Notes under the pieces: model-generated
What the model saw: only the letters and a program-made list of their open reading frames with translations
Told to the model about the DNA's origin: nothing
Databases searched by the model: none
Part shown: one piece after another, positions 1-64,000 of the stretch
How positions within the stretch are numbered: position 1 is the first letter of the stretch
Layout: the number at the start of each line of letters is the position of its first letter
Origin: Anatilimnocola floriformis
Lineage (GTDB): Bacteria > Planctomycetota > Planctomycetia > Pirellulales > Pirellulaceae
Direction of reading: 5' to 3'
Assembly: GCF_024256385.1 (NCBI RefSeq)
Contig: NZ_JAMLFW010000001.1
Coordinates: 5,766,001-5,830,000, forward strand
DNA: 64,000 nt
Made by a program: the position numbers and the translations under genes

Positions 1-818
1 ATCTCGTTTCCTTCGGCCGTGTGATTAAACACGACGTCGAGAATCACTTCCATTCCGGCTTCATGCAGGGCTTTCACCATCTGCTTGAACTCGTTCACCT
101 GGCTGCCAGGCTCATTGCTGCTGGCGTAGCCTCGGTGTGGCGAGAAAAACGCCATGGAGTCGTAACCCCAGTAGTTCTCGCGTTCGAGCTTCTGGCCGTA
201 GATGCCACCGATCGGGAACTCATGGATCGGCATGAGTTCAACGGCAGTCACGCCCAGCGATTTCAGGTACGGAATCTTTTCGATGATGCCCGCATAAGTG
301 CCAGGATTTTTGCACTGGCTGCTCGGGTCTTTGGTGAAACCCTTCACGTGGGTTTCGTAAATGATCGTTTCGCTGATCGGACGACGGAGATGGCGATCGC
401 CTTCCCAGTCGAAGTAGTCGTCGACCACCACGCACTTCGGCGGACGAATCACGCCGTCGGTGCTCTCTTGAAAGTTACCAGCCAGGGCTTTGGCATAGGG
501 ATCGATCAGCCGGGCTCGCCCGTTGAAGCGATGACCATTGGCGGGATCGAACGGCCCGTCGGCTTGAAAGTGATACAGCTGGCCGGCGCTCAGGCCTGGA
601 ACAAAGATGCTCCAGATGTCGCCCCAGCGATCCGTGGCTCGCTCGAAATCGATGATCTCGATGGGTTCGCGGTCTTCGACCGCATCATACAACAGCAAAC
701 GCATCGCTTCGGCGCTGCGGCTGTAGACGACGAACTGCACACCATTCTCATGAAGAATGGCGCCGTACGGCATCGTGTAAGTGAACTGAAGTTTGGGATG
801 AACGTGTCGCATGAGCAT
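1..818 (-). CDS. glgX: Glycogen debranching enzyme (GlgX/TreX type), N-terminal part
   Basis: The gene runs off the left window edge, so only about 272 N-terminal residues are visible. An N-terminal CBM48-like segment (GVQFVVYSRSAEAMRLLLYD) is followed by YHFQADGPFDPANGHRFN and RARLIDPYAKALAG, typical of GlgX/TreX isoamylase-type debranching enzymes of glycoside hydrolase family 13. The start of the catalytic barrel follows (ETHVKGFT, then VTAVELMPIHEFP, EVILDVVFNHTAEGNE, the last being GH13 conserved region I). Family role: hydrolysis of alpha-1,6 branches in glycogen. The catalytic Asp/Glu residues lie outside the window. ATG at 818 has a weak GAGG about 10 bases upstream; another ATG at 812 is in frame. 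Family assignment is firm, substrate preference is not. Confidence 0.85.
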   Translation of the reverse strand, partial: MLMRHVHPKLQFTYTMPYGAILHENGVQFVVYSRSAEAMRLLLYDAVEDREPIEIIDFERATDRWGDIWSIFVPGLSAGQLYHFQADGPFDPANGHRFNGRARLIDPYAKALAGNFQESTDGVIRPPKCVVVDDYFDWEGDRHLRRPISETIIYETHVKGFTKDPSSQCKNPGTYAGIIEKIPYLKSLGVTAVELMPIHEFPIGGIYGQKLERENYWGYDSMAFFSPHRGYASSNEPGSQVNEFKQMVKALHEAGMEVILDVVFNHTAEGNE

Positions 819-1147
819 GTGGTGGGGCCTCGTGCTACTCAGGTGGGTGCGACTGACTGCCATTTCCAAGTGGCTTGTCATGTCGCTGCCCACCGCGGAG
901 AGATGCGGAGAAACCAACGAAGAACAAACCTGGCAGACCACTACGCCCAAAACGTACATCACCTGCAGCGCGAGGCGGCTCAGACAGCCAATATACCTGC
1001 AAAAAAAGCCGGATCAGCGGTCTGACACGCGGATTGCCAAAAGTTTGTCCGTCGGCGCGGTCCCTCGCATCGGCTAAACGTTGCCGCCTGCGAAAGCTGT
1101 CCGGCGGAAGCTGTGAGCCTGGTTGGGGCTGTAACGGCTGTGCCGGA

Positions 1148-1182
1148 AGAGGGAGGCGAGGGACGAGAGGCGGGAGAAGGAC
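1148..1182. repeat. Short interspersed repeat, family B
   Basis: A purine-rich stretch around GGCGAGGGACGAGAGGCGGG, the reverse complement of the sequences at 17950-17986 and 18652-18686. It lies in the 457-base gap between the debranching enzyme and the next gene, about 30 bases from a family A copy. No gene is seen in this gap. Confidence 0.5.
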
Positions 1183-1210
1183 CGAAGCGTGATCGTGCGT
1201 CAGCTCAAGC

Positions 1211-1260
1211 TCCCTCTCCTCGGTACTCCGGGGAGAGGGTTGGGGTGAGGGGCCGAAGCG
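1211..1260. repeat. Palindromic interspersed repeat, family A, copy 1
   Basis: Arms CCCTCTCC and GGAGAGGG enclose TCGGTACTCCGG, followed by a G-rich tail ending GGGGCCGAAGCG. Other copies in this window: 7783-7825, an inverted partial at 7873-7897, 8358-8408, 25431-25463 and 50217-50266. It lies just downstream of the minus-strand gene ending at 1276. Confidence 0.75.
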
Positions 1261-1275
1261 CGAAAGGGCACTGAC

Positions 1276-1632
1276 TTACTCGAACGGGTCTTTCTGGAGC
1301 TTCGCGGGCTTTACGTTTTCTTCCTCCTGCTCTTCCTCATCTGCGGAGCGCGGCACCACGACCCAGCGCAATTTCGCCTGGGCGCTAGCCTTCAACACCC
1401 ACGTATCGCCAGTTTTCGAATCAAGCAGCATCGTGTTGCCTGGCAGCGAGACAATTCGAAAACGGCCCGTGTCGTCGGCCGGTGTTTTCCGCAGGTGCAA
1501 GTCGTTGATCAGCTCCATATTTTGCGTTGGGTTGCTCGGCTGTGAACCGAACTGCCCCCAACTGACGGCCACTACCATGCCCAGCATCACGAATGACACC
1601 AGCGTCACAATTACCACCGAGCGGAGTTTCAT
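1276..1632 (-). CDS. Small membrane-anchored protein of unknown function
   Basis: 118 residues. The N-terminus MKLRSVVIVTLVSFVMLGMV is one hydrophobic segment (residues 5-25), either an uncleaved anchor or a signal peptide. The rest is polar: residues 55-90 resemble a small beta-rich unit (FRIVSLPGNTMLLDSKTGDT, then WVLK), and the tail is acidic (DEEEQEEEN). It stands alone between the debranching enzyme and the TolC-like gene, about 100 bases from the latter's stop. No family was recognised. Confidence 0.6.
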   Translation of the reverse strand: MKLRSVVIVTLVSFVMLGMVVAVSWGQFGSQPSNPTQNMELINDLHLRKTPADDTGRFRIVSLPGNTMLLDSKTGDTWVLKASAQAKLRWVVVPRSADEEEQEEENVKPAKLQKDPFE

Positions 1633-1729
1633 GGCGATCCCCCAGAGTTAGCTGCCCCAGGCGATTGATTATAGAAGCTCCCTCGCTTACTCGCTTGTGC
1701 TACCTCTCTCCGAAGTTGCGGAGGGGATC

Positions 1730-3352
1730 CTAAAAAGGCAGCAAGCCGATGGCCGCGTTGTATTGGGCCTCGGCTTGAAAATAGTCCTGCAATGCCTCGA
1801 TCTCGAGAATCTGCGCGTCGAGCTCGGCTGCTTCCTGGATGGCGATGCGCAGCAGGTCGCTGTTTCCCAACTCAAAGCTGCGATATTCGGCCAGCACCAA
1901 TTCCTTGGCGAGCGCCGCGCCGCGGCGAGCCCTGCCGACGCGCTCAAAGGCGGCCACACGGCCCACCTGGGCGTCTTGCACTTCGGCGACCACTTTGTTG
2001 ACCGTGAACTGTTGCTTCTGGGTTAATTGGTTCAGCTTACCGCGGGCGGCTTGGATCTTGCCGTGTGCTTTGTTGCGTTGAACAGGAACATCGAACAACA
2101 AACCGGCTTCGAGTTCGAAAGGTGTTTTGTCCCCTTTGCTGCTGGCGGGATAACCGACATCCTTCGAGGCTTCCATCACCGCGGTCAGGTTCGGTAGCAA
2201 CTCGTTCTGGCTTAATTGCAAATCGACGTCGACCAGTTGGCGGTCGATCTGCAACAGCTGCAGTTCGGGCCGGCGATCGAGGGCGGCGGTGATCGCATCT
2301 TCGAGCGGGAGCTCGCGCGGGTCGACCATCGTGGGAAAGTCGATGGGGAGTTGCTTGACGGTGGGAACGATCGGATCGCCCGCGGCGTCGCGCAGGAAGA
2401 GGGAAAGTTTGACGGCAGCGCCTTGCAGCTTGCGGTTTGCTTCGATCAACTTGGCCTGGCGAGTGGCGATCAGGCGTTCGTTCTGTTGCACTTCGGTGCG
2501 GGGCAAGTTGCCGAGTTCTTCCTGGCGAGCCAAGCCGCGATTTCGCTGCTGGGCGACGTCGAGCAGCGATTCGGTGGTGACATACATTCGCCCCGCGGCC
2601 ACCCAGGACCAATAGACATATGAAGCCACCAAGAGCGATTCGAGTTGCTGTTGGCGAATGATGGGATCGACCGCACCCGCTTGCAGATCGGTGCGAAAGA
2701 TTTCGGCGCGTCGTTCATCGATCGCGCGGCCTCGCAGCAACGGCGTCGCAAAGCCCAGCTTGAACTCACCACCTTCGTTCGTCGCTCGTTCGCCGTACCA
2801 CGGCTGAAAATAGCCGCGACCAATTCGATATTGCCCATACACCGAACCGCCGGCCAGGGTTGGTTGCTCGGCTTTGACCAGATGGCGGTAGTTTTCGTAA
2901 TAGCCTTGCGGCATGTTCAGCGATTCGGCGACCAGCTTGACGTCGAAAGCCCCCTGGGCCGCTTGTTGCTTGCCGGCAATCACCTGCGCTTCTTGAATAG
3001 CTGCCAGCACGAGAGGAAACTGCTGAATCACCGACTGCTGAATTTGCTGCAGCGGCAACGGCCCGGCGGGAAGTGCATTCTCCGGTGTGTCGATGAGCGG
3101 CAGCAGCGCATCGAAACGCTCGCGCGCAGTGCGAGAAGGCGTGGCCGTCCCTTTCGGCTGCGCAAGCACTTCGGGAGCCTTGGAATTTTCCTTGGGGCGC
3201 GGCGTTTCTCGCGGCGCAGGGAGTTCAGGCGGCGCGGTTACTTCGGGCGGTGCGTCAGCTTGCGCGGATTGCTTCGACTCGGCGAGCATTCCGCGACAAC
3301 CCAGCGACGTCACGCCAAGGCAGAGTCCAACCCAAAAAGACATCCGTGTCAT
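1730..3352 (-). CDS. TolC-like outer-membrane efflux lipoprotein
   Basis: About 540 residues. It starts MTRMSFWVGLCLGVTSLGC, a lipoprotein signal with lipobox SLGC (Cys19), then a Pro/Ala/Glu-rich linker to about residue 90. The remainder is the alpha-helical outer-membrane efflux (OEP/TolC) fold, with two similar long-helix halves (for example LLVASYVYWSWVAAGRMYVT and the C-terminal ALAKELVLAEYRSFELGNSD). The start at 3352 is chosen because its ATG overlaps the HlyD stop in an ATGA arrangement; a longer reading to 3457 would lie inside hlyD. It is the third gene of an ABC-HlyD-TolC operon and should form the outer-membrane exit duct. Substrate unknown. Confidence 0.85.
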   Translation of the reverse strand: MTRMSFWVGLCLGVTSLGCRGMLAESKQSAQADAPPEVTAPPELPAPRETPRPKENSKAPEVLAQPKGTATPSRTARERFDALLPLIDTPENALPAGPLPLQQIQQSVIQQFPLVLAAIQEAQVIAGKQQAAQGAFDVKLVAESLNMPQGYYENYRHLVKAEQPTLAGGSVYGQYRIGRGYFQPWYGERATNEGGEFKLGFATPLLRGRAIDERRAEIFRTDLQAGAVDPIIRQQQLESLLVASYVYWSWVAAGRMYVTTESLLDVAQQRNRGLARQEELGNLPRTEVQQNERLIATRQAKLIEANRKLQGAAVKLSLFLRDAAGDPIVPTVKQLPIDFPTMVDPRELPLEDAITAALDRRPELQLLQIDRQLVDVDLQLSQNELLPNLTAVMEASKDVGYPASSKGDKTPFELEAGLLFDVPVQRNKAHGKIQAARGKLNQLTQKQQFTVNKVVAEVQDAQVGRVAAFERVGRARRGAALAKELVLAEYRSFELGNSDLLRIAIQEAAELDAQILEIEALQDYFQAEAQYNAAIGLLPF

Positions 3353-4719
3353 TTCGGTAGTTTCACTTTCTTCTTTTCTTTCTCGTCGTCTCCCGAATCG
3401 TCCGATCCCTTGTCGGAATATGACGCCGCCGGGGGAAATCCATTCAACTGCCGCCACAATTCAAATCCCAACGTGACTTCATTCAGAAGCACCCAGCCAT
3501 TGGCCCGCGCCCCCTGTCGCAAATAAGTTACCGAGGGCCAATCCTGATCGGCGCCGGGCCGAACGAGCACGCGGAACTTTCCTCGACCGTCGTCAGTTGC
3601 ATCAACGGCGATTACCTCACCCCCAAAGGTTCCCACGGCGACACTGGGCCACCCGGCAAACTGCACCGCCGGCCAACCCTCGAACTGCAGTCGCACCTCG
3701 CGGCCAAGCTGCACGAGGGGAACATCATTGCCATTAACCCACAATTCCACGGCTTGTTGCGAAGTCTCGGGCACGATCGTGAAAAGTGGGGCTCCCTTTT
3801 TGAGCATCTGCGCGTTGTCCGACACCAGAATCCGATACAGAATTCCGTCGCGCGGTGCAGCCACGCGTCGTTGACCAAATTCGGCAGTTTTGCCCTGAAT
3901 TTCTGCTAGATCCTTGCGGGCCAATGATTCTTCGCCCTGGGCGTTCTGATGTTTGGCCGCGGCTTCTTGAACCTTGGTCACGGCTTCGCGCGCCTTGGAT
4001 TCGCCCTCAGCGAGCTTGGCGCGGCGATCGTTGATGCTGGCGGCCACATAGTTCTCGGCGGCCCGGCGCTTGCTCACCGCCTGATCGTATTTAGCTTTCG
4101 CTTCCTGGGCTTTTACGACGCCCACCAAGCCCTCGTTGGCGAGTGTCGATTGCCGTTGATAATCCAACTCGAGTTGCCATTCGGCAGCCTTAGCTGCCGC
4201 AAGATCGGCCTCGGCCGCCTGAATCTTTTGCTCGCCGACCGCGACCAGTTGGGCATACGATTCGATGACCAATTTGTTGGCCTGGCGGTATTCTTCGATC
4301 TGCGAATGGTACGAACCGACTTTCTCGGTTGCAAAGGCTAGCTTTTGCATGGCGGCTTCGACCTGTTGTTGCAGACGAACGTCGCGCGAGTTGTCGTTGT
4401 CGGCAATCTCCAGAATGAAGTCACCCTTGGCGACGCGTGTCCCTTCCACGATGTTTTCACCCCAGCGCGCGACCCGGCCGTCGATCGGCGCCTCCACCGT
4501 TTGTGGGCGTTCGGTCGGATGATAGGCGATGACGCGCCCCGCCCCGCGCGACGTCTGTTGCCACGGCACGAACAACATCGCCAGGATGGTTCCCACTAGC
4601 GCCACCAGAATGACACTCGCCAGCAAACGAGTGCTGAACAACGGCTTCATGAGCTGCATCGACTTCCACTGCGTGATCGCCTGGGAACCGACAGGAATAT
4701 TGATCACGGTAGTTGCCAT
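3349..4719 (-). CDS. HlyD-family membrane fusion protein (secretion adaptor)
   Basis: About 456 residues from ATG 4719. The frame is open back to a TTG at 4782 directly after the ABC stop, so the start is uncertain. One membrane segment (LASVILVALVGTILAMLFVP) is followed by the first half-lipoyl motif (VEAPIDGRVARWGENIVEGT), a long Ala/Glu/Lys-rich coiled coil, the second half-lipoyl piece (RVAAPRDGILYRILVSDN) and a C-terminal beta region. Known family role: a periplasmic adaptor joining an inner-membrane ABC exporter to a TolC-type duct. The gene order ABC, HlyD, TolC on one strand with an ATGA overlap supports one transcript and one complex. Confidence 0.85.
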   Translation of the reverse strand: MATTVINIPVGSQAITQWKSMQLMKPLFSTRLLASVILVALVGTILAMLFVPWQQTSRGAGRVIAYHPTERPQTVEAPIDGRVARWGENIVEGTRVAKGDFILEIADNDNSRDVRLQQQVEAAMQKLAFATEKVGSYHSQIEEYRQANKLVIESYAQLVAVGEQKIQAAEADLAAAKAAEWQLELDYQRQSTLANEGLVGVVKAQEAKAKYDQAVSKRRAAENYVAASINDRRAKLAEGESKAREAVTKVQEAAAKHQNAQGEESLARKDLAEIQGKTAEFGQRRVAAPRDGILYRILVSDNAQMLKKGAPLFTIVPETSQQAVELWVNGNDVPLVQLGREVRLQFEGWPAVQFAGWPSVAVGTFGGEVIAVDATDDGRGKFRVLVRPGADQDWPSVTYLRQGARANGWVLLNEVTLGFELWRQLNGFPPAASYSDKGSDDSGDDEKEKKKVKLPK

Positions 4720-4782
4720 TGCAGTATCGCCAGTGAAATCAGGAGAGGTCGTCGTCGTTGTCAGGTTTCCAGCCGATCGCAA

Positions 4783-6537
4783 CTAGTGCAACGAAACCAA
4801 CTCAGCGCTCGAATCGGGAAGGTCAGAATCGCGCAGGTAAGGCAAGGCTGACCCGGGCGCCGGATCGCGCGGCGGCAGCGACAACTCGCGATCGCAAAAA
4901 TCGGCGAGCCGCTCGCGATTCGAGATCAGTAGCACCGTGCAGGGCTGATCGCTCGCACCCATGGCCGTGAGCGCCTGCCGCAAATGCGTCTCCGACAATT
5001 GATCGAGGAGTGCGTCGATGAGCAGCAAGCGAGGATGTCCCGCGAGGGCTCGCGCCAGCATCAGGCGAATTCGCTGACTTCCCGAAAGACCACCGCCACC
5101 GAACGCGACGTTTGAGTCGAGCCCTTCCGGCAGGTTCATGATCTCCTGCCACAGCCCGACCGCTTCCAGAGAACGGCGGACGTCGCTGTGCGTCACGTTG
5201 GGGCGACCGAGGTGAACATTCTCGGCAATCGTGCCGGCGAGTATCTCTGGGTCGCGCAGCAGGACGACTTGTTCCCGCAGCTTTGCAGGGCAGATCGAAC
5301 GCAGGTCGATGCCGTCGAACTCGATGTAGCCCGCGGTGGTCGAGTAGAGCGCGTAGAGCGTATCGAGCAGCGAGCTCTTACCGCTCGCCGACGGTCCGGT
5401 GATCAAAATTCGTTCGCCAGGCCGAATCTCGAAGGTGAGTGCGCGGCGCGGAGCGTGCGAACCGGCAGGCTGTTCGTAGCCCAACGGCCAGTGAACCTGA
5501 TGAAACCGCAAATGGGCTCCCTGACTGGTTCGCGGCGGCGCGTGACCGGTTTCCTCTTCGATCGGCAGCTCGAAGAGATAGCCGAGCTTGTCGCAAGCCG
5601 CGAGCAAGTCGTAGTAGCTCTCCATGTGCTTGCCGAGTTTGGCGAACGAACCGACGACCACGGCCACGATGAGTTCAGCGGCTACCAACTGCCCCAACGT
5701 CAATTGGCCGTTGATCACCAGAAACCCGCCGATGCCAATCATTCCCGCCGCGGCGCAAGCCTGCGCTGCAAGGGTGAACGCGATTTGACGAAACAACACG
5801 CGGAAATGAGCGGCCCGCGCCTCCAGATAGGCCACGGTCAAGTCGTCGGCCGTTTGCAGCGCGTTGTGCAAGCCACCACCGAGCTTGAACGTGGTGGGAT
5901 AGAGCGCGAGTTGCTCCAACCACGAGGCCACCGCGTACTTCTTGTAAGACTCGTCGATCGCTGTTTGCACGGCGCCGCGCCCCAAGGCGAAGACCGCAAA
6001 CAGAACCGTGCCGATCAGCACGATGTTGAAGCCGAGTAAGTATGGATGGTAGAGCGCGAGCACAATCATGCCGATGATGCCGGTAATCACGATCGCAATG
6101 CCATCGAGCACCAGCACGGCGGCCGATTTCTGCACCGTAATCACTTCGAAGAAGCGATTGAGCATCTCCGCGCCGTTCTGCCCGGCAAACGCCGAGCCCC
6201 GCGCACGCGGCAAACGCTCGGCGAGATAGGCCACCACGCGTACAAAGATCCGCCGCTGCATCACCTCGGCGACGTAAGCCTGCAAGCAACGCAGAAACGC
6301 CGCAAACGACAAAAACGTAAACAAGAGCAACGCAAGGACAAACAACGGCTGCAAATACCGGCCGAAGGCGACCGTGTTGACGAGCGCTTCGACGGTGATC
6401 GGCGTGGCCAGCGACAGGATGCCGACAATCAACGAGAACAGCGTGACGACGCCAATGTCGAACAACTCGGGTTGCAACAGCTTGGTCAATCGCCGGAGCG
6501 GCGACTGATGATGGGCGTCGTTGTGATGTCCAACCAT
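4783..6537 (-). CDS. ABC exporter (membrane domain plus ATPase) with degenerate ATPase motifs
   Basis: 584 residues. An ABC membrane domain with about six transmembrane helices (residues 25-310) is followed by an ATPase domain from about 340. Walker A GPSASGKSS (381-389) and signature LSGSQ (484-488) are intact. Other positions deviate: Q-loop Gln is Arg428 (VVLLRDP), Walker B reads RLLLIDALLDQL so the catalytic Glu is Ala509, and the switch His is Asn540 (LLISNRER). No C39 peptidase domain is present. It is the first gene of the operon with HlyD and TolC partners. From knowledge of the superfamily, such replacements usually abolish or strongly slow ATP hydrolysis, so it may act with another subunit or as a slow or gated exporter. 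Confidence 0.85.
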   Translation of the reverse strand: MVGHHNDAHHQSPLRRLTKLLQPELFDIGVVTLFSLIVGILSLATPITVEALVNTVAFGRYLQPLFVLALLLFTFLSFAAFLRCLQAYVAEVMQRRIFVRVVAYLAERLPRARGSAFAGQNGAEMLNRFFEVITVQKSAAVLVLDGIAIVITGIIGMIVLALYHPYLLGFNIVLIGTVLFAVFALGRGAVQTAIDESYKKYAVASWLEQLALYPTTFKLGGGLHNALQTADDLTVAYLEARAAHFRVLFRQIAFTLAAQACAAAGMIGIGGFLVINGQLTLGQLVAAELIVAVVVGSFAKLGKHMESYYDLLAACDKLGYLFELPIEEETGHAPPRTSQGAHLRFHQVHWPLGYEQPAGSHAPRRALTFEIRPGERILITGPSASGKSSLLDTLYALYSTTAGYIEFDGIDLRSICPAKLREQVVLLRDPEILAGTIAENVHLGRPNVTHSDVRRSLEAVGLWQEIMNLPEGLDSNVAFGGGGLSGSQRIRLMLARALAGHPRLLLIDALLDQLSETHLRQALTAMGASDQPCTVLLISNRERLADFCDRELSLPPRDPAPGSALPYLRDSDLPDSSAELVSLH

Positions 6538-6852
6538 GGGCAGCCCTTAAAATCTGACTTGAGAATACAAGACGCCGAAAAGATTACAACTCCGTAAGTA
6601 TCGCAACCTAGCCGCCTAAAGGCAAAGAGCAAAGCAGCCGCGCGAGTCATTGAAAAAAGCAATGGCCCCGTCGCCCACAAGCCGGCGACAGTCGTCCCAA
6701 ATAACCACATCGGCCGCTGTAAATAGCGGTAGAAACGCCTGAAGAGGGGCGACTACAACGCGATCGGCAGACAGTCGCTGCCGATCGCACCATACGCGTG
6801 GGCATCCCAATTAGCGGCTAATGCATCCGTCAGCCTGACGCAGAGTCGCCAC
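6538..6852. other. Intergenic region with possible promoter and terminator hairpin
   Basis: This 315-base gap separates the DUF1559 gene from the secretion operon, both on the minus strand. An inverted repeat with 9-base arms CGATCGGCA / TGCCGATCG lies at 6761-6787, placed to end the DUF1559 transcript, although no T-run follows. The remaining 220 bases before 6537 should hold the operon promoter; no clear -35/-10 pair was identified. Confidence 0.4.
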
Positions 6853-7983
6853 TCATTCCAAGACTTCGCCGCCGCAGCGCGACAGCATGGCCGAGAAGAG
6901 CTTGATATCCATCGAGTTCATCAAAAACTGCGTCGAGCCATCACCGAGCAAAAAGTGACAGCCGCCGGCGTGCCAGCTGTGAAACTCTTGGCCGTAGTCG
7001 CAAAAGTTGCCGACCTTGCTCCGTAGCGTCGTGCCGCACGAGCTCCAGGGCGTGCCGATTTGTGAGCTCGGCGGGCTGCTCTGGTCGAAGACGTTCTTGT
7101 GGCCGATCCACAGCGAGTGCAGCCCCTCGGGTGCTTCGCCGAGCACGATCGTGTTCGTCAGTCCGTCGGTGATGTCCTTGAAGCCTACGTTCGGCTCGGT
7201 GGCCATCAACATCACGCCGCGGCCCGTGCCGGCAAGTTGTCCGGTGTCGCCGTAGTTGTTCTGACAATTGGTGCTGGGAAAACAACGCAAGCCGCGCTCA
7301 CCCCAGTTGCCACCGTAATCGCTGCGAGCGTAGGTGGTCGTGTTGTTCGGCGTATCGCCATTCGGTCGCATGAGCGGCGATTTGCCAGACGCCGTTGGGC
7401 ACAGATACACCTTCAACACCGTCTGCCCCGGCACCAAGTTATCGGCGTGGAGATACGGCTCGTTTTGATTGATCGTCGAGTAGAGATTGGTCTGCTCGAT
7501 CCCCGGCAAGATCGCGGCGCCCCAACTCAAACAGGCCCGCGCTCGCGTCACCGGAATCGTCAAGCTCGCCACACCAGGCCCACCCTTGGGCAACATGAAA
7601 TGGACGTCGTGATAATTGTGCAGCGCAATTCCCATTTGCCGGAGATTGTTTTTGCACTGCGTACAACGAGCCGCTTCGCGCGCGGCTTGCACGGCGGGGA
7701 GGAGCAGCGCGACTAAGAGACCGATGATGGCAATCACGACGAGCAACTCAACAAGAGTGAAAGCTGCGCGACAACTTCCGGCTCCCTCTCCTCGGTACTC
7801 CGGGGAGAGGGCTGGGGTGAGGGGCTGATCTACGAGAAGACTCCGGCTGGGCGAGATTAGTACCCGCTTCCGCCCCCTCACCCTAGCCCTCTCCCCGTGA
7901 GTACACGACGCGAGGGAATGATTCCTCGCTACGCGAGGCCGGTGACTGCCAGTGTGGAAATACGCGGAAGAGATACGCGACAT
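6853..7983 (-). CDS. DUF1559 protein with prepilin-like N-terminus
   Basis: 376 residues from ATG 7983, which has AAAGGA nine bases upstream. The hallmark prepilin segment [20 protein letters not shown] is followed by [20 protein letters not shown] and the DUF1559 body ([21 protein letters not shown]-terminal [15 protein letters not shown]). This family is greatly expanded in planctomycetes and is probably exported and assembled like a pseudopilin; its function is unknown. The leader before the prepilin motif is unusually long (about 76 residues) because an inverted pair of family A repeats is translated inside it. An in-frame GTG at 7881 within that repeat, preceded by GGGGAGAGGG, is an alternative start. 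A cobalamin riboswitch lies immediately upstream on the same strand. Confidence 0.85.
7783..7897. repeat. Inverted pair of family A repeats inside the DUF1559 leader
   Basis: A full copy at 7783-7825 (CTCCCTCTCC ... GGGGAGAGGG) faces a partial inverted copy at 7873-7897 (CCCTCACCCTAGCCCTCTCC). Both lie within the frame of the minus-strand DUF1559 gene. The full copy is translated as [14 protein letters not shown], the partial copy as GERARVRGR. Confidence 0.75.
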
Positions 7984-8104
7984 CGAACAGGGTCCTTTCG
8001 GATACTGCGTGCCGCGGCCGCGCGGGGATACCATGGGCGCTAGACTACGAGCGCCGAAACATGCCCCCAGGATGCTTAAAGGCCGAAGCATCGCAGGCTA
8101 CCCG

Positions 8105-8285
8105 AAGGGCCGTATTCTGGCTCGCGAGTCGAACGGTCCGGACGCCTTCCCGCGATCGCCCCGGCTGATTTAGCCGCGCAATCGCAGTGGCATATTGTCC
8201 GCAACCTTCTCGCTTACAGCGGCGGTCCCGCGCCGGATTTACACCGGCTTCCTGTTCTGCGGCGAGGTTTTTGATCCTCCCCACA
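8105..8285 (-). promoter_or_regulatory. Cobalamin (B12) riboswitch
   Basis: Read on the minus strand, the conserved aptamer blocks appear in order: AGGAAGCCGGTGTAAATCCG, then GGACCGCCGCTGTAAGCG, GCCACTGCG, GGGAAGGCG, and GCGAGCCAGAATACGG. These match the B12-box core and the GCCACTG / GGGAAGG / GAGCCAG blocks of the cobalamin riboswitch family. Outer boundaries are approximate. Between the aptamer and the DUF1559 ATG at 7983 lie two hairpins that could form the expression platform (arms GATGCTT/AAGCATC and GGCGCT/AGCGCC). The only downstream gene on this strand is the DUF1559 gene. Confidence 0.9.
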
Positions 8286-8357
8286 AAACGCCCATCGGGC
8301 GTGCGTGAATCCTTTATAGCCTCACAGGCTCGATTCGTAAGGTGTCCTCATGCTCCA

Positions 8358-8408
8358 CTCCCTCTCCTCGGTACTCCGGGGAGAGGGCTGGGGGTGAGGG
8401 GCCGAAGT
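8358..8408. repeat. Palindromic interspersed repeat, family A, copy
   Basis: Almost identical to the copy at 1211-1260, with one extra G in the G-run of its tail and AGTGCG in place of AAGCG at the end. It lies upstream of the riboswitch, between it and the divergent DUF1501 gene at 8576. No gene is seen in the rest of 8290-8575. Confidence 0.75.
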
Positions 8409-8575
8409 GCGATAACCGCCTCCCAAACTTGCGATCGCATTTCCCCCGCAGCTAGAGCGGTCAACGCAATCCCCAAAACCTGTTTGAACCACTCCCGCCC
8501 ATCGGCCATAATCCACGCTTAGCCCGCCTTCCAATCTGCGATCTGAAATCCTCAATCTGCAATTGGGCCCCTCCC

Positions 8576-9982
8576 ATGCTCCGCCTCCTTGCCGACGGAC
8601 AGACGTTTTGTGATGGTCATTCGCGCCGCGAAGCCATGCGCGTTGGTGGTTTGGCACTGGCCGGTTTATCGATGGCTGGAGTTGCACAGTCGCGGGCTGC
8701 GGTGGAAAAAACCAACAGCACTTCGGCTTCGTTCGGCAAAGCGAAATCCGTCATCGTCTTCGGCTTGATCGGTGGGCCGCCGCAGCATGAGACGTTTGAT
8801 CCCAAGCCGGATGCGCCAACCGAGATTCGGGGCGAGTTCGGCGTGATCCCGACGAAGACGCCCGGTTTGCAATTTGGCGAATTGCTACCGCAGACGGCGC
8901 AGTGGTCCGAAAAGATGGCGATCCTGAGGGCCGTCGTGACTGGAGACAGCGCGCATTCGAGCAGTGGCTATCAGATGTTGACCGGCGTGCCGCACGTGCC
9001 GCTGAATGCCGAGAGTGCCACGCCGAAAGCGCCGAACCATTGGCCGTCGCTCGGCGCGCTCGTCCGCACGCAACTCGATCGCGCCGGCCATTTGCCGGCC
9101 GCAGTCACCTTGCCCGAACACATTTGGAACGACGGCAACTTTCCCTGGCCCGGTCAAGACGCCGGTTGGCTCGGTCGGCAACGGCATCCGTGGTTGCTGC
9201 ACTGCGATCCTTCGGCGGCCGATTTTTCGGTGCCCGGTCTCGCACTGCCCGAAGGAATGCCAGCCGTCAGGTTGTCGGAACGGAGGAATCTGCTCGAACA
9301 AATGAACGGCGGCCTCGATTCGCTGGCTCGCTCACGACAAGTCGATGGCTATGGCACGCACGCCCGCAAAGCCATCGATTTGCTGACGAGTTCGTCGGCC
9401 CGTTCGGCGTTCGAGATTTCGCAGGAGAGCGATAAGACGCGCGATCGCTATGGCCGGAGTCGCTTTGCCCAAAGTGTCCTCCTCGCGCGACGGCTGGTCG
9501 AAGCCGGCGTGTCATTGGTGCAGGTCAACTGGACGCGGATCAAAGACCAGCCGAATCAAGGAGGCTGGGACACGCACGCCAAGCACAATGAGTCGTGCAA
9601 AAAGCTCCTCATGCCGATCGCCGATCAATGTTTCTCGGCGCTGCTCGCCGATCTGCAAGAACGAGGTCTGCTCGACGAAACACTGGTGGTGTGGTTCGGC
9701 GAGTTCGGCCGCACACCGAAGTTCAACGCCAACGGCGGCCGCGATCACTGGGGCCGTTGTTTTTCACTGGCGCTGGCCGGCGGCGGAATAAAAGGTGGCG
9801 TGGTGCACGGCGTGAGTGACAAACAGGCGGCAGATCCCGTCGAAGGAATAGTGCGCGCGGCAGACCTGCACGCCACCATTTTTCATTGCCTGGGCTTATC
9901 GCCCGAAACACAATTTCACGACGTCGTCGGTCGGCCGTTGCCGCTCACGCGCGGCCACGTGATTGCGCCGATTGTTTCCTGA
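8576..9982 (+). CDS. DUF1501 protein with twin-arginine-like leader
   Basis: 468 residues. SRREAMRVGGLALAGLSMAG (residues 21-41) is a twin-arginine-type leader. The body matches DUF1501, a planctomycete-expanded family in the alkaline phosphatase/sulfatase-like fold (SVIVFGLIGGPPQHETFDPK; ETLVVWFGEFGRTPKFNANG with RDHWG; ADLHATIFHCLGL near the C-terminus). Presumably exported through Tat. Most family members sit beside a DUF1549/DUF1553 gene; here no such partner adjoins, in contrast to the pair at 50813 and 53965. Biochemical activity is unknown. Confidence 0.85.
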   Translation: MLRLLADGQTFCDGHSRREAMRVGGLALAGLSMAGVAQSRAAVEKTNSTSASFGKAKSVIVFGLIGGPPQHETFDPKPDAPTEIRGEFGVIPTKTPGLQFGELLPQTAQWSEKMAILRAVVTGDSAHSSSGYQMLTGVPHVPLNAESATPKAPNHWPSLGALVRTQLDRAGHLPAAVTLPEHIWNDGNFPWPGQDAGWLGRQRHPWLLHCDPSAADFSVPGLALPEGMPAVRLSERRNLLEQMNGGLDSLARSRQVDGYGTHARKAIDLLTSSSARSAFEISQESDKTRDRYGRSRFAQSVLLARRLVEAGVSLVQVNWTRIKDQPNQGGWDTHAKHNESCKKLLMPIADQCFSALLADLQERGLLDETLVVWFGEFGRTPKFNANGGRDHWGRCFSLALAGGGIKGGVVHGVSDKQAADPVEGIVRAADLHATIFHCLGLSPETQFHDVVGRPLPLTRGHVIAPIVS

Positions 9983-10001
9983 TTCCGTCAAGACATTTGG
10001 T

Positions 10002-10706
10002 ATGGATCCCGACTTAGAGCTCGCGCTAAACGATTTCGATGCTCCGCCGGGAAGTGAAGACTGCGCAGACATACTTTTGCTGCGTGCGATTAAGGCCCGC
10101 ATGTTCTGCATGTACCTGGAGCCGGATTCACCTCACTACGAGTTAGGGGTGAAGCTAAAAGCTTGGCTCAGGTCATCAGAAGGCATGACTCGCATTCGTC
10201 GAGGAATCGAAGACCCTCATCCCGAACTACGAGGCCTTTGTGGACGGCTCTTAATTTTGAAGAAAGAGCCCGGAGCAGAAACAACGGCCCTGAAAATGTT
10301 GTCCGATCCGGCGTGGGAAGTTCGCGAACTGATTTGCGAGACTCTACATAGCTCACCATTGGCCAACTGCGAAGATCGCCTGCTGGAACTCGCACAACGC
10401 GACGACAGTTTCGTTGTTCGCGGCCGAGCCGCGAAAGCCCTCGCCCGTTGTTCACGCGTACGAGCGATTCCGGTGCTCTTGGCGATGATGGAGTCGGACC
10501 ATGAAGTCGACAGCGATCCCGACGTGCTCATCCCGCCTCCCAGCAGCGTCGCAGCGTCGGCACTCGATGAACTGCTCCATACGAACTGGGTTGAAACTCG
10601 CTTGCCAGGAGGAACTGCCACATTTCCACCTGGAATAATCGACCTCGACCGTCTCAAGGAGCAAGCGATTTTGGAACTAGATCGCCTCCGTCGACTCGAG
10701 CGATAG
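10002..10706 (+). CDS. HEAT-repeat-like protein of unknown function
   Basis: About 234 residues from ATG 10002; the frame is open to a TTG at 9963 that would overlap the DUF1501 gene. Pairs of amphipathic helices resemble HEAT/PBS-lyase repeats (GIEDPHPELRGLCGRLLIL; MLSDPAWEVRELICETL; RDDSFVVRGRAAKALARCS, then RAIPVLLAMMES). No signal peptide, so probably cytoplasmic. It follows the DUF1501 stop by 19 bases and may be cotranscribed. Such repeats usually bind proteins; no partner can be named. Confidence 0.65.
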   Translation: MDPDLELALNDFDAPPGSEDCADILLLRAIKARMFCMYLEPDSPHYELGVKLKAWLRSSEGMTRIRRGIEDPHPELRGLCGRLLILKKEPGAETTALKMLSDPAWEVRELICETLHSSPLANCEDRLLELAQRDDSFVVRGRAAKALARCSRVRAIPVLLAMMESDHEVDSDPDVLIPPPSSVAASALDELLHTNWVETRLPGGTATFPPGIIDLDRLKEQAILELDRLRRLER

Positions 10707-10726
10707 CCGTGAATGCCTGAGTGTGC

Positions 10727-10744
10727 CACTGGCCAGAGCCAGTG
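10727..10744. repeat. Small hairpin repeat in intergenic gap
   Basis: Arms CACTGGC / GCCAGTG with loop CAGA, followed at 10784-10801 by a degenerate second copy (ACACTGGCCATTCTGGCAT). It lies just past the HEAT-like gene; the 310-base gap 10707-11016 holds no other recognisable feature and should include the antiporter promoter. Confidence 0.4.
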
Positions 10745-11016
10745 CTCGTTGGGCGCCGAACGGCGACACTCGGCGCGACGGTGACACTGGCCATTCTGGC
10801 ATGAGGCTGAGCTGCGATCCGAAGGTTGTTGGTAACAACCGTGCCCGCCTCGGATGCTAGTGCAAAATCACGGCTCCACCGAGCAAGCTCGGCGGAGGCC
10901 GCTCGGCGATTGCGGCTATCCGTCGCATTGGAATTTTCTTTTCCCGAAAAGCCACTTTTTCGGCCTTTTTTGGCATTTCCTCCGCCCCAAACGGACCTTG
11001 CTCCGTAAGATGGGGC

Positions 11017-12939
11017 ATGCCTTTTTTAGACTCCATTTCGACCTTCGGAAATGCCTTCCTGCTGGCCGCGGCTGATGCTGTGCCAGTCGTGGCCGACGCC
11101 GCCCATGAAGCTGCCGCGCATGGCGGGCATTTGGAACTCATCATCACGCTGACGGTCGGCTTGGCAGCGGCCCTGTTGATGGGCTACATCACGCAGCGAC
11201 TCGGCTTGTCGCCCATCGTGGGCTATTTGCTCGCGGGCATTTTGGTCGGCCCATATACGCCCGGCATCGAAGCCAACGCCGCGCTCGCGCAAGAGATGGC
11301 CGAAATCGGCGTGATCTTGCTGATGTTTGGCGTGGGTTTGCATTTTCATTTCAAGGAACTGCTAGCCGTGCGGCGCGTTGCCGTGCCGGGCGCGATTGGC
11401 CAGAGCGTCATTGCAACGCTGCTCGGCATGCTCGTCGGCTGGTTGCTCGGCTGGGATGTCGCGTCGGGAATCGTCTTCGGTCTCGCGATCTCTGTAGCGA
11501 GCACGGTGGTGCTGCTGCGCGTCCTCTCGGATAACAACGATCTGCATACGCCGACCGGGCACATCGCCGTCGGTTGGCTGGTGGTCGAAGATTTGTTCAC
11601 CGTGCTGGTGCTCGTGCTCATGCCAGTGCTGTTTGGGCCGAACAAAGGTTCGCTGGCAACCATCTCGACCGCCGTGGCCTTGGCCGTGGTGAAGATCGCC
11701 CTGCTGGTGGCCTTCGTGATTTTCGTCGGCGGTCGTTTCGTACCGTGGTTCCTTGCTCGGATTGCGCGGACTCGTTCGCGCGAACTCTTCACGCTCACGG
11801 TACTCGTGATCGCTCTCGGCATCGCCGTTGGCGCCGCAAAAATTTTCGATGTGTCGATGGCCCTTGGTGCGTTTCTCGCCGGCATGGTCGTCGGCCGGAG
11901 CGAGTTCAGCTCGCGGGCGGCTTCCGAAGCGTTGCCGATGCGTGATGCCTTCGCGGTGCTCTTCTTTGTTTCCGTCGGCATGCTGTTCAATCCGCATTAC
12001 CTGATGTCGACGCCCGTGCTGATCGCGGCGACGCTCGGCATCGTACTCATCGGCAAACCGCTGGCCGCGCTGGTGATTGTGATTGTGCTTCGCTATCCGC
12101 TCCGCGTCGCGCTGTCGGTCGCCGTGGCCCTGGCGCAGATCGGCGAATTTTCGTTCATCCTGGCCAACGTTGGCATGGGACTAAAGGTGTTGTCGGGTGA
12201 GCAATTCAACGCACTTATCGCCGCGGCCATCGTTTCGATCAGCATCAACCCAATTCTCTATCGTCTGGTCGATTGGTTCGAGAATCACGCGAAGAAATCA
12301 CCGCTCCTGTGGAGCTGGCTCAACGCGCGTTCGAAGATGTCGCTCGTCAGTTCGCCTGACGACGAGGAAGAAGAAGCGGATATCAAAAAGCACAGCCGGG
12401 CCGTGGTCGTGGGTTATGGCCCGGTCGGTCGCACGCTTGTTCGTCTGCTCACCGAAAACGGTATCGATCCGACGATTATCGAGCTCAATCTCGAGACGGT
12501 TCGTTCGCTGCGCGAAGAAGGAATCAGCGCGGTCTATGGCGATTCGACGCACAAAGAAACGCAACTCGAAGCCGGCATGAATGAAGCCCGCGTCCTCATC
12601 CTCAGTGCGTCGGGTCTCAACAACAGTCAGGAAGTGATTCGCGTCGCGCACGAATGCAACCCGGCAATTCGCGTCTTCGCCCGCGCGACTTACCTGCGCG
12701 AGATTCCCTCCTTGACCAAAGCCGGCGCCGACGTGGTGTTTACCGGCGAAGGTGAAGTGGCCATGACGATGACGGAGTTCATCCTCCGTCAGCTTGGCGC
12801 CAGCGGCGAACAGATCGATCGCGAGCGCGACCGCATCCGCAACGAACTCTTCGGCAGCCCGGCGGCACTAGAGATCCTGCTGCCGCCCGTGGCGAAGACA
12901 ACTACCGCGATGCCCATCCTCGAGCCACCCAAGGACTAG
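11017..12939 (+). CDS. KefB/YbaL-type cation:proton antiporter with RCK domain
   Basis: 640 residues. A CPA2-family membrane domain (about residues 40-430, roughly 12 helices) contains LSPIVGYLLAGILVGPYTPG and AEIGVILLMFGVGLHF, close to YbaL/KefB proteins. A cytoplasmic TrkA-N/RCK domain follows (about 465-600) with Rossmann motif VVVGYGPVGRTLVRLL and acidic IIELN at the end of the second strand, consistent with NAD(H) binding. The likely role is potassium or sodium/proton exchange gated by nucleotide binding. It is monocistronic and converges on the lipoprotein gene ending at 12975. Confidence 0.9.
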   Translation: MPFLDSISTFGNAFLLAAADAVPVVADAAHEAAAHGGHLELIITLTVGLAAALLMGYITQRLGLSPIVGYLLAGILVGPYTPGIEANAALAQEMAEIGVILLMFGVGLHFHFKELLAVRRVAVPGAIGQSVIATLLGMLVGWLLGWDVASGIVFGLAISVASTVVLLRVLSDNNDLHTPTGHIAVGWLVVEDLFTVLVLVLMPVLFGPNKGSLATISTAVALAVVKIALLVAFVIFVGGRFVPWFLARIARTRSRELFTLTVLVIALGIAVGAAKIFDVSMALGAFLAGMVVGRSEFSSRAASEALPMRDAFAVLFFVSVGMLFNPHYLMSTPVLIAATLGIVLIGKPLAALVIVIVLRYPLRVALSVAVALAQIGEFSFILANVGMGLKVLSGEQFNALIAAAIVSISINPILYRLVDWFENHAKKSPLLWSWLNARSKMSLVSSPDDEEEEADIKKHSRAVVVGYGPVGRTLVRLLTENGIDPTIIELNLETVRSLREEGISAVYGDSTHKETQLEAGMNEARVLILSASGLNNSQEVIRVAHECNPAIRVFARATYLREIPSLTKAGADVVFTGEGEVAMTMTEFILRQLGASGEQIDRERDRIRNELFGSPAALEILLPPVAKTTTAMPILEPPKD

Positions 12940-12948
12940 GCGGCTTCT

Positions 12949-12980
12949 CCGTAGTCGACTTTCTGCTACGTCGACTACGG
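12949..12980. terminator. Hairpin between convergent genes
   Basis: Perfect 11-base arms CCGTAGTCGAC / GTCGACTACGG with a 10-base loop, between the antiporter stop (12939) and the end of the convergent lipoprotein gene, overlapping its stop by a few bases. It probably serves both directions; no T-run follows, so Rho-independent function is not assured. Confidence 0.5.
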
Positions 12981-15900
12981 ATCCTGTGGAGCTGCGCAAA
13001 GCACGCAATTCTCGACGATCAGCTGTCTGCCAGTGTGTTGCCGAAATTGGCCTAGCACGGTTAAGGTTTGGCCCTCTTTCAGGTCTTTCCTCAACTCGTC
13101 TGCAAGTGACCACGAAAGTTGGGCGTTGGCCCGCGTACCGGTTTCCAGGATCGTGAAGGGTCCTTTCGCATTCAAAACCTTGCCGGTGATGACCACCCAC
13201 TTGTCCGCATACTTTTTGTTCCTCTCTGCACGCTGATTTGGATCGGCAAAGAAGCTCCCGAGTGCTTCGGCGGTCATGACGGGGGGAGGCGGCTCCTCGG
13301 ACTTCACGACGTCCGATTCCTTGAGGTAGAGATAGGATTCCCCCTGCACGGCTTTGCCTTTGATCGTGACGCGCATACCGGGCGCGACTGTCTTCAAGTG
13401 ATGCTTTCCAGGGAGTCTCGCACTGATCGGGATGTCGGTATTCGTCCGGAAATTGAGGGTGGGCTCCGCTGTGCGGTAGTCGTAGTCCACTCGCTCGAGC
13501 TCGCCCGAGACTTCCACGATTCGGCCGTTGTACTTGTCGAAAATATCTTTCCAGTTCGAGTCCAAGGCTTCCCGCAGAGTGCGCGCGTTGATCGTCAGGG
13601 AAACATCCTTGGTGATCGCGGGCGGGTGAGGATTTTCATCATCCTGGCGAGCTCGCGCTTCGGTGGCCAGCGCTACTTGTTGGCGCTTTTCAATTTTCGC
13701 GATTGCCGCCTGCGCTGCTTCCAGGGCTTCAGGAGGGAGCGTGGTCAGCTTCGGCAGTAGCTCGGCAGTCGCAGCGTCGCCGAACTCGCCCAGTTCGGCG
13801 ATGATGCTTGCCTTTTGCAACTTACCCTTTTCCTCCCCCGCTGGTAGCCAATCCAAAACGCACCGCTCTCCTTGCGGTCCCATGGCTTTCAGCTCGTAGA
13901 GATATTGGAACGCCCCTTCTTTTTCCTCGCCTAACGCATCGATCATCAACGTGCAGTAAGTAGCAGCAGCTGCTGGACTGCGAAAATTCTCCAGGCGACG
14001 TCGCGCTTTAACTCGCGCGTCAAAGTTCATCGACGTGGAGAGTGTCTCCGCGATTTTTGCCAAGGCATCCTTTTCTTCCGGACTGCCGGGCGGTGGCGGA
14101 ATGAAGCTGGTCGGCAACTCTTCCCAATTCCAAGTGCGCGTCTTGGAATCGAACTGTCGCCTGCCCGGAGGATCCCAGATAAAGAGAATTCCGAACTTAC
14201 TACGCATGTCCCGCACCGGGCCGACGATGAGCGTGGCCGTATTATCCTGCAGGTTGACATACGACGATTGTTTGAGTCCGGGCGTCGCTAGGAAAGGGGC
14301 TATTCCTCGCAGCCAATCGGCTGTTTGCGGAGGCGCTGGGCCATCGTTGAAATGGAGCACGACCTGGCCGACGCGGTTGTTGCCGTAGTGAGCGACCATT
14401 TTTTCCCAGGCATCGTCCACGGCCACTTCGGGTCCGATCGTGATCGGCTCGAGGGTATAAGCAGCGGGAACCGGCGGAACTGCCGACGGGGTCTTGCGCG
14501 GCGGCGCGATCTTCACCGGCTGCACTTCCGGCAATGCGGCGCACAGCACGCCGTCTTCGAAACTCAGGTACCGGCCATTGTTACGCGAGAACTTCACGAG
14601 CGTGACCAACGTCTGTCCGACTCGCAATTGCTTCTTGAGAGTTTGCGAGAGATTCAACGCCACATACGCTTTGGGCTCCGTGCCTGTTTCCAGAATGGCG
14701 AAGTTGCCACTCCCTTGCACCTCCAAGATCTTGCCCGTAAGGACCATCCACTTGCCGGAAAGCTCTTGATTGGTCTGAGTCAGTTTGGCCGGATCACCAT
14801 GCTCGGCTCCAAACGCTTCGGCAGTCACTTCCGTGGGAGGAGGCCCGTCAACCTTCAGCACCTCGGCGTCTTTCAGTTCCAGAAACATCTGAGCAGCAAG
14901 TTTGCCTTTGATGGTCACGCGCATTCCCGGCGCCAGTGTCTTGGGAAAATGCTGGACCTTCAGCTTGGCGGGAATGCTGTCGGAGTTGGTCGCAAGCTCG
15001 AGTTTGGGTTGCCCATTCTCCTCCCATCCATAGCCCAAGCTCTTCAAATCACCCGTGATCTCGACGAGCTTGCCATCGTATTTCTGAACGGTCTCCTCCC
15101 GATTCGCTTGCAGGGAGTCCCTCAGCTTGCTCGCGGTGATCGTCAACGATGTGTCTCGCGAGAGCGCAGCCGGAGGCGAAGTGTCTTCGTCGAGGCGGGC
15201 TTGATTTTCCTTCGCCAAAGCCACTTGTCGTCGCTCTTTGATCTGCGCGATCACTTCTTGCGCTGCTGCCGCTTCTTCGGGCGAAAGCGATGTCATCTTT
15301 GGCAGTTGCTCGACCGAGGCCGGGCCGCCGAACTCGGCGAGTTGCCCAATCACATACGCTTTGTTGAGCACACCTTTTTCTTTTCCTTCGGGCAGCCAAT
15401 CCAAGAGAAAGCCTTCCGCGTGCGGTCCAAAGTTTCTCAAGCTCGGCAGGTAATCGATCCAGTCCGACTTATCGTTGCGCATGCGGTCGAGCATCAATGT
15501 GACGAAGGTAGCAGCTCCCGCCGGCGTGCGAAAATCTTTCAAGCGGTGGTTGGCATCAAGCTTCGTTTGGAAATCCTTGCTCGTGGATAATGTTTCCGCG
15601 CGCTTGGCCAACTCGGCCGTTTCCTCCGGACTGCCGTCGGCAGGCGGAATGTAGGCCATCGGCAATTTGCCGCTGAGCGTGCGCGATTCACGGTCGAGAT
15701 TAAACTCGGCGGGGCTTCTTGAAGGGAACGCGTGCAACAAACCGACGTCGCGCACGGGCCCGATAGTCGCCGTGGCCGTCTCGCCTTGCTGACTGATGTG
15801 CGACGATTGCTGAATGCCGGGCACCGCAAAGAAATGCAGCAACCCACGTAACCAATCGCTGGTTTGCGGCGGCGCAGCACCATCGGTGAAGTTGAGCACA

Positions 15901-16196
15901 ATGCGCACCACTCGATTGTGGCCATAGTGAGCGACCATCTGTTGGTGCGCGGCATCGGGCGCTACTTCAGACCCAATCGTGATCGGCTCAAGCGTGTAAG
16001 CAATGGGTGTTGCAGCAGCCGACGTGGGTTTGACCGGCGGCGTCATCGGCGGACTGGCAACGCCCGGCTCCGGACCGTTTGTCGGCATTGCCGGTGGCGG
16101 ATTCACGGGAGCAGGCTTTGATTTGCCGCAACCCACGGCGAGCGCTACGCCCAGCCCAGCCAACAACAATAGGTTTCGCACGCCTACTTGCGACAT
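12975..16196 (-). CDS. Large lipoprotein built from two tandem homologous halves
   Basis: About 1073 residues from ATG 16196 (another ATG at 16220 is in frame). MSQVGVRNLLLLAGLGVALA followed by VGC is a lipoprotein signal. After a Pro-rich linker come two homologous units of about 500 residues. Each begins AYTLEPITIG, then MVAHYG(H/N)NRV, PPQT(S/A)DWLRG and (T/I)(I/V)GPVRD, and each ends in an OB-like region (GMRVTIKGK; W(M/V)(V/L)(L)TGK(I/V)L; FAILETGTEPKA and FTILETGTRANA). The units probably arose by duplication within the gene. No known family was recognised; the OB-like parts hint at ligand binding. Confidence 0.75.
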   Translation of the reverse strand: MSQVGVRNLLLLAGLGVALAVGCGKSKPAPVNPPPAMPTNGPEPGVASPPMTPPVKPTSAAATPIAYTLEPITIGSEVAPDAAHQQMVAHYGHNRVVRIVLNFTDGAAPPQTSDWLRGLLHFFAVPGIQQSSHISQQGETATATIGPVRDVGLLHAFPSRSPAEFNLDRESRTLSGKLPMAYIPPADGSPEETAELAKRAETLSTSKDFQTKLDANHRLKDFRTPAGAATFVTLMLDRMRNDKSDWIDYLPSLRNFGPHAEGFLLDWLPEGKEKGVLNKAYVIGQLAEFGGPASVEQLPKMTSLSPEEAAAAQEVIAQIKERRQVALAKENQARLDEDTSPPAALSRDTSLTITASKLRDSLQANREETVQKYDGKLVEITGDLKSLGYGWEENGQPKLELATNSDSIPAKLKVQHFPKTLAPGMRVTIKGKLAAQMFLELKDAEVLKVDGPPPTEVTAEAFGAEHGDPAKLTQTNQELSGKWMVLTGKILEVQGSGNFAILETGTEPKAYVALNLSQTLKKQLRVGQTLVTLVKFSRNNGRYLSFEDGVLCAALPEVQPVKIAPPRKTPSAVPPVPAAYTLEPITIGPEVAVDDAWEKMVAHYGNNRVGQVVLHFNDGPAPPQTADWLRGIAPFLATPGLKQSSYVNLQDNTATLIVGPVRDMRSKFGILFIWDPPGRRQFDSKTRTWNWEELPTSFIPPPPGSPEEKDALAKIAETLSTSMNFDARVKARRRLENFRSPAAAATYCTLMIDALGEEKEGAFQYLYELKAMGPQGERCVLDWLPAGEEKGKLQKASIIAELGEFGDAATAELLPKLTTLPPEALEAAQAAIAKIEKRQQVALATEARARQDDENPHPPAITKDVSLTINARTLREALDSNWKDIFDKYNGRIVEVSGELERVDYDYRTAEPTLNFRTNTDIPISARLPGKHHLKTVAPGMRVTIKGKAVQGESYLYLKESDVVKSEEPPPPVMTAEALGSFFADPNQRAERNKKYADKWVVITGKVLNAKGPFTILETGTRANAQLSWSLADELRKDLKEGQTLTVLGQFRQHTGRQLIVENCVLCAAPQDP

Positions 16197-16809
16197 CGCT
16201 ACATACCTCTTGATAGCCACGTAGTCCCCTCTACTCTGAATGGGTGGTGATTATCAGAGGCTGAAATTGCAGCGTCAAGCGTCTACGAGCGCAATCGTCC
16301 AGGTGTTCCCAGGAGAAACCTGCTTGCCGTGGATGCCGAATAAACGGCGGGAGGGCGAGGCGCCTCGCCCTCCCGAAATCAGCACCAGCGTGAATCGTTA
16401 CCATGCCGATTTCGGCCAGACCAAAGTTGGCAACGCGCGTGTGTCTCTAAGTTTGGGGGATCCTCCGAATTTCAATGTGTCGCCATAGGTAATCATGCTC
16501 CAAAAGGCGACTGCTCAAGCAACTTGACAACCACCCGAATTGACTATTATAAAGTGCGATATTCCAACGACGAATTTACGATCGAAATGAACATTAAAGC
16601 CTTCACAAAAAACAACTTACGAAACATTTTGAGAATCGCATAACCTGTTATATCTCAATGCCCCGAAAGGTGGGTGCCTGCGATCGGAAAAATCACCGAT
16701 TCCGGCGAACCCCGCCGTCGATCGGCCACGCTCTCCCCAGGTCGCACAATCCCGATATGATTGGGGCTTACTAGCAACCTAACCAAAATGCTATTCACGG
16801 AGGCTCTGT
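16197..16809. other. Intergenic region with a perfect 28-base palindrome
   Basis: The 613-base gap separates two divergent genes. A perfect palindrome at 16348-16375 (half-site CGGGAGGGCGAGGC) resembles the palindromic repeats elsewhere in the window. The stretch 16500-16660 is much richer in A/T than its surroundings and probably contains the promoter of the thioredoxin-like gene. No convincing gene was seen. Confidence 0.5.
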
Positions 16810-17916
16810 ATGTTTCGCTCGTTGGTCGCCGCTGTTTCACTGTTGTTGTTCAGCGCGTGGCAACTCCCCGCCGCTGAAGTCCTTGTCGGCGACGCTGCTC
16901 CGCCACTCGCCGTGAAAGAGTTCGTCAAAGGCGAACCGGTGAAGGAATTCGCCAAGGGGAAGGTTTACGTTGTCGAGTTCTGGGCCACCTGGTGCGGCCC
17001 GTGCATCAAAGCCATTCCGCACGTCAGCGAACTGCAAGCCAAGCACAAAGCGGTTACTTTCATCGGCGTCGATGTGATGGAGCGGGCCGATGACGAGGTG
17101 AAGGCGTTCGTCAAAAAGATGGGCGACAAGATGAACTATCGCGTCGCCATCGATAAGCCCGACGGCGACGGGGACAACGGCGTGATGGCTCAGACCTGGC
17201 TCGACGCCAGCTATCAGATGGGCATCCCTTGCTCGATGATCGTCGATGGCGCCGGCAAGCTCGCTTGGGTTGGCCATCCGATGAAACTCGAAGAACCGCT
17301 CGAAAAGGTCATCGCCGGCAAATGGGATCTCGCTGCCGCGGCCAAGGAATTCAAAGCCGAAATCGAAGCCGCCAAGATCGAAGCGAATCTCACCGAAGCC
17401 GTTGATAAGCTAATCGACGCCGAAAAGTACACCGAAGCCATCAAGCTGCTCGACGAAGGTTTTGCCAAGGCCCCAGCGCTCGAACAGAAGTACGGCATGG
17501 TGAAGTTCAGCGCTCTTATCGCGCAAGAAAAGGAAGCCGACGCTTACGCCTATGGCAACAAGTTGCTGGAGAAGTTCGGCAAGGAAGACCCGAACATTCC
17601 GTTTGGTCTCGCCATGTCGGTGCTCACCGACGACGACGACAAACCGGTCACCGAGCTCGAAGCCCCCGCCGCCAAGTTCGCCGTGACTGCCACTTCGCAA
17701 CTCGTCAAAACGATGACCACTTTCAAAGGTGTCGACGACGCCAACCGCTCGGTCGCCAACGAGACTCACGCGTTCGCTCTCTTCCTCAGCGGTAATGCCA
17801 AGGAAGCCGCGGCGACTCAGGAAAAGGCCATCGCTCTCGCCAAAGGCACGCCGCGGGAAAAGGACAAGACGATGGTGGAGAAACTGAAGAAGTACCAGGC
17901 CGGACTGAAGAAGTAA
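16810..17916 (+). CDS. TlpA-like secreted thioredoxin-fold protein
   Basis: 368 residues with signal peptide MFRSLVAAVSLLLFSAWQLP then AAE. The thioredoxin/AhpC-like domain (residues 24-180) contains the redox motif WCGPC at 61-65 in VEFWATWCGPCIKAIPHVSE, and the cis-Pro segment MGIPCSMIVD. A helical, TPR-like C-terminal half (200-368) is probably for protein contacts. Likely role: thiol-disulfide exchange in the periplasm. GGAGG lies eight bases upstream of the ATG. It appears monocistronic. Confidence 0.85.
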   Translation: MFRSLVAAVSLLLFSAWQLPAAEVLVGDAAPPLAVKEFVKGEPVKEFAKGKVYVVEFWATWCGPCIKAIPHVSELQAKHKAVTFIGVDVMERADDEVKAFVKKMGDKMNYRVAIDKPDGDGDNGVMAQTWLDASYQMGIPCSMIVDGAGKLAWVGHPMKLEEPLEKVIAGKWDLAAAAKEFKAEIEAAKIEANLTEAVDKLIDAEKYTEAIKLLDEGFAKAPALEQKYGMVKFSALIAQEKEADAYAYGNKLLEKFGKEDPNIPFGLAMSVLTDDDDKPVTELEAPAAKFAVTATSQLVKTMTTFKGVDDANRSVANETHAFALFLSGNAKEAAATQEKAIALAKGTPREKDKTMVEKLKKYQAGLKK

Positions 17917-17949
17917 GAAGCAGGATAGGAGGCGGGGAATACAAGGCAT

Positions 17950-17986
17950 TTGCCTTTCCCTCGTCTCCCGTCTCTCGCCTCTGCTC
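17950..17986. repeat. Interspersed repeat, family B, copy at the 3' side of the RraA-like gene
   Basis: CCCTCGTCTCCCGTCTCTCG followed by CCTCTGC, preceded by TTTGCCTTT. It ends beside the RraA-like stop (17987) and is in direct orientation with the copy at 18652-18686. Confidence 0.6.
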
Positions 17987-18649
17987 TTACAGCACTCCAT
18001 ACTTCTTAAACGCCGCTGTCGCCGTCATTCCGTCGGCGATGGCTTGGCGGACGATGTTTTCGTCGTGGACTTTGTTCCAGGCGTGACGGACAACTTCTGC
18101 TTCGACGGCGCGCGGGATAACCACCACGCCATCGATATCGGCGACGACGAGATCGCCAGGCACAAACCGCACGCCATCGATTTCAACCGGCACGTCGATG
18201 TCGATCACGCGATTGCGATCTTTGCTGTCGTAAAGACTCGTGCCACGGGCCCAGATCGGAAAGCCCATCTGAGTCATCTTCGCTCGGTCGCGGACAGCGC
18301 CATCGACGATTGCGCCGACACAACCGGTTCGCCGAGCAGCGGTCGAGAGTAGTTCGCCCCACAGACCTGAGCGAAACGTTCCGCCAGCCGCAGCGATGAT
18401 CACATCGTCCGGCTGACAAGTGTCGACGGCTTGGAGCTCGAGTTCGTAGGGACTCGGATCCGGATGAGCCATGTCGGCCCAGAGGGTTGTCTTGCAACGG
18501 CCAATTAACACGCCAGTCGTCGTCAGCGGCGAGAGCGGCACTCGTGGCGATTGGTGCGGGTAGCCCAGCGCATCGAGGGCATCGCAAACCACGGCAGAAT
18601 AAAAGACAGCCCGCATCTGCGCGAGCGAAATCGATTCATCGGCAGGCAT
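17987..18649 (-). CDS. RraA-like / HMG aldolase-like protein
   Basis: 220 residues from ATG 18649, which has GAGGGAA about eight bases upstream. The RraA/DUF demethylmenaquinone methyltransferase-like fold is indicated by TCQPDDVIIAAAGGTFRSGL, VGAIVDGAVRDRAKM and GDLVVADIDGVVVIPR, the last two carrying the Arg-Asp and Asp residues that bind metal and substrate in 4-hydroxy-4-methyl-2-oxoglutarate aldolases. Older annotations call this family methyltransferase, which is unsupported biochemically. The family also includes the RNase E inhibitor RraA, so aldolase activity is only the likelier guess. It lies 44 bases downstream of the KAS III gene on the same strand. The start codon sits in a family B repeat. 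Confidence 0.8.
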   Translation of the reverse strand: MPADESISLAQMRAVFYSAVVCDALDALGYPHQSPRVPLSPLTTTGVLIGRCKTTLWADMAHPDPSPYELELQAVDTCQPDDVIIAAAGGTFRSGLWGELLSTAARRTGCVGAIVDGAVRDRAKMTQMGFPIWARGTSLYDSKDRNRVIDIDVPVEIDGVRFVPGDLVVADIDGVVVIPRAVEAEVVRHAWNKVHDENIVRQAIADGMTATAAFKKYGVL

Positions 18650-18651
18650 TT

Positions 18652-18686
18652 TGTCTTCCCTCGTCTCCCGCCTCTCGTCGCTCGCC
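18652..18686. repeat. Interspersed repeat, family B, copy at the 5' side of the RraA-like gene
   Basis: CCCTCGTCTCCCGCCTCTCG in direct orientation with the copy at 17950-17986. On the minus strand it reads GACGAGGGAAGAC and so forms the apparent ribosome-binding site for the ATG at 18649. Confidence 0.6.
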
Positions 18687-18693
18687 TCAGGAA

Positions 18694-19698
18694 CTACCGC
18701 CGCCAGCGATCCTGCCACACGCAGCCCGCCCAACTCCAGCCCACGCCGAAGCCGATGAGCATGTTGCGCATCTGGCGGTTGAGTTTTCCCTTACGGCGGA
18801 GATCGTCGATCAAGATCGGCAGCGTCGACGACACGGTGTTGCCGCAATGCTCGAGCGCCATCGGCATTCGTTCTTCACTGAGGCCCAGCCGTTCGCGCAG
18901 CTGATCGAGCATCTTGCGCGTGGCTTGGTGAAAGAGGAACAGGTCGATGGCATCGCTCGTCAGGTTCGCGGCACGGCAGGTGTCATCGATCAACTGCGGC
19001 ACGGCCGTCACCGTGAAGTTGATCAGGCTCGGCCCGTCCATGTAGAGCGCGCTCTGCCAGCGATGCCGATGCCGCGGTTTGATCGCAGCGTCTTCGGCGC
19101 GATTGCCACCCTTGGTCACAAGCAGCGTATCGGCCCCCGTGCCATCGGTGCCAAACTGAAATGCGGTGAGAGACGGCTCATCGGCTGCTTCGATCAGCGT
19201 CGCCGCAGCGCCATCACCAAAGATTGTTCGCAAACTGCGATCGGCTTCGTGAATGTATTTGCTGTAGGTCTCAGCCGTGATCAGCAGCACCCGCTTCACC
19301 GAACCGCCGCGGATCAGGCCATCGGCCAGCGACAGACCATACACAAAGCCGGAACAACCGAGGTTGAAATCGAGCGCGCCGACGTTGGTGCGGAGGCCCA
19401 AGCGATGTTGTAACAAGCAAGCCGTCGTCGGCAGCGGATAGTCGGGAGTTTGTGTGCAGAGCAGAATGAAATCGATCGACTGCGGATCGATGTGGTGTTC
19501 GGCAAATAGCTTCTGACAAGCCTTCACGGCCAAGTCGGAGGCACACTCATCGGGCGCGGCAATGTGCCGGGCAGCGATGCCGGTCTTCTCGTAAATCGTG
19601 TCGAGATCCCAGCCGGGAAACAGCTCTTTTAATTGGGCATTCGTCTCGACCCGCTCGGGGAGATGAATGGCGATGGGTCCTACCGCTGCGTACTTCAC
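18694..19698 (-). CDS. 3-oxoacyl-ACP synthase III-like enzyme (KAS III)
   Basis: 334 residues from GTG 19698 (the frame is open to a GTG at 19761). The start is chosen because VKYAAVGPIAIHLPERVETN aligns with the usual KAS III N-terminus. The triad is intact: Cys in FNLGCSGF, His in LFLFHQATRKML, Asn in LEHCGNTVSSTLP. KAS III condenses acetyl-CoA or a related acyl-CoA with malonyl-ACP; close relatives act in secondary metabolism or long-chain hydrocarbon formation. No other fatty acid genes adjoin, so a non-housekeeping role is possible. It is probably cotranscribed with the RraA-like gene and divergent from endonuclease III. Confidence 0.85.
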   Translation of the reverse strand: MKYAAVGPIAIHLPERVETNAQLKELFPGWDLDTIYEKTGIAARHIAAPDECASDLAVKACQKLFAEHHIDPQSIDFILLCTQTPDYPLPTTACLLQHRLGLRTNVGALDFNLGCSGFVYGLSLADGLIRGGSVKRVLLITAETYSKYIHEADRSLRTIFGDGAAATLIEAADEPSLTAFQFGTDGTGADTLLVTKGGNRAEDAAIKPRHRHRWQSALYMDGPSLINFTVTAVPQLIDDTCRAANLTSDAIDLFLFHQATRKMLDQLRERLGLSEERMPMALEHCGNTVSSTLPILIDDLRRKGKLNRQMRNMLIGFGVGWSWAGCVWQDRWRR

Positions 19699-19865
19699 GA
19701 TCGCTGTTTTCCCGTTGCTTCGATCCTTATGGCGACCGGCGCGACCGCCCTGCCGAATCACTCAACCTTAGCGGTGGCGGAAACTTGGGTCAATTGGGAG
19801 AGCCCGCACATCGGCCCACTCCGCTATCCTTAATCCCCAGTCGCATCCTACCACCGGAACTCTCC

Positions 19866-20543
19866 ATGCCAGCCGTCGCTCAAACCAAAGTCCAAGCCAG
19901 CAAAGTCGTCAAAGCCCTCGCCCTGGGTTACCCCGACGCCGAATGTGCGCTGATCCACGATAGCCCGTTCCAACTGCTGATTGCCACCATCCTTTCGGCC
20001 CAGTGCACCGACGAGCGGGTAAACATCGTCACCAAGGACCTCTTCGCCCAGTGCCCCACGCCACAAGCCATTGTCGATCTGCCGGTGAAGGATCTGGAAA
20101 AAATCATCCAAAGCGCCGGCTTCTACCGCATGAAAGCCAAGAACATCAAAGGCTGCTGCCAGAAGCTTGTGGATGATCACGGCGGCGAAGTGCCGCAGTC
20201 GCTCGCCGAACTGGTGGAACTTCCCGGTGTCGGCCGGAAGACGGCCAATGTCGTGCTCGGCACCTCTTTCGGCATTCCCTCGGGAATTGTCGTCGACACC
20301 CACGTCACGCGGCTGACCAATCGCCTCGGCTTGACCGACAAGCAGGACGCCGTAAAGATCGAAACTGAACTCATGCCGATCGTGCCGAAGCAGGAATGGA
20401 TCAACTTCTCGCACCGCTTGATTCACCACGGCCGGCGGATTTGCAAAGCGCGCAAGCCACTGTGCAATGACTGCCTCATGCTGAAGTTCTGCCCGCAGGT
20501 GGGTGTGGATCAGATTGGCGAGAAGAAAAAGGACGCCGAGTAA
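19866..20543 (+). CDS. nth: Endonuclease III
   Basis: 225 residues from ATG 19866; an upstream start at 19785 would add an unlikely leader. HhH-GPD DNA glycosylase/AP lyase for oxidised pyrimidines in base-excision repair. Helix-hairpin-helix ELPGVGRKTANVVLG contains the catalytic Lys, and GIVVDTHVTRLTNRLG contains the catalytic Asp. The C-terminal 4Fe-4S cluster loop CKARKPLCNDCLMLKFC has the C-X6-C-X2-C-X5-C spacing. Length is normal for the family. Confidence 0.95.
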   Translation: MPAVAQTKVQASKVVKALALGYPDAECALIHDSPFQLLIATILSAQCTDERVNIVTKDLFAQCPTPQAIVDLPVKDLEKIIQSAGFYRMKAKNIKGCCQKLVDDHGGEVPQSLAELVELPGVGRKTANVVLGTSFGIPSGIVVDTHVTRLTNRLGLTDKQDAVKIETELMPIVPKQEWINFSHRLIHHGRRICKARKPLCNDCLMLKFCPQVGVDQIGEKKKDAE

Positions 20544-20554
20544 GCCGTTGTCGC

Positions 20555-21433
20555 CTAGCCGAAATTGAGCACGCCGGGCCGACTCTTTTGGCCCAGAAAG
20601 GCGTTGAGTTGCGCCAGGTATTTGGGCGTAACACGGGTTTTGTGCGCGGTCACTTTTTTCAGATCGCGATACTGCTCGCCGGCGAACTCTTGCAGGTCAG
20701 CATCGCGAACGTTGGAGCCGGAGAGATCGATTTCCTCCAGGCCCGGGCGATTGCTGAGCCATTCGTGTACCAGTGCGAACATTCCTGGCTGGAAGGGAAA
20801 ATTGTGAATCGTGACGAGGTGCGGCTGGTTTTTCTTCCAGGTGATCTGGCCGTTAAATGCCTGCATGATTTCGCTGAGGGTCTTATGGCCGAACCACCAC
20901 TTCAGCTGATAGCCGAGTTCTGAGCCAGAAGCGATCGCCGTGATCACGTGACCAGCCGTGTGAATGATGTGATACACATGGACATTCTCGATCTGCGTTT
21001 CGCGAACAGTGATCGAAAGAAGGGCCTCGGACCCGGGCACGAGAGCCCCCAGCGGAATCGGCGCCCAGACGACGGGCTTGCTGATGGCGACCTGTTCGAG
21101 CTTGACCTCGATGTGTTTCACCTTGTCCCACGGAACCACCTGCGTGCCCCGCGGCCAAGGATAGTAAATCGTCAGCTCGTCGCCAAAGACCACCTCACGG
21201 CCGTTGCGGTAGGCATCGTAGAGAAAGTAGCAGCCGGTAAAACCCGCCAAGATGGCCACTAGCGAAAGCACGTAGCACGGAATGCCGACGAGCATGTTGG
21301 TGTCTTCGTCACCGAACGGCTGCGACGCAGAAACCCAAGCCGCGAACGCCAGCAGGGCGATTCCTGCCGGCAACGCCAGCGGCGCGAGGAGCAGTTGAAA
21401 GAGACTGTATTGGTTGGAGACCAGGCGATACAT
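20555..21433 (-). CDS. Two-helix membrane protein with LRR-like C-terminus, unknown function
   Basis: 292 residues from ATG 21433; the frame is open much further upstream but that part overlaps arfB. Two membrane segments (ALPAGIALLAFAAWVSA; YVLSLVAILAGFTGCYFLYD) precede a beta-rich domain resembling PH-like regions (FGDELTIYYPWPRGTQVVPW, then DKVKHIEVK). A short leucine-rich C-terminus follows (GLEEIDLSGSNVRDADLQEF). Convergent with nth, 11 bases apart. No family was identified with confidence. Confidence 0.65.
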   Translation of the reverse strand: MYRLVSNQYSLFQLLLAPLALPAGIALLAFAAWVSASQPFGDEDTNMLVGIPCYVLSLVAILAGFTGCYFLYDAYRNGREVVFGDELTIYYPWPRGTQVVPWDKVKHIEVKLEQVAISKPVVWAPIPLGALVPGSEALLSITVRETQIENVHVYHIIHTAGHVITAIASGSELGYQLKWWFGHKTLSEIMQAFNGQITWKKNQPHLVTIHNFPFQPGMFALVHEWLSNRPGLEEIDLSGSNVRDADLQEFAGEQYRDLKKVTAHKTRVTPKYLAQLNAFLGQKSRPGVLNFG

Positions 21434-21486
21434 GGCAGGACTCGCGCGGGCTAAAGTAAAAATCTGGGCAGATCTGGATGCGAATT

Positions 21487-21909
21487 CTAATCCCAACTCG
21501 TTCGCCGGTTGGCTTTTGTTTGTGACTTGCTTTTCTTCTCGTTCAGCCGCCGCACCTTCGACCCCTTCGTGGGTTTCGTCGGTCGGCGTTTCTTCGGCGG
21601 GACGAGAATCTCTAGGATCATACCGCGAAGTTTGTCGAGGCAGAGCTGAATATTCTTCGGCTGATCGCGCGATTCCTGGCTGATGATCACGATCTCGCCC
21701 TGCGTGGTAATCCGGCTGGCAAACTTGTCGAGAAAGCGCCGCTTCACATCGTCGGGGAGCGAGGGGGACTGCGTCGCATCCCAATGCATGGTCGCTTTGC
21801 TACTGACCTTATTGACGTTCTGGCCGCCGGGGCCGCTGCTGCGAGCAAAGGTGAAGCGGAATTCGCTATCGGGAATCAAGATGCGGGAACTGATTTGCAG
21901 ATCGGCCAT
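21487..21909 (-). CDS. arfB: Peptidyl-tRNA hydrolase ArfB-like release factor
   Basis: 140 residues. FTFARSSGPGGQNVNKVSSK carries the GGQ motif (residues 28-30) that hydrolyses peptidyl-tRNA. The protein lacks the codon-recognition domain of RF1/RF2 and ends in a basic tail (PPKKRRPTKPTKGSKVRRLN) like that of ArfB/YaeJ, which reaches into the empty mRNA channel. Role: rescue of ribosomes stalled without a stop codon. The length matches ArfB. Confidence 0.9.
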   Translation of the reverse strand: MADLQISSRILIPDSEFRFTFARSSGPGGQNVNKVSSKATMHWDATQSPSLPDDVKRRFLDKFASRITTQGEIVIISQESRDQPKNIQLCLDKLRGMILEILVPPKKRRPTKPTKGSKVRRLNEKKSKSQTKANRRTSWD

Positions 21910-22006
21910 GGATTGAGTTCACGGGTTAAGGTTTTGCTATCTGCAACCTTACAACCCCTGCCGGGCCAGAGCGAGATGCCGGGCTGACAAAATTACGCAT
22001 GCGCAT

Positions 22007-22043
22007 AAAAAAGCCCCGCGGCGAACCCACAACGCCGCGGGGC
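22007..22043 (-). terminator. Rho-independent terminator
   Basis: Perfect 11-base arms GCCCCGCGGCG / CGCCGCGGGGC. Read on the minus strand they are followed by six T residues. It lies 28 bases past the stop of the glycine-rich protein gene and is the clearest intrinsic terminator in the window. Confidence 0.9.
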
Positions 22044-22070
22044 AGAAGGCACTCGTTATTTGCCGATCAA

Positions 22071-23840
22071 CTACGGGAGCTGATCGACCTTACCACGGGC
22101 AGCGTCCGTATTGTCGGCCGGCTTTTCAAGCCGCACGAACACGAACGTCTGCGTCTTTTCCGGTCCCAGGTGGACCAGCACCGGCGTTTGATCTTGAGTC
22201 AGGTTGTAGATACCCGTCTCAAACACGATGTCCTTGTTGTCATCGATCGAGAAGGCCATACGCTGCGTCTTCTGATCGATCTTGCCGCTCAAAGAGTGTG
22301 TCTCATCGGTCTTCTTGTTGAAGAAGGTACCAGTCACGAAACCCTTCTTATCGACGGCCAACTGGATGAACCGCGAAGGCTCGATCTTGTCGGTCTCGCC
22401 AGGATCAGCCGTCTCGACTACCGCGAAGGTACCGAGGGCGAGCCATTCTTCGGCGTTCTGGCTGGGGACTTGGCTTGGGTCGATCGCGGCCAGAGCCGCA
22501 GCCGACTGAGCATATTCCTCGGCCGTACCAACCTGCGTACCGTCGACGTAGACGTTATTGTCGCGATAGACAACATTGCCGCCCGAGCCGTAGTCGTAGT
22601 AGTAAGGCGAGTTCCAGCCGTAACCGCTATAGAAGCCATTCACGCCACCCCAACCCGGGTTGCCCCACCAGTAACCCCAGGGGCGGTAACCGATGTAGTT
22701 GAAGTAACCGTAGGGGCGATACACATAGCGACCCGACCACCAGCGATTGCCGAAGTACGGATAGTTGTTGTTACCCCACCAGCGATTCACGCCGTTGTGG
22801 TAACCACCCCAGTAGTTGCCGCGGCCGACGTGAGCGCCCAGATAGTTGTAACCACCGAGGCCGATCGAGGCACCGATGATGCCGCCGAGGTTTGAGTTCA
22901 AACGGCTGTTGTTATAAATGCCGTTGTTGTACCAAGACGGCCGAAAACCATTCCGCGCGGCGAGGTTGGCACCAGCCAGGTTGTTTCCAACCCGTGCATT
23001 CACGCCCGCCTGACCGTTGAGGAAGTTATTCACTTGAGTCCGGCCGTCAACACCGACGCGAGCAGCGCCCGGAACATTAGCCCGCACCGCGGCATTCGTA
23101 CCAGCATTCACTCCAGGCAGAATGTTGCTGCGGATCGGCGAGTTGATTCGATTCGCATTCAAAGCTGAATTTACATTCGCCCGAATGTCGTTGCCGGCTA
23201 CATTCGCACCAGCGCGGATACCCGTGTTCGCATTCACACCAGGTGCAACCGGACGCAACGCAGCACGTGTATCAGCACCTACGTTCGCACCAACACCTGG
23301 TCGCACCGCAGCAGCTGCGCCGACGCCAGGAACATTGGCCCGAACGTTCGCAGCCGTATTGGCGCCCACATTGCTGCGAACTGCAGCACCGGGGACATTC
23401 GAACTGATTCTAGGCGTGACTGCAGCATTGGCACCCGGAGCAACAGTTGCCGCCGCTCGTGGAGCTGCGGTGACATTTGCACGAGGAGCAACTGTCGCGG
23501 CAGCCCGCGGAGCAGCCGATGCACCGACACCTGCGTTTACACGAGGTGCAACAGTTGCGCTGGCTCGTGGAGCAGCGCTCACGTGTGCTGGAGCAGCAGC
23601 ACCGCCGCCGACTCGCACACCTCCGCCACCGCCACCGCTTACTCGTGCGGCACCGCCGCCACTAAAGCCTCCGCCGCCGGCGCGAGCACCACCGCCCCCA
23701 CCGCCGCCGAATCCTCCTCCGCCGCCACCACCTCGTCCACCGCCACCGCCGCCTCCACCACCACCTCGTTGGGCCGACGCTTCCAGCGGTATTACGACGG
23801 CCAGCAACATTGCTGCTGCTATGTGCCAATAAGTCTTCAT
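22071..23840 (-). CDS. Secreted low-complexity Gly/Ala/Asn-rich protein
   Basis: 589 residues from ATG 23840, which has AAAGGG upstream. Signal peptide MKTYWHIAAAMLLAVVIPLE then ASAQ. Three zones follow: a poly-Gly stretch (residues 25-70), an Ala/Val/Asn-rich zone with irregular repeats such as AAPRAAATVAPRANV and VRANVPGVGA (70-300), and a Tyr/Trp/Gly-rich zone (WWSGRYVYRPYGYFNYIGYR; 330-440). The C-terminal 150 residues are of normal composition and probably form the folded domain (GTFAVVETADPGETDKIEPS; FVFVRLEKPADN). The low-complexity parts suggest a surface or matrix protein; the fold is unknown. A strong terminator follows. Confidence 0.75.
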   Translation of the reverse strand: MKTYWHIAAAMLLAVVIPLEASAQRGGGGGGGGGGRGGGGGGGFGGGGGGGARAGGGGFSGGGAARVSGGGGGGVRVGGGAAAPAHVSAAPRASATVAPRVNAGVGASAAPRAAATVAPRANVTAAPRAAATVAPGANAAVTPRISSNVPGAAVRSNVGANTAANVRANVPGVGAAAAVRPGVGANVGADTRAALRPVAPGVNANTGIRAGANVAGNDIRANVNSALNANRINSPIRSNILPGVNAGTNAAVRANVPGAARVGVDGRTQVNNFLNGQAGVNARVGNNLAGANLAARNGFRPSWYNNGIYNNSRLNSNLGGIIGASIGLGGYNYLGAHVGRGNYWGGYHNGVNRWWGNNNYPYFGNRWWSGRYVYRPYGYFNYIGYRPWGYWWGNPGWGGVNGFYSGYGWNSPYYYDYGSGGNVVYRDNNVYVDGTQVGTAEEYAQSAAALAAIDPSQVPSQNAEEWLALGTFAVVETADPGETDKIEPSRFIQLAVDKKGFVTGTFFNKKTDETHSLSGKIDQKTQRMAFSIDDNKDIVFETGIYNLTQDQTPVLVHLGPEKTQTFVFVRLEKPADNTDAARGKVDQLP

Positions 23841-24158
23841 TTCAAAACCCTTTCTGACGAACCAGAAACTTGTCGTCAGGCAATTACTACTTGCCCGCCG
23901 CGCGAGGTGAGCCTGCATAATGTCGGGCTCTTGTTCGCGTGGAAACTAATTTGCGAACGTCATGCCGCTAGCTCTTATTCTGATCGAAAAGAGTTGGAAT
24001 GTCGCTAAACCAGCTAATAAACAGCACTTATTGCGTCCGGATCTTGAGCCAAAGATAACGGAAGCTCAAGAAATGGCGAGAATGTCGCCATTCGGCCGCG
24101 TGCGGTAATCAAGCAACGCGCTCTTCTGGCAGCCAGTCCATCACGCCACGCAGATCGG
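23841..24158. other. Intergenic region without a recognisable gene
   Basis: 318 bases between two minus-strand genes. It should contain the promoter of the glycine-rich protein gene. No tRNA, repeat of the window's families, or clear hairpin was seen. Confidence 0.4.
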
Positions 24159-25976
24159 TTAGCGCGCAAAGCGTCTTTGAATCGCTGTCAGTTCGCGAGC
24201 CAGGCTCTCGACTTCTTCGAGCGTGTTGTAGAGATAGAAACTCGCGCGGCAGGAGTGCGACACGCCGAGGCGCTCGTGCAGAGGCATCGCGCAGTGATGT
24301 CCCGCGCGAACAGCAATCCCTTGCACATCAAGCAGTCGCGACAAATCGTCGGGATGCACGCCGGCAAGTTCGAACGTAACCAAGCCACCTTTCTCTTCTG
24401 GCGCCGGCCCCAAAATTCGCAAACCAGGAATCGGCGCGAGCAGCTCGTGCGCGTAGCGAGTCAGTTGCAACTCGTGTTCGCGGATGCTGTGCAGGCCGAT
24501 CTTTTGCAGGTACTCGATCGCCGCACCCAGGCCGATGGCTTGTACAATCGGCGGCGTGCCGGCTTCGAACTTGTGCGGCAGCGGCGCGGGAGTAAAACCG
24601 TTGAGGGTGACCCGATCGATCATACTGCCACCGCCGAGGAACGGCGGCATCGCGTTCAGCAACTGCTCCTTGCCGTAAAGCACACCGATGCCCGTCGGCC
24701 CGAGCATCTTGTGACCGCTGCAGGCGAGGAAGTCGCAGTCGAGCGTCTGCACATCGAGCACTTCATGCGGCGCCGCTTGCGCCGCATCGACCAGCACCAC
24801 CGCGCCGACAGCGTGGGCGCGGGCGATGATCGCGCGGAGCGGATTCATCGTTCCCAGTACATTCGAAATGGCCGTTACCGCGACGATCTTCGTCCGCGGC
24901 GTGAACAGCTTCTCCGCCGCAGTGAGATCGAGTTGAAAATCGCTGCCGAGGGGAATCCAGCGAATCACCGCGCCGGTGCGGGCCGCGATCTGCTGCCAGG
25001 GAACGATATTGGAGTGATGCTCCATTTCGGTCAGCAGGATTTCGTCGCCGGCTTGCAGATTCGCGCTGCCGTAACTTTGTGCGACAAGGTTGATGCCCGC
25101 CGTCGTGCCGCTGGTGAAAATGATCTCCTGCCGCGCGCGGGCATTGAGTAGCGTTTGAGCGCTCGTACGGGCCTGTTCATACAGTTGGGTAGTTTCTGCC
25201 GCCAGCGTGTGCCCACCGCGATGGACATTGCTGTAGCAAGTCTCTTCGACGTGTCGCATGGCGGCGAGCACCGCCGTGGGTCGCTGCGTCGATGCGCCGT
25301 TGTCGAGATAGACCAGCGGCAAGCCATTCGCAAACTTCCGTTGCAGGATTGGAAAGTCGCGGCGGATGACGTCGGTATCGAGCAGCTGAGAACGATCGAC
25401 GAGCTGTGATTTGGCAACGACGCTTTTAACTCCGTCTCCTCGGTACGTCGGGGAGAGGGCCGGCTGCGCATTCGAAGTTTCCGCTGGCTCAACCAAAGGA
25501 TGCGGCGGTTCCAAAACCGCTGCCGGCGACTGCTGAGCCAATTCTGCCAGGCCGCGAATTCGTCCAATCATCGATCGCAGGCCGCTGCTTCGCTGCATGC
25601 CGATCAGGTTCGTCAGCCCGGCCCGTTTGAGCGTTTCCTCGATCGGATAATCCAGAATCTCCTGCGGCGTGTGGTCGTCATAGGCTGCGAGCAAAAATAC
25701 TACGAGGCCGCGAACCAGCGCGGCGTCGCTCGTACCTTGGAACTGCAATTTGGTCGGTTCGTGTGAATAGACCGGTTGCTCGGCGACCTGCGGCACGAGC
25801 CAAACCTGCGACATGCACCCGAGCACGCGGTTGGCTTCGGTCTGCCACTCGACGGGGAAGTTGCGGACCTCATCGCCGAGTTCCATCAAATATTGCAGCC
25901 GTTCCTGGCCCTCGAGGTCTTCGAGTTCAGTAAGAATTTCGTCAAGAGTCGTTTTGGCGGTCATCGCTCGTGTCAT
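24159..25976 (-). CDS. SufE-SufS fusion: cysteine desulfurase with its own sulfur acceptor
   Basis: 605 residues. Residues 8-148 are a SufE domain with acceptor Cys54 (VLGCMSQVWL). Residues 200-605 are a group II cysteine desulfurase with PLP Lys423 (CSGHKMLGPTG) and active Cys562 (VRAGHHCAMPLHERLG). The reaction takes sulfur from L-cysteine through Cys562 to the SufE cysteine for Fe-S cluster assembly. In most bacteria these are separate proteins. The linker includes PALSPTYRGDG (about 172-182), which is a translated family A repeat. No other suf genes adjoin, so the rest of the Suf machinery must lie elsewhere. Confidence 0.93.
   Translation of the reverse strand: MTRAMTAKTTLDEILTELEDLEGQERLQYLMELGDEVRNFPVEWQTEANRVLGCMSQVWLVPQVAEQPVYSHEPTKLQFQGTSDAALVRGLVVFLLAAYDDHTPQEILDYPIEETLKRAGLTNLIGMQRSSGLRSMIGRIRGLAELAQQSPAAVLEPPHPLVEPAETSNAQPALSPTYRGDGVKSVVAKSQLVDRSQLLDTDVIRRDFPILQRKFANGLPLVYLDNGASTQRPTAVLAAMRHVEETCYSNVHRGGHTLAAETTQLYEQARTSAQTLLNARARQEIIFTSGTTAGINLVAQSYGSANLQAGDEILLTEMEHHSNIVPWQQIAARTGAVIRWIPLGSDFQLDLTAAEKLFTPRTKIVAVTAISNVLGTMNPLRAIIARAHAVGAVVLVDAAQAAPHEVLDVQTLDCDFLACSGHKMLGPTGIGVLYGKEQLLNAMPPFLGGGSMIDRVTLNGFTPAPLPHKFEAGTPPIVQAIGLGAAIEYLQKIGLHSIREHELQLTRYAHELLAPIPGLRILGPAPEEKGGLVTFELAGVHPDDLSRLLDVQGIAVRAGHHCAMPLHERLGVSHSCRASFYLYNTLEEVESLARELTAIQRRFAR
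25431..25463. repeat. Family A repeat inside the SufE-SufS coding sequence
   Basis: TCCGTCTCCTCGGTACGTCG then GGGAGAGGGCCGG. It matches the family core with three substitutions and lacks the G-rich tail. It is in frame and forms the interdomain linker. Confidence 0.7.
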
Positions 25977-26090
25977 TTCTAAAGATCGCGTGATCCTCGA
26001 TTATATCCGCAACCTGCTTTGCCGAGTCGCCGCACCTTCACCATTCGATCTTGACACGGGCGGACACTTTTTGGGATCAAACAGGGCCAC

Positions 26091-26171
26091 GTAGTCCGAA
26101 GCCATGCTTCGGACAAGTGACTGACCCCTGTAAGTTCGCCGGCCCTCGTTCGAAGCATGGCTTCGAACTAC
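26091..26171. repeat. Head-to-head pair of hairpin repeats
   Basis: Hairpin 1 has arms GTCCGAAGC / GCTTCGGAC (26094-26114), preceded by GTA. Hairpin 2 has arms GTTCGAAGC / GCTTCGAAC (26148-26168), followed by TAC. The two are related sequences in inverted orientation, resembling a bacterial interspersed mosaic element. The pair lies in the gap between the divergent SufE-SufS and heptosyltransferase genes. Confidence 0.65.
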
Positions 26172-26216
26172 GGGACCTTGACCAAATTCCATCGTAGTTC
26201 ACCCAGGCAGCCCATC

Positions 26217-27290
26217 ATGCGAATTGGCGTCATCCTCCCCAACTGGGTCGGCGATTTGGTGATGGCCACGCCCATGCTGCGGGCGATTCGTGACAAGCAT
26301 CCGCAGGCCGAAATCGTCGGCGTTTGTCGGAAGTTCCTCACGCCCCTGCTCGCCGGCACTTCGTTGGTCGATCGCTTCCATCCCTGGGAACACAACGGCC
26401 GCGGCTGGCTCGGCCGTTCATGGCAACTCGTTCGCTCCCTGCGTGCGGAACAGCTCGACGCGATGTTCGTCCTCCGCAACTCCGCCTACGCGGCTGGCAT
26501 CGGTTGGCTCAGCGGCGCGCGGCAGAACATCGGCTATGCTCGCCGCGGCAGTGGTTTCTTTCTGACGAAGGCCTTGCTCGCGCCGCGCGTGAATGGCAAG
26601 TTCGCGCCGATCTCAGCCGTCGACTATTACTTGCAGCTGGCCGAAGCCTTCGGCTGCGACATTGAAGCGAAACAACTCGAACTCGCCACCCTTCCCGCCG
26701 ACGAACAAGCAGCCGACGAGCAGTGGGAACGACTTGATCTGCCGGCTGGTCGCGAAGTCATTTTGCTCAATACCGGCGGCGCTTTCGGCAGTACGAAACA
26801 TTGGCCGCTGGAACAAAGCGTCGCGCTCGCGCGGCGAGTGGCCGAGGAACTCGATCACCATGTGCTGGTGCTCTGCGGACCGAATGAACGAAAAGAAGCG
26901 TCCACCATCGTCGCACAGGCCAATCATCCGCGCGTGAAGAGTGTCGCCGCCGAAGATGTTTCCTTCGGCGTGACAAAAGCCATCATCCGCCGTTCGCGGC
27001 TGCTCGTCACCACCGACAGCGGCCCTCGGCACATCGCTTCGGCTCTGGATACGCCGACGGTTACGCTCTTCGGCCCGATCGATCCGCGCTGGAGTCGCAA
27101 TTATCAGCAGCACTCGGTCGAGCTGCAACTGTCGCTCGATTGTGCTCCTTGCGGCAAAAAAGTTTGCCCCCTCGTGCATCATCGCTGCATGAAAGATCTT
27201 TCGGCAGGAATGGTACTGGGAGCCGTGAAGCAGTTGCTGAGTACTTCAACGGGTCGCGTTGCCGCGATTCGCGAAAATTGCGCGGCTTAG
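26217..27290 (+). CDS. Glycosyltransferase family 9, heptosyltransferase II-like
   Basis: 357 residues from ATG 26217; an upstream GTG-region start at 26157 would run through the hairpin repeat. MRIGVILPNWVGDLVMATPM is the typical GT9 start. NTGGAFGSTKHWP and VTTDSGPRHIASALDTPTVT with LFGP form the sugar-nucleotide site, and the C-terminal cysteine cluster CAPCGKKVCPLVHHRCM is characteristic of WaaF. The expected reaction is transfer of L-glycero-D-manno-heptose to the lipopolysaccharide inner core on the cytoplasmic face. No other core genes adjoin, so the exact acceptor is unproven. Confidence 0.85.
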   Translation: MRIGVILPNWVGDLVMATPMLRAIRDKHPQAEIVGVCRKFLTPLLAGTSLVDRFHPWEHNGRGWLGRSWQLVRSLRAEQLDAMFVLRNSAYAAGIGWLSGARQNIGYARRGSGFFLTKALLAPRVNGKFAPISAVDYYLQLAEAFGCDIEAKQLELATLPADEQAADEQWERLDLPAGREVILLNTGGAFGSTKHWPLEQSVALARRVAEELDHHVLVLCGPNERKEASTIVAQANHPRVKSVAAEDVSFGVTKAIIRRSRLLVTTDSGPRHIASALDTPTVTLFGPIDPRWSRNYQQHSVELQLSLDCAPCGKKVCPLVHHRCMKDLSAGMVLGAVKQLLSTSTGRVAAIRENCAA

Positions 27291-27352
27291 TTTGCTAATT
27301 CTTAACCGCAGAATGGCGACTGCCTGCAACCTCAAGCCCCCCGCCCACTTGA

Positions 27353-28384
<1,032 letters not shown>

Positions 28385-28788
28385 TGTTTCTCGGCTAGTA
28401 TTCGAGCAACACATATCAAGTACACACGGCTCGCGAGGATGGAATGTCCGCAGCCGTCACTCGATGGCGTTGACAGACCCGAATACTTCCCCTAAAACAC
28501 GCCTCAGCCAATGCCTGACGCAGTGCATAACTGCAAGCAGGATAAGGATTTTGCCAGCACGGCTACGATGGCTCTGCTGGCAATCGAGTCTCCTTGTCGT
28601 TGTGGTTTCCTAGCGAGAACCTGCCTTGTTCGCACCACGACTCATCGCTGGTCTCGCCCTTCTCCACTCCATCGTTTTCCGCAGCTCGCCAACTGGGCGA
28701 GTCGCTCTCCTCCTGCAATCGCCTCCCGCGGCGGTTCGTAGGCGCTAGTCGCTCTTTCCCGACCCATCAGCCCACTGCCGAGCACGGT
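28385..28788. other. Intergenic region with one hairpin
   Basis: 404 bases between mdh and the hydrolase-like gene. One inverted repeat with arms TTGCCAGCA / TGCTGGCAA at 28551-28583 may end mdh transcription, though no T-run follows. A reading frame from 28594 joins the downstream gene, but its sequence is not protein-like before 28789. Confidence 0.4.
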
Positions 28789-29589
28789 ATGAATCGCCTC
28801 ACCAGTCTGCTCTCGCCGGTTCCTTTCACTTCGAAACGAAAGCAAACTGCGAACTCGCAGCAAAAACTGGTGGCTCTGCCCCGAGCCATTTCGCGGCTGC
28901 CCCAAGCTGGCGCTGCGAACACGCAAACTGAAATTCAAACCTTCACTCCACTCCACTACGAACCCAACTACAGCTATCCGCTGCTCGTTTGGCTGCACGA
29001 CGACGGCGGCGAAGCTCGCGACCTGCAACGTGTCATGCCGTTGATTAGTGTGCGAAATTATGTCGGCGTATCGATCGCCGGCGAATCGTTGGGGGCCCGC
29101 CGCGGTTCGGGTTGGTCGCAATCAGCCGAAGGTATCGTTGCTGCCGAAAATAAATTGGCCGACGCCCTCGAACTCGCCACGAACAAATTCCGCATTCACG
29201 CCGACCGCATCTTCCTCGCCGGCAACGGCGTGGGTGGCACGCTCGCCACGCGGCTCGCCCTTCGCAATCCCGAACGCTTCGCCGGCGCACTCTCGATCGG
29301 CGGTGCATTCCCCAGCGGTCAATCGCCCCTGTCGATGCTCGCCGCAGCTCGTCGCTTGCCGCTGTTCATCGCACACTGCCGCGACTCGGAACGTTATCCG
29401 ATTGAACGTCTCTGCGAAGAACTCAAGCTCTTCCACACGGCTGGCATGAGCGCCGCCATTCGCCAATATCCGTGCGGCGACGAAGTCACCACGCAAATGT
29501 TGCACGATATGGACGTGTGGTTGATGGAACGCGTTACCGGTTGCGTCTGTGAACCAACTCCCGCCCCCATCGGCGAAGACTGGAACTAA
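28789..29589 (+). CDS. Alpha/beta-hydrolase-fold protein lacking catalytic Ser and His
   Basis: 266 residues. It resembles the phospholipase/carboxylesterase branch: YPLLVWLHDDGGEARDL (strand 3 and oxyanion region), RIFLAGNGVGGTLATRLALR (nucleophile elbow), PLFIAHCRDSERYPIER (acid region). The elbow reads G-N-G-V-G, so the nucleophile Ser is Gly147. The usual G-H near the C-terminus reads IRQYPCGDEVTTQ, so the catalytic His is Asp231. It is therefore probably not an esterase; binding or scaffold roles are possible. No signal peptide. A strong terminator follows. Confidence 0.75.
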   Translation: MNRLTSLLSPVPFTSKRKQTANSQQKLVALPRAISRLPQAGAANTQTEIQTFTPLHYEPNYSYPLLVWLHDDGGEARDLQRVMPLISVRNYVGVSIAGESLGARRGSGWSQSAEGIVAAENKLADALELATNKFRIHADRIFLAGNGVGGTLATRLALRNPERFAGALSIGGAFPSGQSPLSMLAAARRLPLFIAHCRDSERYPIERLCEELKLFHTAGMSAAIRQYPCGDEVTTQMLHDMDVWLMERVTGCVCEPTPAPIGEDWN

Positions 29590-29672
29590 CACCGTAGGTC
29601 GCACGATGTAGGCCGGAACAAGCGGTACCCCGCGCAGTTCCGGCAGCCACGCAAATTATCTCCAACCAAATG

Positions 29673-29701
29673 AAAAGCCGTCGCCCCGCGACGGCTTTTT
29701 T
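29673..29701 (+). terminator. Rho-independent terminator
   Basis: Arms GCCGTCG / CGACGGC with loop CCCCG, extended by flanking A/T pairs and followed by six T residues. It lies 84 bases after the hydrolase-like stop. Confidence 0.9.
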
Positions 29702-29778
29702 CGTTTGCTCGTTGCGGCTCTCCGCTTCTAGTAAGATGGTGAGGCCTCCCGCCACCTTTCCCACCTTGGAATGCTGCG

Positions 29779-32598
29779 ATGTGCCGCGCGTTTCTCTCCC
29801 TCGCCATTTGCCTGGCCGTCGCTGCGCCGATCGTTGCCCAACAGCCGCTGACAAAAAACTGGACCACCTCGAAGATCACCGGCAGTCCACAGCCACCTTC
29901 GCCGTTTGTGAGCGAACGGATTTTCCCCTCGCTGTCGTTCAATGAACCGTGCGAGCTCGTCGCCGTCCCCGGCACGAATCGAATGCTCGTCATCGAGGTA
30001 AAGGGGAAGCTCTACACCTTCGAGAACAAACCAGCCGACGAAAATCTGCAGCCAGAATTGTTTGCCGATGTGACGCAGCTCGATCCACAGTTCTTTCGCG
30101 TGTACGGCATCGCCTTTCATCCCAAGTTCGGCGATCCAAAGTTTCCCGATCAGCGCTATTGTTACATCTCGTACGTGCTCAACGGCCGCACGCCACAGGG
30201 CACGCGAGTGTCACGGTTCAAGGTCACCGACGCCGATCCACCGACAATCGATCTCACGAGCGAGCAGATCATCATCACGTGGCTCGGTGGCGGCCATAAC
30301 GGCGGCCATTTGCAGTTCGGCCCCGACGGCATGCTCTATATTTCGACCGGCGATGGCGGCGAGAGTTTTCCCGCCGATGGCAATAACACGGGGCAGGATA
30401 TCAGCGATCTGCTTGCTTCGATCTTGCGGATCGACGTCGATCGCACCGACGGCTACAAGCTCTATCGCATTCCCGCCGACAACCCGTTCGTCGGTCAGGC
30501 CAAAGCCCGCGGTGAAGTGTGGGCCTATGGCCTGCGGAATCCCTGGAAAATGTGTTTCAATCCCGCCGACGGCTCGCTGTGGGTTGGCGATGTCGGCTGG
30601 GAGTTGTGGGAGATGATTTACCGCGTCGAGCGCGGCGGCAACTACGGCTGGAGTCTCACCGAAGGAAAACAACCCGTTCATCGCGAGCGTGCCCGCGGGC
30701 CATCGCCGATCTTGCCGCCGACGGTCGAGCACGATCATACGGAAGCGAGGAGCATCACCGGCGGCTATTTCTCCCAGACCGGTCGATTGCCCGAGCTGCG
30801 CGATACATATATCTATGGCGACTACGTCACGGGAAAAATCTGGGGCGTGAAGTGGGCCGAAGGAGCGGTCACAAAAAAGGAAGAGCTCGTCGACACCACG
30901 CTCGCCATCGTCAGCTTTGGCCTCGATCAAAACGGCGACGTGCTGATTCTCGACTACGGCGGCACGTTGCATCGGCTGAAAGAAAATCCCCGCCGCAATC
31001 AGAATGCAAACTTTCCCACGAAGCTCAGCGAGACCGGGCTCTTTGCCGACGTAAAAAACGACATGCCGGCGACCGGAGTCATTCCCTACGAGATCAACGC
31101 TGAGCCTTGGGCTGACGGCACGACGGCGAAACGGTTTGTCGCGCTTCCTGGCGGCGCGCAACTCACGACTTATGAGAAGACTGACGTGCAAGTCGGTTTG
31201 ATCAAAGGCGAGTTTCAGTTTCCCACCGACGGCGTGCTCGCCAAGACTATTTATCTGGAGACCGAAAAGGGAAAGCCCTCGTCGCGTCGCCGAGTGGAGA
31301 CGCAAGTGCTGCACTACGATGTCGATACGTGGAAAGCTTACAACTACATCTGGAATGACGAACAAACTGACGCAACGCTCGCACCCGATGTGAGCAGTGA
31401 CCGGGCTTTTTCGATCAAAGACGCTCAAGCCGAGGGTGGCCAGCGGCAGCAAACCTGGCATCATGCGAGCCGCACGGAGTGCATCCTCTGCCACACAACA
31501 CGGGCTGCTTCGATCCACGGCTTTCGCTATCCGCAGCTGAAGAATCTTTCTTCGCTGACGAGCCTGGAAATCTTCGCCGAGCCGCCGCCGGAAAAGATCG
31601 ACACGTATCCTGCGATCGACGATCAAAGCAAAACGCTTGATCAACGCGCGCGTGCCTATCTGCACATCAACTGTGCTCACTGCCATCGCCGCGGCGGCGG
31701 CGGATCGGCGTCGTTCGATGTGCAGTACGAGATCCCGTTCGACAAGACGCGGCTCGTCACCAGGCCGACGCAAGGAACCTTCAATCTTCCCGCCGCGCAC
31801 GTCGTTACGCCCGGCGATCCCTATCGCAGCGTCCTGTATTACCGCATGGCGAAGCTTGGTCACGGACGAATGCCGCAGTTTGGGTCGCAGGTGGTCGATA
31901 CTGTGGGGCTGAAGCTGATCCACGATTGGATTGCCTCGCTACCGCCGGAAAAGGGCGTCACGAACCCCCCGCCGCTGCCAACCTCACCCGATTTAAACGT
32001 GCCGGTTCAAGCGCTGCAGGTGATCTCACAGCCAGCGGTGAGCAAGAACCTGATCGACGCCGGCATCGCTCATCAGGATCCACTCATTCGCGACCTGTTC
32101 GAACGCTACATCCCCGAAGAGAAACGAGCCAAACGCCTCGGCACTTCCGTTCAATCCGCCGATATTCTCGCGCTCAAAGGCGACGCCGTTCGCGGCCGTG
32201 ACCTCTTCGCAAATTCCAAGGGCGTCCAATGCCGCAACTGCCATCGCATCGGCGACATTGGCAAAGCCGTCGGCCCCGATCTGACGCAGGTCGGCAAAAA
32301 GCTCGATCGCGCGAAATTGATCGAGAGTATTTTGGAACCTTCGAAGACGATCGATCCGCAGTACGCAACGCACCTCATCGAAACCACCGACGGCCGAGTG
32401 ATCAGCGGTTTGCTGGTGCGCAAGACCGTGCTTGTCACCACGCTGAAAACCGCCGACGGCAACGAAGTGACCGTGCCGAATCGCGAGATTGAACAAGCTG
32501 TTACGCAGCAACGTTCACTCATGCCAGAACTGCTGCTGCAGGAGATGACTGCGCCACAAGTGGCCGATCTTTTGGAGTATTTGCAGTCGTTGAAATGA
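29779..32598 (+). CDS. Glucose/sorbosone dehydrogenase-like protein with three c-type haem motifs
   Basis: 939 residues with signal peptide MCRAFLSLAICLAVAAPIVA. Residues 45-390 form a glucose/sorbosone dehydrogenase-type beta-propeller (ITWLGGGHNGGHLQFGPDGM; VWAYGLRNPWKMCFNPADGS). Residues 410-720 form a second conserved region with CxxCH at 568-572 (ECILCHTTRA) and 632-636 (NCAHCHRRGG). The C-terminal planctomycete-type cytochrome c domain has CRNCH at 818-822 and ends in MTAPQVADLLEYLQSLK. Likely a periplasmic oxidase of sugars or related polyols passing electrons along its haems; PQQ use is assumed from the family. The secreted protein gene follows after 51 bases. Confidence 0.85.
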   Translation: MCRAFLSLAICLAVAAPIVAQQPLTKNWTTSKITGSPQPPSPFVSERIFPSLSFNEPCELVAVPGTNRMLVIEVKGKLYTFENKPADENLQPELFADVTQLDPQFFRVYGIAFHPKFGDPKFPDQRYCYISYVLNGRTPQGTRVSRFKVTDADPPTIDLTSEQIIITWLGGGHNGGHLQFGPDGMLYISTGDGGESFPADGNNTGQDISDLLASILRIDVDRTDGYKLYRIPADNPFVGQAKARGEVWAYGLRNPWKMCFNPADGSLWVGDVGWELWEMIYRVERGGNYGWSLTEGKQPVHRERARGPSPILPPTVEHDHTEARSITGGYFSQTGRLPELRDTYIYGDYVTGKIWGVKWAEGAVTKKEELVDTTLAIVSFGLDQNGDVLILDYGGTLHRLKENPRRNQNANFPTKLSETGLFADVKNDMPATGVIPYEINAEPWADGTTAKRFVALPGGAQLTTYEKTDVQVGLIKGEFQFPTDGVLAKTIYLETEKGKPSSRRRVETQVLHYDVDTWKAYNYIWNDEQTDATLAPDVSSDRAFSIKDAQAEGGQRQQTWHHASRTECILCHTTRAASIHGFRYPQLKNLSSLTSLEIFAEPPPEKIDTYPAIDDQSKTLDQRARAYLHINCAHCHRRGGGGSASFDVQYEIPFDKTRLVTRPTQGTFNLPAAHVVTPGDPYRSVLYYRMAKLGHGRMPQFGSQVVDTVGLKLIHDWIASLPPEKGVTNPPPLPTSPDLNVPVQALQVISQPAVSKNLIDAGIAHQDPLIRDLFERYIPEEKRAKRLGTSVQSADILALKGDAVRGRDLFANSKGVQCRNCHRIGDIGKAVGPDLTQVGKKLDRAKLIESILEPSKTIDPQYATHLIETTDGRVISGLLVRKTVLVTTLKTADGNEVTVPNREIEQAVTQQRSLMPELLLQEMTAPQVADLLEYLQSLK

Positions 32599-32649
32599 CC
32601 CATTCTCAGCCGTCGCGCTGAAACTTCCCACCTCTCTGGACCACGCCCG

Positions 32650-34962
32650 ATGTCCTCGTTACGCATCCCTGCCACGTGTCTCGCTCTTCTCATTACTCTG
32701 GTCACGTTGCTTCGTGCTCAGGACAAAGTCGCCACCGTCGGCCGCACCTTGCAAGAGTTCGGCAGCACAGGCAAACCGCAAGAAACGCAAGAGACTTACA
32801 ACAAAGCGATCGACGCGCTGCGCACGACCGGTGGTTTGCTCGTGATTCCCGCTGACGCCTGGAACCAGATCAAGCAGCCGAAGTCGCTGCAGGGTTTGAT
32901 TCGTACACCCGCTTCGCCCGCCGAAACCAAGCAATGGCGCGAAGGGCCTGGCGTGACGGTGGTTACGCAAAACGAAAAACAAACGGTCGTCCACGTACCG
33001 CCGTTCACCGGCCTGCGAATCGAACGGCAGTTGCGACTCGACGAAGGAGACAGCGCGCCGCACTGGGGCACGCATTCGATGGTGCAACTCGACAGCAAAT
33101 TGATTTACGGCTCGATCAGTTATCTCGATTGGATCCAGGCCGATACCGCGAAGGGTAACGACGCGAAGTTCTACGTGCCAACGATTCGTGGTCTCTCGCC
33201 CGGGCAGTTCATCAACGTACATGGCCATTCTGGTTACGGCGGTGGCGTGACGCGGGCCTGCATCAAAACGCTCGGTTGGGATGCAGAGAAGCAAATGCAC
33301 TATTTCACTGCCGACACGAGTCAGGATCACAAAGCCGGCGCGATCGCGCAAAACAAGAGCAACACCGGCATCCTGCACATGACGCAGACCAGCAATGCCG
33401 ACAACCAGACCTACGACGTAAAGGTCATTCGCAATCAATACGCCCACGGCGACACCTACATCTATTACTGCGATTTCAATTACATGAGCAACGTCCACTC
33501 GGCAGCGGGTGACGAGAACGGTAACTGCTATGCGGCGTTCATTCGCAGCATGGACAACAATTTTCGCAGCACGGTCGACAGCTACGATGCTGCGGCGAAC
33601 AAGCTCGTCTTCGCCAACAGCGCGAACAACGTGGAATCGCTCGGCAACAGCCGGCCGCTCATCAATCTCAATCCAGCGAAGCACATCACCGCCGGCAAGG
33701 TGCTGATCGTGCCGGGTCGCTCCGAGTTTGATCAGCCCGATCCGCAGATGTCGATCTTCGAAGGAAAGAACTACGCAACCGAGCTCACCAAGAATCCGAT
33801 CACCAACGCCACCGAGCGAAAGTTCGGCGGTTTGATTCGCGGCGACAAGGACGTGCCGTGGGACGCGAGCGTTGTTGGCCGCTTCTTCGCCGTTGATGAG
33901 AAGAGCGAGAAGACGCCCAAGGGAAATTACCGCTGGTACATGATTACAAAGTTCAACCAGTCGCCGGAAGGACACAAGGAGATCGAGATTCAGCGTTTCT
34001 GGTGGGGGGCCAAAAGCGCCGGCAGTCCGACGCTCTATCGCAACGACAACTACACCTGGGATGGTCATGAAAAGCCGTTGTCCTACATCATTGCGCCGGG
34101 AACTTATGTGAATGACGTCGCTCGCGCGCTGGCCGGTGGCGATCGCGGTGGGCAACGAACGCTGGGCATCGCGCCGTTTGCCGATGCGACGAATGGCAAT
34201 ACCTTTGAGAAGGGTGACAAGCTCGAGCAGGCGATCGGGCCAGATCCGTTCAAGCCGGAAGCGATGCGCGTTTGGATGTGGGAAGACGTGCCCGGTCAAT
34301 ATCCGGCCGCGGTGCTCGACGCGGCCAACCATGGCGCTGTGTCGCGCTACTCGGTCATCAGCGTTGCCGGCGGTCCTGCCAATCTCGACGACATCGCTAA
34401 GCGTCACGAGCCGAAACCGGCATGGGACAACATCATTGTGATGAACTCAGCGGCGACGGTTGGCTTGAACTTCAAAGCCGATTTTGCCAACGCGGCGTTG
34501 CTGTTCCAACAGCCCAATCGCGAACAGCCGATCAAATGGCAATACGGCATGAAGGCCGAGGAAGTAAACGCCGGCCAGGCCTCGACGGGCAATGCTCGCC
34601 CGATGGATCCGAAGCCCGTGCCGAAAACGGCATCGCTCACGGTGAGCCGCGACGACGGTGAATTCCAACTGCAGGGTGGCGGCTTGAACACCGGTGGCAG
34701 CGTGTCGGGCGTGGCCGGATTGTCAGGCGACGAGAAGGCCGCCAAGAATCTCCGCGGCAAGAATCTTTCGCCGACGGAAAACGCCAAGACGTTTGAAGTG
34801 AAGTTTCCTCGGCCCGAGGCGGACGCCGACTACGCGGTGTTCCTCGAATTGAGCTGGCTCACCGAACGCGCCGTTTCGAACAAAACGGCAGAAGGTTTCA
34901 CCGTCACCTTTTCGCAAGCCGCGCCAGCCGGCGCGAAGTTGGACTGGATGTTGGTCCGGTGA
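32650..34962 (+). CDS. Large secreted protein of unknown function
   Basis: 770 residues with signal peptide MSSLRIPATCLALLITLVTL then LRAQ. The middle is rich in Asn, Gly, Asp and aromatic residues, as in beta-helix or beta-propeller surface proteins (GDTYIYYCDFNYMSNVHSAA; GNYRWYMITKFNQSPEGHKE). The end (FLELSWLTERAVSNKTAEGF, then SQAAPAGAKLDWMLVR) resembles H-type lectin-like domains at the ends of tail fibres. No catalytic motif was recognised. The short gap after the sugar dehydrogenase-like gene suggests cotranscription and perhaps polysaccharide binding. Confidence 0.65.
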   Translation: MSSLRIPATCLALLITLVTLLRAQDKVATVGRTLQEFGSTGKPQETQETYNKAIDALRTTGGLLVIPADAWNQIKQPKSLQGLIRTPASPAETKQWREGPGVTVVTQNEKQTVVHVPPFTGLRIERQLRLDEGDSAPHWGTHSMVQLDSKLIYGSISYLDWIQADTAKGNDAKFYVPTIRGLSPGQFINVHGHSGYGGGVTRACIKTLGWDAEKQMHYFTADTSQDHKAGAIAQNKSNTGILHMTQTSNADNQTYDVKVIRNQYAHGDTYIYYCDFNYMSNVHSAAGDENGNCYAAFIRSMDNNFRSTVDSYDAAANKLVFANSANNVESLGNSRPLINLNPAKHITAGKVLIVPGRSEFDQPDPQMSIFEGKNYATELTKNPITNATERKFGGLIRGDKDVPWDASVVGRFFAVDEKSEKTPKGNYRWYMITKFNQSPEGHKEIEIQRFWWGAKSAGSPTLYRNDNYTWDGHEKPLSYIIAPGTYVNDVARALAGGDRGGQRTLGIAPFADATNGNTFEKGDKLEQAIGPDPFKPEAMRVWMWEDVPGQYPAAVLDAANHGAVSRYSVISVAGGPANLDDIAKRHEPKPAWDNIIVMNSAATVGLNFKADFANAALLFQQPNREQPIKWQYGMKAEEVNAGQASTGNARPMDPKPVPKTASLTVSRDDGEFQLQGGGLNTGGSVSGVAGLSGDEKAAKNLRGKNLSPTENAKTFEVKFPRPEADADYAVFLELSWLTERAVSNKTAEGFTVTFSQAAPAGAKLDWMLVR

Positions 34963-34967
34963 CCGTA

Positions 34968-35080
34968 CGTAGGACCGGACCATTGGTCCGTCCAGGAAGC
35001 GGTAGAAGACTTCGATCCAAAGATTTACATAGACTGAAGCGTCACGCCCCACGGGGACGGACCAATGGTCCGTCCTACGG
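34968..35080. repeat. REP pair (BIME-like), left of the transposase
   Basis: Two inverted REP units. One at 34968-34993 reads CGTAGGACCGGACC then ATTGGTCCGTCC; its inverse at 35055-35079 reads GGACGGACCAATGG then TCCGTCCTACG. The latter contains a hairpin with 10-base arms GGACGGACCA / TGGTCCGTCC. The element starts six bases after the preceding stop. Confidence 0.85.
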
Positions 35081-35099
35081 CTGACACGTGAGAAACAAA

Positions 35100-35768
35100 A
35101 TGTGGAACCTGCCGGCGCCACCTGGTTTCATTGGCTTTGACGAGCAGAAGCCGATGCGGTTCTATCGCCGGCATTTGCCGCATTGGCGGCAAGAAGGAGT
35201 AACGTACTTTGTTACGTTCCGCCTCGCCGATTCGCTGCCACAGAACAAGTTGAATGAGCTTGCGTCGAGTCAGCGAGAACTGAAGCACCGCAGCAACGAG
35301 TTCAAAAAATCCGAAGAGAACTTCGCTCGGCAGGTTCTGGTGGGTATCGAGAATTGGCTCGACGAAGGTCACGGCAGCTGCATGCTGCGCGAGCGCTGGG
35401 CAGCAACCGAAGTGGAGCGTTGCCTACTTCATCAGGATGGTAAGCAATTCGAACTCGGGGCGTTTGTGGTCATGCCCAACCACGTTCACGTGTTGGCAAG
35501 GCCCTACTCTGATGCCGAGTTTCCCTTAGAGAGACTCGTTCAAGGCTGGAAAACATTTTCCACACTCGCCATTCACAAACAGCAGGAGACCACGGGGGCT
35601 TTTTGGCAGGAAGAATCGTTTGACCGAATCGTGCGCGATGAAGAGCATCTCTATCGATGCTTGCAATACATCGGTGGCAATGCAGCACGAGCGGGAATAG
35701 CCCCCGATGTCTGCCTTCGCTACGTCCGCAAAGAATGGCGCAACTGCGGTTGGAATTTCTTGGACTAA
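35100..35768 (+). mobile_element. REP-associated tyrosine transposase (RAYT, IS200/Y1 superfamily)
   Basis: 222 residues from ATG 35100 (a GTG at 35088 is also in frame). RRHLPHWRQEGVTYFVTFRL is the typical RAYT start. The HUH motif is in FVVMPNHVHVLARP, and HLYRCLQYIGGNAARAG carries the tyrosine expected to attack DNA. RAYTs are single-copy domesticated relatives of IS200 transposases that cut and rejoin REP-containing single strands. Here the gene is intact and flanked on both sides by the same inverted REP pair in direct orientation, its likely substrate. Confidence 0.9.
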
Positions 35769-35777
35769 GGTGCCGGC

Positions 35778-35889
35778 CGTAGGACCGGACCATTGGTCCG
35801 TCCAAGAAGCAACGAATGACTTTTTTGGCAAATCGAAGTAGGCGAAGACTTCGCGACCCACGAGGACGGACCAATGGTCCGTCCTACGG
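35778..35889. repeat. REP pair (BIME-like), right of the transposase
   Basis: REP units at 35778-35803 and 35864-35888 have the same sequences and orientations as the left element at 34968-35080, with a similar total length (112 versus 113 bases). The spacers differ apart from short matches such as GAAGACTTCG. It ends 10 bases from the BBP7 stop. Confidence 0.85.
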
Positions 35890-35898
35890 TAGAGCGGT

Positions 35899-37140
35899 TT
35901 AGTACTCAGCCTTCAAGGAGAAGTTCATACCCATCACCCAGTAATCGTCGGTGTTGAAGTTGAAGGCTGGGCGGGGAATGATTTGCAAGGTGTCGATCGA
36001 GCGGTCGATCTGCGGGCCGGCGGTGGCGGCAGACGACATCCAGATCAGGTTGTAACCGATGCCCACGCTCCAGTTGCTGTTCATGTGATAGTTGACGTTG
36101 GCAGTCAGCTCCGGAATCACGACAAACTGATTTTGCTCGTAGACGCCGATGTTGCTCGGCTGGGCCAGGAAGCCACTCTGGCTGGTCGTAGGCACGCCGG
36201 CGAGCGGGGTGGTGACCGTCGAGCCCGAGATTCTCACGCGTTGCGAGCTAGAACCAAGCGAAACCTTGGTGAGCCAATCGAGCGACCAACGGCCACGGGC
36301 TTTGCTGCCGGTAAGGCCGAGCATACCGCCGTGGAAAACGTTCGACGTCGAGAAGTTATCGCGAACATCGAAGACCGTGCCGTCGTTGACCACGTCGCGG
36401 GCCGTGGTAATGCTGCGAACCGCCAGCGTATCGGCCAGGCGGAAGTAGGAGTAGCCGCCCACGAGATCGACGCGGTTGATCCGGCAACGTTCCATCATGA
36501 TGCGAGTGTAGACATCGGTCCCGCCGAACGACGAATTGTAGCCGGCGCGGATGCTACCTTCGGCCACACCGGTCAAGGCGACCGCTCGGGCATCTTCGTC
36601 CAAGATGAGGGCATTGAAATACGGCCGGGCCAACACGGGATCACCGGTCGAAGTGGCGAAGAAATTGGCAGAGTCACCTTCGAGGCCAAAGGTGCGCACA
36701 CCCAGCCCCACGTTGTGACTGGCATCGAGCCACACGCCCGCGTTCAAGCGAACGCCGGATTGAATCTCGTCGCCGAGCGTTTCGTTGCCAAAGAGGATTT
36801 GCGTTGTCGGCCGACCCAGCACACCAGCGTCGGCTTGTGAGCTGGTGGTGACGAGCGCCGGAGTAAAGGAGCCTTTGCCCCACCACATCAAGTACTCGAG
36901 TTGAGCCCAGGCATCGATTGGCTTGCATTCGTTGCAACAGCCGCAGCCATCTTCGCCGCACCAGTTGTCTTCGGCGGGCGCTTCGTTGAACGAGCCATCC
37001 CAGTCGTTCCACCAGGTCGCTTGACGGAGCACGTCAAAGGTGTCGGCCATCGCTTGGCGAACCTCTTGGGCCGGCACTTGCGTCGCGGTCAACAGGAGCA
37101 AAGCCAGACAGGCACCGACGAGGCGAAGATTAGTCTTCAT
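35899..37140 (-). CDS. BBP7-family outer-membrane beta-barrel protein
   Basis: 413 residues from ATG 37140, which has AGGGA upstream. Signal peptide MKTNLRLVGACLALLLLTAT then QVPAQ. A short Cys-rich segment (NWCGEDGCGCCNECKPIDAW) precedes a barrel of amphipathic strands beginning AQLEYLMWWGKGSFTPALVT and ending DDYWVMGMNFSLKAEY with the aromatic C-terminus expected of barrels. BBP7 is a planctomycete-specific barrel family of unknown cargo. The Cys cluster (four Cys in 12 residues) may bind metal or form disulfides. Confidence 0.85.
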   Translation of the reverse strand: MKTNLRLVGACLALLLLTATQVPAQEVRQAMADTFDVLRQATWWNDWDGSFNEAPAEDNWCGEDGCGCCNECKPIDAWAQLEYLMWWGKGSFTPALVTTSSQADAGVLGRPTTQILFGNETLGDEIQSGVRLNAGVWLDASHNVGLGVRTFGLEGDSANFFATSTGDPVLARPYFNALILDEDARAVALTGVAEGSIRAGYNSSFGGTDVYTRIMMERCRINRVDLVGGYSYFRLADTLAVRSITTARDVVNDGTVFDVRDNFSTSNVFHGGMLGLTGSKARGRWSLDWLTKVSLGSSSQRVRISGSTVTTPLAGVPTTSQSGFLAQPSNIGVYEQNQFVVIPELTANVNYHMNSNWSVGIGYNLIWMSSAATAGPQIDRSIDTLQIIPRPAFNFNTDDYWVMGMNFSLKAEY

Positions 37141-37860
37141 TGACAGTTCATCCCTGAAGTAGGACGCGCACAGATCGCACGCACAATCGCTACCATCGAA
37201 TCGACCGGCAGATACAGACAATGCAGACAAGTTTGACTGCGCGTCAAAGTTTGCCTGACTTATCAGATTGAATCGATGAGTCGACGAACGTCGGAACAGC
37301 ATGCCAATACGGCAGCGCACTTCCTCCGTCACCTAACATTTCGGTTTGGCTGGTTGTATCGAATGAGCAAAAACTGCCGGAAATCCCGGTTGTGCCGCTG
37401 CTAGCGACAATTTTGGCCCATCACTTGTAAGGCTCGACGACGGGCGAACTTAGCTGCCGTCAACTGCGTAGAAATGCGCCGGCAGCAAATCTTCATGCGG
37501 CCGAACTGGACATTTGGCCCGAGGCGTGCTTAGCAGAAGCAGACCGCGATCGGCTTGCCATTTTGAGCAGGCAGTGACGGTCGATGTAAGTGAATGGATT
37601 GTGCCGCCACTGCGAATCCGCTGCGCAAGCAGGGGATTATGGCAGTGAATTACAGCACGTTTGTAGCAAATCGATTTCGTTGCTTTTGTGCAAATTGCGC
37701 CGAAAAATGGGAATTTGCTGGCGGTCTGTGCGTCCAAGTGGAATGGTTGCTCCTGGATGAGCGGACATTGACTGACGGATCAGCGAACCGGTTGTAGAGT
37801 TGCGGGTTGTGTCTCTTTTCTGTCTCACATTCGACTCTGTCCTCTCATCTCCAAGCGCCT
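37141..37860. other. Intergenic region, divergent promoters presumed
   Basis: 720 bases between the divergent BBP7 and SecA-like genes. Short frames occur (for example 37594-37797) but have no ribosome-binding site or recognisable composition. No strong hairpin or family repeat was seen. Confidence 0.4.
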
Positions 37861-39834
37861 ATGACCACGCCGACTGCCGTCAATGGAATTCCGCAAGGCT
37901 GGCAGGCACAGGTCCTTTCTTGGATTGGCGGGCCTATCAAGCGCCGGCTCGCCCAGTGGGGCGGACAGTTACAGCAGATCAACGCCTTTGAACCGATCCT
38001 GGCCGCGGAAGATAACCGCGACCTGCGCAAGCGGAGCCTGGCGCTTCGCTATCGCGCCAAATCGGGCGAGTCACTTGGTAGCCTGGTTCCCGAAGGTTAT
38101 GCACTCGTCCGCGAAGCGGCCAAGCGCGCGATTTCGCAGCGCCATTACGATGTGCAAATGATCGGCGGCATGGCCCTGTTCTACGGCTGCATTGCCGAAA
38201 TGGAAACGGGCGAAGGAAAAACGCTCACCGCAACGCTCCCCACTTATTTGCATGCCCTGATCGGCAAGGGATCGCACGTTGCCACAGTCAACGATTACCT
38301 TGCCGAGCGCGATGCCGGGATCATGAAGCCCGTGTACGAAATGCTGGGCTTTTCCACCGGTGTGATCCTCACGCCTGACAACCAAGACACGCGGCGGAAG
38401 AACTACGCCTGCGACATCACTTACGGCACGGCCAAGGAATTTGGCTTCGACTTTCTCCGCGACCGCTTGCTGCTGCGGCGGATGGGCATGGCCCAGGCCA
38501 ATCTGCTGAATCAACTCACCTCAGCCCGCATGGAACCCGGCGGCGAAATGCCGGTGCAGCGCGAGCATCACTTCTGTCTGGTCGACGAAGCCGACAGCAT
38601 CTTGATCGACGATGCTCGTACGCCCTTGATCATTGGCTCGCTGGGCGACAAAGCCATCGAGCGAATCGTCACGCTCTATCGCTGGTCGGCTGATGTCGTC
38701 ACCAGTTTCCGCGAAGACGAACACTACGAATACGAGCACGACGAAAAGAAGATCGAGCTCACGACCGAAGGTCGGCAACTCGTTCGTTCACTTCCCAAGC
38801 CGGAGATTCTCCGCGGCGTGGGCTTGATCGATTTGTATCAATATGTGGAACGGGCCATCAAAGTCGATCGCGATTTTCTTCTCGACCGCCAGTACGTGGT
38901 GAAAGAAGGCGAAATCGTCATCGTCGACGAAAACACTGGCCGTTTGGCCGAAGGGCGTAAGTGGCGTGACGGCATTCACCAGGCCATCGAAGCCAAAGAG
39001 AAGATCGAAGTCAGCGTCCCGACCGGCCAGGCGGCGCGGATCACGGTGCAGGATCTCTTCCTCCGCTACAAGCACATCGCCGGCATGACGGGTACAGCCC
39101 GTTCGGCGTCGAACGAGTTCAAGAAGGTCTACAAGATGCGGGTCATTCCCGTACCGACCAATCGCCCGGTGCAGCGCAAGCATCTTCCCGACCGCGTGTA
39201 TGGAACTTCCGATCTCAAGTGGAAAGCCATCGCCGAAGACGTCCGCGAACAGTACCTGAAAGGCCGCCCCGTGCTGGTCGGCACGCGCTCGATCGACAAG
39301 TCGGTGCTCCTCGCGAAGTTGCTCACCGACAAAGGCATTCCTCATCAGATTCTGAACGCCCACGAAGTGGCGCTCGAAGCTGAAATCGTGGCCAAAGCGG
39401 GCGAGCCCGGCAAAGTGACGGTCGCTACGAACATGGCCGGCCGCGGTACCGACATCAAACTCACTCCCGACGTCAAAGCCGCCGGCGGCTTGCATGTGAT
39501 CTGCACCGAGTTGCACGACTCGGCGCGCATCGATCGCCAGCTGATGGGCCGCTGCGGCCGCCAAGGGGACCCCGGCACCGTTCAACAATACATGTCGCTC
39601 GACGACGACGTTCTCCGCACCGGCTTCGGCCCGGCGACCGCCGAAAAGATGATCGCCCTCGGCGAAAAAGATTCTGCCAACCCGCAGAAATACCTCCGCC
39701 TGTTGCAGCGCGCTCAGCAGAAAGTGGAACGTCGTCACCTGCGCGATCGCTTCGTGCTCCTCTACCACGAGAAAGAACGAAAGAAGATGCAGCAGGAAAT
39801 GGGACAGGACCCCTACTTGGATACACCGGACTAA
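37861..39834 (+). CDS. Shortened SecA-like translocation ATPase
   Basis: 657 residues from ATG 37861. Walker A EMETGEGKTLTATLPTYLHA; DEAD box VDEADSILIDDARTPLIIG; a crosslinking domain (YVVKEGEIVIVDENTGRLAE); NBD2 VATNMAGRGTDIKL and RQLMGRCGRQGDPGT. The protein ends soon after the first helix of the helical scaffold (RLLQRAQQKVERRHLRD), so the helical wing, most of the scaffold and the zinc-binding tail are missing. Typical SecA is about 850-1000 residues. It is thus an accessory SecA (SecA2-like in organisation), not the housekeeping copy. Three HlyD-type genes follow after a 404-base gap. Confidence 0.85.
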   Translation: MTTPTAVNGIPQGWQAQVLSWIGGPIKRRLAQWGGQLQQINAFEPILAAEDNRDLRKRSLALRYRAKSGESLGSLVPEGYALVREAAKRAISQRHYDVQMIGGMALFYGCIAEMETGEGKTLTATLPTYLHALIGKGSHVATVNDYLAERDAGIMKPVYEMLGFSTGVILTPDNQDTRRKNYACDITYGTAKEFGFDFLRDRLLLRRMGMAQANLLNQLTSARMEPGGEMPVQREHHFCLVDEADSILIDDARTPLIIGSLGDKAIERIVTLYRWSADVVTSFREDEHYEYEHDEKKIELTTEGRQLVRSLPKPEILRGVGLIDLYQYVERAIKVDRDFLLDRQYVVKEGEIVIVDENTGRLAEGRKWRDGIHQAIEAKEKIEVSVPTGQAARITVQDLFLRYKHIAGMTGTARSASNEFKKVYKMRVIPVPTNRPVQRKHLPDRVYGTSDLKWKAIAEDVREQYLKGRPVLVGTRSIDKSVLLAKLLTDKGIPHQILNAHEVALEAEIVAKAGEPGKVTVATNMAGRGTDIKLTPDVKAAGGLHVICTELHDSARIDRQLMGRCGRQGDPGTVQQYMSLDDDVLRTGFGPATAEKMIALGEKDSANPQKYLRLLQRAQQKVERRHLRDRFVLLYHEKERKKMQQEMGQDPYLDTPD

Positions 39835-40238
39835 TCGTCATCACCCGACTCGCGTGAATGTCGCCCAAACGCAACCACGTTGCCCTGGATCAACAACCAA
39901 CAACTCGCATTGCACGCAAAACGCCCTTTTCACCCGCATGGGTGACGCCAATCACCCTAGGCACGCTGTTTGCAAACAACCTGCCGCCGCTCAAATGCAC
40001 TGCCAGAAAAGAGCGACTTTGCTGCGACAAGATTTGTTCACACAAACGTTCAACAATCGATACACCTTGCTCAACCGTTCAAGCCGACGAACGTTTCGCA
40101 TTGAATGCCGAACATCGCCGTCAAAAACATTGAGCCGCTGATTGACCACCTTTACATTGAATTGCATCGCTGCGTCACGACCGCCTGTGTCGCACAGCTA
40201 CTTATCGTCCGCCGACCTCTGTCAGAAACGATGCTCGC
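39835..40238. other. Intergenic region upstream of the adaptor cluster
   Basis: 404 bases with no convincing gene. It should contain the promoter of the GAF-HlyD gene. Three copies of AACAAnC-type runs occur but no clear repeat or hairpin was identified. Confidence 0.35.
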
Positions 40239-42284
40239 ATGTCACAAGTGAACTCTGACACCATCGAAAAAACCAAGCAGCAGATCCGCGGCTTGGTGGG
40301 TGAAATTCAGCAGCTGTCGAAGAGCGACCTGACGGACGAGGAGTATTACTCAGCGTTCCTGCAGCGGGTCATTCAAGCGTTGGCTGCCATCGGCGGCGCT
40401 ATCTGGATTCTCGGCGAAGGGAAAAAGCCGAAGCTGGCCTATCAGGTCAACATCAGCCCTACGCTGCTCGAAACCGAAAGCGACGACGCCAGCAAGCACG
40501 GCAAGTTGCTCGAATACATCGCCAACACCAACCAAGGTCAGCTCATTCCGCCGCTATCGAGCGCCGGCGATGAACGCCTCGGCGGCAATCCCACGCGGCA
40601 GCTGATGGTGGTTCATCCGCTGGGTCACGACGGCATCGTCGAAGGGCTCATCGAAATCTTCCAACGGCCCGATGCTCAGCCAGCCACGCAGAAGGGTTAC
40701 CTCCGCTTCCTGCAGCAGATGTGCGAAGTGGCTTCCGAGTGGTTCAAGAACCGCAAGCTCGGTCAGCTCACCGACAAACACTCGTTGTGGGCCGATGCCG
40801 ATCAGTTCAGCCGTGGCGTGCATGAATCGCTCGACCTGCGCGAGACCTGCTACACCATCGTCAACGAAGGTCGCCGGCTCCTGGGCGTCGACCGCGTCAG
40901 CGTCGCCATCAAGCGGGCTGGCCGCTGCGAAGTGGAAGCCGTCAGCGGACAAGACACCGTCGACAACCGCTCGAACGTAATGACGATGCTCGGCAAGTTG
41001 GCGAGTCGCGTCGCTGCGTCGGGCGAACCGCTGTGGTACATGGGCTCGACCGAGGACATGCCGCCGCAGATCGAGGAAGCTCTCGAAGAATACGTCGACC
41101 ACTCCTACACCAAGTCACTCTGCGTCCTGCCCCTCCGCAAGCCGCAAATGGTTGACACCGGCCGCACGACCGTGACCGGCGCCGACACGCAACAGCTGGG
41201 CGAAATCATCGGCGTGCTGATCGTCGAGCAAATCGAAAGCGAAATTCCCCGCGAAGTTCTCGATCCCAAGCTCGACCTGGTCTTCGAGCACAGTGCTCGC
41301 GCCCTGGCGAACTCGATCGAATACAACACGCTGTTCCTGATGCCTGTCTGGCGCGCGATCGGCCATTCGCAGGTGATGGTGCAAGCTCGCAACTTGCCGC
41401 GCACGCTCACCATCGGCGGCGGCATTCTGGCCGTGCTCATCGCGCTCTGCGTGGTTCCGTGGGGCTTCGATATGTCCGCCACAGGCGCTGTGCAGCCCAT
41501 CGATCCAGTGGTTGTGTTCGTGCCGGAACGGACGGTGGTCAATAACGTCAATGTCGGCAACAACCAGATCGTCAAAGCGGGCGACGTGCTGGTGCAGCTC
41601 CGCAGTGACGAACTGGAATTGGAAACAAAGCGAGTCGAAGGCGAACTCGGCGCCAAACGCGAACAGCTCAATGCCATTCGCCAACGCTTGACCGATACGA
41701 GCCGCAGCACACCCCAAGACCGAGCCCGTGATTCCGCCGACGTGAACTCGGTGCGTGAAGAAATTGCGAGCCTCGAATCGCAACAAGCTTTGCTCCGTCA
41801 CCGGCAGGACAAGTTGACCGTGGTTGCTCCCAAAGATGGCAAGGTCATCACTTGGGATGTTCGCCGCCAACTCGAAAATCGACCTGTCGAAACCGGACAA
41901 GTCCTCATGACGCTCGCTCCCGCCGAAACGAAGTGGGAAATCGAGCTCTTCATGCCCGAACGCCGCGTGAACCACATCATCCGCCGGCAAGAACAACTCC
42001 GGGCCAAGGGCCTGCCCACGAATCTGCCCGTCAGCTTCGTCCTCATGACGCAGCCTGGCACGCAGTACCACGGCGAGGTACAGGAAATTCACTGGACCGC
42101 CGAACCGCACGAACAACAAGGTCACATGGTTCGCATTCGCGTGGCCACCAAGGACGACCTGAGCTTGACCGCTCGCCCGGGTGCCAGCGTGAAAGCCAAC
42201 GTCAACTGCGGCACGACCGTTCTCGGTTGGGCCAAGCTGCACGAAGCCTGGGAATGGCTGCAAGCCAACGTCTTCTTCATGTAG
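40239..42284 (+). CDS. GAF-domain / HlyD-type adaptor fusion
   Basis: 681 residues. Two GAF-like sensory regions occupy about residues 25-170 (YYSAFLQRVIQALAAIGGAI) and 190-370 (LDLRETCYTIVNEGRRLLGV, then DRVSVAIKR). A membrane segment follows (LTIGGGILAVLIALCVVPWG; about 388-407), then a HlyD-type adaptor with half-lipoyl pieces (VVFVPERTVVNNVNVGNNQI; LTVVAPKDGKVITWDV) around a coiled coil. The topology implies cytoplasmic GAF domains controlling a periplasmic adaptor. It leads a run with a HlyD gene 92 bases and an M50-HlyD gene 1.6 kb downstream. Confidence 0.85.
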   Translation: MSQVNSDTIEKTKQQIRGLVGEIQQLSKSDLTDEEYYSAFLQRVIQALAAIGGAIWILGEGKKPKLAYQVNISPTLLETESDDASKHGKLLEYIANTNQGQLIPPLSSAGDERLGGNPTRQLMVVHPLGHDGIVEGLIEIFQRPDAQPATQKGYLRFLQQMCEVASEWFKNRKLGQLTDKHSLWADADQFSRGVHESLDLRETCYTIVNEGRRLLGVDRVSVAIKRAGRCEVEAVSGQDTVDNRSNVMTMLGKLASRVAASGEPLWYMGSTEDMPPQIEEALEEYVDHSYTKSLCVLPLRKPQMVDTGRTTVTGADTQQLGEIIGVLIVEQIESEIPREVLDPKLDLVFEHSARALANSIEYNTLFLMPVWRAIGHSQVMVQARNLPRTLTIGGGILAVLIALCVVPWGFDMSATGAVQPIDPVVVFVPERTVVNNVNVGNNQIVKAGDVLVQLRSDELELETKRVEGELGAKREQLNAIRQRLTDTSRSTPQDRARDSADVNSVREEIASLESQQALLRHRQDKLTVVAPKDGKVITWDVRRQLENRPVETGQVLMTLAPAETKWEIELFMPERRVNHIIRRQEQLRAKGLPTNLPVSFVLMTQPGTQYHGEVQEIHWTAEPHEQQGHMVRIRVATKDDLSLTARPGASVKANVNCGTTVLGWAKLHEAWEWLQANVFFM

Positions 42285-42376
42285 TTCGCTGCGTCCCTTC
42301 ACTGTTTTCTCGTCTTCGCACATTCGAATTTCGATTTCAACGGACTGAAACCCTTCAGGAATAAGGACTCCTTGTC

Positions 42377-43828
42377 ATGAAACGTTTTCCGAAATATCTC
42401 GCCGGTGCCGCAGGTGTTGTCGCCTTGGGTTGGATCGTCCCCGCGATCGGCCAACAGCCGAACGCGCCGCGATTGAATCCTGGCTTGAGCGTTCCTCCAG
42501 CCGCCGCGCCCGCTCCCGTGTTTCCTGGTCCTGCCAGCCCAGTGCCGGGGAGTGCTGCACCAGGCAGTTACGCCCCGAACAATGCCGCTCGCCCCGCCCA
42601 GCGCGGCATGGTGATGGTGCCGCACGCACTCGTCACTGCGATCGATGACGTGAAGGTTCCTGCTCGCGACGCCGGCACGTTGACCAAGCGAAACGTGAAG
42701 GGTGGCGAACTTGTGAACGTTGATTTCGTGCTCGGCGAAATCGATAGCCGCGACACGCTCGCCAAACAGCGAATCGCACAGGGCGAATACGACGCATCGC
42801 TCGCTCAGTACAACAGCAAAGCCGAAATCGAAGCCGCCAAGAAGGGCTACGAAGTCGCCAACGCTGAATGGGAACAAGCTAAGGATATTCGCGCAAAGAA
42901 TCCAGGCGCTATCTCAATCCAAGAGTATCGCCGGGCCGAATTTCAAGCTCAGCGAGCTTGGGCTCAGATTCAAGTTGCCGAAACGGACAACCTCGTCGCC
43001 GGCCTGACTTCGAAGATGAAGAAAGCTCAGCTCGACGCGACCGACATCGAGCTCTCGAAGAAGAAGATCGAAGCGCCGATTCAAGGTCAAATCGTCGAAG
43101 TCTACAAGCACATGGGTGAATGGGTTCAGCCTGGTGACCCGGTCTTCCGCCTCGTCCGCCTCGACAAGGTCCGCGTCGAAGGTTTCGTCTACGCTGCCGA
43201 AGCAGGCCGCAACGACATCGAAGGTAAGCCGGTCAGCGTCACGGTGAAGTTGCCAGGCGAAAAAGAAACGACGGTCAATGGCCGCGTCGATTTCGTCAGC
43301 CCGATCATCGAAGGCTCGGGCCGCAATCGCCAGTACCGCATCTGGGCCGAAGTCGAAAACCAATTTGTCGACGGCAACTTCGTCATTCAGCCGGGTGCCT
43401 CGGCTGAAATGACCATCAACACGCTCGCCGCCAAGTTGCCAGCAGCCGCCGCCGAAGCGGCCCCGGCGCTCAACGGCTTTGGCGGTGCCCGCAGCGAAGC
43501 CCCGGCAACCGAAACTCCCGCCGTGGAAACACTGAAGCCCGTCGTCGATGAAATGCCGGCTCCTGCAGCGCCGATGACACCTGCTGCTGCACCGATGGCT
43601 CCCGCTGCCACTCCCATGGCAACACCGATGGCTCCCGCTGCCACTCCCATGGCAACACCGATGGCCCCTGCCGCCACGCCAGTGACATCGGCCCCGGCAG
43701 TTCGCCCAATGGCCACGCCGGTTACTCAAGCCGCCGCGCCAATGCCAGCCGCTCGTCCTGCTACTCAACCCAACAACACCACGGCTCCCCGAGCCAACCC
43801 AGCCCCGCGCCCGACTCAACCTCGGTAA
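42377..43828 (+). CDS. Secreted HlyD-type periplasmic adaptor with repetitive tail
   Basis: 483 residues with AAGGA upstream of the ATG. Signal peptide MKRFPKYLAGAAGVVALGWI then VPAIGQ, a Pro/Ala linker to about residue 75, and a HlyD core: KVPARDAGTLTKRNVKGGEL, coiled coil 130-215, KKKIEAPIQGQIVEVYKHMG, and beta region to about 350. The tail (360-483) is Pro/Ala/Met/Thr-rich with PMAPAATPMAT repeats. Unlike the two neighbouring adaptors it has no membrane anchor beyond the signal. It lies between them and probably joins the same envelope complex. Confidence 0.85.
   Translation: MKRFPKYLAGAAGVVALGWIVPAIGQQPNAPRLNPGLSVPPAAAPAPVFPGPASPVPGSAAPGSYAPNNAARPAQRGMVMVPHALVTAIDDVKVPARDAGTLTKRNVKGGELVNVDFVLGEIDSRDTLAKQRIAQGEYDASLAQYNSKAEIEAAKKGYEVANAEWEQAKDIRAKNPGAISIQEYRRAEFQAQRAWAQIQVAETDNLVAGLTSKMKKAQLDATDIELSKKKIEAPIQGQIVEVYKHMGEWVQPGDPVFRLVRLDKVRVEGFVYAAEAGRNDIEGKPVSVTVKLPGEKETTVNGRVDFVSPIIEGSGRNRQYRIWAEVENQFVDGNFVIQPGASAEMTINTLAAKLPAAAAEAAPALNGFGGARSEAPATETPAVETLKPVVDEMPAPAAPMTPAAAPMAPAATPMATPMAPAATPMATPMAPAATPVTSAPAVRPMATPVTQAAAPMPAARPATQPNNTTAPRANPAPRPTQPR
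43592..43680 (+). repeat. 33-base tandem repeat in the adaptor tail
   Basis: Two near-identical 33-base units (43592-43624, 43625-43657) and a partial third encode PMAPAATPMAT. The phase is kept, so copy changes would alter tail length by 11 residues. Confidence 0.8.
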
Positions 43829-43875
43829 CGCTGGTCCTGTCTCAGAACTAAGAACTTCAAACTCAGAACTACTAA

Positions 43876-46122
43876 ATGGCCACTCTTGCAGAAAGCTTAG
43901 TCAGCAGCACGTCGCGACCGTTGCTGCTGCGCATGCGGCCCGACCTGCAAGCGCGGCGGCATCGCTACCGCGGCCAGGCGTTCTGGGTCGTGAAGGAACC
44001 GGTCGGGCTCAACTACTTCCGCTTTCACGAAGAAGAGTATGCAATTCTTTGCATGCTCGACGGCATGACGAGCCTGGAGTCGATCAAGGAGCAGTTCGAG
44101 TCGCAATATGCTCCGCAAAAGATTACGTACACCGACTTGCTGCAATTCGTCGGCATGCTGCACCGCAGCGGCCTGGTGATCAGCGAGTCGCCCGGTCAGG
44201 GCAAAGCGCTCAAGCAACGTCGCGATGAGAAAAAGCATCGCGAGCTGATGGGCAAGTTGGCGAACGTGTTCGCGCTGCGGTTTCGCGGTGTCGATCCGGA
44301 AAACTTTCTCAACTGGCTGTACGGTTACACCTGGTGGTTTTTCACCTGGACCGCGCTGTTCATCAACCTGTGCATCGGCCTCGCGGCTCTTTCGCTGGTG
44401 GTGGTGCAGTTCGATCAATTCACGGCGCGGTTACCGGCGTTTCATGAATTCTTCGGCCCCCGCAACTGGTTCATTCTCGCCATTGTGATGGGCACAGTGA
44501 AAGTCTTGCACGAGTTTGGCCACGGCCTGTCGTGCAAACACTTCGGCGGTGAATGTCACGAACTCGGGGCAATGCTGCTGGTCTTTACGCCGGCCTTGTA
44601 TTGCAACGTTTCCGATAGCTGGATGCTGCCCAACAAATGGGCCCGCGCAGCGATTGGTGCTGCCGGTATGTACGTCGAGTTGGTTTTAGCCTCACTCGCG
44701 ACATTCATTTGGTGGTTTAGTTCACCGGGCTTATTGAATCACGTCTGCTTGAGTGTGATGTTTATCTGCTCGGTCAGTACGGTGATGTTCAACGGCAATC
44801 CGCTGCTGCGGTTTGACGGTTATTACATCCTGATGGACTTGCTCGAAATTCCGAACCTGCAGCAAAAAGCCAAGGAAGTGCTGAAGCGGTTCACGATCGA
44901 TCTCTGCATGGGCATCGAGCAGCCCGAGAACCCGTTCCTGCCGCAGGGCAATAAGTGGATCTTTGGTTTGTATACCGTTGCCTCGGCCGCTTATCGCTGG
45001 GTCGTGGTGTTCTCGATTCTGTTTTTCCTCAACAAAGTGTTCGAGCCCTACGGTTTGAAGATCATCGGCCAGATGATTGCCCTCTCGGGCTTTGTCGGCC
45101 TGGTGGTTCAGCCAGTGTGGGAACTCGGTAAGTTTTTCTATACGCCCGGAAGGATGCACAAAGTGAAAAAAGAACGCATGATCGCGACGGCCTGTGTGTT
45201 GGTCGCGGTCGCGGCGGCCATCTTCCTTGTGCCGCTGCCGTACTCGGTCTACAGCCCGTTTGAGGTGCAGGCCCAGAACTCGGCCCAGGTCTTCTCGTCG
45301 GAGCCCGGCAACATTGCCGAGATCTTCGTCAAGCCGGGCGATTACGTGAAAAAGGACGACAAGCTATTGCGGCTCGTGAATCCTGACCTGGAGCTCGAGC
45401 TCGAACGACTCAAGGGTCGCTTCCTGGGCGCCCAACAGGCTCGCGACAACTTGTACTTGCTCCGCTTCACCGATCAGGCAGCCGTCGATCAACTCGAAAC
45501 GGCCGAAGAAGTGCTGGCCTCGTCCAAAAAGCAATACGCTGAGAAGCAGAAGGAATACGATCGCTTGTTGGTCCGCGCTCCGCGCGATGGCATGGTCATT
45601 CCGCCGCCGACTCGCGAAGCCAAGCCAGGCGAATCGAAAGATCGGTTGGCGTCGTGGACGGGTAATCCCTTCATGCAGAAGAACATCGGCGCGCCGCTCA
45701 TGCCGACTGATCTGATCTGCCAGATCGGCGATCCCAAGGAACTCGAAGCAGTGATGATCGTCGACCAGGCCTACATCGACCTGGTTCACTCCGGCGAAGC
45801 CGCTCACAAAGTGCGCTTGCTGCTCGATTCGCAAACGCACACGGCCATCAATTCGCACGTCGCCGAAATCGGCACCGACGAAATGGAAGCCGTCAATCCA
45901 GCCCTGTCGACCGCCAAGGGTGGCCGCCTGGAAACGGTGACCGACCCGAGCGGCATGACCCGGCCGTTAAGCTCGTCATATCCGGTGCGAGCTCCGCTCG
46001 GCGCTTCGACCGGTATGGTGCAGGTGGGAATGCAAGGACAAGGCCGGATTTACACCGGTTGGCAGCCGATTGCCCGCCGCATTTACCGCTATGTGGCCAA
46101 AACTTTCCACTTTGATTTATAA
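43876..46122 (+). CDS. PqqD-like / M50 metalloprotease / HlyD-type adaptor fusion
   Basis: 748 residues. Residues 20-105 resemble PqqD-like winged helices (FRFHEEEYAILCMLDGMTSL; YTDLLQFVGMLHRSGLVIS). A membrane-embedded M50 (site-2 protease-like) domain at about 150-440 has HEFGH at 212-216 and FNGNPLLRFDGYYILMDLLE from 305, both zinc-site motifs intact. The last 300 residues are a HlyD-type adaptor (AQVFSSEPGNIAEIFVKPGD; LLVRAPRDGMVIPPPTREAK). PqqD-like domains often bind leader peptides, so this may bind, cleave and pass on a peptide or protein. It closes the three-adaptor run, 47 bases after the second HlyD gene. Confidence 0.88.
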   Translation: MATLAESLVSSTSRPLLLRMRPDLQARRHRYRGQAFWVVKEPVGLNYFRFHEEEYAILCMLDGMTSLESIKEQFESQYAPQKITYTDLLQFVGMLHRSGLVISESPGQGKALKQRRDEKKHRELMGKLANVFALRFRGVDPENFLNWLYGYTWWFFTWTALFINLCIGLAALSLVVVQFDQFTARLPAFHEFFGPRNWFILAIVMGTVKVLHEFGHGLSCKHFGGECHELGAMLLVFTPALYCNVSDSWMLPNKWARAAIGAAGMYVELVLASLATFIWWFSSPGLLNHVCLSVMFICSVSTVMFNGNPLLRFDGYYILMDLLEIPNLQQKAKEVLKRFTIDLCMGIEQPENPFLPQGNKWIFGLYTVASAAYRWVVVFSILFFLNKVFEPYGLKIIGQMIALSGFVGLVVQPVWELGKFFYTPGRMHKVKKERMIATACVLVAVAAAIFLVPLPYSVYSPFEVQAQNSAQVFSSEPGNIAEIFVKPGDYVKKDDKLLRLVNPDLELELERLKGRFLGAQQARDNLYLLRFTDQAAVDQLETAEEVLASSKKQYAEKQKEYDRLLVRAPRDGMVIPPPTREAKPGESKDRLASWTGNPFMQKNIGAPLMPTDLICQIGDPKELEAVMIVDQAYIDLVHSGEAAHKVRLLLDSQTHTAINSHVAEIGTDEMEAVNPALSTAKGGRLETVTDPSGMTRPLSSSYPVRAPLGASTGMVQVGMQGQGRIYTGWQPIARRIYRYVAKTFHFDL

Positions 46123-46392
46123 AACTTCGCCCCCAGGACGACTAGGCGGAAAACTGTGAACTAGATTTGTAGACCGGTTGGGGTGCCAGTTTCGGCAATT
46201 GAAGGAACTTACTCTGCTGAAACTGCGTCACACTGACTCAAGATTTTGTGTATTTATCGGCCGGATGTTTTCAAACAGTGTTGCCTTCACAATGCTGACA
46301 TCCATGCCGTTCTCGTCGTTGGTTCTTGTTTGTGGCGACTGAAGGAGCCACGCATCGTTTGCCGCCCTCGGGTGGCTAGGGAGATTTACAGA

Positions 46393-46737
46393 ATGTCCGC
46401 AGAGAACACCGCAGAAGGCGCAGCACCAGAAGCCGCCGCCCCCGCTCAACAGCAGATGGTTCAGGTCGAAGTCGATGACGGCCACGTCACCGCGACCTAC
46501 TCGAACTTCTGCCGCGTCACCGGTTCGCCGGAAGAGCTGATCATCGATTTCGGTCTCAATCCGCAACCGGTCGGCATCCCGACCAAGGCCATTCCGGTGA
46601 CCCAACGCGTGATCGTGAACTACTTCACCGCCAAGCGTCTGCTGCACGCTCTGTCGCTGTCGGTTCAACGTCACGAAGCCGTCTTCGGCGTCCTGGAAAC
46701 GGACATCCAAAAGCGGCTCAAGCCAGGCCTGCGCTAG
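46393..46737 (+). CDS. DUF3467 small protein
   Basis: 114 residues with AGGGAG before the ATG. After an Ala-rich start, VQVEVDDGHVTATYSNFCRV, SPEELIIDFGLNP and VIVNYFTAKRLLHALSLSVQ match DUF3467, small proteins found widely in bacteria and archaea without a known role. It lies 270 bases after the M50-HlyD gene on the same strand and may have its own promoter. No signal peptide, so presumably cytoplasmic. Confidence 0.8.
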   Translation: MSAENTAEGAAPEAAAPAQQQMVQVEVDDGHVTATYSNFCRVTGSPEELIIDFGLNPQPVGIPTKAIPVTQRVIVNYFTAKRLLHALSLSVQRHEAVFGVLETDIQKRLKPGLR

Positions 46738-46817
46738 TCCAGCATCATCGCTGCGAATACGCAGACTGTGCAGTCTGCTAACCAGACTGCAACGGGTTTT
46801 GAAAAGCAAGCAAACGC

Positions 46818-46849
46818 TTCCGGCCGAGATGGCAACGTCTCGGCCGGAA
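46818..46849. terminator. Bidirectional hairpin terminator
   Basis: Perfect 12-base arms TTCCGGCCGAGA / TCTCGGCCGGAA with an 8-base loop, between the convergent DUF3467 and VirD4-like genes. Followed by TGTTTCTT on the plus strand. Confidence 0.75.
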
Positions 46850-46865
46850 ATGTTTCTTGAGAAGG

Positions 46866-48224
46866 CTACGGCAATTGACTGGCAGCAGCGTCGTTCCCTG
46901 CAGCGCCGAACAGCGTGTTGGCGTCAAAGCTGCCGCGGAAGCGCCGATCGGTGAGGTAATTGATCCGGCGACTACGGATCTCGCCGTGCCCTTGGATGAG
47001 CAGCATCTGCTCATCGGCAGGCAATTTGCGCAGCTCGTTGGCAGAGGAATCGAGGCACTCGGCCCAAGCCGACGCCATCTGGCGGTTGTTCATGCCGAAC
47101 ACTTGCAGAACACCGCAGTTGTTCAGAATCGTCCGCCACGATTGTGGAAACGCAGCCTGCAGCTGCGCCAGATCCTGATAAATCAGCCACAGCCACAAGC
47201 CATAACCCGCGCAGAGCGTGGCCATCGTTTCCAGAAATGGAAATCCTCCCAGCTGCCCCGCTTCATCGAGCAGCACGAGCGTCTTTTGCGGCGGCTGCAC
47301 TCGGCGCGCGAGAATCGCCTTGAAGAAAGTTGCCAGCCAAAGCTTTAGCAGGCTGGAGTGACTTTCGATCCGCTCGCTCGGCAGAATCATGTAAATCGAA
47401 AGCGGCTTGCCGGCGACGATATCCTGCAGCGAAAAAGTGCTCTGCTCGAAAGACCGGCGGACCCGCGCGCTCCCCAGCATTTTTACGTAGGCTTGCGTCG
47501 TCGAGAGAATGCCCGAGCGAGTCACATCGGTGATCTGCAGGAACGAGGCGATCTCGCGATAAGCAGAGGCCGGTATCTGCTTGCCGCTTTCGTCCAAAAA
47601 TTTTGCGATGCCGTAAACAACATCGTCGCTGCTGAGCATGTCGAACGCCCAACTAAGACTGCGATGTGGTGCAGTACGAGTCGCTGCCGCCATGATCAAG
47701 GCGGCCAGCAGACTCACCGCGCTGTTATCCCAGAAGGGTTCCTTGGTTCCTTTCATGCCGCGTGAAAACGTCTCGGCGAGCGTTTGACTATCGGTTTCGG
47801 CATCGGCATTGGGCAGCAGCAACGCATCGAGCGGATTGATGGCATCGGTCGCTTCGCCGGCGATTCCAAACGGGTCGAGCTTGACGATCGTGTGCCCCAT
47901 CTGCTGCCGCGCTCGCGCGGTTACGGAATAGTTCTCTCCTTTGGGGTCAAAGACGATGACCGGCCCGCGATAGTGCAGCAAGTTGGGCACGATCGCTCCC
48001 GTTCCTTTGCCGGCTCTCGTCGGTGCGACGGTGCATAAATGTCCGCCGCCGGAATACAAGATCAAGTCGTCCCGCCGAGCCGGTTGGCGGTCGAGATTGA
48101 AGCCGAACGGCCGAGGCTGCGACAGATGCTCGCCAAGTAGCAACTCGGCGGAGTGGTTTGACAAATTGGTGCGTTTGAATCGGTCCACGGGATGGGCTCG
48201 CTCATGAGGGTGCGGCGCCCGCAC
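46866..48224 (-). CDS. Orphan VirD4/TraG-type coupling ATPase
   Basis: About 452 residues from GTG 48224; the start is uncertain. The frame is open to a GTG at 48473, but that part lies opposite the small gene at 48403 and is not protein-like; GTG 48188 is another choice. Walker A APTRAGKGTGAIVPNLL; VFDPKGENYSVTARARQQMG; Walker B KTLVLLDEAGQLGGFPFLET; and GLWLWLIYQDLAQLQAAFPQ, all typical of type IV secretion coupling proteins that feed DNA or protein to a conjugation pore. No N-terminal membrane helices are seen in this form. No relaxase or type IV secretion genes are nearby. Confidence 0.8.
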   Translation of the reverse strand: MRAPHPHERAHPVDRFKRTNLSNHSAELLLGEHLSQPRPFGFNLDRQPARRDDLILYSGGGHLCTVAPTRAGKGTGAIVPNLLHYRGPVIVFDPKGENYSVTARARQQMGHTIVKLDPFGIAGEATDAINPLDALLLPNADAETDSQTLAETFSRGMKGTKEPFWDNSAVSLLAALIMAAATRTAPHRSLSWAFDMLSSDDVVYGIAKFLDESGKQIPASAYREIASFLQITDVTRSGILSTTQAYVKMLGSARVRRSFEQSTFSLQDIVAGKPLSIYMILPSERIESHSSLLKLWLATFFKAILARRVQPPQKTLVLLDEAGQLGGFPFLETMATLCAGYGLWLWLIYQDLAQLQAAFPQSWRTILNNCGVLQVFGMNNRQMASAWAECLDSSANELRKLPADEQMLLIQGHGEIRSRRINYLTDRRFRGSFDANTLFGAAGNDAAASQLP

Positions 48225-48402
48225 GGGGCGTATAGCAATCAAGAGCGCGGGACCACCGACATTTTTCTCTCGCCAGAAAATCCCCAAAAAACGGTCGCTC
48301 GCAAAAAAAATCCCAGCCGACGTGCTCTTGATTGATGTTGCCGCGCTGCAGTGTTCGCCGTTGCGAATGCCGCGGGAACAAATCGACTGAGGGAGAAGAG
48401 AC

Positions 48403-48594
48403 ATGTTTGGAACGGAAGACTCGAACGATCGCGACATCTTCGGCAATCGGCCGAACGACATCTGGGGAAACACGCCGGGAGACGTACACGGCAGTCCGCC
48501 GAGCGACGTCTGGGGTTCGCCCCTCGATATCGATCACGGCGACAGCTTCGTCGACTCGGTGATCGATTTGCTGGGAGGACTGTTCGGCGGCTAA
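48403..48594 (+). CDS. Small acidic protein with short internal repeats
   Basis: 63 residues with GGGAGAAGAG upstream of the ATG, a strong ribosome-binding site. Residues 8-42 contain about four repeats of the pattern D-(I/V)-(F/W/H)-G-(N/S)-x-P (DIFGNRP, DIWGNTP, DVHGSPP, DVWGSPL), followed by a hydrophobic end (SVIDLLGGLFGG). Divergent from the VirD4-like gene. No known family. Confidence 0.65.
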   Translation: MFGTEDSNDRDIFGNRPNDIWGNTPGDVHGSPPSDVWGSPLDIDHGDSFVDSVIDLLGGLFGG

Positions 48595-48658
48595 CTGCCC
48601 CGAATTCCTGACCCCTGAATCCTGAGTTCCTTCAATTTCTTTTCAAACGAGGTGCAAT

Positions 48659-48937
48659 ATGTTGGCTTGGGCAGCTTCGCGACTGGCAGGTGCGGCAGTA
48701 CGTTTGGCCGGAGGTTCGCCAGATGCGGTCGACACGGCTCGAGTGAGTGTGGGAGCACTTTTGGCGGTGGTGGATCCCGTTGGTGGTGCGGCGGCACTGG
48801 GCCATGCAGCCATCAGTGCCGAAGCCCGCAACGGCAATCCCGCAGCCAAGGTGGCCAACGCCGCTTTGACGGTTGGCTCTATTCTGAGCGGTGGCCTCGA
48901 CCTGCCAACTGACGAGTTCCCGGATACCGAGGCTTAG
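48659..48937 (+). CDS. Small Ala/Gly-rich hydrophobic protein
   Basis: 92 residues with GAGGTG upstream of the ATG. Mostly Ala, Gly and Val with hydrophobic stretches (LAWAASRLAGAAVRLAGGSP; VSVGALLAVVDPVGGAAALG) and an acidic C-terminus (LPTDEFPDTEA). It follows the repeat protein after 64 bases, so the two are probably cotranscribed; a terminator follows. No known family. Confidence 0.65.
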   Translation: MLAWAASRLAGAAVRLAGGSPDAVDTARVSVGALLAVVDPVGGAAALGHAAISAEARNGNPAAKVANAALTVGSILSGGLDLPTDEFPDTEA

Positions 48938-48964
48938 CGGTGCTTGCTGACCGTGGTAATCCAT

Positions 48965-49003
48965 GGTTCTGGATTGATGCCGCTTTAGTCCAGAACCGTT
49001 TTT
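48965..49003 (+). terminator. Rho-independent terminator
   Basis: Perfect 9-base arms GGTTCTGGA / TCCAGAACC with a 15-base loop and five T residues. It lies 27 bases after the small Ala/Gly-rich gene and ends that two-gene unit. Confidence 0.85.
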
Positions 49004-49265
49004 GGCTCGCAATCGCCTCACGGCTCCCGGCCAGCATTTTTGCTGGGCGCCCAGCACGGACGGTGGGGCTGCAGGAAATCTGGTTGCGGGATTCCTCGCT
49101 GAGCACCGCTGGTTGAGGGAGGTTTGCCCGGCAAATCAAGGCTTAAGCCTTGCCTATGCCGCAATCCTTGCCATCGGCAGAGCAAAAACAATCGTTGGCA
49201 CGCGACTCGCTTAATCGAACTTGCCCGTGTACTGGTTCGCGTTCGATTCGAAGGGAATCGCCCCC

Positions 49266-50195
49266 ATGTCGGTTTCGCTGTTTCGCTCCCCTCGCCGCTC
49301 GGCCTTCACACTCGTCGAGCTTTTGGTCGTCATCGCCATCATTGGCGTGCTCGTGGCCCTCATGCTCCCAGCCGTGCAGGCTGCCCGTGAAGCCGCCCGC
49401 CGCATGCAGTGCGCGAACAACCTCAAGCAGATCGGCCTGGCCTCGCAGAACTTTCACGATACCTATCTCTACCTGCCGCCGGCCTTCCTCGGCGACAACA
49501 GCGATACGGCCAACGGCAACGGCGGTTGGGCCACTTGGGGCGCGATCATCCTGCCGTTCGCCGAAGGGACCAACCAGTTCAGCAAGTGGGACCTCCGCTA
49601 TCGCGTGGTCGATCAGCCGGCCGAAGCCTATCAAACCAAGGTGAAGATGTATCAATGCCCCAGCCGTTTGCCGCACGTGCTGAGCATCAACGACTTCCTC
49701 ACGCCGGGCGGCTCGCTCAGCGATTACGCGGCTTGCTTTGGTTCCGATGCCGAGTACCTCAAGTCGAACGGCGCGATGATTCCCAACATGCCCGTGGTGC
49801 AAAACATCGGCGGTCGCGACACCCTCGTCAGCTGGAGCGGTCAGCTCAACCTGGCCGCGATCACCGATGGCACGAGCAACACCGTGCTCGTCGGCGAAAA
49901 GCACATCCGCCCGAACTCGCTCCGCGGCAAGAACGAAGATCGCAGCATTTTCAGCGGCGTCCGCAACACGCACCGCCGCATGATGGGCATCAATCCCGAC
50001 GGCACCGAGCAACGCCCGCTCATGCCCGCCAATGCCCAGACCACGGCCTACGCCAACCAATCGTTCGGCAGTGCTCACCCCGGCACCGTGCAGTTCGTCT
50101 ACTGCGACGGCAGCGTCCGCGGCCTGCAACTACAAACCGACCTCACCACCCTGACTCGTTACGTCGTGCGGAACGATGGCGAAGTGGTGAACTAA
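49266..50195 (+). CDS. DUF1559 protein with prepilin-like N-terminus
   Basis: 309 residues from ATG 49266, which has AAGGGA upstream; a TTG at 49221 is less likely. Short basic leader [17 protein letters not shown], then VVIAIIGVLVALMLPAVQAA, and the family marks AITDGTSNTVLVGEKHIRPN and HPGTVQFVYCDGSVRGL. The standard leader length contrasts with the long one of the copy at 6853. A lipoprotein gene follows after 137 bases, as for the copy at 56234. Confidence 0.88.
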   Translation: MSVSLFRSPRRSAFTLVELLVVIAIIGVLVALMLPAVQAAREAARRMQCANNLKQIGLASQNFHDTYLYLPPAFLGDNSDTANGNGGWATWGAIILPFAEGTNQFSKWDLRYRVVDQPAEAYQTKVKMYQCPSRLPHVLSINDFLTPGGSLSDYAACFGSDAEYLKSNGAMIPNMPVVQNIGGRDTLVSWSGQLNLAAITDGTSNTVLVGEKHIRPNSLRGKNEDRSIFSGVRNTHRRMMGINPDGTEQRPLMPANAQTTAYANQSFGSAHPGTVQFVYCDGSVRGLQLQTDLTTLTRYVVRNDGEVVN

Positions 50196-50216
50196 AGGCA
50201 GAAGTAAGAGTCTAAC

Positions 50217-50266
50217 TCCCTCGCCCCTGTACTCAGGGGAGAGGGCCGGGGTGAGGGGCCGAAGCG
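50217..50266. repeat. Palindromic interspersed repeat, family A, copy
   Basis: CTCCCTCGCCCCTGTACTCA then GGGGAGAGGG and the tail GGGGTGAGGGGCCGAAGCGG. More diverged in the left arm than the other copies. It lies between the DUF1559 and lipoprotein genes. Confidence 0.7.
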
Positions 50267-50332
50267 GGTACAGAGCTTCTTCCTCCAGAACCCACACCGC
50301 AACCAACAATCACAAACGAAGAACACAAACCC

Positions 50333-50743
50333 ATGAAACGCCTCCTGCTACTAACCGCCCTTCTTGCTCTCACTGGTTGCTCGCAATCGGGACCCGCTGT
50401 TCATCAAGTCAAAGGCTTGGTGCAACTCACCGGTGGCGATGCCGCGCCGCTGGCGGGGCACATCGTTGAGATAGCGCTCGCCAGCGATCCCCAGGTGCGG
50501 GCCTCGGGCGAGATTAAACCCGATGGCAACTTTCAGCTTGAATCGATTCTCGAAGGGAAGGTGCGCAAGGGAGCTCCCGAAGGGAAGTACATCGCCCGCA
50601 TCGTTCTCGCCGACGACGATGTCCAGCTGAAGCGAACCACGTTTGCCACGATCAATCCGAAGTTTCTGCAGTTCGCATCCTCCGGTTTGTCATTCGAAGT
50701 TCCCGCCAAAGAACCGGTGCAGCTCGAAATCCAACGGCGCTAG
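50333..50743 (+). CDS. Small lipoprotein with carboxypeptidase-regulatory-like fold
   Basis: 136 residues. Lipoprotein signal MKRLLLLTALLALTGC (Cys16). The body has the pattern of small beta-sandwich proteins common beside DUF1559 genes: VKGLVQLTGGDAAPLAGHIV, SGEIKPDGNFQLES, APEGKYIARIVLADDD. Anchored to a membrane. Function unknown; the pairing with DUF1559 recurs at 57247. Confidence 0.75.
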   Translation: MKRLLLLTALLALTGCSQSGPAVHQVKGLVQLTGGDAAPLAGHIVEIALASDPQVRASGEIKPDGNFQLESILEGKVRKGAPEGKYIARIVLADDDVQLKRTTFATINPKFLQFASSGLSFEVPAKEPVQLEIQRR

Positions 50744-50812
50744 TCGCTTCCTCGTCGCACACCCACCGGACCACATCCTTCCCCAGCCTTTCTGGCGCGA
50801 AAGAATTGCACG

Positions 50813-53428
50813 ATGCAAAAGTCCTTACCCACATTCCTCGCTGCAACTCTTCTCTTCGCGGCCAACTCGGCGAGTGCTGCTCCCGATGCGAAAGCCATCG
50901 CTCGCGCTGCGGCGGAAGATCCTGCCAAGATCGAGTTCTTCGAAAAGAAGATCCGGCCGATCCTGATCGACAACTGCTACAGCTGCCATTCGGCGACGAC
51001 GAACAGCAAGGGTGGTTTGCGGACCGACGATATCGGTGGCTTGCTAACCGGCGGCAACAGCGGCGCGGCGATCACTCCCGGCAATCCAGAGGATTCGCTT
51101 CTGCTGCAGGCGGTGAAGCACGAAGGCTTCAAGATGCCGCCGAAAAAGAAGCTCGCCGACGAGCAAATCGCCGATCTCGAAAAGTGGATCGCCGATGGCG
51201 CTGCCTGGCCGAAAGCGGCTTTCGATGAAAACAAAAAGCCGAACGAGAAGTACGAAACGCTCAAGCAAAATCACTGGGCCTGGCAACCGCTCACCAAACC
51301 CACTGTGCCGCAGGTCGAAAACGAATCGTGGGCGCGCGGTGAACTCGACAAGTTCATCCTCGCCCGCCTCGAAGCCGAAAAGCTCGCGCCGGTCGGTGAT
51401 GCCGAGAAACGCGATCTCATTCGCCGACTGACGTTCGATCTCATTGGCCTGCCGCCGACGCTTGAAGAAGTGAATGCCTTCCTCGCCGACGAATCGCCGA
51501 AGGCTGTCGAGAAACTTGTCGATCGACTCCTCGCTTCGTCCAGCTTCGGCGAACGCTGGGGCCGGCATTGGCTCGACGTCGCTCGCTACGGCGAATCGAC
51601 TGGCAGTGCTCGTAACCTGCCGATGCCTCACGCCTGGCGGTTTCGCGATTACGTGATCGACTCGGTTAACGCCGACAAGCCGTACGACAAGTTTGTCCGC
51701 GAACAGATCGCCGGCGATCTGCTGCCCGCGACCTCGCCCACCGAAAAAGCCGAGCAACTGGTCGCCACCGGCTTTCTCGCCCTCGGCGTGAAGGATGTGA
51801 ATCAGCGGTTCAAAGTCCGCTACATCATGGACAACGTCGATGAGCAGATCGACACCGTCAGTCGGGCGATCCTCGGTCTCACCGCGAGTTGCGCCCGTTG
51901 CCACGATCACAAGTTCGATCCAATTCCGACCAAGGACTATTACGCTCTCGCCGGCATCTTTCAAAGCAGCGACTTGTGCGCTGGCCTGCGAAACAAGATG
52001 GGTGGCGGCGGTCTCGATTACTACGACAACAATTTGCTGCTGACCATTTCGACCAGCAAAAGCACTGTCAACGAAGAGGATCTCAACAAGGCCAAGGAGG
52101 CTGTGAAGACGGCTCAAGCCGAGTTCGTCAAGCTCCGCGATTCCGCCGAAGGGGCCGAGAAAGCTCCCGACGGTCGGCCGAAGCGGCAAGTCGCTCGGCA
52201 GAAGTGGAACCGCGCCCAAGCCGATTTACTCGCCTTGTCCGATCCCGCCGTCCTCGGCGAGGTCGCCTACGGTGTGCGTGACGGCAAAGCAGTGGCCGAC
52301 ACCGAAGTCCGCATCCGCGGCGAAGCGGAAAAGCTCGGCCCGGTCGTGCCGCGCGGTTTCCTCTCAGTGGTTCCCGTGACGAACGCTCGGCCGGTGAACA
52401 CCGACCAAAGCGGCCGGTTGGAACTCGCCTACTGGCTGACGAGCAAAGAAAATCCGCTCACCTCGCGGGTCTTTGTTAATCGAGTCTGGCAAAAACTGTT
52501 CGGCGAAGGGATCGTCAAAAGTGTCGATAACTTCGGCTCGACCGGCGACAAGCCGTCGCACCCTGAGTTGCTCGATCATCTTGCCAATCAGTTTGTTCGC
52601 GACGGCTGGTCGCTGAAAAAGCTGGTGCGCTCGATCGTCCTCTCGCGCACTTATCAATTGAGCTCGGTCGAAACGCTCGAGCATCGCGAAATCGATCCTG
52701 CCAATCGGCTCGTCTGGCGTCACAGCCCACGGCGGCTTACGGCAGAAGAAATTCGCGATGCCTCGCTCGTCGCCACCGCTCAGTTGAAAGCCGATCGCCC
52801 TGAAAAGGGAACTTCGCAAACGCTCAAGGTCATCGAAATTCGCAACAACGGCGCGGAAGCAGCGAAGATCGCCGACGAAGCGCTCGCCAGCCCGCATCGC
52901 AGCGTCTACTTGCCGCTCGTCCGCGGTCAAACGCCCACGTCGCTCGCGATGTTCGATCCTGCCGAGCAAGGGATGGTCGCCGGTCAACGCGAAAGCACGA
53001 CCGTCGCGCCACAGGCTTTGTATCTGCTCAACGATCCATTCGTCCGCAGCCAGAGTCTGGCTCTCGCCGAACGGGTGCGGAAGGAAAAGGAGCCGCTGTC
53101 GCTGCGGATCTCGCTGGCTTACGAGTATGTCCTTGGCCGACCGGCGACCGGCGAAGAACTGACGCGGATCGAGAGCTACCTGGCCGAGTATCAACAAGCG
53201 GCTGCCGAGATTCTGCCCCAAGAAGCCGAGAAGGTCGTCGTCAAAGTTGAGAAGCCGGCCATCGAAGAAGAAAAGATCGTCAAACCAGCGGCTGACCCTG
53301 ACAACGTCGATCAAACCGACCTGACGGTCCGCAAAGAAGAAGCAGGCCCGAGCGATCCCGAACTCGCTGCCTGGGCCAGCTTCTGCCAGGCCCTCTTCGG
53401 CACGGCGGAGTTCCGGTATTTGAAGTAA
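50813..53428 (+). CDS. DUF1549/DUF1553 protein with planctomycete cytochrome c domain
   Basis: 871 residues with signal peptide MQKSLPTFLAATLLFAANSA. The planctomycete cytochrome c motif CYSCH (residues 55-59) lies in RPILIDNCYSCHSATTNSKG, followed by DUF1549 (LIRRLTFDLIGLPPTLEEVN; GERWGRHWLDVARYGES) and DUF1553 (GRLELAYWLTSKENPLTSRV; RLVWRHSPRRLTAEEIRDAS). Secreted; the haem motif implies electron transfer, but the reaction is unknown. It is paired with the DUF1501 gene 536 bases downstream, the common arrangement. Confidence 0.9.
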   Translation: MQKSLPTFLAATLLFAANSASAAPDAKAIARAAAEDPAKIEFFEKKIRPILIDNCYSCHSATTNSKGGLRTDDIGGLLTGGNSGAAITPGNPEDSLLLQAVKHEGFKMPPKKKLADEQIADLEKWIADGAAWPKAAFDENKKPNEKYETLKQNHWAWQPLTKPTVPQVENESWARGELDKFILARLEAEKLAPVGDAEKRDLIRRLTFDLIGLPPTLEEVNAFLADESPKAVEKLVDRLLASSSFGERWGRHWLDVARYGESTGSARNLPMPHAWRFRDYVIDSVNADKPYDKFVREQIAGDLLPATSPTEKAEQLVATGFLALGVKDVNQRFKVRYIMDNVDEQIDTVSRAILGLTASCARCHDHKFDPIPTKDYYALAGIFQSSDLCAGLRNKMGGGGLDYYDNNLLLTISTSKSTVNEEDLNKAKEAVKTAQAEFVKLRDSAEGAEKAPDGRPKRQVARQKWNRAQADLLALSDPAVLGEVAYGVRDGKAVADTEVRIRGEAEKLGPVVPRGFLSVVPVTNARPVNTDQSGRLELAYWLTSKENPLTSRVFVNRVWQKLFGEGIVKSVDNFGSTGDKPSHPELLDHLANQFVRDGWSLKKLVRSIVLSRTYQLSSVETLEHREIDPANRLVWRHSPRRLTAEEIRDASLVATAQLKADRPEKGTSQTLKVIEIRNNGAEAAKIADEALASPHRSVYLPLVRGQTPTSLAMFDPAEQGMVAGQRESTTVAPQALYLLNDPFVRSQSLALAERVRKEKEPLSLRISLAYEYVLGRPATGEELTRIESYLAEYQQAAAEILPQEAEKVVVKVEKPAIEEEKIVKPAADPDNVDQTDLTVRKEEAGPSDPELAAWASFCQALFGTAEFRYLK

Positions 53429-53440
53429 CAGCGCGATAGG

Positions 53441-53462
53441 CCCGATTGCTTCAGCAATCGGG
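53441..53462 (+). terminator. Hairpin after the DUF1553 gene
   Basis: Perfect 9-base arms CCCGATTGC / GCAATCGGG with loop TTCA, 12 bases past the stop. No T-run follows. Confidence 0.5.
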
Positions 53463-53594
53463 TCCGCGCAGCGGCAAGAGGCATTGTTATCCACAGCGGC
53501 CGACGCGGGATGGCGACACCTTGATGCCGGCAATGCGGTGTTGATTGCCGGCGTGAGTTCACTGGCGACAGAGATGCCTCTAGTGGCTTCGCCA

Positions 53595-53618
53595 CACAGG
53601 TTGCCCAGGCAACCTGTG
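53595..53618. repeat. Palindromic hairpin repeat
   Basis: Arms CACAGGTTGCC / GGCAACCTGTG with a 2-base loop, in the gap 53429-53964. It resembles the other intergenic palindromes but is not a copy of families A or B. Confidence 0.5.
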
Positions 53619-53806
53619 CTATCCGACAAACCCCAATTTCCTTTTACCCAAGTTGTCCAACCTCAAACGTCTAATACCGTTGGCCCATTGCGCGCTGAGG
53701 CGGGAGACTGCCACGGCGGTTCAAAAAACTGAAAACACTATTGTGAGCCAACGGATCGAGCCTCGCACTTCCCAAGAAAAACGCAAATCAGCCCCCTGAT
53801 CTAGCT

Positions 53807-53830
53807 GTTGTGAAGTAGTGACTTCACAAC
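53807..53830. promoter_or_regulatory. Operator-like inverted repeat upstream of the DUF1501 gene
   Basis: Perfect 10-base arms GTTGTGAAGT / ACTTCACAAC separated by AGTG, in an A/T-rich stretch 135 bases before the ATG at 53965. It has no T-run and is of operator size, so a regulator site is likelier than a terminator. The rest of 53429-53964 holds no gene. Confidence 0.45.
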
Positions 53831-53964
53831 AACTCACCAGAAAACAATCAAAACACACATAACTACTTCATAGATAACCACTTACTTAGCATTTCTTAAG
53901 CCGCTTTTACAACCTGCCAGCCCCCACCACAACAACATTACAACCCTCGGTTGAGGATCAACCC

Positions 53965-55359
53965 ATGAAGCGCGAACTCCCCCTGTTGCCATCTTTGCCC
54001 ATTACTCGCCGTTCAGCGCTGCAAACGGCGGGAGCGGGTTTTAGTTATCTCGCGCTGCAAGGTTTGCTCGGTGAGAACGCACCCAAGGTGCAGGCCGCAG
54101 AAACTCCTCCCGCCGAGAAGCCCTTGGCCGTGAAGGCGCCGCATTTTCCTGCCAAGGCCAAGCGGATCATCTTCTGCTACATGCAGGGCTGCATCTCGCC
54201 GATCGACACCTTTGAATACAAAGCGGCGGTGCAGAACAACGATGGCAAGGTGGGCCCCGGTGGCGATACGCTCACCGCCTCGAAATTCAAGTTTGCCCAG
54301 CACGGCGAGACTGGCACTTGGATGTCGGAACTCTTTCCGCACCTCGCCAAGCAGGTCGATCAGTTGTGCTGGCTCCGCGGTTTGCACACCGACACGCCGG
54401 CCCATCCGCAGGCGGTCATTCAGTTGCATACGGGCACCGCGCTTGCGCAGCTCACTCGGCCGTCGATGGGCGCCTGGCTGACGTATGGTCTCGGCAGCGA
54501 GAACCAAGATCTGCCGGGTTACATCACGATCAATCCGCCGCCAAACTTCGGTGGCGCGGTGAACTACGGCAGTGCGTTTCTGCCGGCTCACTATCAAGGG
54601 ACGAAGATCAACGATCAGGGTTACGTGCCGAACTTGAAGGCGAGCGCGCCGAGCACGTTGCAACGGAAGCAGCTCGATCTGATTCAGTCGATGAATCGCG
54701 ACCTGGCCAAGAACCCCAGCAAGCCCGACGAGCTCGACGGCGTGATTCAGTCGTATGAACTCGCGTTTCAAATGCAAGGCAAAGTGCCGGAGCTGCTCGA
54801 TATTTCGAAGGAGCCGCAGCACGTGCTCGATCTGTATGGCGTGAAGCCGGGCCCGGCTGGCAGCTTTGCCCGTCAATGCTTGATGGCTCGTCGCTTGAGC
54901 GAAGCCGGTGTGCGGTTCGTCGAGATCTGCCAGCCGGGCTGGGATCATCACAACAACCTGCACAAAGGCCTGATCAGTAACTGCGCCGCCGTCGATCAAC
55001 CGACAGCAGCTCTGCTTGTCGATCTGCAACAACGCGGTTTGCTCGATGACACGCTGGTGCTCTTCGGCAGCGAGTTCGGCCGCCAGCCAACCGCGCAAGG
55101 TCCCGACGGCCGCGATCACAACATCACGGGCTATCCCATGTGGCTCGCCGGCGCCGGCGTGAAGCACGGCTTCTCGTATGGTGCAACCGACGAATACGGC
55201 ATCCACGCCGTCGAAGGCCGGATGCACATGACCGACCTGCACGCCACGCTCCTGGCACTGATGGGCCTCGATCACGAAGCCCTGACCTATCGCTACGCAG
55301 GCCGCGATTTCCGGCTGACGGATGTGGCGGGGAATGTGACACGGGAGATTTTTGCTTAG
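53965..55359 (+). CDS. DUF1501 protein with twin-arginine leader
   Basis: 464 residues. TRRSALQTAGAGFSYLALQG (residues 14-33) is a Tat leader. DUF1501 body: KAKRIIFCYMQGCISPIDTF; HTDTPAHPQAVIQLHTG; DTLVLFGSEFGRQPTAQGPD then GRDHN; and TDLHATLLALMGLDHEAL. It belongs with the DUF1549/DUF1553 gene upstream; the two protein types are encoded together across planctomycetes and are both exported, so they may work together. Activity unknown. Confidence 0.88.
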   Translation: MKRELPLLPSLPITRRSALQTAGAGFSYLALQGLLGENAPKVQAAETPPAEKPLAVKAPHFPAKAKRIIFCYMQGCISPIDTFEYKAAVQNNDGKVGPGGDTLTASKFKFAQHGETGTWMSELFPHLAKQVDQLCWLRGLHTDTPAHPQAVIQLHTGTALAQLTRPSMGAWLTYGLGSENQDLPGYITINPPPNFGGAVNYGSAFLPAHYQGTKINDQGYVPNLKASAPSTLQRKQLDLIQSMNRDLAKNPSKPDELDGVIQSYELAFQMQGKVPELLDISKEPQHVLDLYGVKPGPAGSFARQCLMARRLSEAGVRFVEICQPGWDHHNNLHKGLISNCAAVDQPTAALLVDLQQRGLLDDTLVLFGSEFGRQPTAQGPDGRDHNITGYPMWLAGAGVKHGFSYGATDEYGIHAVEGRMHMTDLHATLLALMGLDHEALTYRYAGRDFRLTDVAGNVTREIFA

Positions 55360-55401
55360 GATCGCGTCAGCATGTTAGAATTCGTGCAGACGAGGGACGC
55401 C

Positions 55402-55680
55402 ATGACGCTTTCATTGCAATTGCCTCAACACCTTGAGGCAGAACTTTCCGCAGAAGCCGCTCGCCACGGCCTGACATTGCCTGACTACGCGTTGCAAATC
55501 CTTGCGACTGGTAGCCGCCCCGCGAAGTCAGAGCTTGAGAGGAAGCCCAGGACCGGCGCAGAGTTAGTTGAGTACTGGCAGCGCGAAGGGCTGATCGGCC
55601 CCGCGCCGGCGGTCAATAACGCGCCGGAAGATGCACGAGCACTCCGCGAAAAAGCCCAGAATCGACGATGGGCCGAATAA
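55402..55680 (+). CDS. VapB-like antitoxin
   Basis: 92 residues from ATG 55402, preceded by GAGGGA; an ATG at 55372 is in frame. The start MTLSLQLPQHLEAELSAEAA then RHGLTLPDYALQIL resembles a ribbon-helix-helix-like DNA-binding region, and the charged tail (ALREKAQNRRWAE) resembles toxin-binding ends. Its TAA is immediately followed by the ATG of a PIN-domain frame, the usual vapBC layout. The assignment rests mainly on that context. Confidence 0.65.
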   Translation: MTLSLQLPQHLEAELSAEAARHGLTLPDYALQILATGSRPAKSELERKPRTGAELVEYWQREGLIGPAPAVNNAPEDARALREKAQNRRWAE

Positions 55681-56061
55681 ATGGACCTCGTTGACACCGA
55701 CGTATTAATCGATGTGCAACGTCAACATCCTTCGGCACTGCAGTAGTTCAATTCGCTGGCTGCGCAGCCGGACGTGCCCGGATTTGTGGTGATGGAACTT
55801 GTTCAACAGGCACGCAATTCTGCGGAGCAACGGCGTCCTTTGCAGCTTGTGGCAGCCATGAACGTCGTCTGGCCGACAGAACCGGAATGCGAGCAAGCCC
55901 TCGACTTTTTCAAGCAATTTCACCTTTCTCACAATCTTGGCTTGATTGATTCTTTGATTGCATCGCTTGCTGTCGGGAGGGCCGCCACGCTGTTCTCATT
56001 CAATGCGAAGCACTATCAGTGCGTGCCAGGTCTGATCGTGAAACGCCCGTATGTGCGTTGA
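55681..56061 (+). pseudogene. VapC-like PIN-domain toxin interrupted by an amber stop
   Basis: Read from ATG 55681 the frame gives MDLVDTDVLIDVQRQHPSAL then Q, TAG at 55744-55746, and continues without a shift as FNSLAAQPDVPGFVVMELVQ to a TGA at 56059-56061. PIN-domain acidic positions are present: Asp in DTDVLID, Glu in VVMELVQQ, Asp in GLIDSLIAS, followed by ATLFSFNAKHYQCVPGL. The stop sits where VapC proteins usually have a residue such as Trp; TGG to TAG would explain it. The rest of the frame shows no decay. A start at ATG 55774 would lack the first catalytic Asp. Confidence 0.75.
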
Positions 56062-56233
56062 GTTAACTAGAACAGCATTCCAATTTCTTCATTGAGCCTG
56101 CCCCGTGCGCAGGTTATCTTTCACTCCGTCGGCGGAGATATTCTCTCCCGCTGGCCACGGCGAACCTATCGCCGTTGGCGGCCTCTCTTTGACGTGTGAA
56201 TGTCCTTTCCAAGTGCCTGTTGAGGTAATTGGT

Positions 56234-57214
56234 ATGAGAACGAGCACGAGAGTTTTGTGTGGTCAGCGATCTCGCGGTTTCACGCTGGTGGAACTGCTGG
56301 TGGTCATCGCCATCATCGGCGTGCTCGTGGCGCTACTGCTGCCTGCCGTGCAAGCCGCGCGGGAATCGGCACGGCGAATGTCCTGCACCAACAACATGAA
56401 GCAGATCGGCATCTCACTGCACAATCACCACGATTCGAAATTGGTGCTGCCGCCGGGTTCGACGGGAGGCGGCGGAGTGGGGACCGATCTGGGCAAGCCG
56501 CGCGGTCCGAGCGAGACGACTTGGGTGGCTTATTTGTTTCCTTTCTTGGAACAGACAAATCTCGACATTCAGGTGAATTGGGCACAGCTGAATGCCAACT
56601 TTTACGACAATGGCGGCCTGAAGATCACGCCGCTCAAAGTTACGCTGTTTCTGTGCCCGTCCGATGTCCGCCCCGAGCCGAATACGACTTATCCTCCGTC
56701 GGTGTTTGGACGTGGCAACTATGTCGCCAACAACGGCATCGGGCCGGCGATTGAGTATCGCCTGGGGCCGGGGCACACGACTCCGCCCAACATGGCCCGG
56801 CCGGGCGGCGCGTTCTTTATCAATAGTTGGCTGGGCATGAAAGATATTACCGACGGCACTTCGAATACCGTCATGGTTTCGGAGATTCGTTGTCCCAAGA
56901 GCACCACCGACGGCCGCGGCATCATGCATTATCCCGAAGGACCACTGTTTCATCACAACCGCACGCCCAACAGTCTCGCTCCCGATGAAATCCGCCAGGC
57001 CTGGTGCGTGAGCACGCGCGAAGCTCCCTGCATCGGCGCGTATACGGCGTACAACAACATTCGCGATATTCGCACGGCCCGCAGCAATCATCCGGGCGGC
57101 GTGAATGCGATGCTCGCCGATGGCAGCGTGCGGTTTGTGCGCGAGTCGATTCAGCTCAGCATCTGGCAAGCGGTTTCGTCACCCGACGGCGGCGAAATCA
57201 TTGGCGAGTTTTAG
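56234..57214 (+). CDS. DUF1559 protein with prepilin-like N-terminus
   Basis: 326 residues from ATG 56234, which has GAGGT upstream; starts further upstream are not protein-like. Leader MRTSTRVLCGQRSRG, then [59 protein letters not shown] and HPGGVNAMLADGSVRFVRES. Probably exported like a pseudopilin. A lipoprotein gene starts 32 bases after the stop. Confidence 0.88.
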   Translation: MRTSTRVLCGQRSRGFTLVELLVVIAIIGVLVALLLPAVQAARESARRMSCTNNMKQIGISLHNHHDSKLVLPPGSTGGGGVGTDLGKPRGPSETTWVAYLFPFLEQTNLDIQVNWAQLNANFYDNGGLKITPLKVTLFLCPSDVRPEPNTTYPPSVFGRGNYVANNGIGPAIEYRLGPGHTTPPNMARPGGAFFINSWLGMKDITDGTSNTVMVSEIRCPKSTTDGRGIMHYPEGPLFHHNRTPNSLAPDEIRQAWCVSTREAPCIGAYTAYNNIRDIRTARSNHPGGVNAMLADGSVRFVRESIQLSIWQAVSSPDGGEIIGEF

Positions 57215-57246
57215 CGGCAAACAAAAGAACGGAAGGGAAGTCTTTG

Positions 57247-57645
57247 ATGCGCGCGGCAATGTTGTTGTTGATCGTCCTAGGATTCGCCACCGGTTGCGGC
57301 AGTAGCTTCGCCACCGTCGACGGCATGGTGACCTTCGATGGCCAACCGGTCGAACAAGGCGCTATCGTCTTCGAGCCTGCGGACCGCCAGGGTGCTGTTG
57401 CCGGAGCAACCATTCAAAACGGCAAGTACCGCATCGGGCCCGAATCGAAAATGGCTCCGGGCAACATGACCGTCCGAATCACTGCGATGCGGACGACGGG
57501 AAAAAAGATCAAAGCCGGACCGCCGGCCCCGGAGGGCACACTGGTCGACGAAGTGCTCCCCTACCCGTCTAGTAATAATGAGAAGACCGCGCAGGTACAG
57601 GCCGGCAACGGAATCCACAATTTCGAGCTGCAATCGCCGAAATAG
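57247..57645 (+). CDS. Small lipoprotein paired with DUF1559
   Basis: 132 residues with GGAAGGGAAG upstream of the ATG. Lipoprotein signal MRAAMLLLIVLGFATGC (Cys17). The body VDGMVTFDGQPVEQGAIVFE, then GATIQNGKYRIGPESKMAPG and MTVRITAMRTTGKK matches the small transthyretin-like lipoproteins that follow DUF1559 genes in planctomycetes. Function unknown; similar in layout but not close in sequence to the one at 50333. Confidence 0.78.
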   Translation: MRAAMLLLIVLGFATGCGSSFATVDGMVTFDGQPVEQGAIVFEPADRQGAVAGATIQNGKYRIGPESKMAPGNMTVRITAMRTTGKKIKAGPPAPEGTLVDEVLPYPSSNNEKTAQVQAGNGIHNFELQSPK

Positions 57646-57962
57646 CTGTCGAACTCGCCGCGATCGCTGCTCGGCTGCAACCCGGAAGTCGTTTGAGCCA
57701 TTTGAGATAGATCGAGCGATGCAACCTTGAGCAGTCGCAGAATCGCCGACACCGGCCGCTCCTAAAAACCCTTCTCACCATCATCGACGGCTTGACGAGG
57801 GGGCGCTCTAAAGTTTAGGAACGTTGGTCTGACCGTCCTCCTCAAGGTACGGAAGGCGGGTCTTTTGCCGTAGGTGCTCAGGCAGGGACCTATTTATAGG
57901 GCATATTTCCAGGCAGTGCTTTCTCAGGCAGTGATTGGGTTCTTTGGGCGAATGGATTGATC
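57646..57962. other. Intergenic region upstream of topA
   Basis: 317 bases. Three copies of CAGGCAG lie at about 57880-57886, 57910-57916 and 57925-57931, within the probable topA leader, near an A/T-rich CTATTTATAGGGCATATTT. No gene was seen. Confidence 0.35.
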
Positions 57963-60773
57963 ATGGCCAAACGTGCGGCAGGAAACGGAAAATCGCTGGT
58001 GATTGTCGAATCACCGGCCAAAGCGCGAACCATTTCCAAGTACCTGGGAAAGGACTACACCGTCGAAGCCAGCATCGGCCATATTCGCGATCTCCCCAAG
58101 GGCTCAAAGGAAATGCCCGAGGAGTTCAAGCGCAAGAAATGGTCCTACCTCGGCGTGAACGTCGACGAGGGCTTTGAGCCCGTCTATATCGTACCGGGGG
58201 AAAAAAAGGCTCAGGTAGCCAAACTGAAGAGCCTGCTCAAAGACGCATCTCGACTGTATCTCGCGACGGACGAAGACCGCGAAGGAGAAGCCATCAGCTG
58301 GCACTTGCTGGAGGTTCTCAAGCCGCGAATTCCCGTGCATCGCCTCGTCTTCCACGAAATCACCGAAGAAGCCATTCTCGGCGCTATTGAGCATCCACGC
58401 GATATTGACGAAGGTCTGGTCCGGGCGCAAGAAACCCGCCGCATCCTCGACCGCTTGTATGGATATGAAGTCTCGCAGCTGTTGTGGCGCAAGGTTGCCG
58501 CGGGGCTATCGGCCGGCCGCGTGCAGAGCGTCGCGGTGCGACTGATCGTCGAACGCGAACGGCAGCGAATCGCGTTTCGTTCGGCCACTTATTGGGATTT
58601 GATCGCACGGTTCGTGACCGAGGACGGCAAGGAATTTGACGCTGAACTCGTCTCGGTGGGCGGCCGCAAGATTCCCGCCGGCAAAGACTTCGATCCGAAC
58701 ACCGGCAAAATCAAAGACGCGAAGCTGTTGCTGCTCGATGAAAAGGCAGTCAAGGAACTCGCCGAGAATCTGCAGCAAGCGAAATTTGCCGTGCATGCGC
58801 TCGACGACAAGCCCTACACCCGCAAGCCATCGGAACCGTTCACCACCAGCACGCTGCAACAAGAAGCGAACCGCAAGCTCGGCTTCACCGCGCGGCGAAC
58901 GATGAACGTCGCGCAGAGTCTGTACGAAAACGGTTACATCACCTACATGCGTACCGACTCGACGAACCTGGCCCAGGTCGCCATCGATGCGGCCCGCGAC
59001 CTGGTGCGCACCGAATACGGCAACCACTTCCTGCCTGCCGAACCGCGCGTCTACAAGAGCAAGGTCAAGAACGCGCAGGAAGCTCACGAAGCCATTCGTC
59101 CCGCCGGCCATCCGTTCAAGTTGCCCGAGTCGCTGCGGAACGTGCTCACTCCTGATCAGTTTCGGCTGTTCGATTTGATCTGGAAGCGGACCATCGCCAG
59201 CCAAATGCTCGATGCTCGCGGCCGCAGCATCACGCTGCAAGTCGCCGGCGCCGAAGCGGTGTTTCAAGTCACCGGCAAAACAATCGAGTTCCCCGGTTTC
59301 TTGCGAGCCTATGTCGAAGGCTCGGACGACCCCGAAGCCGAACTGGCCGATCAAGAGCGGCTGCTCCCTTCGGTGAATATCGGCGATCCGCTCGGCTGTA
59401 AGAACCTGAATGAGAAGAGCCACTCGACGCAACCGCCGGCGCGGTTCAGCGAAGCGGCCCTCACGGCTGCTCTTGAAGAGCGCGGCATCGGCCGCCCGTC
59501 TACGTACGCCTCAATTATCGATACGATTCTCGAGCGGAAATACGTCTTCAAAAAGGCGAACGCCCTGGTGCCGACTTGGGTCGCGTTCTCCGTCTCGCGA
59601 TTGATGGAGCAGCACCTGCCGAACCTGGTCGATTACCAATTCACCGCGTCGATGGAAGACTTGCTCGACTCGATCAGCCGCAAGGAACAAGATGCGACGT
59701 CGTACCTCAAGACTTTCTACTTCGGCGAAGGCGGCGTCGACGAAGGGAACGGCCTGAAGGCGCAGCTCGATAAGAAGATTGTCGAAGTCGACCCGCGCGA
59801 AATGGGTCGCTTCACCCTCGGCACGCCGACCGAAGGGGAACACAAGGAAGAGGTATTCGTCCGCGTCGGCAAGTACGGGCCGTTCATCGAGCAGGGCGAA
59901 CGAAAGGGTTCGATCCCGCAAGACACGCCGCCCGATGAAATGACGCTGGAGCGAGCTTTGCAACTGCTCGATCAGGCCGGCGTCGGCGAGGAACCGCTGG
60001 GCGTTTGCCCCGATACGGGCGAACTCGTGTACTTGAAGACGGGCCGGTTTGGTCCGTACGTGCAGCGCGTTCCTAAAGGCGAGAATGAAAACGAAAAGCC
60101 GAAGAACGCTTCGCTTCTGCCGGGTATGCAGCCGAGCGACGTTACGTTTCTAGTTGCGCTCGATCTGCTCAAGTTGCCGCGCACGCTCGGCGAACATCCG
60201 GAAGATCACGAACCGATCCTCGCCGCCAATGGCCGCTATGGCCCGTACATCAAGCACGGCTCCGATTTCCGTTCGCTACCGCCGAACCTTTCGCCCGTCG
60301 TGGTGACACTGGAAGAAGCACTGGCAATCTTCGCTCAGCCCAAGCTGCGCGGCCGTCGTGGCCAAGCCAAGGAACCGCTGAAGACGTTCGAAGCCTCGCC
60401 CGTCACCGGTCAGCCGATTCGCGTGCTCGAAGGTCGCTATGGCGTGTACATCACCGATGGCGAAACCAACGCCACACTCCCGAAGGACCTCTCCACCGAG
60501 CAGTTGACCCTGCCGCAGGCAATCACGCTGCTCGAAGAACGCACCGCCATGGGCCCGCCGAAAAAACGAGGCCGCGGCGCGAAGAAAGCGGCACCCAAGA
60601 AGGGAGCTGCCGCACCAGCCGAAAAGGCGCCCAAGGCTGCGAAGAAAAAAGCGGCTCCCAAAAAGAAGGCTGCCAAAAAAGCTGCCCCGAAGAAAGCCGC
60701 CAAAGCCAGCACCGGCGAGAAAAAATCGCCGGTGAAGAAAACGCCGAAGAAGATCGAGGACGTGCCGTTCTAG
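57963..60773 (+). CDS. topA: DNA topoisomerase I with Lys/Ala-rich tail
   Basis: 936 residues from ATG 57963. TOPRIM domain (SLVIVESPAKARTISKYLGK; LYLATDEDREGEAISWHL), then the type IA core with active Tyr328 in ENGYITYMRTDSTNLAQ. Instead of C4 zinc fingers the C-terminus has about four topoisomerase C-terminal repeats (TGRFGPYVQ, NGRYGPYIKHG, EGRYGVYITDG). It ends in about 70 residues rich in Lys, Ala and Pro (KKAAPKKGAAAPAEKAPKAA), like histone H1 tails. Role: relaxation of negative supercoils. Starts a possible unit with the 71-residue gene 14 bases downstream. Confidence 0.95.
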   Translation: MAKRAAGNGKSLVIVESPAKARTISKYLGKDYTVEASIGHIRDLPKGSKEMPEEFKRKKWSYLGVNVDEGFEPVYIVPGEKKAQVAKLKSLLKDASRLYLATDEDREGEAISWHLLEVLKPRIPVHRLVFHEITEEAILGAIEHPRDIDEGLVRAQETRRILDRLYGYEVSQLLWRKVAAGLSAGRVQSVAVRLIVERERQRIAFRSATYWDLIARFVTEDGKEFDAELVSVGGRKIPAGKDFDPNTGKIKDAKLLLLDEKAVKELAENLQQAKFAVHALDDKPYTRKPSEPFTTSTLQQEANRKLGFTARRTMNVAQSLYENGYITYMRTDSTNLAQVAIDAARDLVRTEYGNHFLPAEPRVYKSKVKNAQEAHEAIRPAGHPFKLPESLRNVLTPDQFRLFDLIWKRTIASQMLDARGRSITLQVAGAEAVFQVTGKTIEFPGFLRAYVEGSDDPEAELADQERLLPSVNIGDPLGCKNLNEKSHSTQPPARFSEAALTAALEERGIGRPSTYASIIDTILERKYVFKKANALVPTWVAFSVSRLMEQHLPNLVDYQFTASMEDLLDSISRKEQDATSYLKTFYFGEGGVDEGNGLKAQLDKKIVEVDPREMGRFTLGTPTEGEHKEEVFVRVGKYGPFIEQGERKGSIPQDTPPDEMTLERALQLLDQAGVGEEPLGVCPDTGELVYLKTGRFGPYVQRVPKGENENEKPKNASLLPGMQPSDVTFLVALDLLKLPRTLGEHPEDHEPILAANGRYGPYIKHGSDFRSLPPNLSPVVVTLEEALAIFAQPKLRGRRGQAKEPLKTFEASPVTGQPIRVLEGRYGVYITDGETNATLPKDLSTEQLTLPQAITLLEERTAMGPPKKRGRGAKKAAPKKGAAAPAEKAPKAAKKKAAPKKKAAKKAAPKKAAKASTGEKKSPVKKTPKKIEDVPF

Positions 60774-60787
60774 AAAGTGATTGTTCG

Positions 60788-61003
60788 ATGGCGAAATCGT
60801 TGCTCGATGTAATTGAAAGGACTCCACTCTTGAGCGGTCGATTTTCCAATTCATCGACTCTCGAAGATGTGCTGAAGTACATCGACCAAGTGCTGCTCAG
60901 CGACTCTGATCCTGACGAAGATTGGGAGGCCATTCTTGACAATGTTGACAATCTCGCCGAGCAGCATGGCGAGAGTGTAACGCTTGACACCCTAGTCAAG
61001 TGA
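60788..61003 (+). CDS. Small acidic protein of unknown function
   Basis: 71 residues. MAKSLLDVIERTPLLSGRFS followed by an acidic helix-rich end (YIDQVLLSDSDPDEDWEAIL). It starts 14 bases after topA, so is probably cotranscribed. No family and no strong ribosome-binding site; a chance frame cannot be excluded. Confidence 0.45.
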   Translation: MAKSLLDVIERTPLLSGRFSNSSTLEDVLKYIDQVLLSDSDPDEDWEAILDNVDNLAEQHGESVTLDTLVK

Positions 61004-61018
61004 ATTAGGTTGACGGTC

Positions 61019-62374
61019 TTACGTCTGCAAGTTCACCCGCATCTCCATCGGCTTCTCGGGCCGCAACGTAATCGCCGGCAAGATGGGCATTGGCTCGGGA
61101 TCGACGAGCGACAGCTCAATCCGCTGCGCCATCGTCGCCAGGATTAGCGTCCCTTCGAGCATTGCAAACTCCTTGCCGATGCAAGCCCGCGGGCCGCCAC
61201 CGAAGGGAAAGTACGCATACTTCGGCAGTGAATGGCTAAACTCGGCGGTCCAGCGATCGGGCAGAAACACATCCGGCTCCGGAAACCACCGTTCATCCCG
61301 CTGCACGACCCATTGGCTCATCAGCACGTTTGTCATCGCCGGCACAAAGTGCTCGCCGATCGTGCAATCCTCGGCGCACCGTCTGCCGACGACGTACGCA
61401 GGCGGATAGAGTCGCATTGCTTCACGAATGACGCGATCACAAAACGGCAACCGAGGCACATCGGCAATCGTCGGCAATCGCCCCTGCAAAACCTGATCGA
61501 CTTCATCGCGCACCCGCTGCTGCTCGACAGGGTTTTGTCCGAGCAGATACCAAGTCCAACTCAGTGCATTCGCCGTCGTTTCATGACCGGCGAGGAACAT
61601 CGTCATCACTTCGTCGCGCAATTGTTGATTTGAAAGCGGCTTGCCATCGTTTTCATCGCGAGCCGAAATCAACAGCGAGAGAAAATCGCCGCGGAGTTCG
61701 CCTTTTCCTTCGATGGCTGCCCGGCGTTCATCGATCATCTGCTGCAGCACGGCATCGAGTCGGCGAATGGTCCGTTTCAACCACCAGTTCCCCGGCGTCG
61801 GCAACCAATAGGGAATTGGAATCGGTGCGCGGAACCTCGCGAGAAAGTCGCGCATGACTCCTTCGAGACAAACGACCACTTCGCGATATCGATCGCCGAC
61901 GTCGACGCCGAGCAGCGTCTTGCCGGCAATGCCCATGGTCAACTGCATCATCTCGCGGGCCAAGTCGCGCTCCTCGCCGCTGCGCCAGGTCGTCAGCATG
62001 CGGTCGGTGAGTTCCACCATCGCCTGCGTATAGAATTCGAGTCGAGGTTTGGCGAACGTCGGTTGAATGAGTCGCCGCTGCCGCAGCCAGTTATCCCCTT
62101 CGTTGATGAGCAAGCCGTTGCCCAGCAGCGGCCGCAGAAAAAAGCTGAGGGCGAAGTTCTTGATGAACTGCTTGTTGTCAGTAACCAGGACTTGTTCGAT
62201 GTCATCAGGATGACTAAGGAGCATGCTCTTCCGCTGGCCGACGCGAAAGTAGGCAGCGTCGCCGTATTCGCGCTGGCAGGTCGAGAAAAAACCGAGAATA
62301 TCCTTCCGCAGCGCCGGCAAACTACCGAGCAACCAACCGCCGCGCGGGCCGGGAAATTTAGTGAGAGCAGCCAT
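61019..62374 (-). CDS. Cytochrome P450
   Basis: 451 residues. Oxygen-binding I helix LAGHETT (261-267), ExxR in REAMRLYPPA (E318, R321), and haem loop FPFGGGPRACIGKEFA with Cys398. It resembles the CYP4/CYP102-like group of fatty acid or alkane hydroxylases. No membrane anchor, and no ferredoxin or reductase adjoins. It lies 26 bases downstream of the flavoprotein gene on the same strand, so is probably cotranscribed with it. Confidence 0.9.
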   Translation of the reverse strand: MAALTKFPGPRGGWLLGSLPALRKDILGFFSTCQREYGDAAYFRVGQRKSMLLSHPDDIEQVLVTDNKQFIKNFALSFFLRPLLGNGLLINEGDNWLRQRRLIQPTFAKPRLEFYTQAMVELTDRMLTTWRSGEERDLAREMMQLTMGIAGKTLLGVDVGDRYREVVVCLEGVMRDFLARFRAPIPIPYWLPTPGNWWLKRTIRRLDAVLQQMIDERRAAIEGKGELRGDFLSLLISARDENDGKPLSNQQLRDEVMTMFLAGHETTANALSWTWYLLGQNPVEQQRVRDEVDQVLQGRLPTIADVPRLPFCDRVIREAMRLYPPAYVVGRRCAEDCTIGEHFVPAMTNVLMSQWVVQRDERWFPEPDVFLPDRWTAEFSHSLPKYAYFPFGGGPRACIGKEFAMLEGTLILATMAQRIELSLVDPEPMPILPAITLRPEKPMEMRVNLQT

Positions 62375-62400
62375 ACCAATATCTTACTGTCTGCACCCCG

Positions 62401-63708
62401 CTACACGCACCGCCCGGCCAGCATTCCCGTGGCAAACGCCGCTTGGAAGTTGTAACCACCGATCGGGCCATCGAGATCGAGCACTTCGCCAGCAAAGAAC
62501 AAGCCAGGCATGAGCTTGCTCTGCATCGTCCGTGAATCGACTTCGGCTAGGTCCACACCACCCGCCGTGACTTCCGCTTTGGCATATCCGCGCGAGCCGC
62601 TGGCGGAGATGCGGGCTTCCTTGATCCATCGCACCAACTGCGATCGCGCGGCCTTCGACATTTCAGCCGCGCGCGTCTCGGTCGAAACGCCCGCTTGTTG
62701 AAAAATCTCTTCCGCCAGGCGGTGCGGAATCCACTTCTGCAAGATGCCGCCGATTTGCTTCTTACCCGCGGCAGCACACTGCTCGCGGATCCCTTCGTCC
62801 AACAGATCAGACCGAATGTCGGGGACAAAATCGACCACTACATCGCACGCAGTCGGCTCCGGATGACCAGTCACCGTGCGGCTAATATCGAGCACCACCG
62901 GCCCCGACAAACCAAAGTGCGTAAACAGCAGCGAGCCGCGGCGTTCATCCAGCCACGGCAACTTCTTCTTACCTTTCTTGCCTGCAGGGGCATTTCCCTC
63001 GTCCGCGGCTCCTCGCGCTTCGCCTCGACGATCGGCGATTCGCAGCACCACATCGGGCAGCGTCAATCCCGACAGCCGCAGCACCCACGGATCGTTCGTG
63101 GTGAGTGGCACGAGTGCTGGCTGCAGCGGAGTGATCTTATGACCAAATCCTTCGGCCCACGCGTAACCATCGCCGGTCGTGCCGCAGCCAGGATAGCTTT
63201 TACCGCCGGAGGTAATGAGAAGCTTACCCGCGACGAAGGTTTGCTTGTCGGTCGTTATCGTAAACGTGCCGTCCTGCTGCGAGATGGTTTGCACCGACTG
63301 CTCGAGCAACAGCGTCGCGCCGCTCCGATCGAAGCGTCGCATCAGCGCGCTCACCACATCGAGCGCCCGATCGCTGACAGGGAAGATCTTGCCGGTTTCC
63401 TCGCGCTTGGTCGGCACTCCTTCGTCTTCGATCAGCTTGATCAAATCATCGGGGCCGAGGATCGACAGGGCGGAGTGTAGAAACTGCCCCTGCTCGCGAT
63501 AGGCCGTGACGATGCCACGTTTGTCGGTCGCCTGCGTCAGGTTACAACGCGTACCGCCGGAAATAAGAATCTTCACGCCGGGCCGGCGGTTCTTTTCGAG
63601 CAGCAACACACGGTGGCCTTGAAAGGCAGCTTCGGCTGCACCCATGAGTCCAGCAGCGCCCGCACCGATGACGATCACATCCCAAACATCGGCAGGCGCT
63701 TCACTCAT
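62401..63708 (-). CDS. HI0933-family flavoprotein (BaiN-like)
   Basis: 435 residues from ATG 63708. FAD-binding DVIVIGAGAAGLMGAAEAAF, then LLLEKNRRPGVKILISGGTR with CNLT, GKLLITSGGKSYPGCGTTGD, and the C-terminal GLFFAGEVLDLDGPIGGYNF motif are typical of HI0933-like NAD(P)/FAD oxidoreductases. The substrate is generally unknown; one relative reduces bile acid intermediates. It lies between a small membrane protein gene and the P450 gene on one strand. Whether it passes electrons to the P450 is speculation. Confidence 0.88.
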   Translation of the reverse strand: MSEAPADVWDVIVIGAGAAGLMGAAEAAFQGHRVLLLEKNRRPGVKILISGGTRCNLTQATDKRGIVTAYREQGQFLHSALSILGPDDLIKLIEDEGVPTKREETGKIFPVSDRALDVVSALMRRFDRSGATLLLEQSVQTISQQDGTFTITTDKQTFVAGKLLITSGGKSYPGCGTTGDGYAWAEGFGHKITPLQPALVPLTTNDPWVLRLSGLTLPDVVLRIADRRGEARGAADEGNAPAGKKGKKKLPWLDERRGSLLFTHFGLSGPVVLDISRTVTGHPEPTACDVVVDFVPDIRSDLLDEGIREQCAAAGKKQIGGILQKWIPHRLAEEIFQQAGVSTETRAAEMSKAARSQLVRWIKEARISASGSRGYAKAEVTAGGVDLAEVDSRTMQSKLMPGLFFAGEVLDLDGPIGGYNFQAAFATGMLAGRCV

Positions 63709-63731
63709 CTCGGCCCAGAATTCTTTTCGGC

Positions 63732-63944
63732 TTAGACCAGCCAGTTGAGCACAAGGGCAACGAGAAAGATGCCGCCGATGAACGTCGTCATCCACACGGC
63801 AGTGTGCCAGGCATGACGCAAGATCGGACCGGGCAACTCATGACGTGTGGCGCCATACACCAGGCTGATGGCTACCAGCAGCGGCACGTAGTACCAGAGT
63901 TGATTGAAAGGCAACGCAGCGAGCAGCGGAAGATTGATAAGCAT
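63732..63944 (-). CDS. Small two-helix membrane protein
   Basis: 70 residues with two hydrophobic helices (LWYYVPLLVAISLVYGAT; VWMTTFIGGIFLVALVLNWL) joined by RHELPGPILRHAWHTA. It starts the minus-strand run that continues 23 bases later with the flavoprotein and P450. No known family. Window edge lies 56 bases upstream. Confidence 0.65.
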   Translation of the reverse strand: MLINLPLLAALPFNQLWYYVPLLVAISLVYGATRHELPGPILRHAWHTAVWMTTFIGGIFLVALVLNWLV

Positions 63945-64000
63945 GAGCTCGCTCCGTTACAGGGATTTGATGGCGGGTGATGGGCTGCTCTTCGGCGGAT

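Follow-up and report, generated by a model that had tools for sequence, protein, structure and literature searches.

A cobalamin riboswitch precedes a DUF1559 prepilin-like gene in Anatilimnocola floriformis and related genes across the Pirellulaceae

Introduction

The question raised by this locus is whether one member of DUF1559, a large family of prepilin-like proteins, is tied to cobalamin by the riboswitch that precedes its gene. DUF1559 has been described as the largest paralogue group in Planctopirus limnophila, with 68 paralogues of unknown function (PMC10632474), and 74 DUF1559 genes are present in Rhodopirellula baltica (PMC2754498); no ligand is assigned to the family at large in either paper. 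A literature search of partial coverage returned no paper joining DUF1559 with a riboswitch and none on a planctomycete cobalamin riboswitch. Papers in which a pilin and a cobalamin riboswitch occur together appear to concern other bacteria. In the present study, a 64 kb stretch of the A. floriformis genome, referred to here as the window, was analysed and the locus was compared with those of related genomes.

Results and Discussion

The riboswitch and its target

The original prediction placed a conserved cobalamin aptamer on the minus strand at 8105-8285. This segment lies inside the only Rfam match found in the window by cmscan, an RF00174 aptamer running from 8310 to 8091 (Table 1), which covers model positions 1-189 of 189 without truncation and reaches 82.4 bits, above the gathering score of 31.5 (E 9.3e-19; E 3.0e-20 in the search of the whole genome). 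The covariance-model search proposed with the prediction has therefore borne it out. The aptamer sits in the 5′ leader of the DUF1559 gene on the same strand, with the start at 7983 about 120 bases 3′ of it. The gene on the other side, a DUF1501 gene at 8576, is divergent, lies on the plus strand, and cannot be the target. In being full-length, above the curated cut-off, and in the 5′ leader of a gene, the aptamer resembles other class I riboswitches of RF00174; the difference is its target, which is a prepilin-like gene rather than one for B12 synthesis, transport, or an isozyme. The genome (8.9 Mb) contains three cobalamin riboswitches including this one; from their sequences, the second precedes an NrdA gene and the third a gene for a TonB-dependent receptor-like protein.

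Table 1. Features of the riboswitch-DUF1559 locus, in window coordinates.
Feature	Position	Strand	Basis
Class I cobalamin riboswitch aptamer (RF00174, model positions 1-189)	8091..8310	(-)	cmscan
Aptamer-to-start leader, presumed expression platform	7984..8102	(-)	Sequence, terminator scan
Shine-Dalgarno-like AAAGGA	7993..7998	(-)	Sequence; 9 bases before ATG 7983
DUF1559 prepilin-like CDS, proposed start ATG 7983	6853..7983	(-)	ORF list, Pfam, start comparison
Dispersed palindromic repeat, in frame within DUF1559 leader peptide	7784..7815	(-)	Repeat copies
N_methyl prepilin motif (PF07963)	7699..7773	(-)	Pfam
DUF1559 domain (PF07596)	6907..7689	(-)	Pfam; structure model
D152 of DUF1559 protein	7318-7320	(-)	Column comparison, alignments
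NxFxQ signature (N227, F229, Q231)	7081..7095	(-)	Column comparison, alignments
Perfect G+C-rich hairpin between DUF1559 and ABC exporter genes	6759..6788	(-)	Sequence reading

The longest DUF1559 open reading frame (6853-8091) starts within the aptamer match, and the ATG at 7983, preceded by a Shine-Dalgarno-like sequence, appears to be the better start. Between the aptamer and this start, the terminator scan found no hairpin with a U-tract on the minus strand, and a translational mechanism is therefore proposed. No clear on/off platform is seen in the minimum-energy fold of the leader with the aptamer.

Genes beyond DUF1559

DUF1559 had also been described as the only downstream gene. It is indeed the next gene on the strand, but it is followed, after a gap of 315 bases, by a same-strand run of ABC exporter, HlyD, and TolC-like genes at 6537-1730. 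With the strand shared and no gene in between, the riboswitch might govern the whole run as a B12-regulated export system. Against this, the gap holds a perfect hairpin, which is a possible transcript end without a U-tract; the U-tract terminator scan did not report it. No such exporter run accompanied the other riboswitch-DUF1559 loci looked at, in an unsystematic comparison, and a genome of the same genus has two exporters 68-69 % identical to that of the window and no DUF1559 of the subfamily described below as clade III. Such an export system is very unlikely, and the run was treated as a separate unit.

The DUF1559 protein

The predicted protein matches PF07596 (155.7 bits, cut-off 23.3) and the N_methyl motif PF07963 (25.3 bits, cut-off 21.2), features shared with this expanded planctomycete family (DUF1559/SBP_bac_10). 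The motif lies far from the N-terminus: approximately 74 residues precede its FTLVE from the ATG at 7983, and 40 from a GTG at 7881. The length of the leader is attributed to dispersed repeats located in it. Three copies of a dispersed palindromic repeat occur in the window (1212-1243, 7784-7815, and 8360-8391), and its 23-base core has 22 exact copies genome-wide, one of them in frame in the DUF1559 leader. Prepilin processing of this protein may be impaired by so long a leader. At four other loci (L063, L085, L132, and L145) there is, in frame upstream of the DUF1559 prepilin motif, a Cys-rich motif which we take to be DUF1289-like.

The structure predicted for the protein (pLDDT 80, pTM 0.81) has a pilin-type helix and a beta-rich domain. 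Like type IV pilins and type II secretion pseudopilins, it has an N-terminal hydrophobic helix and a prepilin motif, although here the motif stands behind the long leader described above, and sequence and fold searches of the PDB matched pilins alone, weakly or in the helix; the difference lies in the C-terminal domain of approximately 240 residues, for which there was no PDB match at useful scores. The weak pilin matches from Foldseek against the PDB give no hint of a ligand from the fold. What sets the subfamily apart from DUF1559 at large, besides the riboswitch, is a set of signature residues: D152, N227, F229, and Q231 hardly vary within clade III but are uncommon among background DUF1559 proteins, and all four are retained in the window protein.

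Riboswitch targets in the Pirellulaceae

A survey of riboswitches upstream of DUF1559 genes in related genomes, as suggested with the original prediction, was made in 199 Pirellulaceae genomes, 168 of which contain the riboswitch, and targets were counted at the 136 loci where the sequence extends 700 bases or more beyond it on the downstream side. Downstream genes were classed with profiles and single representatives drawn from the loci themselves. The DUF4465, PEP-CTERM, DUF6580, Peripla_BP_2, and FecCD classes were checked against Pfam on representatives; all others come from single-representative similarity searches, and the names NrdA, MetE, TonB receptor, CobQ, and CobO are by sequence reading. 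DUF1559 is the first same-strand gene at 69 of the 136 loci, the largest target class. The other first genes are TonB receptor-like (23), NrdA (13), DUF4465 (8, two of them matched via a large-protein query), PEPx (7), DUF6580 (5), MetE (4), and BtuF-type (3), with four unclassified. In other classes of bacteria, the TonB receptor-like gene is the common target of cobalamin riboswitches. In another family of the same class as the Pirellulaceae, the DUF1559 proteins that come first after the riboswitch score as clade I (210-336 bits).

Few families in these genomes have as many members as DUF1559, which has 109 PF07596 matches in that of A. floriformis, and the adjacency could in principle be due to chance. 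From this number of matches in 8.9 Mb, however, chance pairing would account for a few per cent at most. Within 1.5 kb of the riboswitch, there are 71 cases of a DUF1559 gene downstream on its strand, compared with none downstream on the other strand and two and four at the mirror positions upstream. Together with the reverse test and the clades described below, these counts contradict chance pairing, which is left with practically no probability; the pairing is systematic and no local accident.

Two of the smaller classes contain observations of their own. At seven loci (L073, L087, L147, L059, L074, L077, and L145) the first gene encodes a PEP-CTERM protein with a GPTDT..AIDGAIA start and no other Pfam domain, which appears to be a further protein of the B12 regulon without an assigned function. 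DUF6580 (PF20221) follows the riboswitch at five loci (L038, L044, L010, L011, and L012) and occurs once in the A. floriformis genome (L407); it is a candidate membrane transporter for B12.

Riboswitch-linked clades

In the tree, riboswitch-linked DUF1559 proteins form three groups, none of which contains background DUF1559 members. Those of clade I are mostly alone behind the riboswitch, those of clade II head CobQ-CobO-BtuF-BtuC operons, and those of clade III, present at about one per genome and across many genera, are mostly followed by DUF4465. An AU test does not reject a single origin of all three (p-AU 0.26), nor does it establish one. The window protein falls in clade III, where it forms a group of five with L150, L145, L082, and L136 (full support; 54-57 % identity to the window protein). 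A clade III profile built without it gives it 281.5 bits, and the best of the other DUF1559 proteins of its genome, among 29 scored, reaches 224.6 bits.

The association was also tested in reverse. The clade III alignment, searched against these genomes (E 1e-75), gave 112 matches in 108 genomes, of which 48 coincide with riboswitches already listed and are partly circular, the seeds having come from riboswitch loci. Sixty of the remaining 64, in the finding of which the riboswitch played no part, were scanned, and RF00174 was detected upstream on the same strand in 51 of these (20/20, 15/20, and 16/20), usually adjacent and sometimes one gene away. Over all scanned matches the figure is 99 out of 108; no riboswitch was detectable near the other nine, six of which are in one genus. 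Likewise, in a separately taken set of named genomes, which overlaps the survey in at least one locus (L309), RF00174 was present at six of seven clade III-like loci and at none of 13 lower-scoring DUF1559 loci. The same search found no clade III gene in a genome of the same genus as A. floriformis (G053). The presence of the riboswitch on the same subfamily across genera strongly supports the proposed tie between this DUF1559 branch and cobalamin.

DUF4465 and the role of the operon

Of 111 clade III open reading frames, 82 have DUF4465 immediately downstream, often accompanied by PEP-CTERM. DUF4465 proteins are reported to bind B12 (PMC13398666), and affinities have been given for those of Bacteroides (PMC12751083). 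The B12 acquisition operons of Bacteroides, in which BtuB, BtuG, BtuH, and BtuJ occur with DUF4465 (PMC13398666, PMC12751083), are likewise led by riboswitches and serve in surface capture of B12, and the same role is proposed for the planctomycete loci; these differ in that a DUF1559 pseudopilin comes first, often with PEP-CTERM or large dockerin proteins, and the window locus differs in having no DUF4465. The linkage to DUF4465, with the CobQ-CobO-BtuF-BtuC operons of clade II, favours the suggestion, made with the original prediction, of a role in uptake or surface binding.

Variations on this arrangement were also observed. After one riboswitch-DUF1559 pair, an open reading frame of 1945 residues (L083:3262-9096) encodes three DUF4465 domains and a dockerin domain. 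At L390 and L391, which belong to another family of the class, a clade III-like DUF1559 gene is divergent from a riboswitch-DUF4465 pair. At the one locus of that family where the gene order is the same, DUF4465-like genes come after the clade III gene.

Such an arrangement might also be expected if DUF1559 were a generic secretion or assembly helper, a pseudopilin platform that exports or displays DUF4465 and does not itself handle cobalamin, with the riboswitch serving the whole operon. The frequency of DUF4465 in second place, often with PEP-CTERM, fits this, as does the match of solved relatives in the pilin helix only. However, clade I and II members have the riboswitch without an adjoining DUF4465, a separate NxFxQ signature is kept in clade III, and in A. 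floriformis riboswitch and DUF1559 are retained although no DUF4465 was found in the genome. A helper role is a realistic alternative that is on balance doubtful.

The window locus is atypical in this absence of DUF4465, in a genome whose only FecCD (BtuC-type) match is weak (34 bits), and in its leader stretched by dispersed repeats. It might accordingly be a relic, its partner genes lost, its leader broken by repeats, and riboswitch and gene decaying, as the lack of the gene from G053 could also suggest. Yet the aptamer scores well over the full RF00174 model, and the 300-residue body of the protein is open, keeps its identity to relatives, and has all four signature residues, so that decay is improbable.

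Proposed function

The best reading, and a likely one, is that this gene encodes a cobalamin-repressed DUF1559 pseudopilin that acts in the cell envelope in B12 acquisition. When cobalamin is plentiful, the class I riboswitch in the 5′ leader would repress the gene, as is usual for the class, probably at translation; when cobalamin is scarce, the gene would be released. The product, a type IV pilin-like protein presumably exported and processed as a pilin, would serve in capture or as a scaffold, at the surface or in the periplasm, and would normally act together with a DUF4465 protein that binds B12. It may contact cobalamin directly; such binding is possible, if rather unlikely. Counted against the acquisition reading are the partners missing from the window genome, the lack of a clade III gene in G053, the nine members of 108 without a riboswitch, the long leader, and the lack of a clear platform.

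A tentative extension, one that would not be expected to hold, is that riboswitch-linked DUF1559 proteins are pilin-anchored cobalamin binders and the 70-100 paralogues per planctomycete genome a ligand-specific capture set. If true, this branch would be the first of these paralogues with an identified ligand. The riboswitch names a ligand ahead of any biochemistry, and with DUF1559 subfamilies tied to cobalamin, the question of function becomes a direct test of B12 binding and uptake phenotype. A pilin-like route of B12 acquisition is suggested, alongside the TonB receptor-like proteins that are the second main target of the riboswitch in this survey, and the recurrence of the riboswitch-DUF1559 pair in dozens of related planctomycetes, close to B12-binding and B12-salvage genes, is a specific lead on the function of one DUF1559 branch.
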